The notes beneath the pieces are model-generated. The model was given only the letters and a program-made list of their open reading frames with translations. It made no database searches and was not told where the DNA came from. A DNA stretch of 64,000 nt from Clostridia bacterium (GTDB taxonomy: Bacteria; Bacillota; Clostridia; Christensenellales; CAG-138), in contig JAFRUN010000044.1 of NCBI GenBank assembly GCA_017438865.1, forward strand, positions 19,903-83,902, in the 5' to 3' direction. The position numbers were made by a program, and so were the translations under genes. The first letter of the stretch is position 1. Every line of letters starts with the position of its first letter. Of this stretch, positions 1 through 64,000 are shown piece after piece.

Positions 1-884
1 AGCTGGCGGTTCGTGGCGCTCGAAAGCTCCTGCAGGTTTTTCGCCTGCTCCAGAAGGTCCTCGCTCTTATAGCGGACCTCGGGGTTCTCCTTCTGGATCG
101 TTCCGTTCAGGATCTCCTCGGCTTTTCTGCCCGCCGCCGTCATGGAATCGGTGTCCACGGCGCGGATCACGAGCGAGCGCGGCTCGTCGTAGCGGAACAG
201 CACCGGCCAGGTGGAGAACGGGATCAGCACCTTTCCGCCGGTCGACTGGTTATAGGTGAAGTATTCGTCGAGCGTGCTCACCGTGGGACGAAAGTCCGAC
301 GCGCGCGTGAACTCGCCGATCACGATGTACGGCTCGCCGCAGATGTCGATGGATTCGCCGACCGGATTCGCGCCGGAGAACAGCGCGGCGGAGACGGTCT
401 CGTCGATCATCGCGACCTTGCGGAAGCGGTCGCTGTCGCTGTCCGTAAAGCCGCGTCCGATGCGCACGGTGTAGCCGTACACGGAAAGATACGAGCTGTC
501 CACGCCGTAGACCGTGCCGGCGCTCAGCGCTTTGCCGCCGCTGCGGATCTGTCCGTAGGCGTCGCGCTGCGCGTAATACGCCGCGGACGCGACCGCAGGC
601 ACGGCGCGGATCTCTTCAAGCGTGTCGTTCGTCAGCGGCGGGATGTAGTCCGGCGGCGTGCTCCATGCGCTCTCGAACGGATAATCGCCCTGATACAGGC
701 GAACGGTCACGACGTTCGAGCCGGAGCCGACCAGGTTCTGCTTGATCTGCTCGTTCGTGCCCATGATCGTGGAGGAGATCGCAATGATGCTCGCGATGCC
801 GATGATGATGCCGAGCATCGTCAGCGCGCTTCTCAGTTTGTGGGAGCGAATGCCGTCGAAGGCCTCGCGGAAGTTTTCCAGCAT
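1..884 (-). CDS. MacB-like ABC transporter permease (C-terminus beyond window)
   Basis: This is the N-terminal ~294 residues of a MacB/FtsX-type permease. The protein begins MLENFREAFDGI, and its first transmembrane helix contains LTMLGIIIGIASIIAIS, the typical first helix of MacB-type exporters. A large extracytoplasmic MacB core domain follows, with residues such as GYTVRIGRGF and DRFRKVAMIDETV. The C-terminal three helices lie outside the window. An AAGGAGG site 7 bases upstream supports the start. It is the fourth gene of a minus-strand operon (adaptor, ATPase, adaptor, permease), so it should form the membrane channel of a tripartite-like exporter adapted to a single-membrane cell. The substrate cannot be deduced. 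The gene inherits the SAM-riboswitch control at the head of the operon. Confidence 0.93.
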   Translation of the reverse strand, partial: MLENFREAFDGIRSHKLRSALTMLGIIIGIASIIAISSTIMGTNEQIKQNLVGSGSNVVTVRLYQGDYPFESAWSTPPDYIPPLTNDTLEEIRAVPAVASAAYYAQRDAYGQIRSGGKALSAGTVYGVDSSYLSVYGYTVRIGRGFTDSDSDRFRKVAMIDETVSAALFSGANPVGESIDICGEPYIVIGEFTRASDFRPTVSTLDEYFTYNQSTGGKVLIPFSTWPVLFRYDEPRSLVIRAVDTDSMTAAGRKAEEILNGTIQKENPEVRYKSEDLLEQAKNLQELSSATNRQ

Positions 885-896
885 ATCGCGCCCTCC

Positions 897-2735
897 TTAC
901 CAGCCGTAGTAGAAGCCGCCCTTCGCGTCCTCGACCGGACTGCCTTCTTTGCAGTTCTTGTCGTAGGGGAACGCGATGCGGTCCTCGGGGGTGATCGGCA
1001 TGCCGATGAGCTCCACATATTCGTTCATGCGGCTGCCGGTCTTTACGACGCGTTTCTCGAGCGCGTCGCCGTTTGCGACGAACACGCAGGTCTCGCCGTC
1101 GATCTCGCGTAAAAACGCCTCGTGCAGATAGATCGTGCCCTGCTCATAGAGCGAGGAGAAGTTCGAGAACTCGATATACTCGCCGATGCCGGGAACGACG
1201 CCCCCCGTGACGTCGAGCACCAGAAGGTAGCCGGAAGAGTTCGGGTTGCCGCTGCCGGAGTAGTTCGTGCTGACCGGCATCGTGCCGACCTTGCTGACGC
1301 ATGCGGTCACGTTTTTCTGCAGCTGATAGGAGAAGCCGGAAAGCTCGGTCCCGACCGGATATTCGGAAAGCTCGTCTTCGCCGACGAGTACGCTGATGTG
1401 CAGCCCCGAGCCGCCGCGGATCTCCACAAGGATATCGCCGTTTGCGGCCTCATCCGGCTGCTTCACCTGCATGACCGTGCCGTTGACCTCGGAGAACAGG
1501 ATGCCGTCCAGACCGCTGCGCTGCGCCTTTTCGATGTCGAGCACAAGCTGGCGGTAGCGAAGCTCATCCTCGCGGATGCCGTTCGCGATCTCGTTGGCGT
1601 ACGCCTCGCGCTGCGCCTTCGTCATACCGCCGCCTCCGCCGTAATACGGCGTGGGCGTGGGCTTCGGCGTTGCGGTCTCACCCGGTTCAAGGGTGCCGTC
1701 CGGCGTGGGCGAAGGGGTAGGCGTCGGTGTGGGCGTCGGCGTCGGTGTGGGCGTCGGCGTGGGGGTGGGCGTGGGCGTCGGCGTAGGCGTCGGCGTCGGA
1801 GCGGGTTTTACGGAGGTGACGAACGAGAATGCACCGTCCGGCGTGAACCGGAGCTCAACCGTGAACCGTTCCGCCTTGAGCGTCACATACCAGTCGCGCA
1901 TCAGCTCCGCGGCTTTTTCGCGCTGCGATGCCAGAAACGCATTCGGAACCCTTGCGCCGGAGCCGTAGGAATAGACGATCGGATCGGACGCGCTGCCGTT
2001 GCCGCTTTTCGGATGCTCGAGATCCGCGACGCCGGCGTCGTTTTCGACCTTGACCGACAGCGTGAGTGCGCCGTCCGGCGCCGCCGAGATCAGGATCTCC
2101 GCCTCGGGCTGCACGATCCGCGCATAGACCGCCGTTCCGCGCTCCGCCGCCAGAGTGATCAGCGACTGCAGGAAAGTATCGGTCACGCGGTCGTTTGCGC
2201 CGATCTCATATACGAACGGATCGGTCTGCGAACCGCTGCCGCCGACGGCCGAATGCAGATCGGGCAGGATCCGGCCGGAAAGATCGAAGATCCTGCCGCG
2301 GCGCGGCGCCGCGGTCGGCGTGGGCGTCAGAAGCGGGTTCTCGTAATCGACGCGGGCGTATCGCCTGTACTCCGCGTACTCCGAGCGCAGCTTGTTTTCG
2401 AGCTTGATAAGCTCCAGCTTGTTTTCTTCAAAGGAGAGCTCGGCGCGCGTCGCGTCGTAGCGCAGCAGAGGATCGCCCACGGTGACGGTATCGCCGGGCT
2501 TCACAAGGATCTCCAGAACGTTGCGGTCGGCGCTTTTCAGAACGACCTGCGACGCGTCCGAAGTCACGATGCCGTAAAGGTACGTCTGGTTCGGCATATA
2601 CGACATCATCCACTGCATGGCGGGATAGACCTCGCAGGGCGGAACCTTGCGGAATTTCAGGTATGCAAAGACGCCGCCGGCAAGCAAACCGATGCAAAGA
2701 ACACAGGCAATGATGATCTTCAAAGCACGTTTCAT
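897..2735 (-). CDS. HlyD/RND-type efflux adaptor with large hairpin insert
   Basis: A 612-residue periplasmic-adaptor-family protein with an N-terminal membrane anchor at residues 7-27. The two lipoyl (barrel-sandwich) halves lie near 58-95 and 410-440, and a C-terminal beta-barrel/membrane-proximal region ends the protein. The usual alpha-hairpin between the lipoyl halves (short helices near 98-125 and 372-405) is interrupted by an insert of about 235 residues. The insert holds two related ~80-residue repeats (sharing a GSGS/GNGS-x-x-DP-x-VY pattern near 166 and 246) followed by a Thr-Pro run at 312-345 and a Gly stretch. In ordinary MacA proteins the hairpin docks onto TolC; here there is no outer membrane, so the insert may reach through the wall. 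The start overlaps the ATPase stop codon by four bases, so the two genes are probably translationally coupled. Confidence 0.9.
1701..1802 (-). repeat. Hexameric repeat encoding a (Thr-Pro)n linker
   Basis: Degenerate ACGCCC/ACACCG-type hexamers encode about 16 Thr-Pro units inside the 612-residue adaptor. It is a slippage-prone tract; the third codon positions vary, which would limit length changes. Similar Pro-Thr-rich linkers occur in the LRR lipoprotein, the PIG-L protein and the VanW protein of this window. Confidence 0.9.
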
Positions 2736-3409
2736 ATGCGGTCGCCTCCCGAAAGAACGCCGTCATAGATGTGCAGCATGCGCTTTGCGCGTTCCGCGAC
2801 GGCGTGTTCGTGCGTGATCATGATGATCGACATCCCGCGCGCGTGGAGCGCGTCGAAGATGTCCATGATCTGCTGACCGGACTTCGAATCCAGCGCGCCG
2901 GTCGGTTCGTCGGCAAGCAGCAGCTTCGGCCGCGTGCAGATCGCCCGCGCGATCGCCACGCGCTGGCATTGTCCGCCGGAAAGCTGCGTGGGATAGAAGT
3001 TCATGCGGTCCTTGAGCCCGACCTCCAGAAGCGCCTGTTCCGCGCGTTCGCGGCGTTCGCGCTTCGGCACGTCGCCGTACATCAGCGGCAGAGCGACGTT
3101 TTCCCATGCGCGGCGGCGCTGCAGAAGATGGAACGACTGAAACACGAACCCGATCTTTTCGTTGCGGATACGCGCCATCTTGGTGTCGGACGCGCGGCTG
3201 TTGTCGACGTCCTCGAAGTAATAGGTGCCCTTTGTGGGCGTATCGAGATACCCGAGAATGTTCATCAGCGTCGACTTGCCGGAGCCGGACGGGCCCATGA
3301 TCGCGTAGTATTCGCCTTCGTGCATGGCAAAATTGACGTCGTGCAGCACCGGAACGGGATGATCGGCGGTGCCGTATGTTTTTTCGATGTGTTCGAGACG
3401 GATCAGCAT
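2732..3409 (-). CDS. MacB/LolD-type ABC transporter ATP-binding protein
   Basis: A 225-residue ATPase subunit with Walker [10 protein letters not shown], a Q-loop in [10 protein letters not shown], the signature LSGGQ (followed by [10 protein letters not shown]), Walker [14 protein letters not shown] and the H-loop histidine in IIMITHEH. These are diagnostic of the MacB/LolD family, in which ATPase and permease work with an adaptor protein. The start at [13 protein letters not shown] is preferred over longer upstream possibilities because it has a GGAGG site 8 bases upstream and follows the previous stop by one base. The ATPase is a separate polypeptide, whereas Proteobacterial MacB is fused; separate subunits are usual in Firmicutes. 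Confidence 0.96.
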
Positions 3410-3410
3410 A

Positions 3411-4757
3411 TCATCCTCCGAACGCGGGATCGACGCTGAACGAAACGATGTCTTCGCCGTCCTCGCCGAAGTCGATAAAACCGGACGGCTTGTCGGGCAC
3501 GACGCTGTCAAAGCCGAAGGATTCGTCGATTTCAAATCCGGCCGGTTCTTCGACGGGGAGCATACCGTTTTCGGCAGGATCCGCGAACATCGTCTCCGTT
3601 GCGAGCATGCCCGCGCGCACGGTGTCGTCCGGGAACGCGATGCGGTCCTTCAGCGTCAGTCCGCCGACGATCTCATAGCATTCGGTCTCTTCGGAATACG
3701 CGCCGACGGTCACGCGGCGCTTTTCCATGCGTCCGTTCGCGTCCGCCGCCCACACGAAGAAGCCGCCGTCCTCTTCGATCAGAAACGCCGCGGGCAGCAT
3801 CAGCGCGGAGCTTTCGGATTCGTCGGTGTTCAGGTCGATCAGCACATGCTGACCGATCAGCAGCCCTTCGATGCTCTCCGGTTCCACATAAAACGCATAC
3901 TTGCTGGCGCGTTCGCCGCCGTCGTAATAGATGCCCGCCTGCGATTCACCCGACGTCGATTCGGTATCGACGCGATAGATCGTGCCGCGGTAAACGGTGT
4001 CGTCCACGCGCGAGCGGATGAGCACCGGCATGCCCGGGAACAGCGTGTAGATCGTCTGCTCGTTCACGGTGCCCTTCACACAGAACGCCGTGCCCGCGAT
4101 GATCGTGATGTAGGCGCTGCTGCCGCTGCCGGAATAGCCGAACGGATCGCTCGAGCCGGAATCGTCGCGCACGGAGCGCACCGTCCCCGTAACGGGGGAG
4201 AAGACCGTGCTCGCGTCGATCAGCTCCTGCATTTCCTCCGCCTTGCGCTGTTTGTCCGCAAGCTCGTATTCGCCCTTGCGAATGTCCAGCTCGACGGTCT
4301 GAATGTCGAGCTCAATCCCGTAGCGGTCCTTTTCCTTCGCCTTTTCGAGCCGTTTTTTGAGCGAGGCGAGCTGACTGCGGTTGGTCCGCAGCTTGTTTTC
4401 GATGCCGGTGATGTCGATCAGGATCTGCGCGTGCGACAGCTTCAGATCGTCCACGTCGTAACGGAACAGCGGATCGCCTTCGTTCACCTTGCTGCCGGCG
4501 GTCACGAAGCATTCCTTGACGGTCATGTCGGCGGACGGATTGACATCGATGACGTCCTTTGCCTCCACGATGCCGTTGTACTGCGCGTAAAGACCGACGG
4601 TTCCCATGCCGGTGACCGCCGCCACGGACTGCACATACGCCGTGCCTTCGTCGCCGCCGTTTCTGCGCTGATAGAAGTAGTAAACGCCGCCGCCCAGCAA
4701 GGTCAGCACCAGTAGGATCACGATGATCCGTACCCAACCTCTGCGTTTCTTTTTCAT
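3411..4757 (-). CDS. HlyD/RND-type efflux adaptor (first gene of operon)
   Basis: A 448-residue adaptor. It has a basic N-terminus followed by one membrane helix (about residues 8-28), a lipoyl half with an LFRYD motif, a long helical hairpin (about 110-190, rich in K, E and L), a second lipoyl half and beta-barrel domains. Unlike its paralogue two genes downstream, it has a normal, uninterrupted hairpin. The start MKKKRRGWVRI is the first Met after the riboswitch terminator and is preceded by GAGGTG. Two different adaptors around one ATPase suggests a hetero-oligomeric adaptor or two alternative complexes. Expression should depend on read-through of the SAM-responsive terminator just upstream. 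Confidence 0.92.
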   Translation of the reverse strand: MKKKRRGWVRIIVILLVLTLLGGGVYYFYQRRNGGDEGTAYVQSVAAVTGMGTVGLYAQYNGIVEAKDVIDVNPSADMTVKECFVTAGSKVNEGDPLFRYDVDDLKLSHAQILIDITGIENKLRTNRSQLASLKKRLEKAKEKDRYGIELDIQTVELDIRKGEYELADKQRKAEEMQELIDASTVFSPVTGTVRSVRDDSGSSDPFGYSGSGSSAYITIIAGTAFCVKGTVNEQTIYTLFPGMPVLIRSRVDDTVYRGTIYRVDTESTSGESQAGIYYDGGERASKYAFYVEPESIEGLLIGQHVLIDLNTDESESSALMLPAAFLIEEDGGFFVWAADANGRMEKRRVTVGAYSEETECYEIVGGLTLKDRIAFPDDTVRAGMLATETMFADPAENGMLPVEEPAGFEIDESFGFDSVVPDKPSGFIDFGEDGEDIVSFSVDPAFGG

Positions 4758-4847
4758 AGGACACCTCGATTCAGACTCTCTTTTCATAATACCGCGCGGC
4801 GAGCGGTTTCGTCGCGGCGCTTTAAAATATATTTCTTCCCGCCGGAA

Positions 4848-4877
4848 GAAAAAAGTCCCGATCGCATTGACCGGGAC
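4848..4877 (-). terminator. Intrinsic terminator of the SAM riboswitch leader
   Basis: On the minus strand GTCCCG...CGGGAC forms a GC-rich stem directly followed by six Ts. It lies between the aptamer and the first adaptor gene, with no gene in between. The 5' arm of the terminator contains CGGTCA (complement of 4868-4873), which is exactly complementary to TGACCG inside the aptamer (complement of 4936-4941), so an antiterminator is possible. That pairing is inferred, not tested. Confidence 0.9.
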
Positions 4878-4891
4878 GGTATTTTTTGACA

Positions 4892-4973
4892 TGCCATCGT
4901 CAAGCATTAGCACCTTACTGAGGCAGGTTGCTGTGCGGTCACGGAGCTTGTCTCTCGCGCACTCTGGATGGCA
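4892..4973 (-). ncRNA. SAM-clan riboswitch aptamer (SAM-I core, no P4; SAM-I/IV-like)
   Basis: Read on the minus strand, a 7-bp P1 helix (TGCCATC/GATGGCA) encloses the conserved core elements: CCAGAG, GAGAGAC, the GTGC/GCAC P2 helix, AGCAACC, GGTGCTAA and TTGACGA. These match the S-box consensus (AGAG, GAGGGA, GCAACC, GGTGCTAA, TGA-GA). The usual P4 hairpin between GGTGCTAA and the 3' P1 strand is missing, which makes the aptamer only about 82 nt and recalls the SAM-I/IV variant group. Transcription would start at about 4972, just at P1. The riboswitch is followed by an intrinsic terminator and then by the efflux operon. Confidence 0.92.
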
Positions 4974-4978
4974 TACCG

Positions 4979-5007
4979 AGTATAACGCCGTACATCGGAA
5001 AATGCAA
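4979..5007 (-). promoter_or_regulatory. Promoter of the riboswitch-efflux operon
   Basis: Minus-strand TTGCAT, 17-base spacer, TATACT. The -10 box ends about 7 bases before the first P1 base of the aptamer, which fits a transcript start at the aptamer's 5' end. Confidence 0.8.
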
Positions 5008-5211
5008 ACGAAATATGAATATTTTTCGTGGATTTTACATTCAAAAACCCGAAAAATCATGCAGAACCGGCGCATAACGGGGTATACACCGTTTGCAGGA
5101 ATATACAGGATCAGGCGGAATATTCAGCCGCGCCGCGCTCTTTCGACACACGGATCCGCAGTGTGACGCCTGCATAACACGTTTCCTTCCGGGGGACAGA
5201 AACGTCGCTCC
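5008..5211. other. Intergenic, no gene recognised
   Basis: This AT-richer stretch lies between the riboswitch promoter and the LRR gene stop. Neither strand holds an open frame with a plausible ribosome binding site, and I see no clear terminator for the LRR gene. Confidence 0.6.
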
Positions 5212-6441
5212 TCAGCGGTAGCGCGGAGAGTTTTCAAAGAACGCCCGCATCCAGGAGTACCGTTCGTGCGTGCGCCAGCCGTCGAGCGTATCGTCCTCGG
5301 CGGTGTTGTTGATCTCGCAGTCCGGAAGCAGCGCGCGGAGCGCGTCGCAGTCCTCCGGCGCGAACGGATTCCGCGCGCACCACAGCCGTTCGAGCGAAGA
5401 GACGGATGCGAGCGGGGACAAGTCATCGATCTTGTTTGCACAGACGTTCAGATCCTTGAGGTTTTTGAGCCCCGAAAGCGGCGAGAGGTCGCTGATGCGG
5501 TTCATGAACAGCTCGACGTAGACGAGCTCCGGCATCGAAGCAAGCGCCGAGATGTCGGTGATCTGATTGTCCGCAAGGATCAGCACCTGCAGCTTTGTGA
5601 GACTTGTGAAGCAGGAGATGTCCTCGATCTGTTGATGTCCGAGGTCGAGCGCGACGAGCTCGGTGCAGTATTGGATCGGCGATGCCGAGCCGGTCGTCAG
5701 CCGGTATCTGATCTCGTCCGGGCGCTTGCTGCTGCGCGTGGTGAACGCGGTCGCGTCCGTGCGGAGCGGGCCCCAATAGCCGAGATAGACCGTCCAGACG
5801 ATCCCTTTTTCCGGGAACTCGTCCCGCAGCGCCGCAAGCGTTTCGTTCGGCAGTCCGCAGCCGGACAGCTCGGTGCGCTTCAGCGCGGGCAGCCATGTGA
5901 GCACGCTGCGGAGCTTTTCGGCATCGGCGATCTTTGTTCTCGAAAGATTCAATTCCTCGGTGCTCTCGTTCAGCTCTTTGCCGAGATAGGTGAACCGGTA
6001 CTGCGCGGTGATCGTAAGATCGGGGAACGCCGCGCGGAACGACGCGGCGAGCGCCGGGTCCCGCTTGCCGAGCGCGACCGTTTTCAAAGCGGGGAGATAG
6101 GGAAGCGCCGCGGCAAGCTCGTCCGGCGACGGCGATTCCGTATCGGAGAGATCCAGCGTTTCCGTATCCTGCGCGATCTCGCGTCCGAAGATCCAGACCG
6201 AAGAGACTGTTTCCGGTGTCGGTTCGGGCGTGGGTTCGGGCGTCGGCGCTTCGGTCGGTTCGGACGTCGGCTCCGCAGTCGGTCCGGACGTCGCAAGCGC
6301 CACCGCTTCCTCCGGGACCGGCGTCGGGGCAAAGGTTTCGGCGGGTTCCGCCGCCGGTTCCGGGACCGGTTCCTGCGTTTTGCAGGCGAAGAGAACGGCA
6401 AGCAGAACGATCGCGGAGAAAAGCCGGGCGGTTCGTTTCAT
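5212..6441 (-). CDS. Leucine-rich-repeat surface lipoprotein
   Basis: A 409-residue secreted protein. The signal peptide ends in the lipobox-like LLAVLFAC, so Cys20 is probably lipidated. A Pro/Glu/Thr-rich linker (about 24-80, PTPEPTPEPT pattern) leads to a degenerate LRR-like region and then to four or five internalin-type 22-residue repeats (e.g. LQVLILADNQITDISALASM) near 290-375. Internalin-type LRRs are protein-binding solenoids. GGAGG precedes the chosen start; longer upstream reading of this frame lies inside the PIG-L gene and is not real. It sits 4 bases after the PIG-L stop and carries the same kind of linker, so the two are probably co-expressed envelope proteins. Binding partner unknown. 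Confidence 0.88.
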   Translation of the reverse strand: MKRTARLFSAIVLLAVLFACKTQEPVPEPAAEPAETFAPTPVPEEAVALATSGPTAEPTSEPTEAPTPEPTPEPTPETVSSVWIFGREIAQDTETLDLSDTESPSPDELAAALPYLPALKTVALGKRDPALAASFRAAFPDLTITAQYRFTYLGKELNESTEELNLSRTKIADAEKLRSVLTWLPALKRTELSGCGLPNETLAALRDEFPEKGIVWTVYLGYWGPLRTDATAFTTRSSKRPDEIRYRLTTGSASPIQYCTELVALDLGHQQIEDISCFTSLTKLQVLILADNQITDISALASMPELVYVELFMNRISDLSPLSGLKNLKDLNVCANKIDDLSPLASVSSLERLWCARNPFAPEDCDALRALLPDCEINNTAEDDTLDGWRTHERYSWMRAFFENSPRYR

Positions 6442-6445
6442 GCGC

Positions 6446-7930
6446 TTACCTCCTTCGTTTCCGCAGCAGCAGAACGGCGCACAGCCCCGCAACCGCAAGC
6501 GCCAGCGCGCCGGCAAGGATCCAGACGGTCGGGCTGATCGGCTGCTCCGGCGCGGGTTCGGGCGTCGGTTCCGGTGCGGATTCCGGCGCGGGTTCGGGCG
6601 CGACGGTCGGGCTTTCGGCAGGCGCCTCGGTGGGCGCGGGCGTGGGTTCGGGCGTCGGTTCGGGCGTGGGTTCCGGCGTCGGTTCGGGCGTCGGTTCCGG
6701 CGTCGGCTCGGGCGTGGGTTCGGGCGTCGGTTCCGGCGAGAGATCGACGTTTTCAAACATATCGTTGATCCCGGAATCGAGTCCGACCGCCGTAAAGACG
6801 AGTCCGAACTTTTCCAGACTGTTTTCGTTCCTGTTGTTGCACGGATGATACCACAGCCGCTGCGACTGATGGCATTGATACGCTTCCTGCGCGATCTCCC
6901 AGCCCGTGCGTCCGCCGAACGCTTCGAGCGGGACCGTCGCGGAGATGAAGATCGGATTTTCCTTTGCAAGGTGCAGGTACAGTTTTTTGACCTGCCACAA
7001 GCCGTACGACGCGACGGATTCGGGATCGTAATTCGGATCGGCGGCGTCGACGACCGCCCGGCGCATCGCCGCGGCGACGATCTTGTGCTGCCAGTGTCCG
7101 TATTCGCCGTTGTCGTCGTGCGTGATCACGACCTCCGGACGCAGGTTCCGAAGATACCGCACCAGCGTGCGTTCGACGTCCGGGAGCTGAAAATTCTTTC
7201 CGTATTTTTCCTGATTCTTGATCGAAATGTCGGCAAGCCCCGCCATGACCGGATAGGTTCTCAAGCCCATGATCCACGCGCCGTTGCACGCTTCGGTGCG
7301 GCGGACGCGCGCCCGCGTCGCAAGATAGAGGATCGAGCCGGTCAGCCCGCGTTCCGCGCCGTAGGTCGGGATCATGTTGCCCATAAAGAGCGTGTCGTCG
7401 TCCGGATGCATGGCGATCACCAGAAAGTCGAGCTTTTCGGGCGTCGGCTGCCACGGATGATAGTCCGAAGGCGCGCCGCCGGAAAACGCCGTGAGCGTAC
7501 AGAGCCGCGCGTCCTCCGCGGGGCAAAGCCGCACGCCGTGCACGCCGCTTCCGATTTCGACGCCGTTGTCCCAGTACGGTTCGCCCGCGCGTTCTTCGAG
7601 CACGTCGCCGTTCTCGTCGAGCAGAGCGATCGTATACGGCGGAGGCGTGACGCCTTTGTCGTCCGTCCACGCATAGTACACGAAATCGACCGGCGTATCC
7701 TTCCAGCCGATCGAAACCCATTCGTTCTTCTGAATTTCCTGGGAATACTTGGGATCGGGGTTGGTCACGAAATCCTTGAGGTATTTCGCCTTTTTGGAGC
7801 TTTTATACTCGCAGCTTCTGGAGACGTTGACCGGCTCCGCTTTTTCTTCCGCCCGCGCGGACGGCACGCTCATGCACAGCAGCACAAGCGCGAGGACGAG
7901 GGCGATTCGGATGTTCAGACGTCGTTTCAT
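6446..7930 (-). CDS. Membrane-anchored extracellular PIG-L family deacetylase
   Basis: A 494-residue protein with a signal peptide (cleavage near SARA-E), an N-terminal beta-rich region (about 30-165), a PIG-L/LmbE domain (about 168-370) and a PEPT-repeat linker (about 400-455). It ends in a transmembrane helix followed by RKRRR. The PIG-L zinc motif HPDD is at residues 175-178, and the later motif HDDNGEYGHWQH supplies further ligands. PIG-L enzymes remove N-acetyl groups from GlcNAc-containing compounds. The topology here places the catalytic domain outside the cell on a stalk, suggesting a wall or host glycan substrate, which is inference. There is no LPxTG motif. No clear Shine-Dalgarno site precedes the ATG. 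Confidence 0.88.
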   Translation of the reverse strand: MKRRLNIRIALVLALVLLCMSVPSARAEEKAEPVNVSRSCEYKSSKKAKYLKDFVTNPDPKYSQEIQKNEWVSIGWKDTPVDFVYYAWTDDKGVTPPPYTIALLDENGDVLEERAGEPYWDNGVEIGSGVHGVRLCPAEDARLCTLTAFSGGAPSDYHPWQPTPEKLDFLVIAMHPDDDTLFMGNMIPTYGAERGLTGSILYLATRARVRRTEACNGAWIMGLRTYPVMAGLADISIKNQEKYGKNFQLPDVERTLVRYLRNLRPEVVITHDDNGEYGHWQHKIVAAAMRRAVVDAADPNYDPESVASYGLWQVKKLYLHLAKENPIFISATVPLEAFGGRTGWEIAQEAYQCHQSQRLWYHPCNNRNENSLEKFGLVFTAVGLDSGINDMFENVDLSPEPTPEPTPEPTPEPTPEPTPEPTPEPTPEPTPAPTEAPAESPTVAPEPAPESAPEPTPEPAPEQPISPTVWILAGALALAVAGLCAVLLLRKRRR

Positions 7931-7984
7931 GTCGGTTTTTGTCGGTCGAAAGGGTATGGAAAGCCCGCAGATGCGCAGGCGGGA

Positions 7985-8332
7985 TTATTCGGGATCGGAA
8001 TCGTATTCCCGTTCGGCGGCGTCCGCCGCGCCGCAGAAATATGCGTCGTAAAGCTCCTTTGCCGGCGCGAGCCGGTCGAACGGCACATACAGGCGCACAC
8101 GTCCGACGTTCACGCCGAGCTCCGCGACGAGCCCCGCCCCGAGCACGGAACGCTCCGTGCAGGGGATGCCGTTGTCGGCGTACAGCTCCTTCAGCATCTC
8201 CGCCTGTATATAGGGGACCTCGGCGATCTGACAGAAATCGCCGGGCTGCGGCGCGCGCAGCTTCCGGTTCCGGCAGCGGGGACAGATTGCGGTGTCGACG
8301 AGCTTCATGCAGTTTTCACAGTAAAGAGACAT
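7985..8332 (-). CDS. Zinc-ribbon DUF2007-like protein
   Basis: A 115-residue cytosolic protein. An N-terminal zinc ribbon (CENC...CPRC, residues 5-21) is followed by a compact alpha/beta domain with the pattern of DUF2007 (residues about 35-100: PYIQAEMLKELYADNGIPC...LYVPFDRLAPAKELY). Such domains are found in small putative signal-transducing or protein-binding proteins; no enzymatic function is known. It is downstream of the HerA-like ATPase by 15 bases and probably co-transcribed with it. A GC-rich inverted repeat just past the stop (near 7964-7983) could be a weak terminator. Confidence 0.75.
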   Translation of the reverse strand: MSLYCENCMKLVDTAICPRCRNRKLRAPQPGDFCQIAEVPYIQAEMLKELYADNGIPCTERSVLGAGLVAELGVNVGRVRLYVPFDRLAPAKELYDAYFCGAADAAEREYDSDPE

Positions 8333-8347
8333 ATCGGTTCCTCCGGA

Positions 8348-9919
8348 TCAGAAAATTTTTTTGAGCGTGCCGAGCAGACCGCGATAGAGCGACTTGCCAA
8401 CCTCGCGGCCGATCGTGTTCGCGGCGGACGAGGCGGCCTTGCCGAGGGCGGAGGAGGTCTTGCTCTTGCGTTTCGCCTTTTCGCGCAGCGCGTCCTTTTC
8501 GGCCTTCGCCTTTGCCTTCGCTTCCTCTTTTTCGGCTTTTTCCTTTGCCTTGGCTTCTTCCTTTTCCTGCCGTTCGCGTTCCTTTTCGGCGGCCTCGCGT
8601 TCGGCGGCCTCCGCTTTTTCCTTCGCTTCCGCCTGCGCTTTGCCGGTCAGGATCTCATATGCGGATTCGTTGTCGACCGGATCGTCGTACTTGCCGTAGA
8701 GCGTGTCCGCCATGATCTCGGCTTTCCTGCGCTCGTCGTCGATCATGCCAATCATCGACTGCGGCGGCAGGATCGTGCAGCGTTCGACGATCGACGGACG
8801 TCCCTTCGCATCGAGGAAGCTGACCAGCGCTTCGCCGGTGCCGAGTTCAACGAGAACGTCTTCGGTCTTGAACTTCGGATTCACGCGGAACGTCGCGGCG
8901 GCGGTGCGGATCGCCTTCTGTTCGGCGGGCGTATAGGCGCGCAGCGCGTGCTGCACGCGGTTGCCGAGCTGCGCCAGCACCGGATCCGGCAGGTCGGACG
9001 GCTGCTGCGAGATGAAATAGACGCCGACGCCCTTCGAACGGATCAGCTTGACGACCTGTTCGACCTTGTCGCGCAGCGCTTTTTTTGCGTCGGAGAAAAG
9101 GAGATGCGCCTCGTCGAAGAAGAACACGAGCTTCGGCTTTTCGAGATCGCCGACCTCGGGCAGCTCCTCGAAGAGCTCGGCAAGCAGCCACAGCATGAAG
9201 GTCGAGTACAGAAGCGGGCTCTGATAGAGCTTCGCGCAATGGAACACGTTGATATAGCCGCGTCCGTCCTCGTCCGTCTGCATCCAGTCGGAAAGGTCGA
9301 TCGCGGGTTCGCCGAAGAACAGGTTTCCGCCCGCGTCCTCAAGCTGCAGGAGCGCGCGCTGGATCGCGCCGGCGGACTGCTTTGAAATATTGCCGTATTC
9401 GTGCAGGAGCTCCGCGGCGTGCTCGGTGATGTAGGCGACCATTGCGCGAAGGTCCTTGAGATCGATCAGAAGCCAGCCGTTGTCGTCCGCCACGCGGAAC
9501 GCGATCGAAAGAACGCCGGACTGCACGTCGGATAAGCCGAGCAGGCGGGACAGAAGCTCCGCGCCCATTTCGCTGACGGTCGTGCGCACCGGATGCCCGC
9601 CCTCGCCGTACACGTCCCAGAACCGCACGGGATAGCGCCGCATTTCAAAACTGTCCGGATCGATGCCGATGCCCGTAAGCCGCGACGCGATCTTCCCGGT
9701 CATTTCGCCCGGCTTGCAGCAGCCGCTAAGGTCGCCCTTGACGTCCGCCAGAAACACCGGCACGCCGAGGTCGGAGAACGATTCCGCCATGACCTTCAGC
9801 GTGATCGTCTTGCCCGTGCCGGTCGCGCCGGCGATCAGGCCGTGGCGGTTCGCCGTTTCGGGAAGGATCGCAGCTTCGGTCTCGCCCCTGCCGACAAGGA
9901 TTCGGTTTTCAATGCGCAT
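8348..9919 (-). CDS. HerA-like bipolar helicase/ATPase (DUF853, YjgR type)
   Basis: A 523-residue FtsK/HerA-superfamily ATPase. It has Walker A GATGTGKT at 31-38, a second conserved region [12 protein letters not shown], Walker [14 protein letters not shown] near 275, and a sensor region with [13 protein letters not shown] near 320. The tail (about 430-510) is a charged Lys/Ala/Glu coiled coil ending in a basic segment. This matches the DUF853 family (E. coli YjgR, about 500 residues), annotated as helicase-like ATPases of unknown role. The start MRIENRIL has GGAGG upstream and lies downstream of a good promoter; earlier Met codons fall inside that promoter. Confidence 0.9.
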
Positions 9920-9958
9920 AACTTGGATTCCTCCGGAAAGCCACATATTTTCAAACAT

Positions 9959-9988
9959 ATCATAGCACGGATTCTTCCAAAAGTCCAA
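9959..9988 (-). promoter_or_regulatory. Promoter of the HerA-like ATPase gene
   Basis: Minus-strand TTGGAC, 18-base spacer, TATGAT, about 40 bases before the ATG. It lies just after the spmB stop, separating this unit from spmAB. Confidence 0.65.
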
Positions 9989-9997
9989 TGAAATGCG

Positions 9998-10504
9998 CTA
10001 TGCGCCGAAGAAAAGGGACGAAAAAAGGAGTCCCGTCACGATCGAGGTAAACAGCGCGATCAAAGCCGCGGGCACGGCGAACCGTGTCTTTCTGACGCCG
10101 GCGCTGCCGAAGTACAGGGCAAGGGTATAGAAGACCGTTTCGGACGAGCCGAGCAGCACGCTCGCCGTCAGTCCGATGCGCGAATCGGGACCGTATTCCG
10201 CAAACACGTCGGTCAGCGCGGCGAGCGCGGCGCTGCCGGAAAACGGGCGGACGAGGATCAGCGGCACAAGCGCGGGATCGACGCCGAAGAAGCGGAACGC
10301 GGGCGAAAGAACGGAAGCGAGCATCTCCGAGGCGCCGCTTTCGCGAAACAGCGTCATCGCCGCCGAAAAGACCGCGAGCGTCGGCAGGATCGTTTTGAGG
10401 AGCGGGATCGCCCGCGCCGCGCCCTCGCGGAACGCCTCGAACACGTTGACGCGTTGCGCGGCGGCAAACAGCAGCAGCGCAAGGATCAGGATCGCGACGG
10501 GCAT
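9998..10504 (-). CDS. spmB: Spore maturation protein B
   Basis: A 168-residue integral membrane protein with at least four hydrophobic segments and the nucleoside-transporter-like/Gate motifs of SpmB (e.g. LVRPFSGSAALAALTDVF, LLGSSETVFYTLALYFGSAGVRKTR). Together with SpmA it is required in Bacillus and Clostridium for spore core dehydration and heat resistance. The start overlaps the spmA end by 19 bases. The family length is about 175 residues, so the gene is complete. It is good evidence that the organism sporulates or descends from spore formers. Confidence 0.95.
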   Translation of the reverse strand: MPVAILILALLLFAAAQRVNVFEAFREGAARAIPLLKTILPTLAVFSAAMTLFRESGASEMLASVLSPAFRFFGVDPALVPLILVRPFSGSAALAALTDVFAEYGPDSRIGLTASVLLGSSETVFYTLALYFGSAGVRKTRFAVPAALIALFTSIVTGLLFSSLFFGA

Positions 10505-11061
10505 GGGCGGATGAACAAAAGACAGAGCACGACGGCGACGATCGTTGAACAGAGCGAGCTCATCAGCGTCGGCAGCACGACGGCGGACGGCACGGCGGAG
10601 CCGAAGCCGGACCGGATCCCGACGAGCGTCGCGGGGAACAGCTCGAGGCACGAGGCGTTGACGACAAGCAGCACGCACATCCCGTTTGTGGCGACGCCCT
10701 TATGCGGGTTTTCCTCCTCCATCAGCCGCATGGCGGAAAGACCGTAGGGCGTGGCGGCGTTGCCCATGCCGAGCATGTTGGCGGCAAGGTTCATCGAGAT
10801 CGCTTCGCGCGCGTTTTTCGCATCCGGAAACAGCAGCCGGAGCGCGGGGGAAAGCAGACGCGACAGCGCTTTGATGAGCCCGGCTTTTTCGGCGACGTTC
10901 AGAAGCCCCATCCAAAGCAGATATGCGCCGGAGAGCCGCAGGATGTTTTCGACCGCGGACGCCGCGCCGTTCTGCAGCGCGGAAAGCACGCCGTCCGCTT
11001 TGCCAAAAAGCAGCGAAACGGCGATCCCGGCGACCAAAAGAAGCAGAATCACGATATTCAT
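10486..11061 (-). CDS. spmA: Spore maturation protein A
   Basis: A 191-residue membrane protein of the SpmA family. It shows conserved NLAANMLGMGNAATPYGLSAM and NGMCVLLVVNASCLELFPATLVGIRS, both hallmarks of the family. It is paired with overlapping spmB. No purine-rich Shine-Dalgarno sequence is visible immediately before the ATG. The upstream bases contain CATACCAT, which resembles the -10 box of the sporulation factor sigma-E (CATACAnT), only 5 bases before the start codon; the matching -35 is poor, so sigma-E control is only a suggestion. Confidence 0.95.
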   Translation of the reverse strand: MNIVILLLLVAGIAVSLLFGKADGVLSALQNGAASAVENILRLSGAYLLWMGLLNVAEKAGLIKALSRLLSPALRLLFPDAKNAREAISMNLAANMLGMGNAATPYGLSAMRLMEEENPHKGVATNGMCVLLVVNASCLELFPATLVGIRSGFGSAVPSAVVLPTLMSSLCSTIVAVVLCLLFIRPCPSRS

Positions 11062-11146
11062 GGTTCATGGTATGAAGAAAATACGTAGAAAAAGCGTCTT
11101 TTTTGAAAACGATCGCAAAAAAAACGCACAAACCGATTTTTTCTGT

Positions 11147-11152
11147 TATAAT
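11147..11152 (+). promoter_or_regulatory. Likely -10 box upstream of the PBP gene
   Basis: A perfect TATAAT lies 36 bases before the GTG start of the penicillin-binding protein. No convincing -35 element lies 16-18 bases upstream, so strength is uncertain. Confidence 0.45.
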
Positions 11153-11188
11153 GATAAGCGGAAATTTATTACCCGGAGATCATATACC

Positions 11189-13570
11189 GTGAAAAAAGGG
11201 ATTTGTATCATATTGATTTTCATTATGCTGTTCGGCGCGATGCTGCCGATCGGCTGTTCCGTGCCGCACGGAAACGGGAGCGAGGTCTGTCTGTCGTTCA
11301 TCGAATATGTTGCGGAGGGCAGCTACGGCGCGGCGTACGACCTGCTGTCCGATTCCGTGAAGAACACGACGGGCACGGACACAAAGCCGGGCGATCCGAT
11401 GATCAGCGCCAAGGAGTTTGCCGAAAAGTATCAGCAGATCTTCGAGGCGGTCGGGCTGAAAGAGATCAGCTACATCGTTCGCACCGTTTCGGACGCGTCG
11501 ATCACGAGCTCCGTTGATTTTCAGATGACTTACGACACGTCGCTCGGCGAGATGACCAACGATTATACGATCAACGCCGCGTATGAAAACGGACGCTGGG
11601 GCATCCTTTGGACGCCCGCGCTGATCTTCCCCACGATGGAATGGGGGGACAAGCTGCTGGTCGGTATCAACTACCCGAAGCGCGGCGAGATCTTCGACTG
11701 CAACGGCGAGCTGCTCGTCAAAAACCTTTCTCCGATCACGGTCTTCTGCGTCCCGAACCACATTCCGAAGGATAAAAAGGAAGAGGTCATCAAGCAGATT
11801 CTGGCGATCCCGATCCTGAAGCCCTCCGGTACGCCGGCGGACGAATATGAAGAGCTGGTGCGAAAGGCGATCAACAGCACCAACTCCTCGGCGGTCATTG
11901 CAAAGCTCTATCCGGATCAGATGGACGACGCGCTCGAGGAACGGCTTCTGGCGATCGAGGGCATCGGTATCGATAAGAACGCCAGCTTGACGTCCACGCG
12001 CTTCCGCGAATACCCATACGGCCGGTCGGCGTCCCATCTTCTGGGCTTTGCCTCGATCATGTGGGAAACGACGTGGAAGGACATCAAAAAGAAGCGCGAG
12101 GCGGCGGCAGGCAAGAACGCGACCGAAGAGGATATTGCCGCGGCGGAGGCGTTTGCCGTTTACGAAAAGGACAGCTGGATGGGATATGCCGGTCTCGAGC
12201 AGCAGTATGAATCGCTGCTGCGCGGGCAAAAGGGCGGCTACGCATACATCCAGGGACTGGACGGAAGCAACCGTCAAACGCTTTATAACAACCCGGCGAT
12301 CGACGGTCAGGACCTGCATCTGACGCTGGACATCAAGATGCAGCAGCGCGTAGAGGAGGTCGTAAAGACCGTCGTCTACGACAGCAGCATCGGCGGGACC
12401 GTCATCGTCATGAATCCGAAGACCGGCGCGATCGAGGCGCTGTACTCGTTCCCGGACTACGACGTGGAATCGTTCAGCCGAGGCACCGTCGGCACCGAGG
12501 CGTTCGAAGCGCTGGAAAAGGACCCGCAGACGCCGATGTTGAACCGCGCGATCCAGGGCCTTTATGCGCCGGGATCGACGTTCAAGCCGTTCACCGGCGT
12601 CGGCGCGCTGGAGGCGGGCGTCGCCACGCCGGAGACAGAATTTCCGAAGAGCGAACAGGATCACATCCGCATTGCGCGCTATACCACGTCGGGCGGAAGC
12701 TGGAAGGACGCATGGGAGGTCAAAAAGGGCGAATACGCCTACACCGGCATCGAGGAGATCACCCGCACCTATTCCTCCGGTCGCCATACGCCGATGAATA
12801 TGGAATCGAGCATCATTGACTCCGATAATATCTTCTTTGCATGGATGGCGCTGAAGCTCGGCTGGGACCGGTTCAAGGATTATCTCAAGTTCATCGGCAT
12901 GGGCGAAAGCGTTCCGTTCGACCTGCCGACGCAGCCGTCGCAGATCAAGAACGAGGGCAGCACCGAGACCTACACCCTGCTTGCGATGAGCGGCTACGGA
13001 CAGGGCGAGCTGCTGGTCACGCCGCTGCAGATGGCGAGCTATATCGCAGCGTTCCGCAACGACGGAAACGCGCCGATCCCCTATGTGGTCGATTCGATCT
13101 GGCAGGCGGAGGGACAGAATTATACCGAAACGTACAAGCATGAGACAGGCGCGGTCTGGAAAAGGATCTGCTCGAAGACCAATGCGGATATCATGGCGAA
13201 CATGATGATCGGCGTATGCAAGCTGCCGGAGAATCACGGCGGCACGGGCCGATATCTCGGCGTCAGGAGCTATATCATTTCGGGCAAGACGGGAACCGCC
13301 GAGGTCGGCAACAAGAAGGATAAGAATTCACAGGCGAAAAAGGAAATCGCTTGGTTCATCGGCTTCCGTGAGGCGAACAAGGACGGCTCCGAGGTCAGCC
13401 CGGAGGACGAACGTCTGGTCATGGTCATGCTGGAGCTCGATATGGAGCATCTGCCGGAGGAGTATTCGCTGATGAAATTCATGACCGCGCGCGTGCTTCT
13501 GAAGGACGACGAGCTGACGAAGCCCGGCGTGACGCAGAGTGCGTTTTTGACGGCGGGCGTCGGCAACTGA
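11189..13570 (+). CDS. Class B penicillin-binding protein with MecA_N domain
   Basis: A 793-residue transpeptidase. An N-terminal hydrophobic signal/anchor ends in a lipobox-like PIGC. Next come an NTF2-like MecA_N domain (about 35-145), a dimerisation domain (about 155-340) and a transpeptidase domain (about 370-785). The active-site motifs are complete: STFK at 463-466, SDN at 545-547 and KTG at 700-702. It should cross-link peptidoglycan outside the membrane. MecA_N-bearing class B enzymes include low-affinity PBPs such as PBP2a, but the domain alone does not show resistance. I choose the GTG start because CCGGAG lies 9 bases upstream and the signal sequence begins there; upstream Mets have no such site. 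murG follows 43 bases later. Confidence 0.93.
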   Translation: MKKGICIILIFIMLFGAMLPIGCSVPHGNGSEVCLSFIEYVAEGSYGAAYDLLSDSVKNTTGTDTKPGDPMISAKEFAEKYQQIFEAVGLKEISYIVRTVSDASITSSVDFQMTYDTSLGEMTNDYTINAAYENGRWGILWTPALIFPTMEWGDKLLVGINYPKRGEIFDCNGELLVKNLSPITVFCVPNHIPKDKKEEVIKQILAIPILKPSGTPADEYEELVRKAINSTNSSAVIAKLYPDQMDDALEERLLAIEGIGIDKNASLTSTRFREYPYGRSASHLLGFASIMWETTWKDIKKKREAAAGKNATEEDIAAAEAFAVYEKDSWMGYAGLEQQYESLLRGQKGGYAYIQGLDGSNRQTLYNNPAIDGQDLHLTLDIKMQQRVEEVVKTVVYDSSIGGTVIVMNPKTGAIEALYSFPDYDVESFSRGTVGTEAFEALEKDPQTPMLNRAIQGLYAPGSTFKPFTGVGALEAGVATPETEFPKSEQDHIRIARYTTSGGSWKDAWEVKKGEYAYTGIEEITRTYSSGRHTPMNMESSIIDSDNIFFAWMALKLGWDRFKDYLKFIGMGESVPFDLPTQPSQIKNEGSTETYTLLAMSGYGQGELLVTPLQMASYIAAFRNDGNAPIPYVVDSIWQAEGQNYTETYKHETGAVWKRICSKTNADIMANMMIGVCKLPENHGGTGRYLGVRSYIISGKTGTAEVGNKKDKNSQAKKEIAWFIGFREANKDGSEVSPEDERLVMVMLELDMEHLPEEYSLMKFMTARVLLKDDELTKPGVTQSAFLTAGVGN

Positions 13571-13613
13571 CAGGCGTTTTTGCGCATAGGATAGAAACGA
13601 GGGGGAGAACAGC

Positions 13614-14678
13614 ATGAAAAAAGTCATCGTTTTTACGGGCGGCGGCACGGCGGGGCATGTGACGCCGAACCTCGCGCTGATCGAAAAACTCGACCGCAGC
13701 GAATGGGACATTCATTATATCGGCACGTCCGGTATGGAAAAGGAGCTCTTGAAAGCGGTTCCGGACGTGATCTATCACGAGATCGATTCGGGCAAGCTGC
13801 GGCGCTATGCCAGCTTGAAAACGCTGACCATGCCGTTTCATGTGCAGAAGGGGTACCGTCAGGCGAAGAACATCTTAAAGGCGCTGAAGCCCGCCGTCGT
13901 GTTCAGCAAGGGCGGCTATGTTTCCGTGCCCGTCGTTGCCGCGGCAAAGGGACTTTGCCCGGTGCTCACACACGAATCGGACTATACCCCCGGTCTCGCG
14001 AACAAAATCGACGCGCATTTTGCGGATAAGGTGCTCGTGACGTTTGCGGACACGGTTCCCTATGTAAAGGGCAATAAGGGCGTGCACACCGGCACGCCGA
14101 TCCGTCCGGAGCTGTACCGCGGCTCGCGCGAACGCGCGCTCGGATTCACCGGCCTTTCCGGAGAGAAGCCGGTCCTTCTGGTAACGGGCGGCAGTCTCGG
14201 CGCGGTCGCGGTCAACGTCGCCGTGCGCGAAGCGCTGCCGGAGCTTCTGAAAACCTTTGACGTCGTGCATCTGTGCGGCAAAGGCAAGCTGGATGAAACC
14301 GTCTCCATGCCCGGATATCTGCAGTACGAGTACATCCGCGAGGAGATGGCGGACCTCTTTGCGCTGGCGGACGTCGTCGTTTCCCGCGCGGGCGCAAACG
14401 CTGTGTTCGAGCTTCTGGCGCTTCAAAAACCCATGCTTTTGCTGCCGCTGTCCGGCGCGTCCACACGCGGCGATCAGGAACTGAACGCGGCGTATTTTGA
14501 AAAGCGCGGCTATGCGCGCGTGCTGAAGGCGGATGAAGTGAACGCGCAATCCGTGCTCCGCGAGGTGACCGCGCTGTATGAAAACCGCGAAACATATATC
14601 GAAACGATGCGTCACGCCGAGAGCGTCGACGGCACCGAGCATATTCTGCGACTGATCCGCGAAGCGGCGAACGCATGA
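13614..14678 (+). CDS. murG: UDP-GlcNAc:lipid I GlcNAc transferase MurG
   Basis: A 354-residue GT-B glycosyltransferase that converts lipid I to lipid II on the inner face of the membrane. The glycine-rich motif FTGGGTAGHVTPNLAL starts the protein, and the second loop VTGGSLGAVAVN and the donor-site region VVSRAGANAVFELLALQKPMLLLPL are intact. Length is normal. It follows the PBP gene, giving a small peptidoglycan cluster outside the usual dcw operon, and overlaps the next gene through ATGA. Some genomes carry two MurG copies; whether this is the only one cannot be seen here. Confidence 0.96.
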   Translation: MKKVIVFTGGGTAGHVTPNLALIEKLDRSEWDIHYIGTSGMEKELLKAVPDVIYHEIDSGKLRRYASLKTLTMPFHVQKGYRQAKNILKALKPAVVFSKGGYVSVPVVAAAKGLCPVLTHESDYTPGLANKIDAHFADKVLVTFADTVPYVKGNKGVHTGTPIRPELYRGSRERALGFTGLSGEKPVLLVTGGSLGAVAVNVAVREALPELLKTFDVVHLCGKGKLDETVSMPGYLQYEYIREEMADLFALADVVVSRAGANAVFELLALQKPMLLLPLSGASTRGDQELNAAYFEKRGYARVLKADEVNAQSVLREVTALYENRETYIETMRHAESVDGTEHILRLIREAANA

Positions 14679-16117
14679 CGACGGCGGAACTGATCGGACA
14701 ACTGAACGGCGAAACCGCGGTCGAGGCGCTGTCTGCGCTCTGCGCGACGGCAAAGACCAAACAGGGCAGAGCGGAGATCGAAGCGGCGCTTTCCGATCGC
14801 GCTTTGCTTTCCTCACTGGCGGAAAGCGACCGGCCGAAGGTGCGCAAGAACGCATACCGCCTGATCGGCGCGCTGGAAAACGAGACGTACGTCCCCGTAC
14901 TTATTCGCGCGCTCGAAACCGAAACGACGCTGTTCGCCGTGCCGAGTCTTTTGCTCGCGCTCGGCAAGCTCAACGCAAAGGACGCGCTGCTTTCCTACCG
15001 CGTGCCGGTTTCGGAATCCGGAGAAACGGACAAGCATATCGCCGAGATCGCGCTGGCATACGAAAAGGCGACGCAGCGGTTTATGACCGTGCCGGAACGG
15101 ACGCTTTTAAAGCTCGCTGCGCCGCGTGAAGTGCTGTGTTTTGCACCGCACGGCTTTGCAAAGGAGCTTTCCGGGGAACTTCGCTCGCTCGGATTTTCGG
15201 GAAAGATCAAAGGCGACGCGGTCTCTCTGTTCACGGATGAAATTGCAAAAATCTATCGCGCAAACTGCATGACGGAAGCGCTGCTGCCGGTCGCGTTCGA
15301 CGTGCCGATGGAGCCGAAGGCGATCGCCGCCGCGGCGAAAAACTGTATCGGGACGTATTATCGCATCGAGATCCGCGGATACTTAAAGGACCGGAGCGGG
15401 TTCATCGAGCGTTTGAAAGGGCTTCTGGACGGACACAACAATCCGTCGGCATACGACTGCGAGCTGCGCATCGATTCGCGCAACGATGTCTGCGACCTCT
15501 ACTGGAAGCTGTGGAACGTCAAAGACGAACGCTATCCGTGGCGCAAGGGCACACTGCCCGCGTCGATGCAGCCCGCGCTGGCGTACGCGATGAGCCGCTA
15601 CGCGCTTTCGCTGACAAAATGTGACCGTCCCGCGGTGTTCGATCCGTTCTGCGGCTCGGGCTCGCTGCTCTTTGCGGCGGAGGCGCAGGCGAACTGCAAA
15701 ACGCTGACGGGCGTGGACAAAAGCGGCACGGCGATCGTGACCGCAAGGGAGAACGCAAGGGCAATACAGAGCCGCGCGCGGTTCATCTGCCGCGACATTC
15801 TGCGGTTCGAGGCGAAAAGCGGCGCGGACCTTGTGATCGGCAATCTCCCGTTCGGCAGCCGCGTGGGTTCGCATCGCGAGAACGAAACGCTGTACGCACG
15901 TTTTCTGAAGCGCCTTCCGTATTATCTGAACGACGGCGGCGTTGCGGTGCTCTATACCGCGGACGCGAAGCTCCTCGAACGGCTGATCAAGGAAAATCCG
16001 CATCTTTCGCTCCGCGAAAAGCGGCGCACGGCGGCGGGCGGACTTTCTCCGTGGATTTTCACGGTTGACAAAAACGCACAGTCTTCTTATACTGACAGGA
16101 ACAAGGAGAGAGAATGA
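14675..16117 (+). CDS. HEAT-like/THUMP-type SAM-dependent methyltransferase
   Basis: A 480-residue two-part protein. Residues about 1-130 are alpha-helical and HEAT-like (repeated blocks such as VRKNAYRLIGALENETYVPVLIRAL). The middle (about 140-300) resembles the THUMP/ferredoxin-like region of RNA methylases. The C-terminus is a Rossmann methyltransferase with SAM motif FDPFCGSGSLLFAA and catalytic motif NLPFGSRVG, related to the RlmL/TrmN class of N2-guanine RNA methylases. RNA (tRNA or 23S rRNA) is therefore the likely substrate, but the exact base is unknown. It overlaps murG by four bases and ends one base before metG, so it is in the same operon. The N-terminal helical fusion is unusual for this family. 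Confidence 0.8.
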   Translation: MTTAELIGQLNGETAVEALSALCATAKTKQGRAEIEAALSDRALLSSLAESDRPKVRKNAYRLIGALENETYVPVLIRALETETTLFAVPSLLLALGKLNAKDALLSYRVPVSESGETDKHIAEIALAYEKATQRFMTVPERTLLKLAAPREVLCFAPHGFAKELSGELRSLGFSGKIKGDAVSLFTDEIAKIYRANCMTEALLPVAFDVPMEPKAIAAAAKNCIGTYYRIEIRGYLKDRSGFIERLKGLLDGHNNPSAYDCELRIDSRNDVCDLYWKLWNVKDERYPWRKGTLPASMQPALAYAMSRYALSLTKCDRPAVFDPFCGSGSLLFAAEAQANCKTLTGVDKSGTAIVTARENARAIQSRARFICRDILRFEAKSGADLVIGNLPFGSRVGSHRENETLYARFLKRLPYYLNDGGVAVLYTADAKLLERLIKENPHLSLREKRRTAAGGLSPWIFTVDKNAQSSYTDRNKERE

Positions 16118-16118
16118 T

Positions 16119-18071
16119 ATGAGACAGAAGTATTACATGACGACGGCGATCGCCTATGCGTCCGGGAAACCGCACATCGGCAACACCTACGAGGCGATCC
16201 TTGCGGACAGCATCGCGCGGTTCAAGCGCTACGAGGGCTACGACGTCTATCTGCAGACCGGCACGGACGAGCACGGTCAGAAGATCGAGGAAAAGGCGAA
16301 GAACGCGGGACAGACGCCGAAGGAATACGTCGACCGCGTCGCCGGCGAGATCAAGCGCATCTGGGATCTCATGGGCACGTCCTACGACCGCTTCATCCGC
16401 ACGACCGACGACGACCACGTCGCGCAGGTGCAGAAGATCTTCAAATATATGTACGACAAGGGCGATATCTATAAAGGATATTACGAGGGTATGTACTGCC
16501 TGCCCTGCGAGTCGTTCTTCACGCCCTCGCAGCTTGTGGACGGCAAGTGCCCCGACTGCGGCGGGAAGGTGCAGCCCGCAAAGGAGGAGGCGTACTTCTT
16601 CAAGATGAGCAAGTACGCGCCGAAACTCATCGACTACATCAACACGCATCCCGATTTCATCAAGCCCGTTTCGCGCAGAAACGAGATGATGAACAACTTC
16701 CTGCTGCCCGGGCTTCAGGACCTTTGCGTATCGCGCACGTCGTTTTCGTGGGGCATTCCGGTCGACTTCGATCCGAAGCATGTGGTCTACGTCTGGCTGG
16801 ACGCGCTTGCAAACTACATCACCTGCATCGGCTACGACTGCGGCGGCGAATCGACGGAGCAGTTCAAAAAGCTCTGGCCCGCGGACGTGCACATCATCGG
16901 CAAGGACATCATCCGTTTCCATACGATCTACTGGCCGATCTTTCTGATGTCGCTGGACATCCCGCTGCCGAAGACCGTGTTCGGGCATCCGTGGCTTCTG
17001 CAGGGTGAGGGCAAGATGAGCAAATCGAAGGGCAACGTGATGTATGCCGACGATCTCGCGGATCTGTTCGGCGTCGATGCGGTGCGCTATTATGTGCTCA
17101 GGGAGATGCCGTTCGACAACGACGGTTCGATCACATGGGACAACCTCATTGAGCGGCTCAACGCGGACCTCGCGAACACGCTCGGCAACCTCGTGAACCG
17201 CACGGTCGCCATGAGCAATAAATACTTCGGCGGGACCGTGAAGCGCACCGGCGCCGCGGAACCGGTCGACGCGGAGCTCAAGGCGGTCGCAGCCGGCGCG
17301 GCGGAGCGTGTGCGGAAGGCGACGGACGATTTCCGGATCGCGGACGCGCTCGAGGAGATCTTCAATATCTTCCGCCGCAGCAACAAGTACATCGACGAGA
17401 CCGCGCCCTGGGTTCTTGCGAAGGATCCCGAAAAGGCGGACCGTCTTTCGGAAGTGCTCTATAACCTGATCGAAAGCATCTCGATCGGCGCAAACCTGCT
17501 CGCTCCGTTTCTTCCCGCAACGGGAGAGAAGATCCTCGCGCAGATCGGCACGGAACCGCGCGCGCTCGAAACGCTCGATTCGTTCGGACTGTATCCCGCG
17601 GCGGGCGGCAAGGTTGCGGAAAAGCCGGAGATCCTCTTTGCGCGGCTCGATCCGAAGGTCGTGATGGAAAAGGTCGAAGCGCTGCAGAACGCGCAGAAAG
17701 CCGCGGCGCAGCCGCAGGGACCGGCGCTTCCGCCGATCAAGGACGAGATCACCTACGACGAGTTTCAAAAGCTCGATCTGCGCCTTGCAAAGGTCGTCGC
17801 CTGCGAGGAGGTCAAACGCTCGAAAAAGCTCCTGAAGCTGACCGTCTCTCTGGGGACGGAGGAGCGCACGGTCGTTTCCGGCATCAAGAGCTGGTACAAG
17901 CCCGAAGACCTTATCGGCAAGACGGTCGTGCTGGTCGCGAACCTCAAGCCCGTCACGCTCTGCGGCGTGGAAAGCCACGGCATGATCCTGTGCGCATCCG
18001 ATCCGGAAGATAAGGAGCTTGCGTTCCTTACGCCCGAAAAGGCGCTGCCCGCGGGCTGGGTGGTGCGCTGA
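16119..18071 (+). CDS. metG: Methionyl-tRNA synthetase
   Basis: A 650-residue class I synthetase. The HIGH-type motif is HIGN at 19-22 and KMSKS is at 299-303. A zinc knuckle CLPC...CPDC lies near 127-147, and a C-terminal tRNA-binding OB-fold domain (about 540-650, YDEFQKLDLRLAKVV...) is fused as in B. subtilis MetS. It charges tRNA-Met in the cytosol. The start has AAGGAGAG upstream and begins after the previous stop. The stop overlaps tatD (TGATG), as in many Firmicutes where metG and tatD are neighbours. Confidence 0.97.
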   Translation: MRQKYYMTTAIAYASGKPHIGNTYEAILADSIARFKRYEGYDVYLQTGTDEHGQKIEEKAKNAGQTPKEYVDRVAGEIKRIWDLMGTSYDRFIRTTDDDHVAQVQKIFKYMYDKGDIYKGYYEGMYCLPCESFFTPSQLVDGKCPDCGGKVQPAKEEAYFFKMSKYAPKLIDYINTHPDFIKPVSRRNEMMNNFLLPGLQDLCVSRTSFSWGIPVDFDPKHVVYVWLDALANYITCIGYDCGGESTEQFKKLWPADVHIIGKDIIRFHTIYWPIFLMSLDIPLPKTVFGHPWLLQGEGKMSKSKGNVMYADDLADLFGVDAVRYYVLREMPFDNDGSITWDNLIERLNADLANTLGNLVNRTVAMSNKYFGGTVKRTGAAEPVDAELKAVAAGAAERVRKATDDFRIADALEEIFNIFRRSNKYIDETAPWVLAKDPEKADRLSEVLYNLIESISIGANLLAPFLPATGEKILAQIGTEPRALETLDSFGLYPAAGGKVAEKPEILFARLDPKVVMEKVEALQNAQKAAAQPQGPALPPIKDEITYDEFQKLDLRLAKVVACEEVKRSKKLLKLTVSLGTEERTVVSGIKSWYKPEDLIGKTVVLVANLKPVTLCGVESHGMILCASDPEDKELAFLTPEKALPAGWVVR

Positions 18072-18838
18072 TGCGGCTGTTCGATACCCACGCGCACATC
18101 CTCGACGAACAGTTCGACGCGGATCGCGACGCGCTGATCGCGTCGCTGCCGGAAGCGGGGATCGTGCACGTCATGGAAGCGTGCTGCGACGAAGCGGAGA
18201 TCGACCGCGTGGTCGCGCTTGTCGAACGCGTTCCGTTCTTTTTCGGCAGCGCGGGCGTGCATCCGCATTCCGCGGACGAATTCCGTCCCGAAACGCTTGA
18301 GCACATCAGGACGGCGCTTACGCACGAGCGTATGCTTGCGATCGGCGAGATCGGGCTCGATTACCACTACGATTTCTCCCCGCGCGGCGTACAGCGCGAC
18401 TGCTTCGACGCGCAGCTTGCGCTGGCGGCGGAGCTTCATGCGCCGGTCATCATCCACGACCGCGAGGCGCACGGCGATACGATGGACCTTCTGCGGCAAT
18501 ACCGCGGAAAGCTCTCGGGCGTGATGCACTGCTTTTCGGCAAGCTGGGAGATCGCGAAGGAATGCATCGATCTCGGTCTGTATGTGGCGTTCGGCGGCGC
18601 ACTGACGTTCAAAAACGCGGTCAATCAATGGGCGATCGCGGCGAAGCTGCCGCAGGACCGGCTTCTCATCGAAACCGACTGTCCGTATATGACGCCGGTG
18701 CCGTTCCGCGGTACGCGCAACGATCCGACGCGCATCGTTCTGACGCTCCGGAAACTCGCCGGGCTGCGCGAAACGGATCCGGAAACGCTTGCCGAAGCGC
18801 TGTTTGAAAACAGCTTCCGCGCGTTCGGGATCAGATAA
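18071..18838 (+). CDS. tatD: TatD-family metal-dependent DNase
   Basis: A 255-residue TIM-barrel hydrolase. Metal ligands are visible: DTHAH near the start, GEIGLDY near residue 92, the histidines of PVIIHDREAHGDT and GVMHCFSAS, and LIETDCPYMTP near the end. TatD proteins are 3'-5' exonucleases/AP-type nucleases acting in DNA repair or DNA degradation. It is translationally coupled to metG. The operon ends at a bidirectional terminator immediately downstream. Confidence 0.95.
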   Translation: MRLFDTHAHILDEQFDADRDALIASLPEAGIVHVMEACCDEAEIDRVVALVERVPFFFGSAGVHPHSADEFRPETLEHIRTALTHERMLAIGEIGLDYHYDFSPRGVQRDCFDAQLALAAELHAPVIIHDREAHGDTMDLLRQYRGKLSGVMHCFSASWEIAKECIDLGLYVAFGGALTFKNAVNQWAIAAKLPQDRLLIETDCPYMTPVPFRGTRNDPTRIVLTLRKLAGLRETDPETLAEALFENSFRAFGIR

Positions 18839-18846
18839 AGCAAATC

Positions 18847-18875
18847 AAAAGGACTGCCTGCCGGCAGTCCTTTTT
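18847..18875. terminator. Bidirectional terminator between tatD and the VanW gene
   Basis: The stem GGACTGCC/GGCAGTCC is flanked by A4 and T5 tracts, so it can end both converging transcripts. Confidence 0.9.
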
Positions 18876-18886
18876 CATGCGGTTTC

Positions 18887-20746
18887 TTATTCGCCGCCGT
18901 CGCCCGGCGGATCGGCGGGCTTGGGCGTCGCCGTCGGCTTCGGCGTTTTGGTCGGTTTCGGCGTCTTGGTCGGGACGGGCGTTACCACGGCGGTGCCGAC
19001 CTTGTAGATCGGATAGATCGGCTTATAGATCGTTTCCTCGGTGCGGACGGTCTTAACGAGTTTTCCGTCCTTGTACTTGTCGACGTATGTCTTGACGCGG
19101 TAGCCGTTGTGCGGCGTGTTCAGAAGGATGCGCTTCGCGGTCGACAGCATTGTTTTGTCATACTCGAACTGGTATTTGCTCTCATCCTCGTATGACGTCA
19201 TTTCAAGGATCTCGTTGCGCACGCGATACTCGACGCCCGGCTCCTTCTGCCCGTAGATCTCCACGTTGATGTTCTTGCGCCGGCTGTTGTTCTTCGTGAT
19301 GTATACGAACATATAGATCGTATGATCGGTATCGTTCTTGAACGTGAAATCGATATGTCCGTAGTCCACCGTGGCGTCGAAGCCCAGACCGTCCTCAAAC
19401 TTTTTGGTCACATAATCGGACGGAATGCTGTGCCCTGTGCGCTTGATGTTGGTGAGACCGGCGCGCAGGACTGCGTTGAAGATCGTCGTGCTGACCTGGC
19501 ACACGCCGCCGCCGGGTTCCGGACGGTAACCCTTCTGATAGACCGCGTTTGCAAGCGCCCAGCCCTTCTTTTCGGTGCGGTTGCCGGTGGTCTTGTTGAA
19601 ATCGAACGTCTTGCCGGGCTTCAATTCCACGACCTGCATCATGCCGACCGCTTTCGAGATATTCGTGTCGCGCGCTCTCGACATGGCGTCGGATTCCGGA
19701 TTCTTGGAGGAATCCTTGAAGGAATAGTTGGTCTGATAGCTTCCGAGCTTTGTCAGCTGATCCCTGAGCGCCTGCGTTGTGATCTCCGGTTCGGACACCG
19801 CGACCGACGGCGTCAGCGACGCGGTCAGGTCGCCGGATGCAATCGCTTCGTCGACCTGCCGCTCCAGCGCGTCAAAGTCGATCTTCGCGCCGTTCACGCC
19901 CTCCGTGAAGCTCCAGTACGGCTGATAATAGACGACGTCGTCGATCTTGTGCGTCTTGTACTTGACCGTTGCGCTCGCGTTGACCGCATGGTTCGGGATC
20001 TTCTCGTTCAGGGTATACAGCGCGTTTCTTAATAGCTCGCTGTCGAAGGTCAGCGGGATCGGGATCTCCGTTTCCGTGCCGCGCGCCGCGCTTTCCAGCG
20101 CCGCCTCGAGCACGGCCTCGTCGTAACCGAGACCGATCGTTTCGGCGTTCAGGGCGAGCGGTTCATAGCTTTCGTAGGAAACCGTGATGTCGAGCGAATT
20201 CTGTTTTTCCGAAAGCGCGGCCTTCACGCGTTCCCGCGCGTCGCGCACCGAAAGATTGCGCACGTTTACGCCCGCGATCGTCGCGCTGTGCGAGATCACG
20301 GTATTGTCGGTGACCGGGATCTGGGTGGGTTCGGGCGACGAAACGGCGTTCGGATCGTCGGGCAGATTCGGATCGGGCTTCGCTTTTCCGCAGTTTCCGG
20401 AAAGGACGATCGCCGTGATCAGCACGCCGACGGCAAAGACCAGAAAACAAACGGCGATCAGCAGCAGACGGGCGTTCTTTTTCTTTCTGCGCCTGCGCTT
20501 TCTCGGCGGCTGTGAGCCGCTTGTACCGCGCTTCTGCGTCGAAGCCGTACTGCGCTTCGGCGCCGACGCCGTACTGCGCGCGGAAGAAGCCGACGCGCTG
20601 CGGGCTGCCGCCTTGCGCTCGGCGGAAAAGCGCAGCGTACCGTTCGCCGCGGATAGGGGATCCTCGGCTCTGCGGGACGTCGGAACGGGCGCTGAAGCGG
20701 TATTCGGTTGCGGACGGGCGGAGCCCGTGTTTGCGATCGTTGTCAT
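18887..20746 (-). CDS. VanW/YoaR-family wall protein with G5 domain
   Basis: A 619-residue protein. A Ser/Ala-rich cytoplasmic segment ends in a dense basic cluster (RKRRRRKKK near 81-90). A transmembrane helix (about 93-115) leads to two YoaR-like putative peptidoglycan-binding regions (about 150-350) and a VanW domain (about 365-500, with PGKTFDFN and GGGVCQVSTTIFNAVLRAG). A G5-like region (about 525-590) and a Thr/Pro/Lys-rich tail follow. VanW proteins occur in glycopeptide-resistance clusters but are common wall proteins in Clostridia; no other van genes are near. No Shine-Dalgarno sequence precedes the ATG, and the promoter -10 ends 8 bases before it, so translation is probably from a leaderless or nearly leaderless mRNA. 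No alternative ATG, GTG or TTG occurs before the membrane helix. Confidence 0.9.
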   Translation of the reverse strand: MTTIANTGSARPQPNTASAPVPTSRRAEDPLSAANGTLRFSAERKAAARSASASSARSTASAPKRSTASTQKRGTSGSQPPRKRRRRKKKNARLLLIAVCFLVFAVGVLITAIVLSGNCGKAKPDPNLPDDPNAVSSPEPTQIPVTDNTVISHSATIAGVNVRNLSVRDARERVKAALSEKQNSLDITVSYESYEPLALNAETIGLGYDEAVLEAALESAARGTETEIPIPLTFDSELLRNALYTLNEKIPNHAVNASATVKYKTHKIDDVVYYQPYWSFTEGVNGAKIDFDALERQVDEAIASGDLTASLTPSVAVSEPEITTQALRDQLTKLGSYQTNYSFKDSSKNPESDAMSRARDTNISKAVGMMQVVELKPGKTFDFNKTTGNRTEKKGWALANAVYQKGYRPEPGGGVCQVSTTIFNAVLRAGLTNIKRTGHSIPSDYVTKKFEDGLGFDATVDYGHIDFTFKNDTDHTIYMFVYITKNNSRRKNINVEIYGQKEPGVEYRVRNEILEMTSYEDESKYQFEYDKTMLSTAKRILLNTPHNGYRVKTYVDKYKDGKLVKTVRTEETIYKPIYPIYKVGTAVVTPVPTKTPKPTKTPKPTATPKPADPPGDGGE

Positions 20747-20754
20747 GATACCGT

Positions 20755-20783
20755 ATTATAACAAGGTACAAACTGTTTCTCAA
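20755..20783 (-). promoter_or_regulatory. Strong promoter of the VanW gene
   Basis: Minus-strand TTGAGA, 17-base spacer, perfect TATAAT. Only 8 bases separate the -10 box from the ATG, leaving no room for a leader with a ribosome binding site. Confidence 0.85.
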
Positions 20784-20810
20784 TAGATTTTCGCTTTGTT
20801 TTTGTAAATT

Positions 20811-20839
20811 TTGCATTTTATACGAATCTGTGTTACAAT
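20811..20839 (+). promoter_or_regulatory. Promoter of trmL
   Basis: TTGCAT, 17-base spacer, TACAAT, 27 bases before the trmL ATG. It is divergent from the VanW promoter. Confidence 0.8.
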
Positions 20840-20866
20840 GCGGGCATTGAGACCGGAGGTGAGAGA

Positions 20867-21328
20867 ATGCTTCATATTGTGTTGGTGGAACCGGAAATCC
20901 CGAGCAATACGGGCAATATTTCGCGCACCTGCGCGGTCACGGGCGCGGCGCTTCACCTTGTGCGGCCGCTCGGTTTTTCGACCGACGACAAGAGCTTGAA
21001 GCGTGCGGGACTCGACTACTGGCATTCGCTGACGCTGTTCTATCACGATGCGATCGAGGAGGTCTGGGCCGAGTATCCCGACGCGCGGTTTTTCTACTGC
21101 AGCACGCACGCAGAGAACCGTTATGACGAGGTGCAATTCCGCGACGGCGACTTTCTCGTCTTCGGCAAGGAGACGGCGGGGCTTCCGAAGCCGCTTCTTC
21201 AGGCGCACGCGTCTGAGGCGATCCGCATCCCGATGGGCGACGGACAGCGCTCGCTGAATCTTTCTAACGCAGTCGCGATCGTCGTCTACGAAGCGCTTCG
21301 CCAGAACGATTTCTTCGGCATGCGGTAA
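20867..21328 (+). CDS. trmL: tRNA (cytidine/uridine-34 2'-O)-methyltransferase
   Basis: A 153-residue SPOUT-class methyltransferase, the normal TrmL length. It begins IVLVEPEIPSNTGNISRTC (motif 1), has FGKETAGLP (motif 2) and IPMGDGQRSLNLSNAVAIVVYEA (motif 3 with the trefoil knot). It methylates the wobble base ribose of tRNA-Leu isoacceptors. GGAGGTGAG precedes the start. Confidence 0.96.
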   Translation: MLHIVLVEPEIPSNTGNISRTCAVTGAALHLVRPLGFSTDDKSLKRAGLDYWHSLTLFYHDAIEEVWAEYPDARFFYCSTHAENRYDEVQFRDGDFLVFGKETAGLPKPLLQAHASEAIRIPMGDGQRSLNLSNAVAIVVYEALRQNDFFGMR

Positions 21329-21409
21329 AATCCTGTCCGGAAAATGCCTCACGGACTTGAAAAATCGTAAGATTCGCAGAAAAAAAGTCCGATTTTGAAA
21401 AAATAATGC

Positions 21410-21438
21410 TTGCATTGTTGAAAACCTTGTGGTAGTAT
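21410..21438 (+). promoter_or_regulatory. Promoter of rpmB
   Basis: TTGCAT, 17-base spacer, TAGTAT, 35 bases before the rpmB start. Confidence 0.7.
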
Positions 21439-21473
21439 TGCAATGTTCGAGTTTTAGCAAGGAGGTGGACTGA

Positions 21474-21665
21474 ATGGGTAAGTTCTGTGAAGTCTGCAAG
21501 AAAGGAACCATGTCCGGCAATCTGGTCAGCCATTCCAATCGCAAGACCAAGCGCAGCTGGGCGCCGAATATTCAGACCGTGCATGTCGTCGTTGACGGAC
21601 GCGTTCAGAAGATGAGCGTCTGCACGCGCTGCCTGCGTTCCGGCAAGGTCGCAAGAAGCAACTGA
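21474..21665 (+). CDS. rpmB: 50S ribosomal protein L28
   Basis: A 63-residue L28 protein with the four cysteines of the zinc-binding (C+) form: CEVC at 5-8 and CTRC near 51-54. The central SHSNRKTKRSWAPNIQ is highly conserved. AAGGAGGTGG lies 5-6 bases before the start. It is a monocistronic unit with its own promoter and terminator. Confidence 0.98.
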   Translation: MGKFCEVCKKGTMSGNLVSHSNRKTKRSWAPNIQTVHVVVDGRVQKMSVCTRCLRSGKVARSN

Positions 21666-21684
21666 GCAATCCTTGAGTAAAAGC

Positions 21685-21712
21685 AAAAGCCACCAGATTC
21701 CGGTGGCTTTTT
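21685..21712 (+). terminator. rpmB terminator
   Basis: AAAAGCCACC/GGTGGCTTTTT stem-loop with a T tract, 20 bases after the rpmB stop. Confidence 0.9.
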
Positions 21713-21726
21713 GTCGCAGAAAAGAT

Positions 21727-22470
21727 ATGATCGTCACAAGCAGAAGCAACGAGCGCATCAAAGCGGCGCGGGCATTACAGGACGCGAAAGCGCGGAAAGA
21801 GACCGGTCTGCATCTCATTGAGGGGGACAAGCTGGTGTTTGACGCGGCGGCGTCCGGCGCACGCATTCGGACCGTATTTGCAAAGGAAGGCGCTGACACG
21901 CCCGACGGGATCGAAACGGTGTTCGTCAGCGACGACGTGATGGACGCGCTGTGCGCCGCAAAGACGCCGCAGAATCTATGCGCGGTCGTCGAAACGCCGG
22001 ACTGCGCCTGCCCGGAAACGTATCCCGACGGACTGATCGTCGCGCTTGATCGGCTGCAGGATCCCGGGAACCTCGGCACGATCCTGCGTACCGCCGACGC
22101 GCTGGGCGCGGGCGGCGTCCTTCTGAGCCCGGATTCCGCCGATCCGTTTTCACCGAAAGCGCTGCGGGCGGCGATGGGCTCGACCTATCATCTGCCGGTG
22201 TTTGTCGGCGAATTGGGAACGGAACTGCCGCGGCTCAAGGCGCAGGGATTCGTCTGCGTCTGCGGACATCTCTCCGGAAGCGAAACGCTGCCGGCGATCG
22301 GCAGACGCACGGCGCTGATCGTCGGAAACGAGGGGCGGGGCGTGTCGGAGGAAACGGCGGCGCAATGCACGCTCTACCGCATGCCGATGCGCGGACGCGC
22401 CGAATCGCTGAACGCCGCGGTGTTTGCAGCGCTGATGATGCAAACGATCCTGAATCGTATGCCGGAATAA
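21727..22470 (+). CDS. SpoU/TrmH-family RNA 2'-O-methyltransferase
   Basis: A 247-residue SPOUT enzyme. An N-terminal substrate-binding domain (about 1-95: SRSNERIKAARAL, HLIEGDKLV) is followed by a knotted catalytic domain with LDRLQDPGNLGTILRTADALG, LIVGNEGRGVSEE and IPM-like YRMPMRGRAESLNAAVFAAL. It resembles the RlmB/TsnR-type rRNA methylases of Firmicutes; the target nucleotide is not deducible. The start ATGATCGTC lies just beyond the rpmB terminator, and a distinct promoter was not recognised. Confidence 0.92.
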   Translation: MIVTSRSNERIKAARALQDAKARKETGLHLIEGDKLVFDAAASGARIRTVFAKEGADTPDGIETVFVSDDVMDALCAAKTPQNLCAVVETPDCACPETYPDGLIVALDRLQDPGNLGTILRTADALGAGGVLLSPDSADPFSPKALRAAMGSTYHLPVFVGELGTELPRLKAQGFVCVCGHLSGSETLPAIGRRTALIVGNEGRGVSEETAAQCTLYRMPMRGRAESLNAAVFAALMMQTILNRMPE

Positions 22471-22481
22471 AGGAGTTTTTT

Positions 22482-23582
22482 ATGGAACAGGCAAATCAGA
22501 TCCATACCATCGTGATCACGGGCGGTCCCTGCGCGGGCAAAACGACCGCGATGAGCTGGCTGCAGAACGCGCTGACCGACGCGGGCTACGCCGTCATGTT
22601 CATTCCGGAGACCTGCACCGATCTCAACAACAGCGGCGTCACCGCGCGTGCATCGAAGACGAACTTCGATTTTCAGCGCGTGCAGGTGAAATACCAGCTT
22701 CTGCGCGAGCAGGTTTACCGTCAGGCGGCGGAGGCGAGCGCCTCGAAGGAGGTCGTGATCGTCTGCGACCGCGGCTCGATGGACGACAAGCCCTATATGA
22801 CGGCGGAAGAGTTCGCCGCGATCCTGAAGGAGCTCGGTCAGAACGAGGTCGCGTTCCGCGACAAGTATGACGCCGTGTTTCATATGGTGACCGCAGCGAA
22901 GGGCGCGGAGGCGTTCTATACGACCGACAACAACACCGCGCGTGTCGAAACGCTCGAGGAAGCGATCGAGCTCGACGCAAAAACGCTCGCCGCGTGGGCG
23001 GGGCATCCGCATCTCCGCATCATCGACAACTCGACCGACTTCAACGGCAAGCTCGTCCGGCTTCTCCGCGAGGTCATGACGGCGCTCGGCAAGCCCGCGC
23101 CGTTCGAGCATGCAAGGCGGTTCCTCATCGACATGCCGGATCGCGCATGGCTCGAAAACCATCCCGCGTGCCGCCGCGTCGAGATCATCCAGACGTATCT
23201 TACCGACGTGCAGGGCGAGAAGCGCCGCATCTGCATGCGCGGCAGCGACGGGAGCTATATCTATTACATGACGACGCATTGCACCGGCACGGACGGCAGC
23301 CGGATCGAGACCGAAAAGCGGCTCTCGCTCGACGATTATCAGCAGCTGATGATGGAAGCCGATCCGATGTGCATGCCGATCCGCAAGACGCGCTACTGTC
23401 TGATGGACGACGCGCACGCGTTCGAGGTCGATTTCTATCCGGCATGGCAGGACAAGGCGATGCTGCAGGTCGAACTGAACGATCCGGAGGCGGACGTGCA
23501 TATCCCGGAAAACTTCCGCGTGAAGCGCGAAGTCACCGACGATCCGGACTACCAGAACTACGCGATGGCACGGATCCGGTAA
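22482..23582 (+). CDS. P-loop NTPase fused to a CYTH-like domain
   Basis: A 366-residue protein. Residues about 1-190 form a P-loop kinase/AAA_28-like domain with Walker A GGPCAGKTT and a CDRGSMDDKPYM region. Residues about 205-360 form a CYTH-type (triphosphate tunnel) domain rich in paired charged beta-strands (QTYLTDVQGEKRRICMRG, RKTRYCLMDDAHAFEVDFYP, LQVELND). CYTH domains bind triphosphorylated ligands. The same two-domain architecture is known in the eukaryotic TTD14 protein and in uncharacterised bacterial homologues, so an NTP- or polyphosphate-linked role is plausible but unproven. It starts 11 bases after the methylase gene with AAGGAG upstream, and ends at a terminator. Confidence 0.8.
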   Translation: MEQANQIHTIVITGGPCAGKTTAMSWLQNALTDAGYAVMFIPETCTDLNNSGVTARASKTNFDFQRVQVKYQLLREQVYRQAAEASASKEVVIVCDRGSMDDKPYMTAEEFAAILKELGQNEVAFRDKYDAVFHMVTAAKGAEAFYTTDNNTARVETLEEAIELDAKTLAAWAGHPHLRIIDNSTDFNGKLVRLLREVMTALGKPAPFEHARRFLIDMPDRAWLENHPACRRVEIIQTYLTDVQGEKRRICMRGSDGSYIYYMTTHCTGTDGSRIETEKRLSLDDYQQLMMEADPMCMPIRKTRYCLMDDAHAFEVDFYPAWQDKAMLQVELNDPEADVHIPENFRVKREVTDDPDYQNYAMARIR

Positions 23583-23592
23583 GGAACCGATC

Positions 23593-23621
23593 AAAAAAGA
23601 TCGCCTGCGGGCGATCTTTTT
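23593..23621. terminator. Bidirectional terminator between the NTPase/CYTH gene and the lysR gene
   Basis: AAAAAAGATCGCC/GGCGATCTTTTT stem with A and T tracts on both sides. Confidence 0.9.
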
Positions 23622-23632
23622 GTATGCTGTTT

Positions 23633-24529
23633 TCAGTCCGGATTCACATACCCTTTCGAAAGATGCTTCGCAAAGTCCCATACGCTCTGCACGGCGGGCG
23701 ACATCGCGTGCAGTTTATAGCGCAGCACGCACACGTCGCGCGTCATCGGCACGTCGGAAAACGGGATCAGCTTGAGGTTGAAGGTGTCGAGGATCGGCAG
23801 TTTCGGCATGATCGCGACGCCCGCGCCGGTCGTGACGGACGCGGCGATCGAGCTGTATTCGTCCGCCTCGAACACGATGTTCGGGAAGAACGACGCTTTT
23901 TTGAACTTGTCGGCAAGCTCGCGGTAAATGACCGCCTCGTGCGTGATCGAGATGAACTGCTCCTCTGACACGTCGGAAAGCGTGACGGACGCGCGGTTCG
24001 CAAGCCGGTGCGACGCGGGAACGGCGAGGAACAGCTCCTGACTTGCCACGGGCAGGTATTCGACCGAATCGATCTCCGGCTTGCCTGCGATCAGAAGGTC
24101 CAGAGAACCGTTCAGAAGCTGCTCGATGAGCCCGCCCGCCATGCCCTGATGGAAGCGGAACGCCGTCTGCCGGCTGCCGAGATGCGCATAGAAGCGGTCG
24201 ACGAACGACGGCAGCACCGAAAAGCTGACGCTGTAGATATAGCCGAGGTTGATGATGCCCGCGCCCGGCGCTTTGAGCTCCTTCAATCGCTCCTGTCCTT
24301 TGCTGAGCTCGGAAAGCGCGCGTTTTGCGTACGGCAGGAACTCCGCACCGTATTTTGTCAGCGCGATCTGTTTGCCCTGCTTTTCAAACAGCGGCATATT
24401 GAGCTCTTTTTCGAGCTTGGAAAGCGCATAGGATAAGCTCGGCTGCGAGATATACAGGAGCGCCGCCGCGCGCGTGTAGTGCAGGACCTCTGCGGTCACG
24501 CAGAAATACCGAAGCTGCTGCAGCGTCAT
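23633..24529 (-). CDS. LysR-family transcriptional regulator of the cit genes
   Basis: A 298-residue LysR-type regulator. A winged-helix HTH occupies residues 1-60 (LRYFCVTAEVLHYTRAAALLYISQPSLSYALSKLEKEL), and a periplasmic-binding-protein-like effector domain spans about 90-290. The start overlaps the citXG stop through ATGA, so it is the last gene of the citC-citXG-lysR operon. LysR regulators typically bind T-N11-A palindromes near divergent promoters, and such a palindrome is present at 26786-26807. Control of this operon and of the divergent aconitase/icd/citD operon is likely. The effector (perhaps citrate) is inferred. Confidence 0.9.
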   Translation of the reverse strand: MTLQQLRYFCVTAEVLHYTRAAALLYISQPSLSYALSKLEKELNMPLFEKQGKQIALTKYGAEFLPYAKRALSELSKGQERLKELKAPGAGIINLGYIYSVSFSVLPSFVDRFYAHLGSRQTAFRFHQGMAGGLIEQLLNGSLDLLIAGKPEIDSVEYLPVASQELFLAVPASHRLANRASVTLSDVSEEQFISITHEAVIYRELADKFKKASFFPNIVFEADEYSSIAASVTTGAGVAIMPKLPILDTFNLKLIPFSDVPMTRDVCVLRYKLHAMSPAVQSVWDFAKHLSKGYVNPD

Positions 24530-25830
24530 ACCCGCACCTCCCGAAGATCCCGTGAGAGCGTGCGCCACGCGTCCAGAAGATACCCGAGCGCCAGCATGTC
24601 CGCCGCGCCGCCGGGCGAGAGATTTCGTTCGATCAGTTCCGCATCGAGACGAACGAGCGCTTCCGCGCGTTCGCTTTCCGGCAGCGCCGCAATTTCTTTC
24701 GCGCGCCGCTGCACAAACGCAAGCCCCTTCCCGCCGCCGCGGTGCAGCAGATTCGTATCGTTCAATACGACCATCACATCGCACAGCGCCAGCGCGCCGG
24801 GATTTTCCGCTTCCCGATGCGCCGCAAGTCTGTCCGCACAGTAGCAGGCGTGGAAGAACCCGTCCGCCGCTTCGCCGACCGCGCCGCGCGCGCCGTAGTC
24901 GGAAAAGACCTTCGCGCCGTTCGTATCGCGCTCAGCAAGCGCATGATCGAGGCGCTCTTCGGCGTCCGTCCGTGCCAGCCCGGACGCGTATGCAACGGCG
25001 TCGCCGCCTTCCGAAAGCGCCTTTCCCATGCCGTACAGCAAAAGCCCCGTCGAATAGATCATGCCCTTGTGCGTGTTCACGCCGTTCGTCGCCGCGAACA
25101 TCGTGCGTTCGGCGCCGAGCCCCGCCTGCTTCAGCGGCGCCATGCCCGCGTCCGCAAGGCCGAGCAGGACCGCGGTTTTGAAATAGGGAACGAGCGCCGC
25201 TGCGCTCTTCAGAAACAGCGGCACGTCCATGTCCGTATGCGCGCCGTTGTTGTTCCCGTCGACAAGCCCCGGCTTCGGCGTCGTCAAAAGCTCGCGTTCG
25301 AGCGCGAAGTGCGCGGTATACGCGAGCGTGTCCGCGCAGAAGTCGGAAAGAAGCGCATCGGTCGCCGCCTTCACGGCGTCCAGCCCGTGCGCGCGGCTGC
25401 GCGCGCAGACCGCCGCCGGTCCGTCGCAGACGAGGCATTTGCGCGGGACGTTCCGGGACAGCTTTTCGCCCTGCGCGTTCAGCACGTCGAAGTCATAAAG
25501 CCGCGCCGCGGGGAACGCGTTTTCCAGCCGTTCGGTCGCGGCCTTGACGTCCGCGGCGTCCGCGCGCAGCAGGATCAGCGCTTCCGTGCCGGTTTTTTCG
25601 TCGATGACACGGCGTTCGACCTCGGGAAATCCGAGCAGGTCAAAGGCGCGCAGTCCGCGGTCGAACAGCAGACGCGTCTTCGCCGTGCGCTTGACGTCGC
25701 CCGCAATGTTCAGGGAAAACGAAACAAGGCAGTATGAAGCGTCCGCCGATGCGAGCATGGCGGATTGCGCGTTTGCGCGCCGCTCGCGCGCGTCAAGCAT
25801 CTCGGTTAAGGTGACGGAGGATGGCAGCAT
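24526..25830 (-). CDS. citXG: CitX-CitG fusion: apo-citrate lyase transferase / dephospho-CoA synthase
   Basis: A 434-residue bifunctional protein. Residues about 1-160 match CitX (holo-ACP synthase; EMLDARERRANAQ, SLNIAGDVK). Residues about 165-430 match CitG, with LLTTPKPGLVDGNNNGAHTDMD, NTHKGMIYSTGLLLYGMGK and DTNLLHRGG. CitG makes 2'-(5''-triphosphoribosyl)-3'-dephospho-CoA from ATP and dephospho-CoA, and CitX attaches it to Ser14 of CitD. The fusion is known in other bacteria. The start overlaps citC by 38 bases; an internal Met at 25800 would reduce the overlap to 8 bases and is an alternative, though neither has a strong ribosome site. Confidence 0.94.
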   Translation of the reverse strand: MLPSSVTLTEMLDARERRANAQSAMLASADASYCLVSFSLNIAGDVKRTAKTRLLFDRGLRAFDLLGFPEVERRVIDEKTGTEALILLRADAADVKAATERLENAFPAARLYDFDVLNAQGEKLSRNVPRKCLVCDGPAAVCARSRAHGLDAVKAATDALLSDFCADTLAYTAHFALERELLTTPKPGLVDGNNNGAHTDMDVPLFLKSAAALVPYFKTAVLLGLADAGMAPLKQAGLGAERTMFAATNGVNTHKGMIYSTGLLLYGMGKALSEGGDAVAYASGLARTDAEERLDHALAERDTNGAKVFSDYGARGAVGEAADGFFHACYCADRLAAHREAENPGALALCDVMVVLNDTNLLHRGGGKGLAFVQRRAKEIAALPESERAEALVRLDAELIERNLSPGGAADMLALGYLLDAWRTLSRDLREVRV

Positions 25831-26773
25831 AGGTGGTTTCGGGGACCAGCTCTCTGGTCTGTTCGGGTTTGCCCTCGCGAATCAGCGCGCGAACGCGGCT
25901 TGCGCTGATGCCGTCGAGCCGCGGGATCTCGCAGAGTTCGATGCCGCATTCGGGCAGCAGCTCCTTCATACGCTCGTTATAAGCGCGCGTGGTCGGCGAA
26001 AACGGCTCCTCGCCTACAAAGCGCTTCGTGATGTGCAGCGCGGGCGCGATGCGTTTCCGGAACAGTTCGATGTCGAGGTCCGCCTTCACACGGTCGGCGT
26101 GCGCCTCGTCGCGAATGAAATAGGCGGGGAAGGTCTCGCGCGAAACGAGATATTCGTCGGTGTGTTCGACGTGACAGTCGGGAAGGTGCGCCGTGCCGGC
26201 TTTCAGCATTTCAAACCGTTCGTCGGGCGAAAACATCGAGCCCGGCTCGGAGACGGAGAACACATACAGCGCGTCGCAGTGCGCCGCCGCGTATTCGCAC
26301 AGATGCAGATGTCCGCGGGTAAAGGGATCGCCGTTCACGACGATCGCGCCGCAGTCGCCCTCATAACGCGGCAGCGAGGCGAGATAGTCGGAAAACCCGT
26401 TTCTGCGGTCCTCCATCAGCACAGCGTCCTTCGTCTCGATGATCGGATAAAAGCCCATCGAGGCGAACATGGCGCGGTTCTTCGGCTTCGTGCACAAAAA
26501 CAGCCGCTGCTGCCCGCTGCGCGACGCCTCGTTCAGAAGCTCCGACAGCACGGTCGCGAACGCGCCGGTCCCCTCGATATCGGGGGAAACGGCAAACTGT
26601 TTCAGCGTGTGTCCCGCGCGCGCGCCGCAGGCGACAATGTTGAAATCGTCGTCCGTCATCAGCGCGACGACGTCCGCGTCCTCCTCGTCCCTTAGATCCG
26701 ACGAGGATAGAAAGTCTTTATAACGTGCCGCCATTCGCTTTGTGAGCGGCGCGTAGAACAGGGAAACGTCCAT
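25793..26773 (-). CDS. citC: Citrate lyase ligase (acetate:SH-citrate lyase ligase)
   Basis: A 326-residue protein with an N-terminal GNAT-like domain (about 1-125) and a C-terminal nucleotidyltransferase domain containing GDPFTRGHLHL and the ISASRVRALIREG signature. CitC acetylates the prosthetic-group thiol of CitD with ATP and acetate, activating citrate lyase. CGGGAGG lies 6 bases before the ATG. It is the first gene of a minus operon. Its usual partners citE and citF are not in this window; citD is about 3.8 kb away on the other strand. Confidence 0.93.
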   Translation of the reverse strand: MDVSLFYAPLTKRMAARYKDFLSSSDLRDEEDADVVALMTDDDFNIVACGARAGHTLKQFAVSPDIEGTGAFATVLSELLNEASRSGQQRLFLCTKPKNRAMFASMGFYPIIETKDAVLMEDRRNGFSDYLASLPRYEGDCGAIVVNGDPFTRGHLHLCEYAAAHCDALYVFSVSEPGSMFSPDERFEMLKAGTAHLPDCHVEHTDEYLVSRETFPAYFIRDEAHADRVKADLDIELFRKRIAPALHITKRFVGEEPFSPTTRAYNERMKELLPECGIELCEIPRLDGISASRVRALIREGKPEQTRELVPETTYAAILRHLNRDA

Positions 26774-26785
26774 TCTGCCTCCCGC

Positions 26786-26807
26786 ATACGGCGTAAATCT
26801 GCCGTAT
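26786..26807. promoter_or_regulatory. Candidate LysR operator (inverted repeat)
   Basis: ATACGGC, 8 bases, GCCGTAT: a perfect 7-bp inverted repeat containing T-N-A spacing of the kind bound by LysR regulators. It lies in the citC leader, upstream of its ribosome site and about 90 bases downstream of the putative citC -10. The assignment is inference. Confidence 0.45.
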
Positions 26808-26895
26808 TTTTCGGTATTATTGTGCGGAAAACGGCACAGATTCGCGGTTTCGGCGTCGAAAAACCGAATGTGCGCCGCGTGCTTCCGCCGAATTC

Positions 26896-26925
26896 AGTAT
26901 AGCAGAAACACCGGCAAAAACGCAA
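26896..26925 (-). promoter_or_regulatory. Candidate citC-citXG-lysR promoter
   Basis: Minus-strand TTGCGT, 18-base spacer, TATACT, giving a leader of about 115 nt before citC. Confidence 0.6.
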
Positions 26926-26977
26926 GAAGATTTTACAGATGATAGAGAATATCTATGAAAAAATATAAAAAATATAT

Positions 26978-27006
26978 TTGAAAAGATGCAGAAAAGCATA
27001 TATAAT
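26978..27006 (+). promoter_or_regulatory. Promoter of the hydratase-icd-citD operon
   Basis: TTGAAA, 17-base spacer, perfect TATAAT, in a very AT-rich patch. With the divergent promoter at 26896-26925 it fills the 305-base gene-free interval 26774-27078. Confidence 0.85.
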
Positions 27007-27078
27007 CAAAAACGGAGGCGACGCTGGTTTTGCGCCGCAAAACGAGATTCCAAATACAGTACAGGAGGAAGAAAATCG

Positions 27079-29322
27079 ATGATCCAGTATCACGCACAGG
27101 GCATGCTGTGGAAGAACGGCGCGCCGACGCCTGCGCCGGAAGACGTTGACAAGGCAAGCGGCCGCAGAGGGACGATCGCTTACCGCATCATGGAAGCGCA
27201 CAGCAGATCAAACGAGGGCGGCGTTATGCACATCCGTTTTGACGCGCTGGTCTCGCACGACATCACCTACGTCGGCATCATCCAGACCGCACGCGCCAGC
27301 GGGCTCAAGGAGTTCCCGATCCCGTACGCCATGACGAACTGCCACAACTCGCTTTGCGCGGTCGGCGGTACGATCAACGAAGACGACCATGTGTTCGGTC
27401 TTTCCGCGGCGAAGAAGTACGGCGGCATCTATGTTCCCGCAAACCAGAGCGTCATTCACTCCTACGCGCGTGAAGAGCTTGCGACCTGCGGCAACATGAT
27501 CCTCGGTTCGGACAGCCATACGCGTTACGGCGCACTCGGCACGATGGGCGTCGGCGAAGGCGGTCCGGAGCTCGTCAAGCAGCTCCTCAAGAACACCTAC
27601 GACGTGAAGCCCCCGGAAGTGGTGCTGTGCTATCTGACCGGCGCGCCCAAGAAGGGCGTCGGCCCGCACGACGTGGCGCTCGCGCTCGTCAAGGCAACGT
27701 TCGCGGACGGTCTTGTGAAGAACAAGGTCCTCGAGTTCGCGGGCCCCGGTCTCAAGAACCTCCCGTTCGATTTCCGCAGCGGCATCGACGTCATGACGAC
27801 CGAGACGACCTGTCTGTCCTCCATCTGGGCGACCGATGAGGAAATCGAAAAGTATTACGAGATCCACAAGCGTCCGTACGCATACGAAAAGCTCGAACCG
27901 GCGGAGGGCGCATACTACGATTCGATGATCACGATCGAGCTCGACAAGGTCGAGTCCATGATCGCGCTGCCGTTCCATCCCTCCAATGCGTACACGATCC
28001 ACGAGTTCCTCGCGAACGCGGACGAGATCCTCGCAAAGGTCGAAGCCGAAGCGGCAAAGAAGTTCCCGAAGGCGCATCTCGATCTGCGTTCGAAGATCAG
28101 CGAAAAGGGCGTGCTTGCGGATCAGGGCGTTATCGCGGGCTGCTCGGGCGGTCTGTTTGACAACATCGTCGAGGCGGCGGACATCCTGAAGGGCGGCAGC
28201 ACCGGCAACGGCTACTTCTCCTTCTCGGTCTATCCCACCAGCATTCCGACCTCTCTGGCACTCACCAGAAACGGCAAGACCGAAGCGCTGCTCGAAGCGG
28301 GCGCGATCATCAAGCCGTCGTTCTGCGGTCCGTGCTTCGGCGCAGGCGACGTTCCGGCAAACAACGGTCTTTCGCTCCGTCACACCACGCGCAACTTCCC
28401 GAACCGCGAAGGCAGTAAGCCCGGCGAAGGTCAGGTCAGCGTCGTCGCGCTGATGGATTCCCGTTCCATCGCGGCGACCGCGGCAAACGGCGGCTACATC
28501 ACCGCCGCGACCGACGTGGAATACGAGACCGAGCGCATCCCGTATGTGTTCGACGATTCCGTGTATGCAAAGCGCTGCTACAACGGCTTTGCGCATCCGC
28601 ATCCCGAAGAGGAGCTTATCCTCGGGCCCAACATCACCGACTGGCCCAAGATGTATCCGCTGACCGACAACCTGCTTGTGGAGCTGGCAGCGGTCATCCG
28701 CGATCCGGTCACCACGACCGACGAGCTGATCCCGTCCGGCGAGACCTCCTCGTATCGCTCGAATCCGCTCCGTCTTTCGGAGTTTGCGCTTTCGCGCAGA
28801 GTGCCCGAATACGTCGGACGCAGCAAGGCGATCGCGAAGGACGAAGCGGCGCGCCGCGCAGGCGAGAAGCCCGAAAAGCTCGTGAAGGCGCTTTCCGCGG
28901 TCGGCAATGCGGAGGAGCTTCTTCTGAACACCCAGTTCGGTTCCTGCGTGTTTGCGAACAAGCCGGGCGACGGCTCCGCGCGCGAACAGGCGGCGTCCTG
29001 CCAGAAGGTGCTCGGCGGCTTTGCGAACATCTGCTATGAGTATGCGACCAAGCGTTATCGCAGCAACTGCATCAACTGGGGCATCGTGCCGTTCACGCTG
29101 AAAGAGGGCGACGCGTTCCCGTACGAGGACGGCGATTTCGTGTTCGTGCCCGGCATCCGCGAGGCGATCGAGACCGGCAAAGAAGAGTTCCCCGCGAAGG
29201 TGATTAAAAAGGACGGCACGGTCGAAGACCTCATGCTGTATGTGAAGGGACTCACCGAGGATGAAAAGACGATCATCCTCGAGGGCTGCCTCATGAACTA
29301 CTACGCGGCACAGAATCAATAA
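27079..29322 (+). CDS. Aconitase-family hydratase (YbhJ-like)
   Basis: A 747-residue aconitase-superfamily enzyme, the length of E. coli YbhJ. Conserved elements are GSDSHTRYGALGTMGVGEGG, the Fe-S cysteine in GCSGGLFDN, the paired cysteines in SFCGPCFGAGDVPANN, and the swivel domain toward the C-terminus. A [4Fe-4S] cluster and dehydratase/isomerase chemistry on a tricarboxylic acid are therefore expected. Being directly upstream of NADP-isocitrate dehydrogenase strongly suggests that it serves as aconitase in the citrate-to-2-oxoglutarate branch used for glutamate synthesis; YbhJ itself has no firmly assigned substrate. The start has GGAGGAAG upstream and its own strong promoter. Confidence 0.88.
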   Translation: MIQYHAQGMLWKNGAPTPAPEDVDKASGRRGTIAYRIMEAHSRSNEGGVMHIRFDALVSHDITYVGIIQTARASGLKEFPIPYAMTNCHNSLCAVGGTINEDDHVFGLSAAKKYGGIYVPANQSVIHSYAREELATCGNMILGSDSHTRYGALGTMGVGEGGPELVKQLLKNTYDVKPPEVVLCYLTGAPKKGVGPHDVALALVKATFADGLVKNKVLEFAGPGLKNLPFDFRSGIDVMTTETTCLSSIWATDEEIEKYYEIHKRPYAYEKLEPAEGAYYDSMITIELDKVESMIALPFHPSNAYTIHEFLANADEILAKVEAEAAKKFPKAHLDLRSKISEKGVLADQGVIAGCSGGLFDNIVEAADILKGGSTGNGYFSFSVYPTSIPTSLALTRNGKTEALLEAGAIIKPSFCGPCFGAGDVPANNGLSLRHTTRNFPNREGSKPGEGQVSVVALMDSRSIAATAANGGYITAATDVEYETERIPYVFDDSVYAKRCYNGFAHPHPEEELILGPNITDWPKMYPLTDNLLVELAAVIRDPVTTTDELIPSGETSSYRSNPLRLSEFALSRRVPEYVGRSKAIAKDEAARRAGEKPEKLVKALSAVGNAEELLLNTQFGSCVFANKPGDGSAREQAASCQKVLGGFANICYEYATKRYRSNCINWGIVPFTLKEGDAFPYEDGDFVFVPGIREAIETGKEEFPAKVIKKDGTVEDLMLYVKGLTEDEKTIILEGCLMNYYAAQNQ

Positions 29323-29330
29323 CAAAGACC

Positions 29331-29356
29331 GTCGGCGGGGCGAAAGCTCCGCCGGC
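29331..29356 (+). other. Intercistronic GC-rich hairpin between hydratase and icd
   Basis: GTCGGCGGGGC-GAAA-GCTCCGCCGGC forms an 11-bp stem (with wobbles) closed by a GAAA tetraloop. No T tract follows, so it is more likely an mRNA stability or partial-attenuation element than a terminator. Confidence 0.6.
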
Positions 29357-29389
29357 GTTCGCGCATTTTAAAACAAGATGGAGGAACCT

Positions 29390-30604
29390 ATGGAAAAGAT
29401 CAAAATGACCACGCCGCTCGTCGAGATGGACGGCGACGAAATGACGCGGATCATCTGGAAGATGATCAAGGACGAACTGCTGCTTCCGTTCGTGGACCTC
29501 AAAACCGAGTATTACGACCTCGGTCTTCCGAAGCGCGACGAAACGCGCGACCAGATCACCAAGGACGCGGGCAACGCGATCAAGAAGTACGGCGTCGGCG
29601 TTAAGTGCGCCACGATCACGCCGAACGCGCAGCGCATGACCGAGTACAATCTGCACGAGATGTGGAAGAGCCCGAACGGCACGATCCGTGCGATCCTCGA
29701 CGGCACCGTGTTCCGCGCGCCGATCATCATCGACGGCATCAAGCCGGTCGTGAAGAACTGGGAGCTGCCGATCACCATCGCGCGTCACGCGTACGGCGAT
29801 CTCTATAAGGGCACCGAGTACCGCGTCCCCGAAAAGGGCAAGGCGGAGCTGGTGTTCACCGGCGAGAACGGCGCGACCTTCCGCGAGACGGTCTACGATT
29901 TCGAGTGCCCGGGCATTTTGCAGAGCATCTACAATAAGGATACCTCGATCACCTCGTTTGCGCATTCGTGCTTCAAGTACGCGCTCGAAACGAAGCAGGA
30001 TCTGTGGTTCTCCGCAAAAGACACGATCAGCAAGAAGTACGACATGAACTTCCGCAACATCTTCCAGGCGGTCTATGAGGCGGATTACAAGGAACAGTTC
30101 GAAAAGCTCGGCCTGACCTACTTCTACACCCTGATCGACGACGCGGTCGCGCGCGTCATCCGCAGCAAGGGCGGCTTCATCTGGGCGCTCAAGAACTACG
30201 ACGGCGACGTCATGAGCGACATGGTCTCCACCGCGTTCGGTTCGCTTGCCATGATGACCTCCGTGCTGTGCAGCCCGGACGGCAAGTTCGAGTTCGAAGC
30301 GGCGCACGGCACCGTCACCCGCCACTACTACAAGTACCTGCAGGGCGAGGAAACGTCCACGAACCCGATGGCGACGATCTACGCGTGGAGCGGCGCGCTG
30401 AAAAAGCGCGGCGAGATGGACGGTCTCGACGATCTCGTCGACTTCGGCAAAAAGCTCGAGGAGTCCTGCGTCGAAACGCTCAACGACGGCATCATGACGA
30501 AGGACCTCGTGAACCTCGTCGAGGGCATGAAGCCCACCGCGGTCAACACGATCGACTTCATCCGCGCGATCCGCGCGCGCCTCGAAAAGAAGCTGGGCGC
30601 ATGA
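29390..30604 (+). CDS. icd: NADP-dependent isocitrate dehydrogenase
   Basis: A 404-residue enzyme of the dimeric, eukaryote-like subfamily. It starts VEMDGDEMTRIIW and has KSPNGTIRAILDGTVFR (substrate loop), YIDDAVA-type metal site TLIDDAVARVI, YDGDVMSDM and the NADP-binding AAHGTVTRHYYKY. It oxidatively decarboxylates isocitrate to 2-oxoglutarate in the cytosol. GATGGAGG lies 6 bases before the start; a second ATG four codons upstream overlaps that site and is rejected. It overlaps citD by ATGA. Confidence 0.97.
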   Translation: MEKIKMTTPLVEMDGDEMTRIIWKMIKDELLLPFVDLKTEYYDLGLPKRDETRDQITKDAGNAIKKYGVGVKCATITPNAQRMTEYNLHEMWKSPNGTIRAILDGTVFRAPIIIDGIKPVVKNWELPITIARHAYGDLYKGTEYRVPEKGKAELVFTGENGATFRETVYDFECPGILQSIYNKDTSITSFAHSCFKYALETKQDLWFSAKDTISKKYDMNFRNIFQAVYEADYKEQFEKLGLTYFYTLIDDAVARVIRSKGGFIWALKNYDGDVMSDMVSTAFGSLAMMTSVLCSPDGKFEFEAAHGTVTRHYYKYLQGEETSTNPMATIYAWSGALKKRGEMDGLDDLVDFGKKLEESCVETLNDGIMTKDLVNLVEGMKPTAVNTIDFIRAIRARLEKKLGA

Positions 30605-30888
30605 AGATCGTAAAAGCGGCACAGGCGGGCACGGTCGAGTCCAGCGATATCGTGGTCCGGATCGAGCCGAACGAAAGCGGCGTCGAGATCCTTCTGACGT
30701 CGTCCGTGCAGCAGCAGTACGGAAAACGGATCGAAGCCGTCATCCGCGAAACGCTCAAGGAGCTCGGCGTCGAAGCCGCGCGCATCGAGGCGATCGACAA
30801 AGGCGCTCTGGACTGCACGGTGAAAGCCCGCACGCAGGCGGCGGCATACCGCGCCGCGGAGAGCACGGATTATCCGTGGAAGCAGTAA
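30601..30888 (+). CDS. citD: Citrate lyase acyl carrier protein (gamma subunit)
   Basis: A 95-residue protein matching CitD over its whole length: AAQAGTVESSDIVVRIEP at the N-terminus, SSVQQQYGKRIEAVI in the middle and DKGALDCTVKAR near residue 66. Ser14, the site of the dephospho-CoA-derived prosthetic group in characterised CitD proteins, is conserved in the GTVESSD motif. CitD carries the acetyl thioester exchanged for citryl by CitF and cleaved by CitE. It is translationally coupled to icd (ATGA) and followed by a strong terminator instead of citE and citF. The matching maturation genes citXG and citC are on the divergent operon. Confidence 0.93.
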   Translation: MKIVKAAQAGTVESSDIVVRIEPNESGVEILLTSSVQQQYGKRIEAVIRETLKELGVEAARIEAIDKGALDCTVKARTQAAAYRAAESTDYPWKQ

Positions 30889-30904
30889 CATACGGAACAA
30901 AAAA

Positions 30905-30941
30905 GCGGATCCTTTCGATCGAAAGGATCCGCTCCTTTTTT
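30905..30941. terminator. Strong bidirectional terminator after citD
   Basis: A perfect 28-base palindrome (14-bp stem from GCGGATCC to GGATCCGC) is followed by T7 on the plus strand and faces an A tract for the converging tldE transcript. Confidence 0.92.
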
Positions 30942-30945
30942 TGAC

Positions 30946-32226
30946 TTATTCTTCGTCCGTTCCCGCAACCGCAACGTTTTTCAGCAGGATCGCGTAGGGC
31001 CCGTCGTAACCGATCTCGGCGTAGCGATCCGTGGAGAATACGATATCCTTCTGCGACTCCAGGATGCTGCCGTTGATCGAGCCGCCGGTGACGGGCGTCA
31101 TCCTGCCGTTTTCGATCAGGTACGCAAGGCGGATCTCACCGCCGAAGTGACCGGAAAAGGCGTCCATCTCAAAGCCGGAGAACGTGACCGCCCAGAGGCA
31201 CGGGCGCTCCCGCATCTCCGCAAAAGACATGGTGCCGGGATTGTCGCAGGAGAACCTACGGTAGTTGCCCGTCGGTTCCGCGCCGAGGTAGCGGCAGAAG
31301 CGGTTCGATCCGTATGTGCTCAGCATCACGCCGTTTTCGATCAGCTTGCGGTCGCGCATCGGTATGCCCTCCGCGGAATACGGCGCAAGCGCACGCAGCG
31401 TGATCGTCACGCGTTCGCCGTTCGTTTCGCCCTGCACGTCGTCGCCGATCTTCCAGGTCGAATAGCCGGGATAGATCATATGCGCCGCAGAGCGGTCGCC
31501 GTAGAACCACAGCGTCATCATGACGTTTTCGTCGGTGAGGATCACGTCGTAATTACCGCTTTTCAGGATCTTCTGCGCCCGCGCGCGGTCGCGCACGAAC
31601 GTCAGCGCTTCCTTCGCCTGCGTAAAGAGCGCATCCGTGTTCAGATCGGTGTAGGCGAAATCACGGTACATTTCGACGTCTTCGGGCTTTTTCGCCTGCA
31701 CGACGTATTCGCCTTTGACCTCCGCCTCGGTCCACGCAACGTCCGTGCCCGCGGAGCTGATCACATGCACGCGCTTTTGGATCACGAAGATTTCCGCGGA
31801 ATTCAGGAATGCGTCCGTTTCGCAGTCCGCTTTGAAAAGCGCCGCCGCCATTTCGCCCGCGCTCTGCTCCGGCGCCTGTTCCGCCAGCTTGCCGTGCGCC
31901 TCGACAAGCGGCGCCCGTACCGGATCCGGCAATTCATAATACGGGTTCATCGCGAACTGCGCGGCAAAGTATGCGCCCTTGAACGCATCGAGCAGTTCGG
32001 CGTCGGTCATCTCGGCAAGCACCGTCACGTCGGTCGCGGCGCGCAGCTTTTTGCCGTCCTGTTCGTCCGTGCGGAACACGGTCACCTTGAATTTTTCCAC
32101 GTCTTTCAGGCGGCGGGTGTCGAGCTGCCGTTTCACGAAGAACAGCTCCGCGGTCCGCTCCCTGTATCCGTAAATGATGTAATCCGAAATGCCCGCTTCC
32201 TTCAGCAGCTTTTTGATTCGTTCCAT
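30946..32226 (-). CDS. tldE: TldE/PmbA-type subunit of the TldD/E metalloprotease
   Basis: A 426-residue member of the TldD/PmbA family without the HExxxH zinc motif, as expected for the TldE subunit. Family motifs such as TLRALAPYSAEGIPMRDRKLIENG, TYGSNRFCRYLG and GGSINGSILES are present. TldE pairs with TldD to form a heterodimeric protease that degrades unfolded or modified peptides in the cytosol. It lies 12 bases downstream of tldD with GAGGAGGAAAC before its start, and ends at the shared terminator after citD. Confidence 0.92.
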   Translation of the reverse strand: MERIKKLLKEAGISDYIIYGYRERTAELFFVKRQLDTRRLKDVEKFKVTVFRTDEQDGKKLRAATDVTVLAEMTDAELLDAFKGAYFAAQFAMNPYYELPDPVRAPLVEAHGKLAEQAPEQSAGEMAAALFKADCETDAFLNSAEIFVIQKRVHVISSAGTDVAWTEAEVKGEYVVQAKKPEDVEMYRDFAYTDLNTDALFTQAKEALTFVRDRARAQKILKSGNYDVILTDENVMMTLWFYGDRSAAHMIYPGYSTWKIGDDVQGETNGERVTITLRALAPYSAEGIPMRDRKLIENGVMLSTYGSNRFCRYLGAEPTGNYRRFSCDNPGTMSFAEMRERPCLWAVTFSGFEMDAFSGHFGGEIRLAYLIENGRMTPVTGGSINGSILESQKDIVFSTDRYAEIGYDGPYAILLKNVAVAGTDEE

Positions 32227-32238
32227 AGCGTTTCCTCC

Positions 32239-33648
32239 TCAGCCCAGGCGGATGCGCGCCTTCATGTACGCGCCGCCGTCGGAGACCTTCACCCATTCCT
32301 TATAGCCCTTGCCGCAGTAGCCGCCGCCGGCAAGCTGTACCTTTCCGCCCATCATCGAGACGGATTTCAGAAGGTCCGGCACATAGCCGGTCAGCACGAT
32401 CGGCGAGAACACCCTGCCGGTGAGCTTTCCGTCCCTGATCTCGCGCGCAACATTGACCATGCACTGGATGCCCCAGTTCTTCGGATCCTCCATGCCGCTG
32501 GTCGGTTCCTCGAGCAGGAATCCGTATCCGATCGAGGCGATCATCTCTTCCTTCGTGGCGTCGCCGCCTTCGAAGTATGTGTTCGTCATGCGTGTGTACG
32601 CCTTGCGCTCATAGCTTTCGCGGCGTCCGTTGCCCGTGGGCTTTGTGCCGAGCCGCATCGCGGACAGCGCGTCGCACATGCCGCGGCGCAGCACGCCCTT
32701 GTCAATGATGACCGTGTCGCCGGTGAGCGTTCCTTCGTCGTCGAACGCCCACGTTGCGCATTCGTCGACCGCCGAACCGTCGTGCATGGTGACCAAAGGA
32801 CTTGCCACATATTCGCCGATGAACTGCTTTGCCTGCGCGCGGTCTTTCACAAACATATCCATCTCCACGCCGTGCCCGAACGCCTCGTGAACGATCATGC
32901 CGGTGACCTCCGGATCGCAGACGCATTCGTACTCGCCGGGGATCATCGGTTCGGACCGCAGCAGATCGTTGAGCCGGCGGGTGACCTCGTCGACGTCGTT
33001 TTCGACCGCTTTCAAAAGCTCCGCGCCGCCGAGCAGAGAATAGCCCTGATAGCTGTTCTTGACCTCTTCCCCGCGCGAACCGAACGCGCCGACGCCCGCA
33101 GTTATCCACATATGCGTTTCATCAAGGTCACGGTGTTCGGACAGAAAGAGCTTGCGTTCCGCGCAGTAGGTCACATTACAGGCGATATCCATGATGTTCT
33201 CCGCCCGCATGCCCTTTTCGCGGATGCGGCGAATGAGATCGAGGATCGCTTCGTCGCCGACGTCCATCGGATCGATCTCATACTTCGCTTCCTTTTTCAG
33301 CACGGCGGGGGAATCGTCCGGGATTGCCGTCGGCATCGGCGTGATCCCTTCGGGCAGCGCCCTGCGCTCCGCTTCGAGACGCCGCTCCATTTCGGCGGCG
33401 ATCTTCGGGATCATCTCCTCCGAAAACGCGTTGATCGAATACTCCGCGCAGCCGGTTTCGTCGAACACGCGGATCACAAAGCCGTAGCCGCCGTCGCCCT
33501 CGGACGAGATCGTGATCCCGTTCCTGGAAACGCGCCACGAGCGGAAATGCTCGTCGGTCGCGAGCACCGAGGCGTAGGGATAGCGCTCACGCAGCGCCAC
33601 AACGAGTTTGCGAAGAGCGGGCTTCTGCGCGTCGAGTCGTTCAAACAT
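32239..33648 (-). CDS. tldD: TldD zinc metalloprotease subunit
   Basis: A 469-residue TldD with the active-site motif HEAFGH at 254-259 (HExxxH) and the later GGKVQLAGGGYCGKGYKEWVKVSDGGAYM segment. In E. coli TldD/TldE is needed for microcin B17 maturation and CcdA turnover; in Clostridia the role is general peptide proteolysis or unknown. AAAGGAGGT precedes the start. It is the third gene of a yhaM-CPBP-tldD-tldE operon. I see no small precursor peptide gene beside it. Confidence 0.95.
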   Translation of the reverse strand: MFERLDAQKPALRKLVVALRERYPYASVLATDEHFRSWRVSRNGITISSEGDGGYGFVIRVFDETGCAEYSINAFSEEMIPKIAAEMERRLEAERRALPEGITPMPTAIPDDSPAVLKKEAKYEIDPMDVGDEAILDLIRRIREKGMRAENIMDIACNVTYCAERKLFLSEHRDLDETHMWITAGVGAFGSRGEEVKNSYQGYSLLGGAELLKAVENDVDEVTRRLNDLLRSEPMIPGEYECVCDPEVTGMIVHEAFGHGVEMDMFVKDRAQAKQFIGEYVASPLVTMHDGSAVDECATWAFDDEGTLTGDTVIIDKGVLRRGMCDALSAMRLGTKPTGNGRRESYERKAYTRMTNTYFEGGDATKEEMIASIGYGFLLEEPTSGMEDPKNWGIQCMVNVAREIRDGKLTGRVFSPIVLTGYVPDLLKSVSMMGGKVQLAGGGYCGKGYKEWVKVSDGGAYMKARIRLG

Positions 33649-33669
33649 GGTTGTCGTTACCTCCTTTTT

Positions 33670-34575
33670 TCAGTCAAACAGGGGCAGCATGTTCACGGCG
33701 GAGATCGTCATCAGAACGAATCCCGCAAAGAACAGCACGCCGGATGCGATTCCCGCAAACAGGAACCGCTTTTTCTGGTGTGTTTCTGGGCTGATGAGCA
33801 TTGCGCCGAGCGTCAGAAGCATCGGGAAGCTGCAGCCCGCGATAAGATAGGTTCCGAGCAGCTGCACGGGCTGAACCGAGGCGAGCGCCGTGCTCACGTC
33901 GACGGTCGAGGGCAGGATGCTCGACAGCGCGCCCGCACCGACCGCGATCAGGTTGTTCAGAAAATGCAGCAGCATCGGAAGCAGAATGTTGTTGCGCTTG
34001 ACCATCAGAAATGCAAGGATCATTCCGAGGCAGGCGGTGTTCAGAAACCGCAGCGGCGACAGATGGAAGATCCCGAAGATGATCCCCACGACGAGCACGA
34101 TCGGCCAGTCGCGTTTCCAGCTTCTGAAGCTCGAAAGGATCGCGCCGCGCATGATCGCCTCCTCACAGATCGCGGGAAGGATCGTCGCGATCGGGATCAG
34201 AAGCAGCAGGTTGTTTCCGGAGTAGAGAAAATCGTTGAGCCCCTCGATCTCCTGCATCGACGAGGGCAGGATCGTCATCGAAAGACCGACGGCGACCATG
34301 CTGAGACCGTAGCCGCCCGCGAGCAGAAGCATCGTTCCGCCGAACTCGCGTCCGGTGATGCGGCGGACGGGGAAGACCTCTTTGAGTTTCACGCGAAAGA
34401 TCAGGCAATAGCCGACCGCAAGCGCGAGCATCATGAGCTCCGTTGCGGCGAGCCCCCAAAGTCCCCACGCGCGCTGCATCGCCGAACCGGCGAACAGCAG
34501 CGCGGCGATCGCGACCGCCGCAAGGATGAAGCCCGCCCACGGACGCAGCCGTTCCTGGTTTGTCAGTTGCTGCAT
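33670..34575 (-). CDS. CPBP-family intramembrane metalloprotease
   Basis: A 301-residue protein with about eight hydrophobic segments and the complete CPBP (CAAX/Abi) motifs: EEAIMRG (EExxxR-like), FGIFH, and HFLNN. These form the intramembrane glutamyl/zinc protease site. In bacteria such proteins mature peptides or confer immunity to bacteriocins. No bacteriocin-like gene is visible nearby. Its cytoplasmic tail after the last helix is short. It lies between yhaM and tldD. Confidence 0.9.
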   Translation of the reverse strand: MQQLTNQERLRPWAGFILAAVAIAALLFAGSAMQRAWGLWGLAATELMMLALAVGYCLIFRVKLKEVFPVRRITGREFGGTMLLLAGGYGLSMVAVGLSMTILPSSMQEIEGLNDFLYSGNNLLLLIPIATILPAICEEAIMRGAILSSFRSWKRDWPIVLVVGIIFGIFHLSPLRFLNTACLGMILAFLMVKRNNILLPMLLHFLNNLIAVGAGALSSILPSTVDVSTALASVQPVQLLGTYLIAGCSFPMLLTLGAMLISPETHQKKRFLFAGIASGVLFFAGFVLMTISAVNMLPLFD

Positions 34576-34590
34576 ATGCCCCTCCGTTTT

Positions 34591-35535
34591 TCAGTCGATT
34601 TTGAAGAGCTGGCGGTTGTCGAGCGCCCATTGCCGCTCGGAGAAGCCGTCCTTCGATACGCCGTCCAATGCGGCATCCATTTCGTACATCTTGCTGTCCA
34701 GAAGGTCACAGACGGAAAGCACCTCCGCCTCCGGGAACATCGGAAGCCGCGGGCTGCCGAACTCCGGCTTGCCGTGATGCGACAGGATCATGTGTTCGAG
34801 GAGCATCGCGGTCTTCGGCTCGATCATCGTGATCTCCGCGGCGGCGGCGACCATCGCCATGCCGACGTTGATGTGCCCCAAAAGCTGTCCTTCGGTCGTG
34901 TACGCGCCCGCGATGCCGAGCGTGTCCGCGTCGAGCTCACGGAGTTTTCCGATGTCGTGCAGAATCGCCCCCGCAAACAGCAGGTCCTTATGGAGCGAGG
35001 GGTAAAGCTCCGCAATGCGCTGCGCCAGATGCAGGACCGCGCAGGTATGGTGCAGAAGTCCGCCGCGCGTGGCGTGGTGGAGCTTCACGCCCGCGGGATA
35101 GATCAGGAGCTGATCCTTGTTCTCGCGCAGCATATACTGCACGATGCGCCTGAGTTCCTCGTCTTTGAACCCGCCCGCCGCGGCGTACAGCTCGTCGTAC
35201 ATCGCCTGCGGATCGAACGGCGCGGTCGGGATGATCCCGCTCATGTCCACGTTGTCGTCCTCGGTCGCCATGCGGATCCGGTCGATCTTGAACTGCTCGG
35301 TGTCCTTCCACACCTGCACTGTGCCGCGCACCTTAATGATATCGTTCACGTCGTAGGAGCCGTGCGTGATGCGCGAATAGTTCCAGAGCTTCGCCACGCA
35401 CTCGCCCTCACTATCCGCAAGCACCATGTCGAGGTATTCCGTGCCCTTCACGTCCGTGCGTACCGCTGCGCTCTTTACGAGACAAAAGCCCTCGGTCGTG
35501 CCGAACGCATCCTTGATCAATCGCATTTTACCCAT
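34591..35535 (-). CDS. yhaM: 3'-5' exoribonuclease YhaM
   Basis: A 314-residue protein, exactly the length of B. subtilis YhaM. An N-terminal OB-fold (about 10-95; VAKLWNYS, IIKVRGTVQVW) is followed by an HD domain with GGLLHHTCAVL, LLFAGAILHDIGK and HMILSHHGKPEFGSPRLP. It degrades RNA (and single-stranded DNA) from the 3' end using divalent metals. GGAGGATCG lies before the start, and a promoter with TATACT is 24 bases upstream. It heads a four-gene operon. Confidence 0.95.
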   Translation of the reverse strand: MGKMRLIKDAFGTTEGFCLVKSAAVRTDVKGTEYLDMVLADSEGECVAKLWNYSRITHGSYDVNDIIKVRGTVQVWKDTEQFKIDRIRMATEDDNVDMSGIIPTAPFDPQAMYDELYAAAGGFKDEELRRIVQYMLRENKDQLLIYPAGVKLHHATRGGLLHHTCAVLHLAQRIAELYPSLHKDLLFAGAILHDIGKLRELDADTLGIAGAYTTEGQLLGHINVGMAMVAAAAEITMIEPKTAMLLEHMILSHHGKPEFGSPRLPMFPEAEVLSVCDLLDSKMYEMDAALDGVSKDGFSERQWALDNRQLFKID

Positions 35536-35558
35536 GTTTCGATCCTCCTGTGCCTTTC

Positions 35559-35587
35559 AGTATAGCAGAGTTTTACGGAAATTTCCA
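35559..35587 (-). promoter_or_regulatory. Promoter of the yhaM operon
   Basis: Minus-strand TGGAAA, 17-base spacer, TATACT. Confidence 0.6.
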
Positions 35588-35594
35588 CTATTCG

Positions 35595-35624
35595 TTGCAC
35601 AAAATCCGTCGGATATGGTATACT
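35595..35624 (+). promoter_or_regulatory. Promoter of mnmG-rsmG
   Basis: TTGCAC, 18-base spacer, TATACT, 31 bases before the mnmG ATG. The -35 boxes of this and the yhaM promoter are only 7 bases apart. Confidence 0.75.
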
Positions 35625-35655
35625 GAACCGTCGAACAAACACGAAGGGGATTCTT

Positions 35656-37524
35656 ATGGAACGGCAGCGGTTTGAAATCATCGTCATCGGCGCGGGGCAC
35701 GCGGGCATCGAAGCCGCGCTTGCCTGTTCGCGCATGGGCCTGAAAACGCTGCTTTTAACCCTCAATCTCGACAGCATCGGCATGATGCCCTGCAATCCCG
35801 CGATCGGCGGCACCGGCAAGGGACATCTGGTGCGCGAAGTCGACGCGATGGGCGGCGAAATGGGGCTTGCCGCGGACGATACGCTGATCCAGATGCGCAT
35901 GCTGAACACGTCGAAGGGCCCCGCGGTCCATTCGCTTCGCGCGCAGATGGACAAGCGCCGCTATCACGAGCGCATGAAACGCGCGCTGGAACGGCAGGAA
36001 AACCTGACGATCGTGCAGGGCGAAGTCACCGAGATCCTCACCGAGAACGGGCGTGTCTCCGGCGTAAAGACCGACGAGGGCTTTTCCTACGACTGCCGCG
36101 CCGTCGTGCTGTGCAGCGGCGTATACCTGAAAAGCCGGATCCTGATCGGCGAATGGTCACGTCTTTCCGGTCCCTGCGGGATGATGCGCAGCGAAGGGCT
36201 TTCCGACGCGCTGTCCTCGCTCGGGATCCCGCTGCAGCGGTTCAAGACCGGCACGCCCGCGCGCGTACGAAAAAACTCGCTCGATCTCGACAAGATGGAG
36301 ATCCAGCTCGGCGACGATCCGACGCCCGCGTTCTCGTTTTTGAACGGGCGGCTGCAGATCGGGCAGGATCCCTGTTATCTCACCTATACGAATCAGAAAA
36401 CGCACGACATCATCCTGAGGAATCTCGACCGTTCGCCGATGTACGCGGGGCGCATCCACGCCACCGGCACGCGCTACTGCCCGTCGATCGAGGACAAGAT
36501 CGTGCGGTTTCCGGACCACGACCGGCACCAGATCTTCATCGAGCCGGAGGGCAGAACGACCGAGGAAATGTATGTGCAGGGCATGAGTACCTCGCTGCCC
36601 GCCGATGTGCAGGTCGACATGCTGCACACCATGCCGGGACTCGAACACTGCGAGGTCATGCGCCTGGGCTATGCGATCGAGTACGACTGCCTCGTGCCGA
36701 ACGTGCTCGACCTTTCGCTGATGGTCAAGGAGATCCCCGGTCTGTTCACCGCGGGGCAGGTGAACGGTTCGAGCGGCTATGAGGAAGCCGCCGCGCAGGG
36801 CTTTTATGCCGGCGTGAACGCCGCGCTGCATGTAAAGGGCGAGGAGCCGTTCTTCCTCGGCAGAAGCGACGCCTACATCGGCGTGCTCGTCGACGATCTT
36901 GCCACCAAGGGCACGCCCGAACCGTACCGTATGATGACGAGTCGCTGCGAATACCGCCTGCTGCTCCGGCAGGACAACGCGGACCTGCGGCTCACCGGGC
37001 GCGCAAGGCGGCTCGGGCTCGTCTCCGAGGAACGCTGGGCAGCGCTGCAAAGAAAGAAAGAGGGCATCGAACGGGCAATGGAACGCCTCGGCACGCATGT
37101 GCCGCCGGGCGACGCGCTGCGCGTGTATCTCGAATCGATCGGCGAGAGTGTACCGGCAAACGGCGCAAAGCTCTTTGACCTGCTGAAGCGTCCGAATGTG
37201 CACTATACCGACCTGCTGAACCTCTTTGACTGTCTCGAGCCGCTCGAGCCCGCGGTCGAGGAGCAGGTCGACGTCATGGCGCACTACGACGGCTATATCG
37301 AAAAGCAGACCGAGCAGGTGCGGCGCTTCCGCGCGATGGAGGAGCTGCCGCTGCCGAAGGATTTTGACTACATGACGCTCGACGGGCTGCGGCTCGAAGC
37401 GCGGCAGAAGCTGAACGCACAGCGTCCGATGAACCTCGGGCAGGCGTCGCGTATCTCCGGCGTGTCGCCCGCGGACGTCGGCGTACTGCTGGTGTATCTG
37501 AAGAGAGGAACGAACCATGCGTGA
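35656..37524 (+). CDS. mnmG: tRNA uridine-5-carboxymethylaminomethyl modification enzyme MnmG (GidA)
   Basis: A 622-residue FAD-dependent enzyme of normal length. The FAD site VIGAGHAGIEAALACSRMG is at the N-terminus, and CNPAIGGTGKGHLVREVDAMGGEM, KTGTPARV, PSIEDKIVRF and the C-terminal SRISGVSPADVGVLLVYL are conserved. With MnmE it installs cmnm5 at U34 of certain tRNAs. The mnmE gene is not in the window. It overlaps rsmG by 8 bases, the usual Firmicute order near the origin. Confidence 0.97.
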   Translation: MERQRFEIIVIGAGHAGIEAALACSRMGLKTLLLTLNLDSIGMMPCNPAIGGTGKGHLVREVDAMGGEMGLAADDTLIQMRMLNTSKGPAVHSLRAQMDKRRYHERMKRALERQENLTIVQGEVTEILTENGRVSGVKTDEGFSYDCRAVVLCSGVYLKSRILIGEWSRLSGPCGMMRSEGLSDALSSLGIPLQRFKTGTPARVRKNSLDLDKMEIQLGDDPTPAFSFLNGRLQIGQDPCYLTYTNQKTHDIILRNLDRSPMYAGRIHATGTRYCPSIEDKIVRFPDHDRHQIFIEPEGRTTEEMYVQGMSTSLPADVQVDMLHTMPGLEHCEVMRLGYAIEYDCLVPNVLDLSLMVKEIPGLFTAGQVNGSSGYEEAAAQGFYAGVNAALHVKGEEPFFLGRSDAYIGVLVDDLATKGTPEPYRMMTSRCEYRLLLRQDNADLRLTGRARRLGLVSEERWAALQRKKEGIERAMERLGTHVPPGDALRVYLESIGESVPANGAKLFDLLKRPNVHYTDLLNLFDCLEPLEPAVEEQVDVMAHYDGYIEKQTEQVRRFRAMEELPLPKDFDYMTLDGLRLEARQKLNAQRPMNLGQASRISGVSPADVGVLLVYLKRGTNHA

Positions 37525-38194
37525 ATTGCTGAACCAAACGATCCCGAATCTCAGCAAGGAGGCATGCGACAAATTTGTCGCATACTATGACCTGCTGATC
37601 GACTGGAACACGCGGATGAATCTGACGGCGATCACCGAACCGGCGGACGTCGTGAAAAAGCATTTTTACGATTCGCTCGCCGCGCTGCCGTATCTCCGTG
37701 ACGGCGCGAAGGTCGCGGACGTCGGCACCGGGGCGGGTTTTCCGGCGATCCCGCTGCTCATTATGAATCCGACCTTAAAGATCACGCTCGTCGATTCGCT
37801 TCAAAAGCGCATCACATTCCTTGAGGAAGTGCTGAAAACGCTCGGATTATCGGCGGAATGCGTCCACGCGCGGGCGGAGGACTTCGGGCGCGATCCGGAC
37901 GTTCGCGGGCGGTTCGACGCGACGGTTTCCCGCGCCGTCGCTTCTCTTCCGGTGCTTCTGGAGCTCACCGTGCCGCTTCTCACGGTCGGCGGCAAGGCGT
38001 ACTGCTATAAGGGCGACGTTTCCGAGGAACTCGTTACCGCAAGAAATGCCCTGCATCTTTTGCACGCGACCTGTGAAACCGTCCCGGTCGAAGCGGACTA
38101 CGGCGCGCGCACGCTGGTAATCTGCACCAAAAACGCACCAACTCCGTCGATCTACCCGCGCAAGGCAGGCATGCCGAGCAAAAAGCCGCTTTGA
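37517..38194 (+). CDS. rsmG: 16S rRNA (guanine-527-N7)-methyltransferase RsmG (GidB)
   Basis: A 225-residue class I methyltransferase. It has the NLTAI substrate motif near residue 36, SAM motif VADVGTGAGFPAIPLLI, LVDSLQKRITFLEEV, and SRAVASLPVLLEL. It adds m7G527 to 16S rRNA. The stop codon lies inside an inverted repeat at 38185-38209 (GCCGCTTTGAC/GTCAAAGCGGC), which begins the hairpin-rich region that follows. Confidence 0.96.
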   Translation: MRELLNQTIPNLSKEACDKFVAYYDLLIDWNTRMNLTAITEPADVVKKHFYDSLAALPYLRDGAKVADVGTGAGFPAIPLLIMNPTLKITLVDSLQKRITFLEEVLKTLGLSAECVHARAEDFGRDPDVRGRFDATVSRAVASLPVLLELTVPLLTVGGKAYCYKGDVSEELVTARNALHLLHATCETVPVEADYGARTLVICTKNAPTPSIYPRKAGMPSKKPL

Positions 38195-38209
38195 CAAGGT
38201 CAAAGCGGC
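38185..38209 (+). other. Hairpin containing the rsmG stop codon
   Basis: An 11-bp perfect stem with a three-base loop. No T tract follows, so termination is doubtful; it could protect the mRNA 3' end. Confidence 0.6.
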
Positions 38210-38210
38210 A

Positions 38211-38320
38211 GTGATATCCGCGCTGCGCGTGGGCGATATCTGCTGCGCAGGTGATATCCGCTTCGCGGGTGATATATTCCCTGCGGGAATGTTCAGGAGG
38301 ATTCTCCTGCCGGAGAATCA
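38211..38320. repeat. Tandem array of short variable hairpins with GATATC boxes
   Basis: GATAT(C/A) boxes start at 38213, 38235, 38253 and 38271 (spacing 22, 18, 18). Each is followed by a small hairpin whose stem differs but still pairs, around a TGC or TTC loop: CCGCGC-TGC-GCGTGG (38218-38232), CTGC-TGC-GCAG (38240-38250), CCGC-TTC-GCGG (38258-38268) and ATTCCC-TGC-GGGAAT (38276-38290). A fifth, GATTCTCC-TGCC-GGAGAATC, is at 38300-38319. No coding frame spans it. The conserved loops and GATATC boxes with changing, still complementary stems suggest a structured repeat family. Confidence 0.8.
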
Positions 38321-38330
38321 CGGGATTGGG

Positions 38331-38358
38331 TGCGGGACGCCGACCCCGGCGTCCCGCA
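38331..38358. terminator. GC-rich hairpin between the repeat array and the XRE gene
   Basis: TGCGGGACGCC/GGCGTCCCGCA forms an 11-bp perfect stem. Only a broken T tract follows on the plus strand, so it is a weak candidate terminator for rsmG or for the converging XRE gene. Confidence 0.5.
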
Positions 38359-38371
38359 AAACCTGTTTCTT

Positions 38372-38578
38372 TTACCGCTTGTCCGTGCGCTCGAGAATAT
38401 AGTCGGTCGTCGTATGATAGAGATCGGCGAGCGCAATCAGAATATCCGTCGGAATATCCCGATATCCCTGCTCATACCGAAAATACTGCGGCTGCGGCAT
38501 GTTGAGATATGCCGCCACCTCGCGCTGTGTCATATCACTGTCCTCGCGCAGTTCCCGAATCCGTTTATAAACCGCCAT
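38372..38578 (-). CDS. Small XRE-family helix-turn-helix regulator
   Basis: A 68-residue protein made almost entirely of a Cro/C1-type HTH: IRELREDSDMTQREVAAYLNMPQPQYFRYEQGYRDIPTDILIALADLY. It starts at MAVYKRIREL, with CGGAGGCAG before the ATG. It is divergent from a small membrane protein gene, and palindromic GGATATCC/TTTGGATAT elements lie between the two starts. A local repressor of the divergent gene and itself is likely, by inference. Confidence 0.9.
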   Translation of the reverse strand: MAVYKRIRELREDSDMTQREVAAYLNMPQPQYFRYEQGYRDIPTDILIALADLYHTTTDYILERTDKR

Positions 38579-38587
38579 GTCTGCCTC

Positions 38588-38637
38588 CGGATATCCGTTT
38601 GGATATATTGACAATACCCGAAACGGATGGTAAAATG
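38588..38637 (+). promoter_or_regulatory. Promoter with candidate XRE operator
   Basis: TTGACA, 17-base spacer, TAAAAT forms a near-consensus promoter for the 38686 gene. The palindrome GGATATCC with a neighbouring TTTGGATAT lies just upstream of the -35. An inverted pair AAACGGAT (in the spacer) and ATCCGTTT (left of the -35) brackets the -35 region. Such an arrangement suits repression by the divergently encoded XRE protein. Confidence 0.7.
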
Positions 38638-38685
38638 CACATATGATAACCGCATGGATATCAATACATTTGAGGAGGGAATACA

Positions 38686-39000
38686 ATGTTTCAAAACGTA
38701 GGTAAAAAGCTGCAGGTGATAGCGATCATCTTGTTTTGGGTTGCGACTGCCGCAAGCGTTGTTCTTGCATTTGTGTTCGGAATTGACAGGGATTACTATC
38801 ACTATAGAAACGTTTTTAACGCCGGTATTTTTTTCGCTTTCCTTCTCGGCGGACCGACCGTTGCATATTTCGGGAGTCTGATTCTGCACGGGTTCGGGAG
38901 CATCGTTTCGGATCATGAAGAGTATGAATATCCGGAAGAAAAAGTGCAGGGATGGTCTGGAAAGAATGTGAATTGGCTGAACGGTCAGAACAAAAAATAA
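38686..39000 (+). CDS. Small two-helix membrane protein of unknown function
   Basis: A 104-residue protein with two hydrophobic segments (about 10-32 and 45-68) and a charged, aromatic C-terminal tail (DHEEYEYPEEKVQGWSG). I do not recognise a family. TTGAGGAGGGAA lies before the ATG. The strong upstream promoter overlaps the candidate operator of the divergent XRE regulator, so it is probably the main regulatory target. Base composition is less GC-rich than the neighbours, which may indicate acquisition. Confidence 0.8.
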   Translation: MFQNVGKKLQVIAIILFWVATAASVVLAFVFGIDRDYYHYRNVFNAGIFFAFLLGGPTVAYFGSLILHGFGSIVSDHEEYEYPEEKVQGWSGKNVNWLNGQNKK

Positions 39001-39002
39001 GC

Positions 39003-39030
39003 AAAAAGCGCTTCTTCGGAAGCGTTTTTT
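39003..39030 (+). terminator. Terminator of the small membrane protein gene
   Basis: AGCGCTTC-TTC-GGAAGCG stem followed by T6. Confidence 0.9.
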
Positions 39031-39085
39031 CATGCTTGCGCGGCGATGCATGATATGCGATAATGAAAATCGGGAGGACGGGCAT

Positions 39086-39868
39086 ATGAAGCAGTACATC
39101 GTCGATGCGTTTACCGACAAGCCGTTTCACGGCAATTCCGCGGCGGTTCTGGTCACGGACCGGTGGCTGCCGGACGAAACGATGCAGGCGATCGCGGCGG
39201 AGAACAACCTTGCCGAAACCGCTTTTGCGGTAAAGGAGGGCGAACGGTACCGCCTCCGCTGGTTCACGCCGAGCATGGAGGAGGAGCTTTGCGGTCATGC
39301 GACGCTGGCGGCGTCGTTCGTGATCCTGAACTTCTATGAAAAGGGCGCGGACGAGGTGTGCTATACCTCGATGAGCGGCGATCTTTCCGTGAAGCGGGCG
39401 GGCGACCTGTACGAACTGAATTTCCCGACGTATGAGCTGAAAGAGATACCGGTGACCGACGAAATGGCGCGGGCGTTCGGCGCGCGTCCCGAAAAAGCGA
39501 TTCTCGGACTCGATCTCAACTGCGTGTTTGCGGATGAAGAGATCGTCCGCGGACTTGCGCCCGATTACGAACTGCTGAAACAGCTGCCCGGACGCATCTG
39601 GAACGCCACGGCGAAGGGCAAAGAATACGACTGCGTATCGCGGAGCTTTACGCCGGAGACCGCCGTGCCGGAGGATCCGGTCTGCGGATCGGCGCACTGT
39701 CGGATCGGCGATTACTGGGCAAAGGTCCTCGACAAAAAGGTGATCCGCGCGTATCAGGCGTCACCGCGCGGGGGAGAGCTTTTCTGCGAGCCGCTCGGCA
39801 GCGGACGGATCGCGCTGCGGGGCAAAGCCGTGCTCGTCGCGGTATCCGAAATCGTCGCGCCGCTGTAA
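39086..39868 (+). CDS. PhzF-family isomerase-like protein
   Basis: A 260-residue PhzF-fold protein. It starts YIVDAFTDKPFHGNSAAV, carries the catalytic glutamate in NNLAETAFA (about 46) and has the conserved ELCGHATLAAS and EDPVCGSAHC motifs of the second half. Members include diaminopimelate-epimerase-like isomerases and the phenazine enzyme PhzF, but most, like this one, have unknown substrates. CGGGAGGACGG precedes the start. It is flanked by terminators and appears monocistronic. Confidence 0.92.
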   Translation: MKQYIVDAFTDKPFHGNSAAVLVTDRWLPDETMQAIAAENNLAETAFAVKEGERYRLRWFTPSMEEELCGHATLAASFVILNFYEKGADEVCYTSMSGDLSVKRAGDLYELNFPTYELKEIPVTDEMARAFGARPEKAILGLDLNCVFADEEIVRGLAPDYELLKQLPGRIWNATAKGKEYDCVSRSFTPETAVPEDPVCGSAHCRIGDYWAKVLDKKVIRAYQASPRGGELFCEPLGSGRIALRGKAVLVAVSEIVAPL

Positions 39869-39882
39869 AAGTCTGCATAAAA

Positions 39883-39910
39883 AATGATCCCGGAGCATTC
39901 CGGGATCATT
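39883..39910. terminator. Terminator between the PhzF and lipoprotein genes
   Basis: A 12-bp perfect stem AATGATCCCGGA/TCCGGGATCATT flanked by A and T-rich bases, serving converging genes. Confidence 0.85.
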
Positions 39911-39934
39911 TGTATTTCTGCGTTACGGACGGGA

Positions 39935-40480
39935 TCAATCCGAGAACTGTCCGCTCTTGAAGAGCTCGGGCGCGTCGCTCGTATAGGTGACGGTCGTCTG
40001 TGTGCGCTTGCAGCTGCATCCGCCGGACGCGGTGGTGATCGTCTTTTCGTACGCGCCGTCGCCGACGAGCCAGTCCGTCAGCAGTTTTTCCGCTTTCTTG
40101 GCGCTGTCGGTGCGGTCGGGCGCAGTCAGAACGATGAAGCCGAACGTGTCGCCGTTGGTCTTCTTCTGCGCGTCGGTCCAGTTCTCCGTTTCGGTCCAGC
40201 CGGCTGCCCTGAGCTGTTCTGCGACGGCCTCGTCCTTGAGAAGCGCGACGGACGCTTTGGTCGGGAGCGCTTCATAATCGGTTTCCGCGTCGAGGAGCAC
40301 GCCGGTCACGATGCAGTCCTGGTTTGCCTGGAAATAGGCAAGGAGCTCTTTCGTGCTCTCTCTGTCGTACGCGACCGAAAGCTCGCCGCGGTGGCTGACG
40401 GTCTGCTGCTGACCGCCGGTGCATCCGGCGACCGCGGTCAGAAGGATCAATGCGATCAATAACGAAATCAGTTTTTTCAT
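39935..40480 (-). CDS. Lipoprotein of unknown function
   Basis: A 181-residue secreted lipoprotein. The signal peptide MKKLISLLIALILLTAVAGC has a classical lipobox (VAGC), so Cys20 should be lipidated. The mature part has no family I recognise; it is acidic and mixed alpha/beta in pattern, with a CSC pair near residue 155 (ASGGCSCKRTQTTV). GAAGGAGAC precedes the start. It is monocistronic, with its own promoter and a terminator shared with the PhzF gene. Confidence 0.85.
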   Translation of the reverse strand: MKKLISLLIALILLTAVAGCTGGQQQTVSHRGELSVAYDRESTKELLAYFQANQDCIVTGVLLDAETDYEALPTKASVALLKDEAVAEQLRAAGWTETENWTDAQKKTNGDTFGFIVLTAPDRTDSAKKAEKLLTDWLVGDGAYEKTITTASGGCSCKRTQTTVTYTSDAPELFKSGQFSD

Positions 40481-40508
40481 GGAAGTCTCCTTCTCGGATA
40501 ATCGATTT

Positions 40509-40537
40509 ATATTAGCACACTTTTCCGCGAATCACAA
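40509..40537 (-). promoter_or_regulatory. Promoter of the lipoprotein gene
   Basis: Minus-strand TTGTGA, 17-base spacer, TAATAT. Confidence 0.65.
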
Positions 40538-40585
40538 GCCCCAAATGCAGAAAAACACGGGAAGGGACGCGGCGGAACGGAATCC

Positions 40586-40614
40586 TTGCTTTTTGTCCCG
40601 TATAATGATATAAT
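40586..40614 (+). promoter_or_regulatory. Promoter of trkA-trkH
   Basis: TTGCTT, 17-base spacer, TATAAT; a second TATAAT lies inside the spacer but has no -35 at a good distance. Confidence 0.7.
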
Positions 40615-40646
40615 ATCTCATTATTGCGAATATGAGGAGGAGAACT

Positions 40647-42017
40647 ATGCAGATTGTGATCGTCGGCTGCGGCAAAATGGGATCGACGCTTGCGGTGCAG
40701 CTCGTTGCGGAGGGACACCGCGTGACCGTCATCGACCGGAGCGAATCGGTCATCGAGCAGATCAGCAATACGCAGGACGTCATCGGCTACGTCGGAAACG
40801 GCGCGGTCTTTTCCGTGCTGGAGGAGGCGGGCGCGAAGGACGCCGACCTGCTGCTTGCGGTGACGCAAAGCGACGAGATCAACCTCCTCGCGTGTCTGAT
40901 CGCGCATAAGATCGGCGCAAAGCACACGATCGCCCGCGTCCGCGATCCCGAATATGCGAACAATATGTACCGTATCTCCGACGATCTCGGGCTTTCGATG
41001 ACGGTCAATCCGGACCGGCAGGCGGCGGAAGAGATCGCGCGCGTGCTTCGGTTCCCGGCTGCGATGCACATCGAGCTGTTCGCGCGCGGACATGTGGAGC
41101 TGGTCACCTGCAAACTTCCGGAAAAGAGCGTTCTTTCCGGCATTCCGCTTTTTGAACTGCCGCAGAAGCTCGGCGTGAAGGTTCTGATCTGCGCGGTCGA
41201 ACGAGACGGCACGTTTACGATCCCGTCCGGCGGATTCACGCTCGCCGGCGGCGACGTGCTGTATGTAACCGGCGCGCCCCGCGAAGTGGCGAAGGCGCTG
41301 CGCAAGGCGGGCGTGCTGGCGGCGCCGATCCGCTCCGTCATTCTGGGCGGCGGCAGCCGCATCAGCTACTATCTTGCGCAGGAGCTTCTGAGAAGCAATA
41401 TTTCCGTCAAGATCATTGAACGCAGCAGGGACGCCGCGCGCCAGATCGCGGAGCTTCTGCCCGAAGCGGTCGTCATCAACGGCGATATCACCGATCACGA
41501 TCTCATGCAGGAGGAGGGTATCGATCGCGCCGACGCGTTCGTTGCGCTGACCGGACTGGACGAAGGCAACGTCCTTTCCGCGCTGTATGCGAAGCGCCGC
41601 AATGTGTCGAAGGTCATTGCAAAGGTCAACAACGACGGACTCGAAAGTCTCGTCAGGGAAACGGCGCTGGATTCCGTCATCTCCCCGAAGCGCGTTGCGA
41701 CGAATCAGATCCTGCGCTACGTTCGCGCCCGCGAAGCGAGCGCGGATCAGGGCGAGATCCGCGGTCTCTATAAGATTGCGGACGGTTCGATCGAGGTGCT
41801 GGAGTTTCGCGCAAGCGCCGAAAACAGCAATCTGCTCAATATCCCGCTGAAGGATCTGAAAACGAAAAAGCATCTGCTGATCGCGTGTCTCGTGCGCAAC
41901 GGCAAGGCGATCATCCCGGGCGGCGCGGACAGCATTCAGACGGGCGACGTTGTGCTCGTCGTGACGGCGCAGCGCATGATGAACGATCTCGGCGACATCA
42001 TGGAGGAAACGAAATGA
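40647..42017 (+). CDS. trkA: Trk potassium uptake protein TrkA (two RCK halves)
   Basis: A 456-residue peripheral membrane protein with two TrkA_N/TrkA_C units in tandem. The first Rossmann motif is IVGCGKMGSTLAVQL; the second begins VILGGGSRISYYLAQEL near 233. Such tandem RCK proteins gate TrkH channels in response to nucleotides (NAD(H), ATP/ADP). GGAGGAGAAC precedes the start, which is preferred over an ATG five codons upstream. Its stop overlaps trkH by ATGA. Confidence 0.95.
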   Translation: MQIVIVGCGKMGSTLAVQLVAEGHRVTVIDRSESVIEQISNTQDVIGYVGNGAVFSVLEEAGAKDADLLLAVTQSDEINLLACLIAHKIGAKHTIARVRDPEYANNMYRISDDLGLSMTVNPDRQAAEEIARVLRFPAAMHIELFARGHVELVTCKLPEKSVLSGIPLFELPQKLGVKVLICAVERDGTFTIPSGGFTLAGGDVLYVTGAPREVAKALRKAGVLAAPIRSVILGGGSRISYYLAQELLRSNISVKIIERSRDAARQIAELLPEAVVINGDITDHDLMQEEGIDRADAFVALTGLDEGNVLSALYAKRRNVSKVIAKVNNDGLESLVRETALDSVISPKRVATNQILRYVRAREASADQGEIRGLYKIADGSIEVLEFRASAENSNLLNIPLKDLKTKKHLLIACLVRNGKAIIPGGADSIQTGDVVLVVTAQRMMNDLGDIMEETK

Positions 42018-43459
42018 ACCGCCGCATGGTCGTATTCCTGCTGGGACGCATTCTGTTCCTGGAAGCGCTTCTGATGCTCCCGTCCGTACTGGTCGGGATC
42101 ATCTATCGCGAGGCGATCACCTGGTGCTTCCTGCCGGCGATCGGCGTGCTGGCGCTTCTGGGACTGTTCGGGATCAAAAAACCGAAGGACACCGCGATCT
42201 ACGCGCGCGAGGGTTTTCTGACCGTCGCGGCGGCGTGGGTGCTGATGTCTCTTTTCGGCGCGGTGCCGCTGTGGCTCTGCGGCGGATTCGAAACGTTCTG
42301 GGACTGCCTTTTTGAGATCGTGTCCGGCTTCACCACGACCGGCGCATCGATCCTTGAGACGGTCGAACAGCTTCCGCACTGCATTCTCTTCTGGCGCAGC
42401 TTCAGCCATTGGGTGGGAGGCATGGGCGTGCTGGTGTTCGTTCTGGCGGTCATGCCGATGAGCGAGGAACGCTCGATGCATCTAATGCGCGCCGAGGTCC
42501 CGGGGCCGGTGGTCGGCAAGCTCGTGCCGCGCATGCGCGATACCGCAAAGATCCTCTATGCGGTTTACACCGTTCTGACGCTTGTTCTGATCATCCTGCT
42601 GTGGGTTGGCGGTATGCCGCTGTTCGAGTCGATCTGCCACGCGTTCGGCGCGGCGGGCACCGGCGGTTTTTCCGTCCGGGACGCAGGGATCAAGGCGTAC
42701 GACAGTACATATATCCACGTCGTGCTGTCAACGTTCATGCTGCTGTTCGGCATCAACTTCAGCTTGTACCATCTGATCCTGATCGGGAGATGGAAGAACG
42801 CGGTGCGTTCCGAGGAGCTGCATACATATCTCGGCATCATCGCCGCGGCGGTCGTGTTTATCACGATCAACACGCTTTCGGCGGCAAAGAGCTTCGGGGT
42901 GACATTGCGGGACGCTTATTTCCAGGTCTCGTCGATCATTACGACAACCGGATACGCGACGGTCAATTTCGACCGGTGGCCGAGCTTTTCCAAGATGATC
43001 CTGCTGCTTCTGATGGTATTCGGCGCGTGTGCGGGTTCGACCGGCGGCGGTCTGAAGATCAGCCGCGTTGTGATCCTGTTCAAATCCGCACGGCAGGAGG
43101 TCCGGAAGCTCCTGCACCCGCGCGCGGTCACGGTCGTCCGCATGGAAGGCAAGCCGATCCAGCCGGATCTGATCCGCGCAACGCTGATCTTTTTCGTGAT
43201 GTATATCGCTTGCCTTGCGCTCGGCGTGCTTCTGCTGTCGCTCGGCGAGCAGGATTTCGTGACGAACTTCACCGCGACGCTCGCGTGCCTTTCCAACATC
43301 GGTCCGGGACTCGCCCTCGTCGGTCCGGCCGAAAACTACGGCTTCTACAGCAGCGCGTCGAAGGTTCTTCTCTCGTTTGAGATGCTTGCGGGCAGATTGG
43401 AACTGTTCCCGATCATCATGCTGTTCAGTCCGCTGACCTACCGGCATCGTTCGAAATAA
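42014..43459 (+). CDS. trkH: Trk potassium transporter TrkH
   Basis: A 481-residue integral membrane K+ translocating subunit with four pore-loop repeats. Selectivity-filter-like sequences include SGFTTTGAS near 110, GTGGFSV near 220, TTTGYATV near 310 and the last-loop SNIGPGLALVG. It works with the TrkA encoded immediately upstream. The protein ends at a bidirectional terminator shared with the Ktr-type system. Confidence 0.95.
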   Translation: MNRRMVVFLLGRILFLEALLMLPSVLVGIIYREAITWCFLPAIGVLALLGLFGIKKPKDTAIYAREGFLTVAAAWVLMSLFGAVPLWLCGGFETFWDCLFEIVSGFTTTGASILETVEQLPHCILFWRSFSHWVGGMGVLVFVLAVMPMSEERSMHLMRAEVPGPVVGKLVPRMRDTAKILYAVYTVLTLVLIILLWVGGMPLFESICHAFGAAGTGGFSVRDAGIKAYDSTYIHVVLSTFMLLFGINFSLYHLILIGRWKNAVRSEELHTYLGIIAAAVVFITINTLSAAKSFGVTLRDAYFQVSSIITTTGYATVNFDRWPSFSKMILLLLMVFGACAGSTGGGLKISRVVILFKSARQEVRKLLHPRAVTVVRMEGKPIQPDLIRATLIFFVMYIACLALGVLLLSLGEQDFVTNFTATLACLSNIGPGLALVGPAENYGFYSSASKVLLSFEMLAGRLELFPIIMLFSPLTYRHRSK

Positions 43460-43464
43460 CATAC

Positions 43465-43495
43465 AAAAAAGACCGTCGTCGGACGGTCTTTTTTT
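43465..43495. terminator. Bidirectional terminator between the two K+ uptake operons
   Basis: AAAAAAGACCGTC-GTC-GGACGGTCTTTTTTT, with A and T tracts on both sides of an 8-bp stem. Confidence 0.92.
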
Positions 43496-43504
43496 ATTTT
43501 GGAT

Positions 43505-44152
43505 TCAATGCAAAATGTGATCCAGCGCTTTCCGCTCCGCTACTGCGAAAATCTCGGCGCCGGCGAGCAGGACCTGATCGGGATTCATTGTCGCGCTGGT
43601 GCGGCCGTTCTCGCGGATCGCCATGATATTGAGCTGGTAACGGTCGCGCAGCTTGAGCTCGCGCAGCGTTTTGCCGATCCATTCCTTTTTCGGCTTCATG
43701 CTGAAAACGCAGAGATCCGATCCGAGGTTGAAAAACTCGAGGAAATCGGAAGACAGCAGCCGCCGCGCGGTCATTTCCGCGCTCTCCTTTTCGGGGTAGA
43801 TGATCTCGTCCGCGCCGACGCGCCGCAGAATATCGCCCATCCGCAGGGAAGCGGCTTTTGCAATTACGTATCGCACGCCGAGCTCCTTTGCAACCATGAC
43901 GCACATGATGCTGGCGTCCAGACTGCTGCCCATGGAAACGATGACCGTATCCACGCCGGACAGCCCCAGTCCCCGGATGACCTCCGGGTCGCTGAGATCG
44001 GCTTTGATCGCGCAGCTTACCTGATTTGCAAACTTGCGGATGGTCTCTTCGTCGTTGTCGGCGATCAGAACGTCCGCGCCGCCTTTGGACAGTTCATCGG
44101 TCAAAAACTGTCCGAACCGTCCCATGCCCAGAACTGCGATTGATTTTTTCAT
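43505..44152 (-). CDS. ktrA: KtrA-type potassium channel regulator (single RCK)
   Basis: A 215-residue protein with one TrkA_N domain (AVLGMGRFGQFLTDELSKGGADVLIAD) and one TrkA_C domain, the KtrA/KtrC size. KtrA forms an octameric ring under KtrB, gated by ATP/ADP, and its C domain is a c-di-AMP target in several Firmicutes. GGAGGCCTTT precedes the ATG. It lies 12 bases downstream of ktrB; this order (B then A) is the reverse of the usual ktrAB. Confidence 0.93.
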   Translation of the reverse strand: MKKSIAVLGMGRFGQFLTDELSKGGADVLIADNDEETIRKFANQVSCAIKADLSDPEVIRGLGLSGVDTVIVSMGSSLDASIMCVMVAKELGVRYVIAKAASLRMGDILRRVGADEIIYPEKESAEMTARRLLSSDFLEFFNLGSDLCVFSMKPKKEWIGKTLRELKLRDRYQLNIMAIRENGRTSATMNPDQVLLAGAEIFAVAERKALDHILH

Positions 44153-44164
44153 AAAGGCCTCCTT

Positions 44165-45529
44165 TTAGCCGACATAATAGCGTCCCTGCGCAAAGTGAAT
44201 GTTCTTTCCGCCGGACAGATCCGTATGGAAGAACAGGGCGAGTGAGATCGGACCGATTCTTCCGAGATACATGCAAAGAATGATCAGGATCCGTCCGAAG
44301 ACGGACAGATGGGGCGTCAGTCCGCGGGACAGACCGACCGTTCCGGTCGCGCTGAACACCTCGAAAACGGCATCTGCCATCGGTACGCCGTCGACGGCGG
44401 CGAGCAGAACGGACGAGAGCAGAGACAGCGTTAAGCTGAAGAACAGGATCGCCGCCGCTTTACGCACCAGCCCGGACGGGATGCTGCGCCGGAACGCTGC
44501 GGACTCCGGACGTCCGCGCACGAAGGACAGCGCGCTCAGAAGCAGAACGGCGATCGTGGCGGTCTTGATGCCGCCCGCCGTTCCCATCGGGGAGCCGCCG
44601 ATGAACATCAGGACGCTGCCGAACAGTACGGAGCCGTCGGAAAGACCGCTCTGCGGGATCGCGGAAAAGCCGGCAGTACGGTAGGTGACCGACTGGAATA
44701 CGGCGTTCAGGATCTTTCCGCTCCACGGCAGCGCGCCGAGCGTCGCGCCGTTCCGGTATTCCAGAAGCAGCGTTCCGGCGGCGCCGAGAACGATCAGAAT
44801 GAGAGTCGCCCACAGAACGAGCTTGGTGTGTTCCCCGAGGTGCCGGAAAAACCAGCGGACGCCGAACCGGCACTTTGCGGCTCTTTTTGCGGTCGTATAC
44901 GAATCGAACCACACGATGTAACCGAGACCGCCGACGACGATCAGAAGCATCGTAACGGTCAGCACATAAACGCTGTTTTGATACGGCAGCAGACTGTCCG
45001 GACCGATCAGATCGAGACCGGCGTTGCAGAATGCCGAAACCGAGTGAAACAGCGCGTACCAGAGCCCGCGGAAAAAGCCGTATTCCGGAACGAATGCGAA
45101 AGCATAGAGAATCGTGCCGACGCCCTCGATGAGAAGCACGCCGAGGATGACCTTTCGCAAAAAACGGAGCACGCCCTGCAGCGAGTCCAGATCGAACGCG
45201 TCGCGCAGGATCGCGCGGTTGCGGATCGTGAAGGATTTGCGCAGCAGAAGGAACAGGGAAGAGGACACGGCGACGATCCCGAGGCCGCCTGCCTGGATGA
45301 GCAGAAGGATCACGGCCTTTCCGAAGCCGGACCAGAAGGAGAACGTGTCGGCGACGACAAGACCGGTCACGCAGACGGAGGTCGTCGAGGTGAACAGCGC
45401 AGTCAGAAAGGATGCGGACGTTCCGTCCGCCGTTGCAAACGGGAGCATCAGAAGACCGGTCCCGATCGCGATCAGAAACAGGAATCCGAGCGGAACGATC
45501 TGTGCGGCGGACATCGAACGGCGTTTCAC
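44165..45529 (-). CDS. ktrB: KtrB-type potassium transporter
   Basis: A 454-residue Trk/Ktr channel subunit of the KtrB size. Filter-like motifs include TTSVCVTGLVV, SAFCNAGLDLIG, RTAGFSAIPQ and ATGTVGLSRGL. A GTG start at 45529 is chosen because AAAGGAGG lies 7 bases upstream; the next Met is 5 codons later. A good promoter is 45 bases upstream. I see no c-di-AMP riboswitch in the short leader. Confidence 0.93.
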   Translation of the reverse strand: MKRRSMSAAQIVPLGFLFLIAIGTGLLMLPFATADGTSASFLTALFTSTTSVCVTGLVVADTFSFWSGFGKAVILLLIQAGGLGIVAVSSSLFLLLRKSFTIRNRAILRDAFDLDSLQGVLRFLRKVILGVLLIEGVGTILYAFAFVPEYGFFRGLWYALFHSVSAFCNAGLDLIGPDSLLPYQNSVYVLTVTMLLIVVGGLGYIVWFDSYTTAKRAAKCRFGVRWFFRHLGEHTKLVLWATLILIVLGAAGTLLLEYRNGATLGALPWSGKILNAVFQSVTYRTAGFSAIPQSGLSDGSVLFGSVLMFIGGSPMGTAGGIKTATIAVLLLSALSFVRGRPESAAFRRSIPSGLVRKAAAILFFSLTLSLLSSVLLAAVDGVPMADAVFEVFSATGTVGLSRGLTPHLSVFGRILIILCMYLGRIGPISLALFFHTDLSGGKNIHFAQGRYYVG

Positions 45530-45573
45530 CGAGAACCTCCTTTCCGTCCGGCGCCGGACAATATATTAAATAT

Positions 45574-45602
45574 ATTATAGCGGGCGCAGTGCGATTTTGC
45601 AA
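45574..45602 (-). promoter_or_regulatory. Promoter of ktrB-ktrA
   Basis: Minus-strand TTGCAA, 17-base spacer, TATAAT. Confidence 0.85.
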
Positions 45603-45662
45603 GCATGGAAGAAGCGACCGGTTCCAAAGATGCAGTGTAACACCGATTTTACATCTTTTCTC

Positions 45663-45691
45663 TTGAACGAAGCATGAAAAAGCGGTATGAT
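45663..45691 (+). promoter_or_regulatory. Promoter of the dat-transglutaminase-dlt operon
   Basis: TTGAAC, 17-base spacer, TATGAT, 35 bases before the dat start codon. Confidence 0.7.
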
Positions 45692-45726
45692 ATGTTGAAT
45701 GATCCTGTGGCAAAGGAGGGCGGTCG

Positions 45727-46569
45727 ATGCCCGCGATCGGTTGGTACAACGGAATGCTCGGGAAACCCGCTGAAATGTCGGTCCCGATGAACGACCGCGC
45801 CGTGTATTTCGGCGACGGCTGTTACGAGGCGTGTGTCGCGTTCGGCACGCGCGTGTTCGCGCTGGACGCGCATTTCGACCGGTTTTACAACAGTTTAAGA
45901 GCGCTCGAGATCCCGTTTTCCGAGGATCGCGCCGCGCTGAAAGCGATCCTGACCGGGTGCCTTCAGGCGGCGGACGAGCCGTGCGCGGTACTCTACTGGC
46001 AGGCGTCCCGCGCAACGGCGCCGCGGACGCACGCGTTTCCCGGAAGCGGCGAGCCGAATCTTCTGGTCACGGTGACGCCGAAAACGCTTCTGCCGCCGGA
46101 ACGGACGCTGCGTCTCGTCACGACGGAGGACGTCCGCTATGCGATGTGCAACGTAAAGACGCTGAACCTGATCCCGAACATCCTTGCAAACGAGCACGCA
46201 AAGCGCAGCGGCGCGGACGAGGCGGTCTTTGTGCGCAGCGGTTTTGTGACCGAGGGATCGCATACGAACGTTCACATCCTGCAGGACGGCGCGTTGATCA
46301 CGCATCCGACGGACAACCGGATCCTGCCGGGCGTTACGCGCAGGATCCTCCTCGATCTATGCCGTGAAAACGGTGTTCCGGTCGCGGAGCGTCCGTTTAC
46401 AACGAAAGAATTGACGAACGCGGACGAGGTGCTGATCACATCCAGCACGCTCGGCGTCCGCCGCGCAGAAACCGTCGACGGCGTGCCGGTCGGCGGCAGG
46501 GCGGAAACGCTTTACAAACGGCTTTTAACGGCATACGGAGAGGTTTTTTCAAGGGAAATGCGGGCATGA
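45727..46569 (+). CDS. dat: Class IV aminotransferase, D-amino-acid transaminase type
   Basis: A 280-residue fold-type IV PLP enzyme. The catalytic lysine is in VKTLNLIPNILANEHAKRSGADEAVFV, the pattern typical of D-alanine aminotransferases. The phosphate-binding region EGSHTNVHI and the C-terminal TSSTLGV are present. D-alanine transaminase interconverts D-alanine and D-glutamate with their keto acids. Its coupling (ATGA) to a cell-surface protein and dlt-like genes suggests that it supplies D-alanine for envelope decoration. The related branched-chain and aminodeoxychorismate enzymes cannot be excluded. AAAGGAGGGCGG precedes the ATG. Confidence 0.82.
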   Translation: MPAIGWYNGMLGKPAEMSVPMNDRAVYFGDGCYEACVAFGTRVFALDAHFDRFYNSLRALEIPFSEDRAALKAILTGCLQAADEPCAVLYWQASRATAPRTHAFPGSGEPNLLVTVTPKTLLPPERTLRLVTTEDVRYAMCNVKTLNLIPNILANEHAKRSGADEAVFVRSGFVTEGSHTNVHILQDGALITHPTDNRILPGVTRRILLDLCRENGVPVAERPFTTKELTNADEVLITSSTLGVRRAETVDGVPVGGRAETLYKRLLTAYGEVFSREMRA

Positions 46570-48626
46570 AGCAAAGGGAGACGGGGGAAAATCAAACGCA
46601 GCGGCATTCGCTGTGGCGTTCCGTACTGACAGGGATTCTGCCGGTCTTTGCGCTTGCGCTCGCCGTTTCGTTTGTGCTGCTCTGCGTCGCTTACGGCGGC
46701 GTCCGTCCGTCCGTGACGATCGAGCTGGGCGAGGATTCGCCCGAGGTCGACGCATTTCTGAGAAAGGATTTTTCCGATGCGGAATACCTGTCCGCGCCGG
46801 AGGCGCACTATACGTCCGCGGGCAATTATCCGGTGCGCGTCTATGCGGACGGACGCACCGTTCCGGCGGTCCTGAAGGTCCGTGACACGCAGCCGCCGGC
46901 TGCGGCGGGAATCGATACGACCGTTCCCGCGGGGAAGGCGCTTTCGCCGGACCGGCTGATCCGGAACCTGCGCGACGGCAGCGTTGTCAAGGTCACATAT
47001 GAATCCAGGCCGGATTTCGACGCCGTCGGCGATTACGAAGCGGTCATTCTTCTGGAGGATGCGAGCGGAAACAGCTCGCGCGTCTTTTCAACGGTGCATG
47101 TGCGTACCGTCAGGGACGAGGTGATCGCGGAGGCGGGCGGTCCCGCGCCGGACGCGGACGCGTTTCTGGTCGGCGCATATGCCGACATAACGCTTTCGCC
47201 GATCACCGACGCCATGCTGCGTGAGCCGGGCGAATACCCGATCCGCATCACGACGGACGGGATCGAAGCAGAAAGCCGTCTTATCGTGCGCGACACGGTC
47301 CCGCCGCAGGGCGAGGGCGTCACGTTCATCGCCGCGCCGGGCGAACAGATCCGTCCGGAACAGCTTGTGACCGGCATCGTCGACGAGACCGAGGTGACCG
47401 CGTCGTTCCTTTCGGAGCCGGATCCCGACAGTCTGGATTCGCAGACGGTCGGCGTAGTCCTGACCGACCGCGGCGGCAATGAAACGACGGTGTACGCGAC
47501 GCTGCTGTTTACAAACGTAAAGCCGGTCGAGATCGAGGCGCGCACCGCGCAGCTCGATATTTCCGAACTTCTCGAAGAGGGGACGTATACCGAAGCGTCG
47601 CTGGATCCGTTCATCCCGGACGATCCCGGCCTGCATGTGCTTGCGGTCACGATCGACGGAAAGCGCAACCTCGCGCTGGTCGAGGTCCGCGACACGACGC
47701 CGCCCGAGATCAAAACGGTCAACGCCAAACGGTATCTGAACACGCCGGTCGACGCGGCGGCGCTTGTGAGCGTTACGGACCCGACGGAAACGGAGATCAG
47801 CTTCGTTTCGGAGCCGGACTGGACGAAGGAAAAACAGGAGGTGACGGTCGCCGCGACCGATTCGAGCGGCAACCGCAGCGAAAAGACCTTCACGCTGAAG
47901 CTGGTCGCCGATACCGAACCGCCGCATCTGTACGGCGTGAACGACCGCTACTGCTATACCGGCGAGCCGGTCGCGTACTTTGCCGAGGTCTATGCATGGG
48001 ACGAATGCGACGGCGAAGTCGACGTGCAGGTCGACGCCTCGAAGGTCAACAGCGAAAAGTCCGGGGATTATCCCGTGTTCTATACCGCAACGGACAAGGC
48101 GGGCAATACGGCGCGTAAAACGGTGTTCTTCCGGTTTGTGACGCCGCAGGTCGACGAACAGCGCGCGCAGGAGGTCGCGGACAAATACATCGCGAAGATC
48201 CTGACCGACGATATGACGCTTGCCGAGCAGATCGAAGCGATCTATAACTACATCTTCAAAAATTTGCGCTACAGCGCCCGGTCGAACAAATGGGACTGGC
48301 GCGGCGAAGCGGTCCGCGGGCTGACGACCGGCAGGGGCGACTGCTTCACCGCCTATGCCGCGGCGCGCCTGCTGCTTGAGCAGACGGACGCGCAGGTCGT
48401 CGCCGTACAGCGGATGAGCGAGACCTCGCATCATTACTGGATGTTCGTCAATATCGGCACGGGCTGGTATCACTTCGACGCCTGCAACGCATGGTCGGGG
48501 AAGAAGCGCTGCTTTATGTGGACGGACGCGCAGACGCGCCGGATCAGCAAATCCTACTGGCGTTACGACAAAACGCTGTACCCGCCGGTTGCGACGGAGC
48601 CGTACAACGGAGGAAACGGATCATGA
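46566..48626 (+). CDS. Membrane-anchored transglutaminase-like protein with Ig-like repeats
   Basis: A 686-residue protein. A short cytoplasmic tail and one transmembrane helix (about 20-42) lead to six or so bacterial Ig-like/DUF5011-type repeats, each closing with a VRDT-x-PP motif (e.g. near 103, 242, 377). A transglutaminase-like core (about 545-650) follows. The cysteine-histidine-aspartate triad is intact: Cys593 in GDCFTAY, His622/623 in SHHYWMF and Asp638 in HFDACNAW. Such extracellular proteins may act as proteases, cross-linkers or amidating enzymes of wall components. It lies between dat and the dltA-like gene, overlapping both, which suggests a wall-related function. Confidence 0.88.
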   Translation: MKQRETGENQTQRHSLWRSVLTGILPVFALALAVSFVLLCVAYGGVRPSVTIELGEDSPEVDAFLRKDFSDAEYLSAPEAHYTSAGNYPVRVYADGRTVPAVLKVRDTQPPAAAGIDTTVPAGKALSPDRLIRNLRDGSVVKVTYESRPDFDAVGDYEAVILLEDASGNSSRVFSTVHVRTVRDEVIAEAGGPAPDADAFLVGAYADITLSPITDAMLREPGEYPIRITTDGIEAESRLIVRDTVPPQGEGVTFIAAPGEQIRPEQLVTGIVDETEVTASFLSEPDPDSLDSQTVGVVLTDRGGNETTVYATLLFTNVKPVEIEARTAQLDISELLEEGTYTEASLDPFIPDDPGLHVLAVTIDGKRNLALVEVRDTTPPEIKTVNAKRYLNTPVDAAALVSVTDPTETEISFVSEPDWTKEKQEVTVAATDSSGNRSEKTFTLKLVADTEPPHLYGVNDRYCYTGEPVAYFAEVYAWDECDGEVDVQVDASKVNSEKSGDYPVFYTATDKAGNTARKTVFFRFVTPQVDEQRAQEVADKYIAKILTDDMTLAEQIEAIYNYIFKNLRYSARSNKWDWRGEAVRGLTTGRGDCFTAYAAARLLLEQTDAQVVAVQRMSETSHHYWMFVNIGTGWYHFDACNAWSGKKRCFMWTDAQTRRISKSYWRYDKTLYPPVATEPYNGGNGS

Positions 48627-50116
48627 AATCGGTGCTTGACGATCTGAAAAAACAGGCGGCGCTGCGTCCGGATCAGATGATGTTTTGGGATGAGTCGGAA
48701 ACGCTGACGTTTGCGGACGCCGCTGCGCGGTCCGACGCAATCGGCAGCGCGCTTTTAAGCCGGCGGGCGAACCGCGAGCCGGTGCTGGTGTTCATGCGCC
48801 GCGGCGGGGCGATGATCGCCGCGTTTTTCGGCGTGTGGAAGGCGAACTGCTTCTATGTGCCGGTCGACGCCGAAATGGGTGAGGCGCGCATCCGGTCCAT
48901 CGTCGAACGGGTGCAGCCGCGGTTTGCGATCGCGGACGGCTCCGCCGATCCGCTGCTCTCCTCCTGCGGGTTTGCGGGCGAACGGCTCGACGCAAACGCG
49001 ATCCTTTCAAAACCGGTCGATCCCGATGCGCTGGGAGCGGCGGAACGGGCGATGCTCGATTCCGATCCGGCGTATCTCGTATTTACAAGCGGCAGCACCG
49101 GCGCGCCGAAGGGCGTCGTGGGCGTGCACCGCGCGGTGCTCGATTATGCGGAGCAGATTACAAAAACGCTTCGCGCCGACGAGACCGACGTGTTCGGTAT
49201 GCAGGCGCCGCTGTATGTGGATGCGTGTCTGAAAGAGATCCTGTCCGCACTGCGCTGCGGCTCGCGCGTGGTGCTCGTTCCGAAAAAGCTGTTTCTGACG
49301 CCGGTCCCGCTGACGGAGTTTCTGAACGCGCACCGCGTCACGACGCTGTGCTGGGTGGTTCCCGCGCTGACGCTGATCTCCGCGCTGCATACGTTCGACG
49401 CGGTCGTGCCGCAGTATCTGAAGACCGTTGCGTTCGGCAGCGAGGTCATGCCGCCGAAGCAGCTTAAAATCTGGCGCGACCATGTTCCCGCGCGATATCT
49501 CAATCTGTACGGGCCGACCGAATGCACGGGTATGTCCTGCTTCTACGAGGTCGACCGCGATTTTTCGGACGGCGACCGGATTCCGATCGGGCACGCATTC
49601 GACAATACCGAACTCTTTCTGATCGACGAAAACGGAAACCGCGCGAACGAGGGCGAGATTTTGATCCGCGGAACGGCGGTATGTCACGGCTATTTCCGCG
49701 ATCCCGAACGCACCGCGGCGGCGTTTGTGCAGAATCCGTTGAATCCCGATTATCCGGAAACGGTGTACCGCACCGGCGATCTCGGACGGATCAACGACCG
49801 CGGCGAGCTGGAGTTTCTCGGCCGCAAAGACGATCAGATCAAGCATATGGGGCACCGCATCGAGCTCGGCGAGCTGGAAGCGGCGGCAAAGACCGTCGAG
49901 GGGATCGATGCCGCCTGCGCGGTATTCGACCGCGGGCGAAGCGTATTGGGACTGGTGTATGCCGGCGCTGCGGAAAAGGCGGAGCTGCTTGCGGCGCTGC
50001 GCAAAAAACTCCCCGAATACCTGCTGCCGAAGCAGACCGTGCGCGTCGACGCGCTGCCGCTGACCGAAAACGGCAAGACCGACCGGAAGGCGGCGTGTGC
50101 AATGCTGTACCGATAG
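48623..50116 (+). CDS. Amino-acid adenylating enzyme, DltA-like
   Basis: A 497-residue ANL-superfamily enzyme. The phosphate loop [12 protein letters not shown] is near 154, the A5-type motif [17 protein letters not shown] is near 293, the hinge region [31 protein letters not shown] is present, and the catalytic lysine is in ENGKTDRKA. In the dlt system DltA activates D-alanine and loads it on DltC. The downstream carrier protein, MBOAT and DltD-like genes support that role, and the D-amino-acid transaminase upstream fits D-Ala. The sequence is more like generic amino-acid adenylation domains than canonical DltA, so another amino acid is possible. Starts at ATG with GGAGGAAAC upstream, overlapping the previous gene by ATGA. 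Confidence 0.85.
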   Translation: [497 protein letters not shown]

Positions 50117-50124
50117 GAGGGGCT

Positions 50125-50358
50125 ATGGAAAAGCTGCTGGATATTTTAAGGGAGCTGCATCCCGAAACGGACTTTGAGACGGAGACGCGTCTCGTCGACG
50201 GCGGCGTTCTTTCCTCGTTCGATATCGTGATGCTGATCACGCGGATCGAGGAGGAGTTCGACGTCGTGATCCCGGCAAGGGATATCGTTCCGGAACACTT
50301 CAATTCCGCAAAGGCGCTTTATACGCTGATCGAAAAAATCTCGGAGCAGGACGACTGA
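50125..50358 (+). CDS. DltC-like acyl/aminoacyl carrier protein
   Basis: A 77-residue four-helix carrier protein. The phosphopantetheine serine lies in GGVLSSFDIVMLI (Ser30/Ser31), where the usual DSL/DSF has Ser in place of Asp. It would carry the aminoacyl thioester made by the upstream enzyme. TAGGAGGGGCT precedes the ATG, 8 bases after the previous stop. The stop overlaps the MBOAT gene (TGATG). The missing Asp of the DSL motif is unusual but found in some Dlt-type carriers. Confidence 0.88.
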   Translation: MEKLLDILRELHPETDFETETRLVDGGVLSSFDIVMLITRIEEEFDVVIPARDIVPEHFNSAKALYTLIEKISEQDD

Positions 50359-51935
50359 TGCTGTTCACGTCGTGGGCGTTTCTTCTGTTTCTGGCAGTAC
50401 TCGTGCCCGTGTACTTTCTGGTGCCGAAACGGATCCAATGGATCGTGCTTTTGCTCTTCAACGCGGTTTTCGTCTGCGCTGCGGGGGTTCTCGGCGCGGT
50501 CTTCATGGTCGTGACGATCGGCACGGTGTACGCGGCGTCGCGCGCGATCGACGCGCTGTATTCCCGTCAGCGCGAGACGCTTGCAGCCATAAAGGAAACG
50601 CACACGAAGGAGGAACGGAAACAGACGCGCCTGCGGTTCGAAAAACGCCGGCGGCTCGTTCTGATCGCGTGTCTCGCCGTCAATTTCGGCATCCTGTTCG
50701 TGCTGAAATACGGCGCGATGATCGGGCGCTTCTCCGCGGCGCTGTTCGGTACGCGCGCGTTCGGGCAGGATCTTGCGCTCACGATGGGCATTTCGTTCTA
50801 TACGTTTTCCACGGTCGGGTACCTGCTTGACGTATACCGCGAAACGATCCCGGCGGAAAAAAACCCCCTGAAGCTCGCGCTGTTCACCTCGTTTTTCCCG
50901 CTTCTGGTGCAGGGACCGATCACGCGCTTTGAAACGGTCGGACGAGCTTTACTCGAACCGCATTCGTTCGACGGACAGCGGTTTTTGTCGGCAGGTCTTC
51001 GCATCGCGTGGGGGTACTGGAAAAAGCTGATCGTCGCCGACCGGCTGCTCGTTGCGGTCAAGGCGCTCTGCGCGCGACCGGACGTGTATCGCGGGGATTT
51101 TATCCTTGTCGAAATGCTCCTCTACGCCGCGTGCCTCTATGCAGATTTCACGGGCGGCGTCGACATCACGATCGGCGTGGGCGAACTGCTGGGCGTCCGG
51201 ATCGAGGAAAACTTCCTGCGCCCGTATTTTTCCAAGAGCATCTCCGAATACTGGCGGCGCTGGCACATCACGCTCGGCGAATGGTTCAAGCGCTACGTCT
51301 ATTATCCGCTGTCGGTTTCTAAACCGATGCGCGCGCTGTCGAAGGGCACACGGAAACTCGGCGCCGGCGTTTCGCGGCGCGTTCCGGTATATCTGGCGAC
51401 GCTGCTCGTATGGGCGCTGACCGGCGCGTGGCACGGCAGCAGACCGACGTTCCTCGTCTGGGGACTTTTGAACGGCGCGGTGATCCTGATCTCCGAGGAG
51501 CTGAAGCCGCTTTACGCGCGGTTTCATAAGCGCTCTCCGCGGCTTACAGCGAGCGCGTTTTACCGCGGGTTTACCGTGATCCGCACGGTGCTGCTGCTGT
51601 CATCGCTGCGCATCCTCGACTGCTACGGCACGATAAAGGAAGCGTTTTCGTCCTTTTTCTCGATGTTCACAACGTGGAACTGGGGCGCGGTGTTCCGCGG
51701 CGGGATCCAATCGCTGGGGCTTTCGTATACCGACTATGCGATCGCCGGTCTCGGCGTGATCGCGATGTTCGCGCTGTCGATGACGCAGCGAAAGGGCGCG
51801 ATCCGGCTGCGCATCCGAAAACGCGGAACGGTGTTTTCCGTCTGCATGCTGCTCGTGCTGATCGGCACGATCCTGATCTTCGGGCGTTACGGCTTCGGCT
51901 TCGATGCGTCCCAGTTTATCTATAACCGGTTCTGA
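50358..51935 (+). CDS. MBOAT acyltransferase, DltB-like
   Basis: A 525-residue protein with about ten membrane segments. The MBOAT signature is clear: SEYWRRWHITLGEWFKRYVYYPL near 297, and the catalytic histidine region TGAWHGSRPTFLVWG near 355. It should transfer the activated residue from the carrier protein across the membrane to an envelope polymer such as teichoic acid, or acylate an exopolysaccharide. Placed after the carrier rather than before it, so the order is A-C-B-D instead of the canonical A-B-C-D. Confidence 0.9.
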   Translation: MLFTSWAFLLFLAVLVPVYFLVPKRIQWIVLLLFNAVFVCAAGVLGAVFMVVTIGTVYAASRAIDALYSRQRETLAAIKETHTKEERKQTRLRFEKRRRLVLIACLAVNFGILFVLKYGAMIGRFSAALFGTRAFGQDLALTMGISFYTFSTVGYLLDVYRETIPAEKNPLKLALFTSFFPLLVQGPITRFETVGRALLEPHSFDGQRFLSAGLRIAWGYWKKLIVADRLLVAVKALCARPDVYRGDFILVEMLLYAACLYADFTGGVDITIGVGELLGVRIEENFLRPYFSKSISEYWRRWHITLGEWFKRYVYYPLSVSKPMRALSKGTRKLGAGVSRRVPVYLATLLVWALTGAWHGSRPTFLVWGLLNGAVILISEELKPLYARFHKRSPRLTASAFYRGFTVIRTVLLLSSLRILDCYGTIKEAFSSFFSMFTTWNWGAVFRGGIQSLGLSYTDYAIAGLGVIAMFALSMTQRKGAIRLRIRKRGTVFSVCMLLVLIGTILIFGRYGFGFDASQFIYNRF

Positions 51936-51936
51936 T

Positions 51937-52977
51937 ATGAAACGAGAGCTTAAAACCGCAATCGGCATTCTGCTAGCCTGCATCGTGTTTTTCGGAGCGC
52001 TGTCCGCGCTTACGCGTCTTGCTGCGCCGAAGTATCACGACACGCTGATCGACGGGCATCTGACCGGTGAATACTACGATGAAAAGACGGATCACGACGT
52101 GCTGTTCGTCGGCGACTGCGAGGTGTACGAGAACTTCTCGCCGGTCACGCTTTATAACGAATACGGCGTCACGTCCTATATCCGCGGCGGCGCGCAGCAG
52201 CTCGTCTGGCATTCGTATTATTTTCTGAAGGACGCGTTGAGGGCCGAAACGCCGAAGGTCGTCGTCTTCAACGTTCTTTCGCTGAGATACGGCGAGCCGC
52301 AGTCCGAGGCGTATAACCGCCTTGCTTTGGACGGCATGCGCTGGGGCGCCGCGAAGGTCGGTGCGATCAAAGCGAGCATGACCGGGGGCGAGGACTTCAT
52401 GAGCTATGTGTTCCCGCTTCTCCGGTATCACGACCGCATCACGGCGCTGACGGCGGAGGATTTCGAATACTGGTTCAAAAAAGGCGATCCGGTTTCGTTC
52501 AAGGGCTATATGATGCACACGGGCGTCGAACCCGCCGCGGAAACGCCGCAGGAGATCTATGAACCGAACCTGCCCGAGCAGAGCTTCGCATGGCTTGAAA
52601 AAATCGCGGCGCTGTGTGAGGAGAACGGGATCGCGCTGGTGCTGATCAAATCGCCTTCGATCTATCCGGAATGGCATCCGGAATGGGACGCCGAGATCGC
52701 GGCGTTTGCAAAGGCGCACGGAGTGCGGTATGACAACATGATCACGGAAAACGATGCGATCGGCATCGATATGCAGACCGATACCTACGATCAGGGACAG
52801 CATCTGAACGTTTACGGCGCGGAAAAGCTCTCGCGCTGGTTCGGGAAGGTCCTAAAAGAGGCATACGGATTAAAGGATCACCGGGGCGAGGCGGCTTACG
52901 ATGCGGACTACGCGGCGCTGACCGAACGGTACGAGGCGGAAAAACAGAGACAGCTTTCGGAGGAAAACGGAGCATGA
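51937..52977 (+). CDS. DltD-like SGNH-type membrane-anchored protein
   Basis: A 346-residue protein with one N-terminal transmembrane helix (about 8-28) and an extracellular domain with DVLFVGDCEVYENFSP (SGNH block I-like, with Cys/Glu in place of the usual GDS serine) and DTYDQGQHLNVYGAEKLSRWFG near 285 (the D-x-x-H block). The layout matches DltD and AlgX/AlgJ-like partners of MBOAT proteins. The absent canonical GDS serine makes catalysis doubtful and is worth checking. It starts one base after the MBOAT stop and overlaps the next gene by four bases. Confidence 0.8.
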   Translation: MKRELKTAIGILLACIVFFGALSALTRLAAPKYHDTLIDGHLTGEYYDEKTDHDVLFVGDCEVYENFSPVTLYNEYGVTSYIRGGAQQLVWHSYYFLKDALRAETPKVVVFNVLSLRYGEPQSEAYNRLALDGMRWGAAKVGAIKASMTGGEDFMSYVFPLLRYHDRITALTAEDFEYWFKKGDPVSFKGYMMHTGVEPAAETPQEIYEPNLPEQSFAWLEKIAALCEENGIALVLIKSPSIYPEWHPEWDAEIAAFAKAHGVRYDNMITENDAIGIDMQTDTYDQGQHLNVYGAEKLSRWFGKVLKEAYGLKDHRGEAAYDADYAALTERYEAEKQRQLSEENGA

Positions 52978-53510
52978 AACGAACGATACTTTTTTTGACG
53001 GCGCTGCTTATGCTTGCGGCGATCGGCTGCGGACCGGCGAAAGCAGACGATCCGAACACGGTGTTCATCGATCCGAACGCGGTGCGCGGCGGCGAGTACG
53101 GCGATCTGTACTTTGAAGCATACGGCGTGCGCTTCGGCATCTACGACGAAACGGAACAGGTCCTTTCGGCGCTGCCCGCGTACAACAGCACGTTTTCGGA
53201 ACAGTCCTGCGCGTTTCCGGGTGCAGACGTCAGCTATTCGTTCGGCGGATTCCGGATCATGACCAATGAGATCGACGGCGTCAGCCGCATTACGGGGATC
53301 TCGGTAAAGGACGACACCGTGAAAACGCCGCAGGGCCTGTATATCGGCATGTCCGAGGCGGACGCGCGCGCGGCGTTTCCGGCGCTTCCGGAAAGCGACT
53401 GGAACGCGGAGGACGGCACGGCGCTGCTGTCGGTGATCGTGGAGGACGGCTTCGTCACGCGCATCGAGTATTCGCCTGCGGTCGGGGAGGATGGATATGC
53501 GATTCCGTAA
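52974..53510 (+). CDS. Small lipoprotein of the dlt-like operon
   Basis: A 178-residue protein with a signal peptide ending AAIGC (lipobox), so it is probably lipidated at Cys19. The mature part carries short beta-rich motifs (GVRFGIYDETEQVLSALP, YIGMSEADARAAFPALP) that resemble the repeats of BLIP/SmpA-like small lipoproteins, but I cannot assign a family. It overlaps the DltD-like gene by ATGA and the next gene by 14 bases, so it is part of the same transcript. Confidence 0.82.
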   Translation: MKRTILFLTALLMLAAIGCGPAKADDPNTVFIDPNAVRGGEYGDLYFEAYGVRFGIYDETEQVLSALPAYNSTFSEQSCAFPGADVSYSFGGFRIMTNEIDGVSRITGISVKDDTVKTPQGLYIGMSEADARAAFPALPESDWNAEDGTALLSVIVEDGFVTRIEYSPAVGEDGYAIP

Positions 53511-53709
53511 AACACCGAAAAAAACGTTCGACGCCGAACATTTCATACCGGCGATCCGGCAAAGCATCTGCACCGGCGAGCGCGTCGCCGGGTTTGTGAA
53601 CCGCGAGACCGGCGGATTTTCCGAGGTCATGCTGATCCGCACGGAAAAGGACCTCGACGCGTTCCGCGCGCAGTACGGGATCGATGGCGCAATCAAAACG
53701 ATCTATTGA
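53497..53709 (+). CDS. Small basic protein, last gene of the dlt-like operon
   Basis: A 70-residue soluble protein (MRFRKTPKKTFDAEHFIPAIRQSICTGERVAGF...) of no family I recognise. It is mixed alpha/beta with a basic N-terminus. I choose the ATG at 53497 because GGGGAGG lies 6 bases upstream; an ATG two codons earlier abuts that site. It overlaps the end of the lipoprotein gene and is followed by a terminator. Confidence 0.75.
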   Translation: MRFRKTPKKTFDAEHFIPAIRQSICTGERVAGFVNRETGGFSEVMLIRTEKDLDAFRAQYGIDGAIKTIY

Positions 53710-53745
53710 AAAAAGACTGTTCCGATTTCGGAACAGTCTTTTTTT
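53709..53745. terminator. Bidirectional terminator after the dlt-like operon
   Basis: AAGACTGTTCCGA/TCGGAACAGTCTT stem flanked by A and T7 tracts. Confidence 0.92.
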
Positions 53746-53756
53746 GACGGTGAAGA

Positions 53757-54224
53757 TTATCTGCCGGATTTTACAGCCGCTGTGATAACCAGTACAACGA
53801 TGATGATGATCAGGATGACGAACATCACAATGCTCAGGATCAGACCGACGATCGAAACGATGCTGCCGACCTTTGCAAAGATGCCGCTGACCTTCGCTTT
53901 TTTCGCAAGCCCGGCCGGACCGATCTGATAGCCCGCTTCCCGGAATTTGCGCACCATACCTCTTGCGATCGCCGAGAAAATGATGCCGAGCAGACTCGTA
54001 TACGGGTTTGTACCGAAGGCAACGCCGACGATCGAGAAGATCATCAGCGTCAGCGCCTTGGAAAAGCCGTTGTCGGAAACGGGCTCTTCCGGTGCTGCCG
54101 GCTCCGGCACGATCTCCGTGACGGGTTCTTCAACGACGGCTTCGCGCACTTCGACCGGCGCGCCGCAGTTCGGGCAGAATTTATCCGTGTTGTTCAGTTC
54201 ACTGCCGCAGTTTTGACAAAACAT
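53757..54224 (-). CDS. Zinc-ribbon membrane protein
   Basis: A 155-residue protein. An N-terminal double-CxxC zinc ribbon (CQNCGSELNNTDKFCPNCG, residues 3-21) is followed by an acidic Pro/Glu/Val linker (about 27-52) and two or three hydrophobic segments (about 55-85 and 112-150). It matches the many zinc-ribbon membrane proteins of Clostridia with no known function. AAAGGAGGCATTC precedes the ATG. It lies 23 bases downstream of the LUD gene and may share its transcript. Confidence 0.85.
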   Translation of the reverse strand: MFCQNCGSELNNTDKFCPNCGAPVEVREAVVEEPVTEIVPEPAAPEEPVSDNGFSKALTLMIFSIVGVAFGTNPYTSLLGIIFSAIARGMVRKFREAGYQIGPAGLAKKAKVSGIFAKVGSIVSIVGLILSIVMFVILIIIIVVLVITAAVKSGR

Positions 54225-54247
54225 ATGAATGCCTCCTTTTGTTATTC

Positions 54248-54877
54248 TCAGAATCCAAGCGTATCGTTGACGAGGATCACATGGATCCGATCCTTATGAC
54301 GGGAATATCTGGTGACCAGGAATTGGCAGCAGATTGTGTCGGGCGATTTGCAGTTCATGCATGTGCCGACCTTGGAACACGGCGTGGAGAGACCGAACCG
54401 CTGGGCGTTCATCGGCGCCGCGACGCTTCTGGCGCGCTTCATGGCGCTGTCGATGTCGGGGCAGACCTTGTTCATGCCGACGATGAACAGCACATGCTTC
54501 GGTCCCTGCGCAATGCAGGATACGCGGTTTGCGTTGCCGTCGATGTTGACGAGCACGCCGTCGTCGGTCATCGCATTCGCGCTCGAAAGGAAGAAATCGG
54601 CGTCGTATGCCGCCAGCAGCGCAGCGCGCGGATCATTGAACGCGCCGCGGTCGATGAAACGGTAATTTCCCGCCTTGATCGCGTCGATCAGTCCGATCTC
54701 GCGTGCGCTCACCGTTCCGCCCATCGTGACCGAGCTGCCCTCGGGGATCAGCGAAAGCGCGATGCGCTTCGCTTCCTCGCGGTCCTTTGCATAATAGCCC
54801 GTCATGTTGCGGGATTCGAGCCCCCTGATGACCTTCTGCGCCAGTAATTCGTTGCGTTTGACAATGTTCGGATCCAT
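54248..54877 (-). CDS. LUD-domain (LutC/DUF162-like) protein
   Basis: A 209-residue LUD-domain protein (GSSVTMGGTVSAREIGLIDAI, DADFFLSSANAMTDDGVLVNIDG, HVLFIVGMNKVCPDIDSAMKRAR). A cysteine-rich stretch near 166-184 (CSKVGTCMNCKSPDTICC) could bind a metal. LUD proteins occur in lactate oxidation (LutB/LutC) but stand-alone members like this have no assigned reaction. GGAGGGAAAACC precedes the ATG and a promoter is near. Confidence 0.9.
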   Translation of the reverse strand: MDPNIVKRNELLAQKVIRGLESRNMTGYYAKDREEAKRIALSLIPEGSSVTMGGTVSAREIGLIDAIKAGNYRFIDRGAFNDPRAALLAAYDADFFLSSANAMTDDGVLVNIDGNANRVSCIAQGPKHVLFIVGMNKVCPDIDSAMKRARSVAAPMNAQRFGLSTPCSKVGTCMNCKSPDTICCQFLVTRYSRHKDRIHVILVNDTLGF

Positions 54878-54904
54878 GGTTTTCCCTCCGTATTCTGATA
54901 CTCT

Positions 54905-54935
54905 ATTATACCGCCGGAGCGGGCGGGCGTGTCAA
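54905..54935 (-). promoter_or_regulatory. Promoter of the LUD gene
   Basis: Minus-strand TTGACA and TATAAT, both consensus, but with a 19-base spacer. Confidence 0.6.
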
Positions 54936-54945
54936 TCCCTTTTAT

Positions 54946-54976
54946 AAAAAAGACCGCATCCCGAAGGATACGGTTT
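54946..54976 (-). terminator. Terminator of the DegV gene
   Basis: Minus-strand AACCGTATCC-TTCG-GGATGCGGTC followed by T6. Confidence 0.85.
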
Positions 54977-54984
54977 GTTCCGGC

Positions 54985-55869
54985 TTACCGTTCTTTTCCG
55001 AAGAAAAAGACGGCAACCGTGCCCGGACCGGCGTGACAGCCGATGATCGCGCCGATATAGTAGACCTCGATCTCGCCTTTGATGTGCGGAAAGCGCTCCT
55101 CAACCTGCGCTTTCAGCGCCAGCGCGTCATCGATGCAGTCGGAATGGCTGATGAAGCAGCGGCCGGAATAGTTTTCGCCGCCGTCCGCAAGCTCCGCCAT
55201 TTGATCGACCAAGGCGCGAAGCGCACGCTTCTTGGTGCGCACGCGGGAATGGACCGCAAGATGCCCCGGATGATCCATGCGCATCACTGGGCAGATGCCG
55301 AGGAGATTTCCGATCCTGCCGGCGGCGGGGGAGATGCGTCCGCCGCGCATGTAATAGGTCAGCGTGGTCGAGCAGAACAGATGCTGGATGCGAAGACGGT
55401 TGCCGATCGCCCAGTCATAGAGCTCGTCGATCGATTTGCCCTCGTCGCGCAGGTCCGCCAGCGCCTGGATCAGAAAACCGAAGCCGGACGATGCGCCGCG
55501 GGAATCGACGATCAGGAGCTTTCGTTCCGGGAACCGCTCTTTCATGATGTCGACGGAAGCAAGCGCGGCCTGAAACGTGCCGGAAAGACCGCTCGAAAGC
55601 GTAACGTGCAGGATGTCCCTGTTCTCCTCGGTAAAGAGCTTTGTAAAGTAATCGACGTAATCGGCGGTGTTGATCAGCGTCGTGACGCCGACCTCGCCTG
55701 CGCGGATACGGTCGTAAAATTCGCGGTACGGCATGGTCTTGCCGAGATCGTCCTTATAGGGAACGCCGTCCATCGTATAGTCGCTGCAGATCATTTTCAC
55801 ATCCAGCGAATCCAGTTTCTCCTGCGTCAGGTCGACGGGCGAGCAGCAGCTCAGAATGTAATCGTGCAT
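54985..55869 (-). CDS. DegV-family fatty-acid-binding protein
   Basis: A 294-residue DegV protein. Conserved elements are STFRADYV-like TTLINTADYVDYFTKLF, ILHVTLSSGLSGTFQAA, VDSRGASSGFGFLIQAL and the C-terminal YIGAIIGCHAGPGTVAVFFFG. DegV/FakB proteins bind fatty acids for phosphorylation by FakA. The start MHDYILSCCS is chosen for GAGGAGGATC just upstream; earlier Mets overlap the promoter. It is monocistronic. Confidence 0.93.
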   Translation of the reverse strand: MHDYILSCCSPVDLTQEKLDSLDVKMICSDYTMDGVPYKDDLGKTMPYREFYDRIRAGEVGVTTLINTADYVDYFTKLFTEENRDILHVTLSSGLSGTFQAALASVDIMKERFPERKLLIVDSRGASSGFGFLIQALADLRDEGKSIDELYDWAIGNRLRIQHLFCSTTLTYYMRGGRISPAAGRIGNLLGICPVMRMDHPGHLAVHSRVRTKKRALRALVDQMAELADGGENYSGRCFISHSDCIDDALALKAQVEERFPHIKGEIEVYYIGAIIGCHAGPGTVAVFFFGKER

Positions 55870-55904
55870 GATGATCCTCCTCATTCGCGCTAACTTCATA
55901 TCAT

Positions 55905-55934
55905 AGTATAGATACGGTCTCCGCGGAAAGGCAA
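55905..55934 (-). promoter_or_regulatory. Candidate DegV promoter
   Basis: Minus-strand TTGCCT, 18-base spacer, TATACT. Confidence 0.6.
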
Positions 55935-55965
55935 TCTATTGCAGCAAACCTGCGCTCTATCGATG

Positions 55966-56005
55966 AAAAAAACACGGTAGAATCCGGATCCCGGACTCTA
56001 CCGTG
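55966..56005 (-). terminator. Terminator of the SPFH/TPM operon
   Basis: A long stem CACGGTAGA-x-TCCGG/CCGGA-x-TCTACCGTG followed on the minus strand by T7, 34 bases after the TPM gene stop. Confidence 0.92.
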
Positions 56006-56039
56006 CGTGGAAAAGCAGTATTTTCAACAGGTTTTCGGC

Positions 56040-58070
56040 TCAGAACTTGCCGGAATGCCCGCCGTGCGTGCCGCCCGAAGACGAGGTGTGCGTCGAGCTT
56101 CCGCCGTGGAAACTGCTGCCGCCGCTGCCGCCGCGTCCGCCTCCGCCCGAGGATTCGGTGTGTACGACGTGGACCGATCGCGTGACGTTCTTGCCGAGCA
56201 GCAGGTCGCTGTTCTGCGTTACGGTGAACGACGCGGGCTCCATATAGGTCTCCGCACTCGTCTTTTTGTTCACGCTGATCAGCTGGCGCTTCATGCCGCT
56301 GACCGGAATGAAGCCGAACAGCAGACCTGCGACGACCGCAACGAAGAGCGTGATCCAGTTCATGGGACGCCAGTTCATGATCTTCTCACCGCGCGCCGCA
56401 AAGGCGTCGAGCGCGCCGGAAAGATCCTGCGCGGACAGATACGGACCGACCTCCTTGACGAGCTTTGCGATCCGTTTTTCGCTGAACTTCTCCCGCGCCA
56501 GGTCGCCGCGCACCAGCACCGAGCAAGCCGAACCGTTCGTGCCGAACACGACGGCGTTGCCTTCATAGACCTTGCCGCTGTCAAGGAACGTCCGCGCAAG
56601 CGCGGAGGGATCGCTTGTATCGTCGCAGAGGAAGTACATCGCGATGCCGTGCTCCAAATAGAGCTGTTTGAGCCGGTCGTTGACGCTCCGGAGCGTCGCT
56701 TCCGGAAGCGCGCCGTCGTTCGTCAGGATATGCGCATAGTCCGTGGCGATCTTCTCGCAGACGTCCAGATACGCGGCGACTGCGGAATAGGCGTCGCGGT
56801 TCAGATGCGGCTCGACCGCCTCGCGGACCGAATCCAGCTTCGCATCCGTAAACTTCGCCTGCGCGAGACTGCCGGTCACGCGGAGCGCGCAGCCGGAGGG
56901 CGAGTTCACCAGCACGATCGCGTTGGATTCGAGCAGGCGTTCGCGGATGAAATCCGAAAGGAACGCGTCCGGATCGTCCGCAGCCGCGTTTTCCAGCAGA
57001 TAGATGCCGATGCCGCTTGCGTTCGCAACGGACTCCGCACGGTCGTTGAAGATCAGAAGCTGTGCGTCGGACAGCGCTTCGGAATAGATGCGCCGGTGAT
57101 CGTAGGGAACGCCTTCGCGCGCGGTTTTCAGAAGATATTCGCAGCCGTCCGCGAACGCGTCGAAGCCGTCGCTGAAGTTGTTGTTGGAAAGGTACGGCAA
57201 AAACTGCGGTTCCAGATACACCTGAATGCCGTAATCGGTGAACGCCTTGATCGCGGAACCGCTGGTGCTGATCGCAAAGTCGCGGCCCTCCATCGAGAGG
57301 AGCAGCAGGATGCCGTCGCCGTCGATCGTCGTGCCCTGCGCGTTCGGGACTGCGCCGTAGCCGTAGCCGTTATAGTCGAAGAAATCGTCCGCATACGCTT
57401 CGGCGCTTTTTCCGTCGAGCCGCGGTACGGTCACGACGACCACGTCGCAGCGGTACTCGAGGCCGATCTCTTTGAGCCGCTGCGAAAGCGCTTCCGCTTC
57501 GCGGTCGGTCAGCAGATGCTCGCGGTCGACGACCGTGGGCTTTCCGCCGTCGGTCATCGCGATGTTCGCCGGTACGCCGGAAAGGTCGGATGTACCGGAC
57601 GGAATCAGCCCGCTTTGGGTTTCAAAATACGCCGCGAGCGCGTCGTCCGCCGCGTTCAGGTATGCGAGCAGCTTCCGTTCGGGATCGCCCTTCACCGCGC
57701 GGTACGCGTCGAGGATCGCTCCGTCGCAGACGGAATCGGGAAGCGCCGCCTTTGCGACGGGACCGATCTGCAGGAAATAGTAATAGTTTTCGTTGAAGCC
57801 GAGCACGAGCGCGTTCTCTTCGACGACGTGTTCTTCCGCAAATTCGCGGATGTAGGAGGGAAGGTCTTCGACGGCGCTGTAGAAGAAGTAATACACGCCG
57901 ACGCCGCGCGTCGATGCGATCTCCGCGGCGCGCGCGTTGACCGTCTGAAGCTCCGCTTCGGTCAGGATGTCGTCGTCGGCATACACATACCGTCCGTCCT
58001 CCGCGTGCATTGAAAGGACGGGAACGAGCAGCAGAAGCGCGATCAGAAGGATCGGGAATACGCGTTTCAC
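56040..58070 (-). CDS. Membrane protein with four TPM domains
   Basis: A 676-residue secreted/membrane protein. A signal peptide (1-23) is followed by four related TPM-like modules (about 30-145, 180-315, 330-440 and 450-560), each starting with a Leu/Asp-x-Glu-x-x-Leu-x-x-x-N helix and a hydrophobic strand (GVGVYYFFY, DVVVVTV, GIGIYLLE, GIAMYFL). A transmembrane helix (about 572-592) and a Gly/Ser/His-rich tail typical of YgcG-type proteins end it. TPM domains are linked to photosystem repair (TLP18.3) and, in bacteria, to metal-dependent phosphatase-like or membrane-maintenance roles. The GTG start overlaps the preceding stop (GTGA), with GGAGGTGG upstream. Single TPM domains are usual, so four is unusual. 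Confidence 0.88.
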   Translation of the reverse strand: MKRVFPILLIALLLLVPVLSMHAEDGRYVYADDDILTEAELQTVNARAAEIASTRGVGVYYFFYSAVEDLPSYIREFAEEHVVEENALVLGFNENYYYFLQIGPVAKAALPDSVCDGAILDAYRAVKGDPERKLLAYLNAADDALAAYFETQSGLIPSGTSDLSGVPANIAMTDGGKPTVVDREHLLTDREAEALSQRLKEIGLEYRCDVVVVTVPRLDGKSAEAYADDFFDYNGYGYGAVPNAQGTTIDGDGILLLLSMEGRDFAISTSGSAIKAFTDYGIQVYLEPQFLPYLSNNNFSDGFDAFADGCEYLLKTAREGVPYDHRRIYSEALSDAQLLIFNDRAESVANASGIGIYLLENAAADDPDAFLSDFIRERLLESNAIVLVNSPSGCALRVTGSLAQAKFTDAKLDSVREAVEPHLNRDAYSAVAAYLDVCEKIATDYAHILTNDGALPEATLRSVNDRLKQLYLEHGIAMYFLCDDTSDPSALARTFLDSGKVYEGNAVVFGTNGSACSVLVRGDLAREKFSEKRIAKLVKEVGPYLSAQDLSGALDAFAARGEKIMNWRPMNWITLFVAVVAGLLFGFIPVSGMKRQLISVNKKTSAETYMEPASFTVTQNSDLLLGKNVTRSVHVVHTESSGGGGRGGSGGSSFHGGSSTHTSSSGGTHGGHSGKF

Positions 58071-59179
58071 AGACAACCACCTCCGCATCCGAGAAAATGT
58101 CCGAGAAGGCACAGTCCCGCGAGGATCCCCGCGAACAGTCCGCCGTACAGCAGGCGGTACTTCCACATACGCCCCTTGTCGAGCGGCAGGTCGCCGACGA
58201 GCTTGCCGGTCTGTCCGTTCATTGCAAAGGTGTAGAGCTTGCCGTTCCATCTGACGTGCAGAAGCCAGACGGGCAGCAGCGCATACTCGCGCTCGTTGTT
58301 GCGCTCCGAGATCGTCGAGCTTTCCAGAGCGACCGAATTGAACCCGCTCGTCATCGCGGCGACCTTGGAGGTCATCGTCTGGCTGAACCGCGTCTTGGCG
58401 CGTTCCACGCTGACGTCCGCATCGACGTCGTACCGGTCGGAGAAGAAGCCCGAAAGGTACGCGGTCTGGAAATCGACCGCTTCACTGAGGTCGAACGGTT
58501 CCAGAGAATCCATCATTGCATCGTCCATCTTCAGGGAACCGTCGACCGGAATGCGGTTGAACCGTGCGGTTGCGGCGCGAAGCAGGGCGTAGCGCGAGGT
58601 CTCGACGTAATCGAACCCGCCGTCCGTCCACGCGCGGGACCTTGTGCCGGAAAAGCGCATACTCGCGGAAACGTCCGACGAGAACAGCCAGAACGGCACA
58701 TAGATGCCCTTGATCTCCTCGATGCAGGATTCCGAGTGGAACGCTTTCGGCAGGAGCTTTTTGCCGTGCAGATGCTTGCGGAACGCGTCCTGCGCGGCGG
58801 CGCGGTCGAGCTTGAACGGCAGCACGAGGTCCGGCTTCCATTCGCCGGTAAACTGCCGCTTCATGATCACGGTGTTGTCGCAGAACGGACAGCGTGCGCT
58901 CGCAAGCGTGTCGTCGCCGAGCACCTCGCCGCCGCACGCGGCGCAGGTATACACGTTGAGACCGGTGGCTTCGTCCTTATCCCAGCGTTCCGCGTCCTTC
59001 GACCACGAATCGCTCGTTTCGTTTTCGGCGTCCTCCTTCAAAAAGCTGTCGTAATCGATCAGCTCCTGCGGGGAAAACGTCGAATCACAGTACGGACAGA
59101 CGACCTGCTGCGATCCGCTGTCGAACTGCAGGGACGCGCCGCAGGCAGGGCATCTGTATTCCAATAATTGCTGTGGCAT
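58067..59179 (-). CDS. TFIIB-type zinc-ribbon membrane protein
   Basis: A 370-residue protein. Two zinc ribbons (CPAC-CPYC at about 10-31 and CAAC-CPFC at about 79-99) precede a domain with conserved aromatic motifs (LVLPFKL, IKGIYVPFWLFSSDV, LLPVWLLHVRWNGKLYTFAMNGQTGKLVGDLP). It ends in one or two transmembrane segments and a CGGGC tail. This domain combination is common in Clostridia next to SPFH and TPM proteins. Function unknown; likely a membrane-quality-control or stress partner. AAAAGGAGATTCCG precedes the ATG; the stop overlaps the TPM gene start. Confidence 0.88.
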   Translation of the reverse strand: MPQQLLEYRCPACGASLQFDSGSQQVVCPYCDSTFSPQELIDYDSFLKEDAENETSDSWSKDAERWDKDEATGLNVYTCAACGGEVLGDDTLASARCPFCDNTVIMKRQFTGEWKPDLVLPFKLDRAAAQDAFRKHLHGKKLLPKAFHSESCIEEIKGIYVPFWLFSSDVSASMRFSGTRSRAWTDGGFDYVETSRYALLRAATARFNRIPVDGSLKMDDAMMDSLEPFDLSEAVDFQTAYLSGFFSDRYDVDADVSVERAKTRFSQTMTSKVAAMTSGFNSVALESSTISERNNEREYALLPVWLLHVRWNGKLYTFAMNGQTGKLVGDLPLDKGRMWKYRLLYGGLFAGILAGLCLLGHFLGCGGGCL

Positions 59180-59198
59180 CGGAATCTCCTTTTCATTT

Positions 59199-59228
59199 CA
59201 ATCGATCGAAAAGACTTTCGATCGATTG
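59199..59228 (-). other. Perfect 13-bp hairpin just upstream of the zinc-ribbon gene
   Basis: CAATCGATCGAAA and TTTCGATCGATTG pair around a four-base loop, 12 bases before the ribosome site of the zinc-ribbon membrane protein gene. It lacks a T tract and could be an RNase processing or stability element. Confidence 0.65.
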
Positions 59229-59279
59229 GTTTTCAGCTTCCGCCTGTCATGCTGCGTATTCCCGGGCGGCGAAAGCAGC

Positions 59280-59378
59280 AAGGTGTCAAATGCGCCGCGC
59301 ATGTCGCGGCATTTGACGGATTGACAACCGATAAGGTGTAAAATCCGCCGCGCATGTCGCCGGATTTTACAGATCGAT
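59280..59378 (-). repeat. Two tandem copies of a covarying hairpin repeat
   Basis: Two units 53 bases apart share AAGGTGT and the core CCGCGCATGTCGC, but differ in the stem. The first is GTCAAATGC/GCATTTGAC (59285-59293 with 59309-59317), the second GTAAAATCCG/CGGATTTTAC (59338-59347 with 59361-59370). Base pairs 287-315 (C-G to A-T) and 292-310 (G-C to C-G) changed on both sides, so pairing is maintained. They lie between the SPFH terminator and the zinc-ribbon gene, and could be a dispersed palindromic repeat family. Confidence 0.85.
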
Positions 59379-59392
59379 ACAAGACGGTAATT

Positions 59393-59431
59393 CAAACAAA
59401 CGGAGGGTGCGGAACGGTTCCGCACCCTCCG
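59393..59431 (-). terminator. Hairpin terminator after the SPFH gene
   Basis: CGGAGGGTGCGGAA/TTCCGCACCCTCCG stem (14 bp) followed on the minus strand by GTTTGTTTG. The T tract is interrupted, so termination may be partial and allow read-through into the zinc-ribbon and TPM genes. Confidence 0.8.
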
Positions 59432-59456
59432 CGTCGGGCTTATCGATTAAAGGATC

Positions 59457-60752
59457 TTATTCGAAGCGGCTGCCGCACTCGGGGCAGAACTTCGGGGGAT
59501 TGGCGGGATCTTCGGGCGTGAAGCCGCACTTCGGGCAGCGCGCCGCCGGTTCGGGTTTCTTGGTGCCGCACTGTGTGCAGAACTTGCCGCTGTTCACCGC
59601 GCCGCAGGCGCAGGTCCATGTGCCGGCGGGCGCGGGCTTCTTGGCGCCGCACTCGGGGCAGAAGTTGCCGGTTGCGGTCGTGCCGCAGGTCGGGCACTTC
59701 CAGCTGTTGGCTGCCGCCGCCTGCGCTTCCTTGTTCTGCTGGCCCATCTGGAACAGCGCCGCGGTGTTGCTGCCCATCGCGCCGCCGACGCCGTTGACCA
59801 TACCCATGCCCATGAAGCCGGTCATCGCGCCGTTCGCATTGCCCGCCGCGGTCTTCATCGCTTCCGCGCTTGCCTGCGTCATGGTCGCCGCTGCCATCGT
59901 CGGATCGCGGTTGATCGCCGCGCGCTGCGCCGCCTTGATCATCTCCGCATCCTCTTCGGTCAGCGTGATCGGGTTCATCGCGATGGAAACGACTTCGAGA
60001 CCTCTCTTTTCGCCCCAGAGCTTACTGAGCTCGACGTTCATCGCCTCGCAGAGCTCGGTGGTGTGCGCCGGGACCTGATTCGGACGGACTTCCAGCGCGG
60101 AGATCTTCGCCATCGCGGGCTGCAGCGCATTGACGAACTCGGTTTTCAGCTGCGCGTCGATCTCGCTGCGCAGATAATCGCCGGAGACGTTGCCGCAAAC
60201 CTCGGTGTAGAACAGGATCGGGTCGACCATCTTGTAGGAGTAGACGCCGTTGCAGCGCAGACTGACGTCGATGTCCAGATTGATGTTATGGTCGACGACA
60301 CGGAACATGATCGGGTTCGAGGTGCCGAACTTGTTGTCCATGATCTCCTTGGTGTTGAAATAATACACCCGCTGATCCTTGCCCGTATCGCCGCCGAACG
60401 TGAAACGGCGGCCGAGCGTCTTGAAGGAATTCAGGATGCTCTGACCGAGACTGCCTGCGAAGATGCTCGGTTCGGTCGAGGTGTCGTAAACGAATTCGCC
60501 GGGCTCGGCGCAGACCTCAACGACCTTGCCCTGCTCGACAATGATCATGCACTGACCGTCGGCGACCGCGATGACGGAGCCGTTGCTGATGATGTTGTCG
60601 CTGCCCTTCGTGTTGGAAGAACGGCTGCCGATCCGCTTCTGTCCCTTCGTTACCAGAACGTCCTTCGTGAGCGCCTCACAGTAGAAAAATTCTTTCCACT
60701 GATCTGCGAGTACGCTGCCCAATGCGCCGATACCGGCTTTAATAAGTCCCAT
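59457..60752 (-). CDS. SPFH-domain protein with C-terminal zinc ribbons (YdjI-like)
   Basis: A 431-residue protein. An SPFH/band-7-like domain (about 25-290; VEVCAEPGEFVYDTSTEPSIF, FFNTKEIMDNKFGTSNPIMFRV, VRPNQVPAHTTELCEAMNVELSKLWGEKRGLEVVSIAMNPI) is followed by an Ala/Met/Gly-rich stretch (about 285-345) and three CxxC-type zinc ribbons (about 352-431). B. subtilis YdjI, a virion-core-like SPFH protein, has this plan and helps recruit phage-shock-like proteins to the membrane. Here it is followed by zinc-ribbon and TPM proteins. AAAGGAGAAACACT precedes the ATG. Confidence 0.92.
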   Translation of the reverse strand: MGLIKAGIGALGSVLADQWKEFFYCEALTKDVLVTKGQKRIGSRSSNTKGSDNIISNGSVIAVADGQCMIIVEQGKVVEVCAEPGEFVYDTSTEPSIFAGSLGQSILNSFKTLGRRFTFGGDTGKDQRVYYFNTKEIMDNKFGTSNPIMFRVVDHNINLDIDVSLRCNGVYSYKMVDPILFYTEVCGNVSGDYLRSEIDAQLKTEFVNALQPAMAKISALEVRPNQVPAHTTELCEAMNVELSKLWGEKRGLEVVSIAMNPITLTEEDAEMIKAAQRAAINRDPTMAAATMTQASAEAMKTAAGNANGAMTGFMGMGMVNGVGGAMGSNTAALFQMGQQNKEAQAAAANSWKCPTCGTTATGNFCPECGAKKPAPAGTWTCACGAVNSGKFCTQCGTKKPEPAARCPKCGFTPEDPANPPKFCPECGSRFE

Positions 60753-60809
60753 AGTGTTTCTCCTTTCAGTTGGTCGGTTCTATCGAAAAAGGTTTGTATC
60801 CTTGATCGC

Positions 60810-61106
60810 CTATGGATTGTTCCGCGCTTCCGCGTACGGATCGCGTACCTTTTCGGAGTACGGATTCTTGTTCTCGGGAGAGGGGATCCGGTGCGCGCTC
60901 GCGCAGCGCGCAAAGATCACCAGAAGCGTACGCAGAACGATCACGAGCGCCCATGCGCCGAGCGCCGCCCAGAACCATACGAACGGCAGTCCGATCGCAA
61001 AGTGCAGCGCGAGAAAGATCCAGGCAGGGATCGTCCACAGCGCGTACAGAAGCGCGTTCCAAAGAAGACACAGAAAAAACCCGCCGCGGTCCTTCGTTTC
61101 CGTGAT
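60810..61106 (-). CDS. Small two-helix membrane protein with apparent AUC start codon
   Basis: An open frame of 98 codons ending in TAG has clear protein character. Two hydrophobic, Trp/Leu-rich segments (about 10-34 and 36-68; e.g. LCLLWNALLYALWTIPAWIF) are followed by a polar tail with NPYSEKVRDPYAEARNNP. There is no ATG, GTG or TTG between its upstream stop and the first helix. A perfect AAAGGAGG (61112-61119) lies 5 bases before an in-frame ATC codon at 61106, and a consensus promoter lies 32 bases upstream of that codon. The first residues would be (I/M)TETKDRGG. It is followed 57 bases later by the SPFH gene, so it is the first gene of that operon. An ATG-to-ATC mutation or a base error is the alternative. 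Confidence 0.72.
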   Translation of the reverse strand: MTETKDRGGFFLCLLWNALLYALWTIPAWIFLALHFAIGLPFVWFWAALGAWALVIVLRTLLVIFARCASAHRIPSPENKNPYSEKVRDPYAEARNNP

Positions 61107-61137
61107 CGCCGCCTCCTTTGCAAACTATTCCGTATAT

Positions 61138-61166
61138 ATTATAACGACCTGCCGGACAAATTGCAA
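61138..61166 (-). promoter_or_regulatory. Promoter of the SPFH/TPM operon
   Basis: Minus-strand TTGCAA, 17-base spacer, perfect TATAAT. The transcript would start near 61131, about 12 bases before the AAAGGAGG site of the AUC-start gene. Confidence 0.88.
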
Positions 61167-61217
61167 ATGCATTTTTGTGATATTTGTGTTATACTGATGT
61201 GACAGGGAGGTGAAACC

Positions 61218-61643
61218 ATGCTTGACACACGTCTTTCGTCCTATCTGAACGGGATCTTGGACCTATCGAGCGCGCTTTCGGAATGGATCGGGTGCTCAAA
61301 CGCCGGCGTTTCCGCGTATACGAAGGACGGCTGGGAGGACGCGTTCCGCCGCCACTATCACATCAAACAGTTCACGCCGGTCCCTGTCGGGGAGACCTTT
61401 TATCAGACGCTTGTGCAATGGCTCGGCAGCACCTCGTTCGGGCTGACAAAAAACGTGATCGACTGCATCACGCATAAGCTCGGCGAACCGCTCGCCGTGT
61501 ACCGCGCGGAAAACGAGCAAGCATTGATCGATCGGCTTTCGAGCTGCAACGGGCACATCGGCGCGTATTATTTCACCGAGGACGTTTTCTTCGTCGCCTT
61601 TGAGACGCACGTCCTCGCATTTATCATGGGTAATTGGGAATAA
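61218..61643 (+). CDS. Unknown conserved-looking soluble protein
   Basis: A 141-residue soluble protein (SSALSEWIGCSNAGVSAYTKDGWEDAFRRHYH..., GAYYFTEDVFFVAFETHVLAFIMGNWE). I do not recognise a family; it has the mixed alpha/beta pattern of small cytosolic domains. GGGAGGTGAAACC precedes the ATG and a TATACT box is 20 bases upstream, without a clear -35. It lies 15 bases before the peptidase-like gene, so the two are probably co-transcribed. Confidence 0.8.
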   Translation: MLDTRLSSYLNGILDLSSALSEWIGCSNAGVSAYTKDGWEDAFRRHYHIKQFTPVPVGETFYQTLVQWLGSTSFGLTKNVIDCITHKLGEPLAVYRAENEQALIDRLSSCNGHIGAYYFTEDVFFVAFETHVLAFIMGNWE

Positions 61644-61658
61644 ACGGGAGCAAAGGGC

Positions 61659-62402
61659 ATGCAGATCACGGTATACGATGAACAGAGGCAGGCGAACGTG
61701 TTCGATCTTCGCACGCTGGACGCATACAGCGGAATCTACCGTTCCGAGCATTATGCGTTTCATTATAAACCCGGTTCATTTGCGGAGCAGCATATCCGAT
61801 CGGTTGCCGGGGAGCAGGAAGCATGCTTTCGGAGGATCACCGAACAGCTTTCGATTCCGTTTTCGGATACGATTCAGTATTTCCTGACGGATTCGCCGGA
61901 GGAGAACGGAAGAATCATCGAGGAGCTGTTCGGGGAATACGCCCCGGGCAACGGCTTTGCGATCGGACCGAACAACGTGTTTGCCGTTTACGGCGAGCAG
62001 ATCCGCTGCATCGGCGCGCACGAGGATACGCATCTGATCTCCTATGCGTACTGCGATCCCGCAAGCGCGTTTTTAAGCGAAGGGCTTGCCATGTTCATGG
62101 ACGGGGAATGGTGGGGAAAGCCGAACGCCGAATGGATAAAAGCGTTTTTGAAAAACGAAACGTACCGGTCGGTCTTTACGCTTGACGACGAAGAGACATT
62201 TTGGAATACGCCGTGCGAGATCTCCTATCCGATCGCAGGCGCGTTTACGGCTTTTATGATCGAACGCCTCGGCGCCGCCGTATTTCTGGAACAGATCTAC
62301 AAACCGAAGGCGCCGCTTGCGGAAAAAACGGAGCGGACCTTCAAAAAAACGCCCGAGGCGGTTGAAAAGGATTTCCTCGATTGGGTGGATTTGAAACAAT
62401 AA
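61659..62402 (+). CDS. Gluzincin-like metallopeptidase
   Basis: A 247-residue soluble protein without a signal peptide. The zinc motif HEDTH (HExxH) is at 121-125 and the likely third ligand Glu141 is in LSEGLAMFMDGEWWG, 16 residues later, the spacing of gluzincin (peptidase MA-like) proteases. Catalytic Glu122 is present. Substrate unknown; the absence of an export signal makes it cytosolic. AGCAAAGGG precedes the start. A terminator follows immediately. Confidence 0.82.
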   Translation: MQITVYDEQRQANVFDLRTLDAYSGIYRSEHYAFHYKPGSFAEQHIRSVAGEQEACFRRITEQLSIPFSDTIQYFLTDSPEENGRIIEELFGEYAPGNGFAIGPNNVFAVYGEQIRCIGAHEDTHLISYAYCDPASAFLSEGLAMFMDGEWWGKPNAEWIKAFLKNETYRSVFTLDDEETFWNTPCEISYPIAGAFTAFMIERLGAAVFLEQIYKPKAPLAEKTERTFKKTPEAVEKDFLDWVDLKQ

Positions 62403-62425
62403 AAGCTCCCTGCGGGGAGCTTTTT
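62401..62425. terminator. Terminator between the peptidase and DnaQ-like genes
   Basis: AAAAGCTCCC-TGC-GGGGAGCTTTTT overlaps the ends of both converging genes. Confidence 0.9.
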
Positions 62426-63252
62426 CATTCGTTCAGCAGCCGGAAGAATTCCTGCGCTTCCGAAGCGGTCAGGGGCTTGTCGGAGATCATGCGGTACAGG
62501 AAAAGATAGATCGAATCGAACGGCGGCTCGCCGCATAGATCGACGTGCCGGTCCATCCAGTGCGCGATCGCCATCGCGTCGGACGGATTCAGAAATGTCG
62601 TCGGCTCCACGCCGTCGAGCAGCTCTTTGAGCTTGCGAAGCTCGAGGTCGGTCTCCGACTCGGTCGAGAACCGTCCCGCGGGCTTTTGCACCGGCTTTGC
62701 GTGTCTGCGGTACGGACGCACGTCGCGCGGGTCCCCGCCGAAATCGGTCAGCAGTTCGCGGTACAGCCGATAGCACGCAAGCGCGTCGCACAGCGCGTCG
62801 TGATGGTTTTCAAGCGGGATATCGAACGCGGCGCAGAGCGTGTCGAGCCGGTAGCTTCCGTAGGTCTCGCGGGCGAATCGCCGCCGCGCCATCTGCACGG
62901 TGCAGCAATAGGTGATCGGCGGCACGGGGATGCCGTACCGTTCAAGCGTGCCGGCGATCATGCCGAGGTCGAAGGCGGCGTTGTGCGCAACGACCACGGA
63001 GCCGGTGAAGTATTCCGCGATCCGCGGCCACAGCGTCGGAAAATTCGGCGCGCAGGAAACTGCCGCGGGCGTGATGCCGTGGATCGAGATGTTCACGGGA
63101 TCGAACGGGACCTCGGGATCGACGAGATACGATTCGGTTTTGACGATTTCGCCGTATTCCGCGACGACGATGCCGATCTGACAGATCGCGGCGTCGCGGC
63201 CGTTCGGCGTTTCGACGTCGATTGCGACGATGCGGGTTTCATTTGCTTCCAT
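62425..63252 (-). CDS. DnaQ-like DEDDh 3'-5' exonuclease
   Basis: A 275-residue protein. The exonuclease domain (about 8-175) has ExoI VAIDVETPNG (Asp/Glu), ExoII VVAHNAAFDLGMI and ExoIII HHDALCDALAC (DEDDh type). An acidic C-terminal region (about 185-275) of unknown role follows. Such stand-alone epsilon-like exonucleases act in DNA repair or RNA trimming. The start is set at MEANETRIVAID (63252). The -10 box ends 6 bases before it, so the transcript would begin at or beside this AUG; an ATG two codons earlier touches the -10 box itself. No Shine-Dalgarno sequence is present, so the mRNA is probably leaderless. Confidence 0.9.
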   Translation of the reverse strand: MEANETRIVAIDVETPNGRDAAICQIGIVVAEYGEIVKTESYLVDPEVPFDPVNISIHGITPAAVSCAPNFPTLWPRIAEYFTGSVVVAHNAAFDLGMIAGTLERYGIPVPPITYCCTVQMARRRFARETYGSYRLDTLCAAFDIPLENHHDALCDALACYRLYRELLTDFGGDPRDVRPYRRHAKPVQKPAGRFSTESETDLELRKLKELLDGVEPTTFLNPSDAMAIAHWMDRHVDLCGEPPFDSIYLFLYRMISDKPLTASEAQEFFRLLNE

Positions 63253-63258
63253 GCGCAT

Positions 63259-63287
63259 AGTATAACAGAGCGCGCGAAGTTTCGCAA
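63259..63287 (-). promoter_or_regulatory. Promoter of the DnaQ-like gene
   Basis: Minus-strand TTGCGA, 17-base spacer, TATACT, directly abutting the start of the coding region. Confidence 0.8.
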
Positions 63288-63323
63288 CAATTGTGAAACG
63301 ACGGAAAAATCGCCGGATACCGC

Positions 63324-63352
63324 TTGCGAAACCGGCGGTTTTGTGGTATAAA
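63324..63352 (+). promoter_or_regulatory. Promoter of the ABC exporter gene
   Basis: TTGCGA, 17-base spacer, TATAAA, 36 bases before the ATG. Confidence 0.7.
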
Positions 63353-63388
63353 ATAATATATCGACATATAGGGGAAAGATTGTTTCCA

Positions 63389-64000
63389 ATGGAAAAAACA
63401 AAGAAAAAAGGGCCCGGGATCAAGCATCTCAAGCCGTGTGTGAAAGGTTATGTAACGCCGTCGGTTTTGACGCCGGTGCTGATCGTTTTTGAGGTCGCGC
63501 TGGAGATCCTGATCCCGCTTCTGATGGCGGCGCTGGTCGACGGCGGTCTGTACCGCGTGGAGCAGTTTCAGCTGCAGGGCGCGATCTCCCGTCTGCCGTA
63601 TACGAACAACCTGCAGTTCGTTCTGTGGGTCGGCGGACTGATGGTGCTCGCGTCGCTTCTGTCGCTTCTTTGCGGCGCGCTTGCCGCGCGCACGTCGGCG
63701 GTCGCGTCGATGGGCTTTGCAAAGAACCTGCGCGAACGGATCTTCGGCAAGATCCTGCAGTTCTCCTTTAAAAACACCGACCGGTTCCAGACCTCGTCGC
63801 TGGCCATCCGCGCGACGACGGACGTCAACAATCTGCAGAACACCTACCAGATGTTCCTCCGCATGATGTTCCGCGCGCCGATCATGATGGTGCTCGCGGC
63901 GGTCATGGCGTTCCGCATCAACGTGAAGCTGTCGTACATCTTCGTGATCGCGCTGCCGCTCGTTCTGACGCCGATGCTGCTCTTCATGTTCATCGGACGC
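63389..64000 (+). CDS. ABC exporter, membrane-domain start (C-terminus beyond window)
   Basis: The first 204 residues of an ABC-B-type (MsbA/LmrA-like) half-transporter. A basic N-terminus (EKTKKKGPGIKHLKP) is followed by membrane helices: PSVLTPVLIVFEVALEILIPLLMAALVDGG, the second with FVLWVGGLMVLASLLSLLCGALAA, and the intracellular coupling region FAKNLRERIFGKILQFSFKNTDRFQTSSLAIRATTDVNNLQNTY. This pattern, with the conserved RxTxDVxxxQ, is typical of multidrug/lipid ABC exporters, often heterodimeric. The nucleotide-binding domain is outside the window. AGGGGAAAG precedes the ATG. Confidence 0.93.
   Translation, partial: MEKTKKKGPGIKHLKPCVKGYVTPSVLTPVLIVFEVALEILIPLLMAALVDGGLYRVEQFQLQGAISRLPYTNNLQFVLWVGGLMVLASLLSLLCGALAARTSAVASMGFAKNLRERIFGKILQFSFKNTDRFQTSSLAIRATTDVNNLQNTYQMFLRMMFRAPIMMVLAAVMAFRINVKLSYIFVIALPLVLTPMLLFMFIGR

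Follow-up and report, generated by a model that had tools for sequence, protein, structure and literature searches.

Does a SAM riboswitch that lies in front of an efflux operon control that operon, or are the two only neighbours? The question arises from a locus in the window (the whole stretch of DNA analysed here, 64,000 nucleotides), where an RNA designated class B directly precedes the genes of a MacAB-like pump, and where a sequence-only reading had concluded that high SAM should switch the pump off. The window belongs to a draft genome estimated to be 79.5% complete, which was analysed together with 120 relatives, likewise represented by drafts; 82 of these 121 genomes have an RF00162 match at E <= 0.001. 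The RNA and its signals comprise the following features:

4979 to 5008, minus strand: predicted promoter of the SAM RNA, TTTGCA-18-TATACT, 9 of 12 matches to the consensus
4891 to 4974, minus strand: 84-nt aptamer of a SAM-I riboswitch that lacks P4 (class B), matching RF00162 and kept in 17 species
4946 to 4950, minus strand: 5' strand of pseudoknot PK-1, CAAGC, in and beside the P2b loop, complementary to GCTTG at 4905-4901
4915 to 4925, minus strand: apical segment of P3, TGCCTCAGTAA, which hardly varies and is for the most part unpaired when the aptamer is folded
4901 to 4905, minus strand: 3' strand of PK-1, GCTTG, complementary to CAAGC at 4946-4950
4849 to 4877, minus strand: predicted intrinsic terminator GTCCCGGTC-AATGC-GATCGGGAC TTTTTT, a hairpin at 4877-4855 followed by six T

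The covariance search with RF00162 (SAM-I) that had been recommended gave 60.1 bits, well above the cut-off of 44.4, with an E-value of 2e-11 over 64 kb. The SAM-clan aptamer described from the letters was thereby recovered, and so were its core motifs CCAGAG and AGCAACC, the promoter at 5008-4979 and the terminator hairpin; only its dimensions changed, from 82 nt with a 7-bp P1 to 84 nt with an 8-bp P1 in the Rfam match. In the covariance-model alignment, P2 is divided into P2a and P2b. The PK-1 pairing is altered on both sides between classes: the two listed metK leaders have CGGG/CCCG, and three distant leaders have AGCC/GGCT. The P4 helix is absent from class B, the gap between PK-1 and P1 being just 2-4 nt in all 17 RNAs. 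The missing P4, correctly noticed earlier, had been taken to place the aptamer near the SAM-I/IV group. According to the available part of the source, SAM-I/IV RNAs possess P4 but lack PK-1, and their P2 is undivided; SAM-IV RNAs are without P4 (PMC6890682). Since the RF01725 (SAM-I/IV) model found no match at E <= 0.001 in the genome that carries the window (G000), P2 is split, PK-1 is present and P4 is absent, membership in SAM-I/IV was rejected, and the aptamer is a true SAM-I riboswitch aptamer that lacks P4. Judging from the conserved core sequence, the class B RNA probably binds SAM. P4-less SAM-I aptamers were also seen before metK in G026 (L039:1501-1586, plus strand) and in G092, which suggests that P4 is not essential to SAM-I.

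The same genome contains two further RF00162 matches, class A with 83 bits before metK and class C with 52 bits before a gene that, by reading, resembles N-formylglutamate amidohydrolase. Class C (L006:10345-10434, minus strand; homologs L056-L063 and L065) is a P4-less SAM-I RNA with a strong antiterminator, and its downstream gene encodes either the amidohydrolase-like protein or, in L059, L061 and L065, a protein of about 100 aa starting with MRTI, an unusual target. Eight IMG/VR contigs (L092-L099) carry a class C-like P4-less SAM leader, followed in five of the eight by an ORF of about 100 aa starting with MRTI, suggesting that this protein represents a mobile-element gene family under SAM control. 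Elsewhere in the window, a Gut-1 RNA (RF01706) was detected at 38209-38280 (plus strand) with 50.1 bits, barely above the cut-off of 50.

The promoter scan around the SAM RNA found one site, with 0.6 expected by shuffling; a similar site lies ahead of all 17 homologous RNAs, with variants including TTGCCT, TTGCTT and TATATT. Transcription should start at about the 5' strand of P1. The terminator follows 11-15 nt past P1 in 17 of 17 class B RNAs. Both signals that a short, separately terminated transcript of the SreA kind would need, promoter and terminator, are predicted and conserved. A second, weaker terminator-like hairpin lies directly after the first in the window (4832-4851, minus strand); most relatives, inspected by eye, have no clear counterpart of it.

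The pump genes and the element that precedes them are as follows:

4786 to 4815, minus strand: P2, a promoter-like sequence, GCGACG...GGTATTAT, ahead of the pump and between the terminator and the adaptor
3411 to 4757, minus strand: adaptor 1, 448 aa, RND/HlyD-type membrane fusion protein; TIGR01730 53.7 bits, below the cut-off of 94.9
2732 to 3409, minus strand: ABC ATPase of MacB/LolD type, 225 aa; PF00005 121 bits, best NCBIfam match MacB with 235.6 bits (full-length cut-off 966)
897 to 2735, minus strand: adaptor 2, 612 aa, with a long central Pro-Thr repeat; TIGR01843 26.5 bits, weak
1 to 884, minus strand: N-terminal part of a MacB-type permease, 417 aa in all; NCBIfam MacB 173.6 bits, running beyond the window to contig C37:19536

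Starting from the ATG at 4757, the order is adaptor 1, ATPase, adaptor 2 and permease, as had been stated for a MacAB-like pump beside the aptamer. By its profile matches the operon is a predicted MacAB-like exporter: MacB is the best NCBIfam match for the ATPase and the permease, below the equivalog cut-off, and the adaptors match weakly. Adaptor 1 has no Pfam match at E 0.001; its orthologs are found with 50-89% identity in 17 further genomes of the genus and as fragments in G002. The N-terminal part of adaptor 2 resembles adaptor 1 (33% over 126 aa). Its Pro-Thr repeat lies at about 1685-1820 of the window (minus strand), and tblastn alignments stop near the repeat in several relatives. A MacAB-like efflux pump of Gram-positives, Spr0693-0695 (PMC5768738), has, as far as the accessible part of that report goes, the same set of an adaptor, a separate ATPase and a MacB-type permease, whereas the pump in the window has two divergent adaptors that score below curated cut-offs. 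The interval 3411-5007, under which the earlier observation was listed, extends from the promoter to adaptor 1 only; the ATPase, adaptor 2 and permease lie at lower coordinates and leave the window. The adaptor had also been said to follow the terminator with nothing in between. This is correct as regards genes, but the promoter-like element P2 occupies 4815-4786.

P2 corresponds to a second conserved block of the alignment about 60 nt ahead of the adaptor ATG, GCRACGAAA...TGTGGTATTAT. A pattern devised after the alignment was seen (GC[AG][AC]C, 16-22 nt, [GT]TAT) occurs in 18 of 22 pump leaders scanned, and 0.1-2% of shuffles match it. The matches include the pump of G010, which has no aptamer ahead of it, and the riboswitch-free pumps of G005, G020, G056 and G066; P2-like elements of G018 and G019 lie outside the scanned stretch, and the pump leaders of G013 and G036 have no match. 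No P2-like element was seen by eye at six unscanned pumps of other genera (G026, G034, G045, G054, G065 and G071), in several of which a coding frame runs near the adaptor. P2 has a poor -35 part, and its copy in the window is without the TG of an extended -10 element. No SAM riboswitch at gathering score was found in the stretches around the pumps of G005, G018, G019 and G020 and around nine pumps of other genera; the pump of G002, cut by a contig end, was left out of the P2 and riboswitch comparison. P2 thus seems to supply the pump with a promoter of its own. A tetrahydrofolate riboswitch (RF01831, 73.1 bits; L103:153-264, plus strand) was observed about 1 kb upstream of the G019 pump.

A transcriptional S-box switch requires an alternative pairing of the 3' strand of P1 with the 5' arm of the terminator. 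If the class B RNA were an attenuator acting in cis, high SAM would terminate transcripts from the upstream promoter, and P2 would add a SAM-independent supply of pump mRNA. The terminator shortly after P1 in each of the RNAs and the location of most of the RNAs directly upstream of the pump (see below) speak for this explanation. Pairing was examined in folds of transcripts ended just after the terminator loop, with terminator hairpins located by eye, for the 17 class B RNAs and 28 controls. Of the controls, 17 are metK leaders from these same species; the other 11 are class C leaders, one of which comes from G024 and ten of which come from the genus. A mean probability of at least 0.5 for pairing of the P1 3' strand with the terminator was reached in 27 of 28 controls (17/17 metK and 10/11 class C) versus 1 of 17 class B RNAs, the exception being G007 at 0.65, followed by G009 at 0.45. 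In these shortened transcripts P1 itself had a probability of at least 0.6 in nine of the 17 class B RNAs versus none of the 28 controls, for which it was at most 0.06. The other eight class B RNAs (G006, G007, G008, G009, G012, G013, G014 and G022) adopted other folds with P1 below 0.6, five of them at no more than 0.2.

Duplex energies gave a similar picture. The duplex between the P1 3' strand and the terminator arm has a class B mean of -6.2 kcal/mol within species versus -6.35 kcal/mol in the cross-species control, and the energy of P1 ranges from -7.4 to -13.6 kcal/mol; the duplex is stronger than P1, and only slightly, in two of 17 class B RNAs (G007 and G001) versus 8/8 class C leaders and the single metK leader tested. 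Folds of full-length transcripts were undiscriminating, because P1 and the terminator coexist in several metK controls as well. According to these folding models, the class B terminator is without an antiterminator conserved across species, and an expression platform mutually exclusive with P1, as expected of SAM-I, was not found for the class as a group, although G007 and G009 may differ. Moreover, the terminator arm pairs with the aptamer at 0.54-0.56 in G009, G012, G013 and G014 (in the last three with parts of the aptamer other than P1), and a species-specific switch may therefore exist there. These cases, together with the antiterminator-like pairing in G007 and, to a lesser degree, G009, are what an attenuator acting in cis can draw upon; the lack of a common antiterminator tells against it, and we consider it unlikely.

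Class B RNAs were found in 17 of 23 genomes of the genus, all above the cut-off (48.4-60.2 bits), with the class assigned by length and sequence; the P4-less metK leader of G026 was aligned but left out of the count. The exact class B pattern gave 16 matches in contigs of at least 3,000 bases from 84,980 species, a collection without the window genome, and these appear to correspond to the 16 genus genomes other than that of the window. The carriers are rumen bacteria, and several records name ruminant stomach compartments. In the metK protein tree (22 genomes, without G017), the 17 class B genomes form one clade with 100/100 support. In 13 of the 17 (the window genome, 11 others and G014), the pump follows immediately after the RNA. 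Contig C41 of G014 is closely similar to G012 in the part that follows the aptamer and might be a binning error, and a class B fragment lies at the end of C141 of the same genome; the 17 RNAs may therefore not all be independent. No overlooked gene was found between RNA and pump in the adjacent cases, in agreement with the sequence-only reading. The same leader, which it proposed to look for ahead of orthologous pumps, is present in these 13 genomes, but not ahead of the pumps of G005, G010, G018, G019 and G020.

The four remaining carriers separate the RNA from the pump. In G010 the pump (C2:6337, minus strand) has P2 and no aptamer, and the RNA lies 2.8 kb away in the opposite orientation (C2:9096, plus strand) with an NTPase pair between them, an arrangement that would result from an inversion with a breakpoint between the terminator and P2. 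G006 (97% complete), G015 (95%) and G008 (74%) have no match to adaptor 1 at E <= 0.001 or to the permease at E <= 1e-100, and nevertheless keep the promoter, aptamer and terminator of the RNA at the same site, after the NTPase and small-gene pair. The RNA of G008 is followed by an HTH gene and pepF, which in the window genome come after the permease. At L004:9347-11430 (minus strand), a small HTH-like protein (named by reading) and the oligoendopeptidase PepF (601.5 bits) were observed after the permease. The upstream neighbour of the RNA also varies: at the G004 locus another gene stands in that position, as is the case in the window. On the metK tree the pump-less label needs three changes, with the reservation that forks within the clade are weak and that the starred branches force only one. 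Persistence of the unit where the pump is missing, and away from the pump in G010, is a further point against an attenuator acting in cis. Since no antiterminator is conserved, the pump has P2 and the RNA is kept without the pump or apart from it, the earlier claim that the aptamer and SAM switch the pump off is unsupported.

In three of these genomes, G010, G006 and G015, the first large ORF beyond the RNA has a convergent orientation, as it would if the riboswitch acted as an antisense RNA on a convergent gene. SAM riboswitches of this type are known, such as that of ubiG-mccBA in Clostridium acetobutylicum, described in the consulted excerpt of PMC9943018, which likewise does not occupy the usual 5' leader position. 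However, the convergent ORFs differ, being spmB-like in G010 and two unlike proteins in G006 and G015 (names by reading), and in the remaining 14 genomes the gene after the RNA points the same way as the RNA. Antisense control was rejected in the absence of a shared convergent target in G006, G010 and G015 comparable to ubiG-mccBA, and is highly improbable.

The class B RNA could also be a decaying riboswitch relic that lost its gene, or a mere promoter and terminator insulator, with no SAM-dependent function. An origin from a rearranged metK leader is conceivable, since in G005 and G019 (L119 and L120 being the loci concerned) metK and its riboswitch are preceded by the NTPase that in other species stands ahead of the class B RNA, and the metK locus has therefore been rearranged in the genus. 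However, the sequence of class B resembles class C, not the metK leader. Conservation also argues against decay. The mean pairwise identity among the 17 species is 49.3% at -180 to -61, 65.4% at -60 to -41, 67.7% at -40 to -1, 90.1% in the aptamer, 53.7% in the linker and terminator and 31.2% at +43 to +120; the core is invariant and the promoter and terminator are present in 17 of 17. The whole-aptamer identity is no higher than that of the metK leaders (95.7%, 17 species) and of class C (91.5%, nine species). Covariation is hardly seen in class B and is uninformative, because the stems scarcely vary.

Two variants of the P3 apical loop occur in the 17 class B RNAs versus eight in the 17 metK leaders of the same species and nine in ten class C leaders of the genus. 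By reading, most metK and class C leaders close this loop by complementary tips, whereas that of class B is mostly open, and the P3 loop may be constrained by something besides SAM binding. A hairpin between the P3 loop and the P1 3' strand seemed promising in some species, but its energies lie between -5.7 and -13.7 kcal/mol and do not regularly surpass those of P1; it is therefore offered only as one possible switch. In genome-wide searches of seven genomes, the 12-nt sequence complementary to the P3 loop had no occurrence outside the RNA, and in eight genomes pairing of the loop with pump gene starts was not consistently better than for shuffled seeds. The best single pairings were with one adaptor and one ATPase start, for which 12 and 17 of 200 shuffles were equally good. 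These null results and the uncoupled expression platform are what a relic or insulator would predict; given the conservation of the aptamer and its signals, we regard this explanation as quite improbable.

The explanation we favour, with some reservation, is that the class B unit forms an autonomous gene for a small RNA rather than simply a leader of the pump, having its own promoter, a product of about 126 nt, SAM-independent termination and an action in trans. Its promoter would yield an RNA consisting of the P4-less SAM-I aptamer with the terminator immediately after it; as competition between the terminator hairpin and P1 is not a conserved feature, transcription should stop with or without SAM. 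Binding of SAM should stabilise P1, P3 and PK-1 and, by conjecture, could decide which strand is exposed, the P3 loop or a strand of P1. The RNA may then act in trans on a partner, either by RNA pairing or through a protein. On this view the pump is a neighbour that uses a separate promoter, P2, with read-through or indirect control possible. What the computations show is the identity of the aptamer, its predicted promoter and terminator, the lack of a conserved antiterminator, the P2-like element that also precedes some pumps without the RNA, and the persistence of the RNA where the pump was not found or lies elsewhere; expression of the RNA, SAM binding and action in trans are inferred. In its fuller form, which we put forward only tentatively, the proposal is that a SAM-I aptamer, having lost its expression platform, has become a dedicated SAM-sensing small RNA, in which SAM exposes or hides the P3 loop or the P1 5' strand and which regulates partners elsewhere, the pump being a neighbour or one of several targets and not regulated in cis. 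Points against autonomy are the adjacency of 13 of the 17 RNAs to the pump, P1 below 0.6 in eight of the 17, the duplexes exceeding P1 in G007 and G001, and the pairing of the terminator arm with the aptamer in G009, G012, G013 and G014. The weak -35 part of P2, the six pumps of other genera that show no such element by eye, and the searches for a trans target that found none tell against it as well.

What sets class B apart from known SAM RNAs is that neither its cis coupling nor its neighbour is constant among the species that carry it. It shares with SAM-I (S-box, RF00162) the core, P1, P2a/P2b, P3, PK-1 and a score above the gathering threshold, and departs from it in the absence of P4, of a conserved coupling between P1 and the terminator, and of a bond to one downstream gene. 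The nearest parallels are found in regulatory RNAs covered by the available portion of PMC8079631. SreA and SreB of Listeria monocytogenes are terminated SAM riboswitches that act in trans; SreA, whose trans target is the prfA mRNA, in addition switches a transporter operon in cis. A free small RNA that arises by termination of a SAM riboswitch transcript is common to them and, by prediction, to class B, which, unlike SreA as portrayed there, has no conserved cis coupling and yielded no target in the searches made. Rli55 and AspocR, noncoding RNAs under the control of a B12 riboswitch whose ligand chooses between a short and a long RNA, are described in the same portion of PMC8079631; they similarly contain a riboswitch aptamer within a noncoding transcript, whereas termination of class B appears ligand-independent. 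Among the top matches listed for the open-access literature, none was seen to describe a free-standing SAM-I RNA that is uncoupled from any gene in cis.

Annotation of riboswitches presumes that an aptamer governs the gene downstream of it. Relatives that lost or moved the pump provide a natural test of this presumption, in which the aptamer stays. The checks applied here, namely antiterminator pairing against controls, a second promoter and the fate of the RNA after gene loss, can be used on any riboswitch collection. If confirmed, the class B RNA would be a SAM-sensing RNA without a gene in cis, and it would follow that "riboswitch-controlled exporter" assignments can err where the terminator has no antiterminator.
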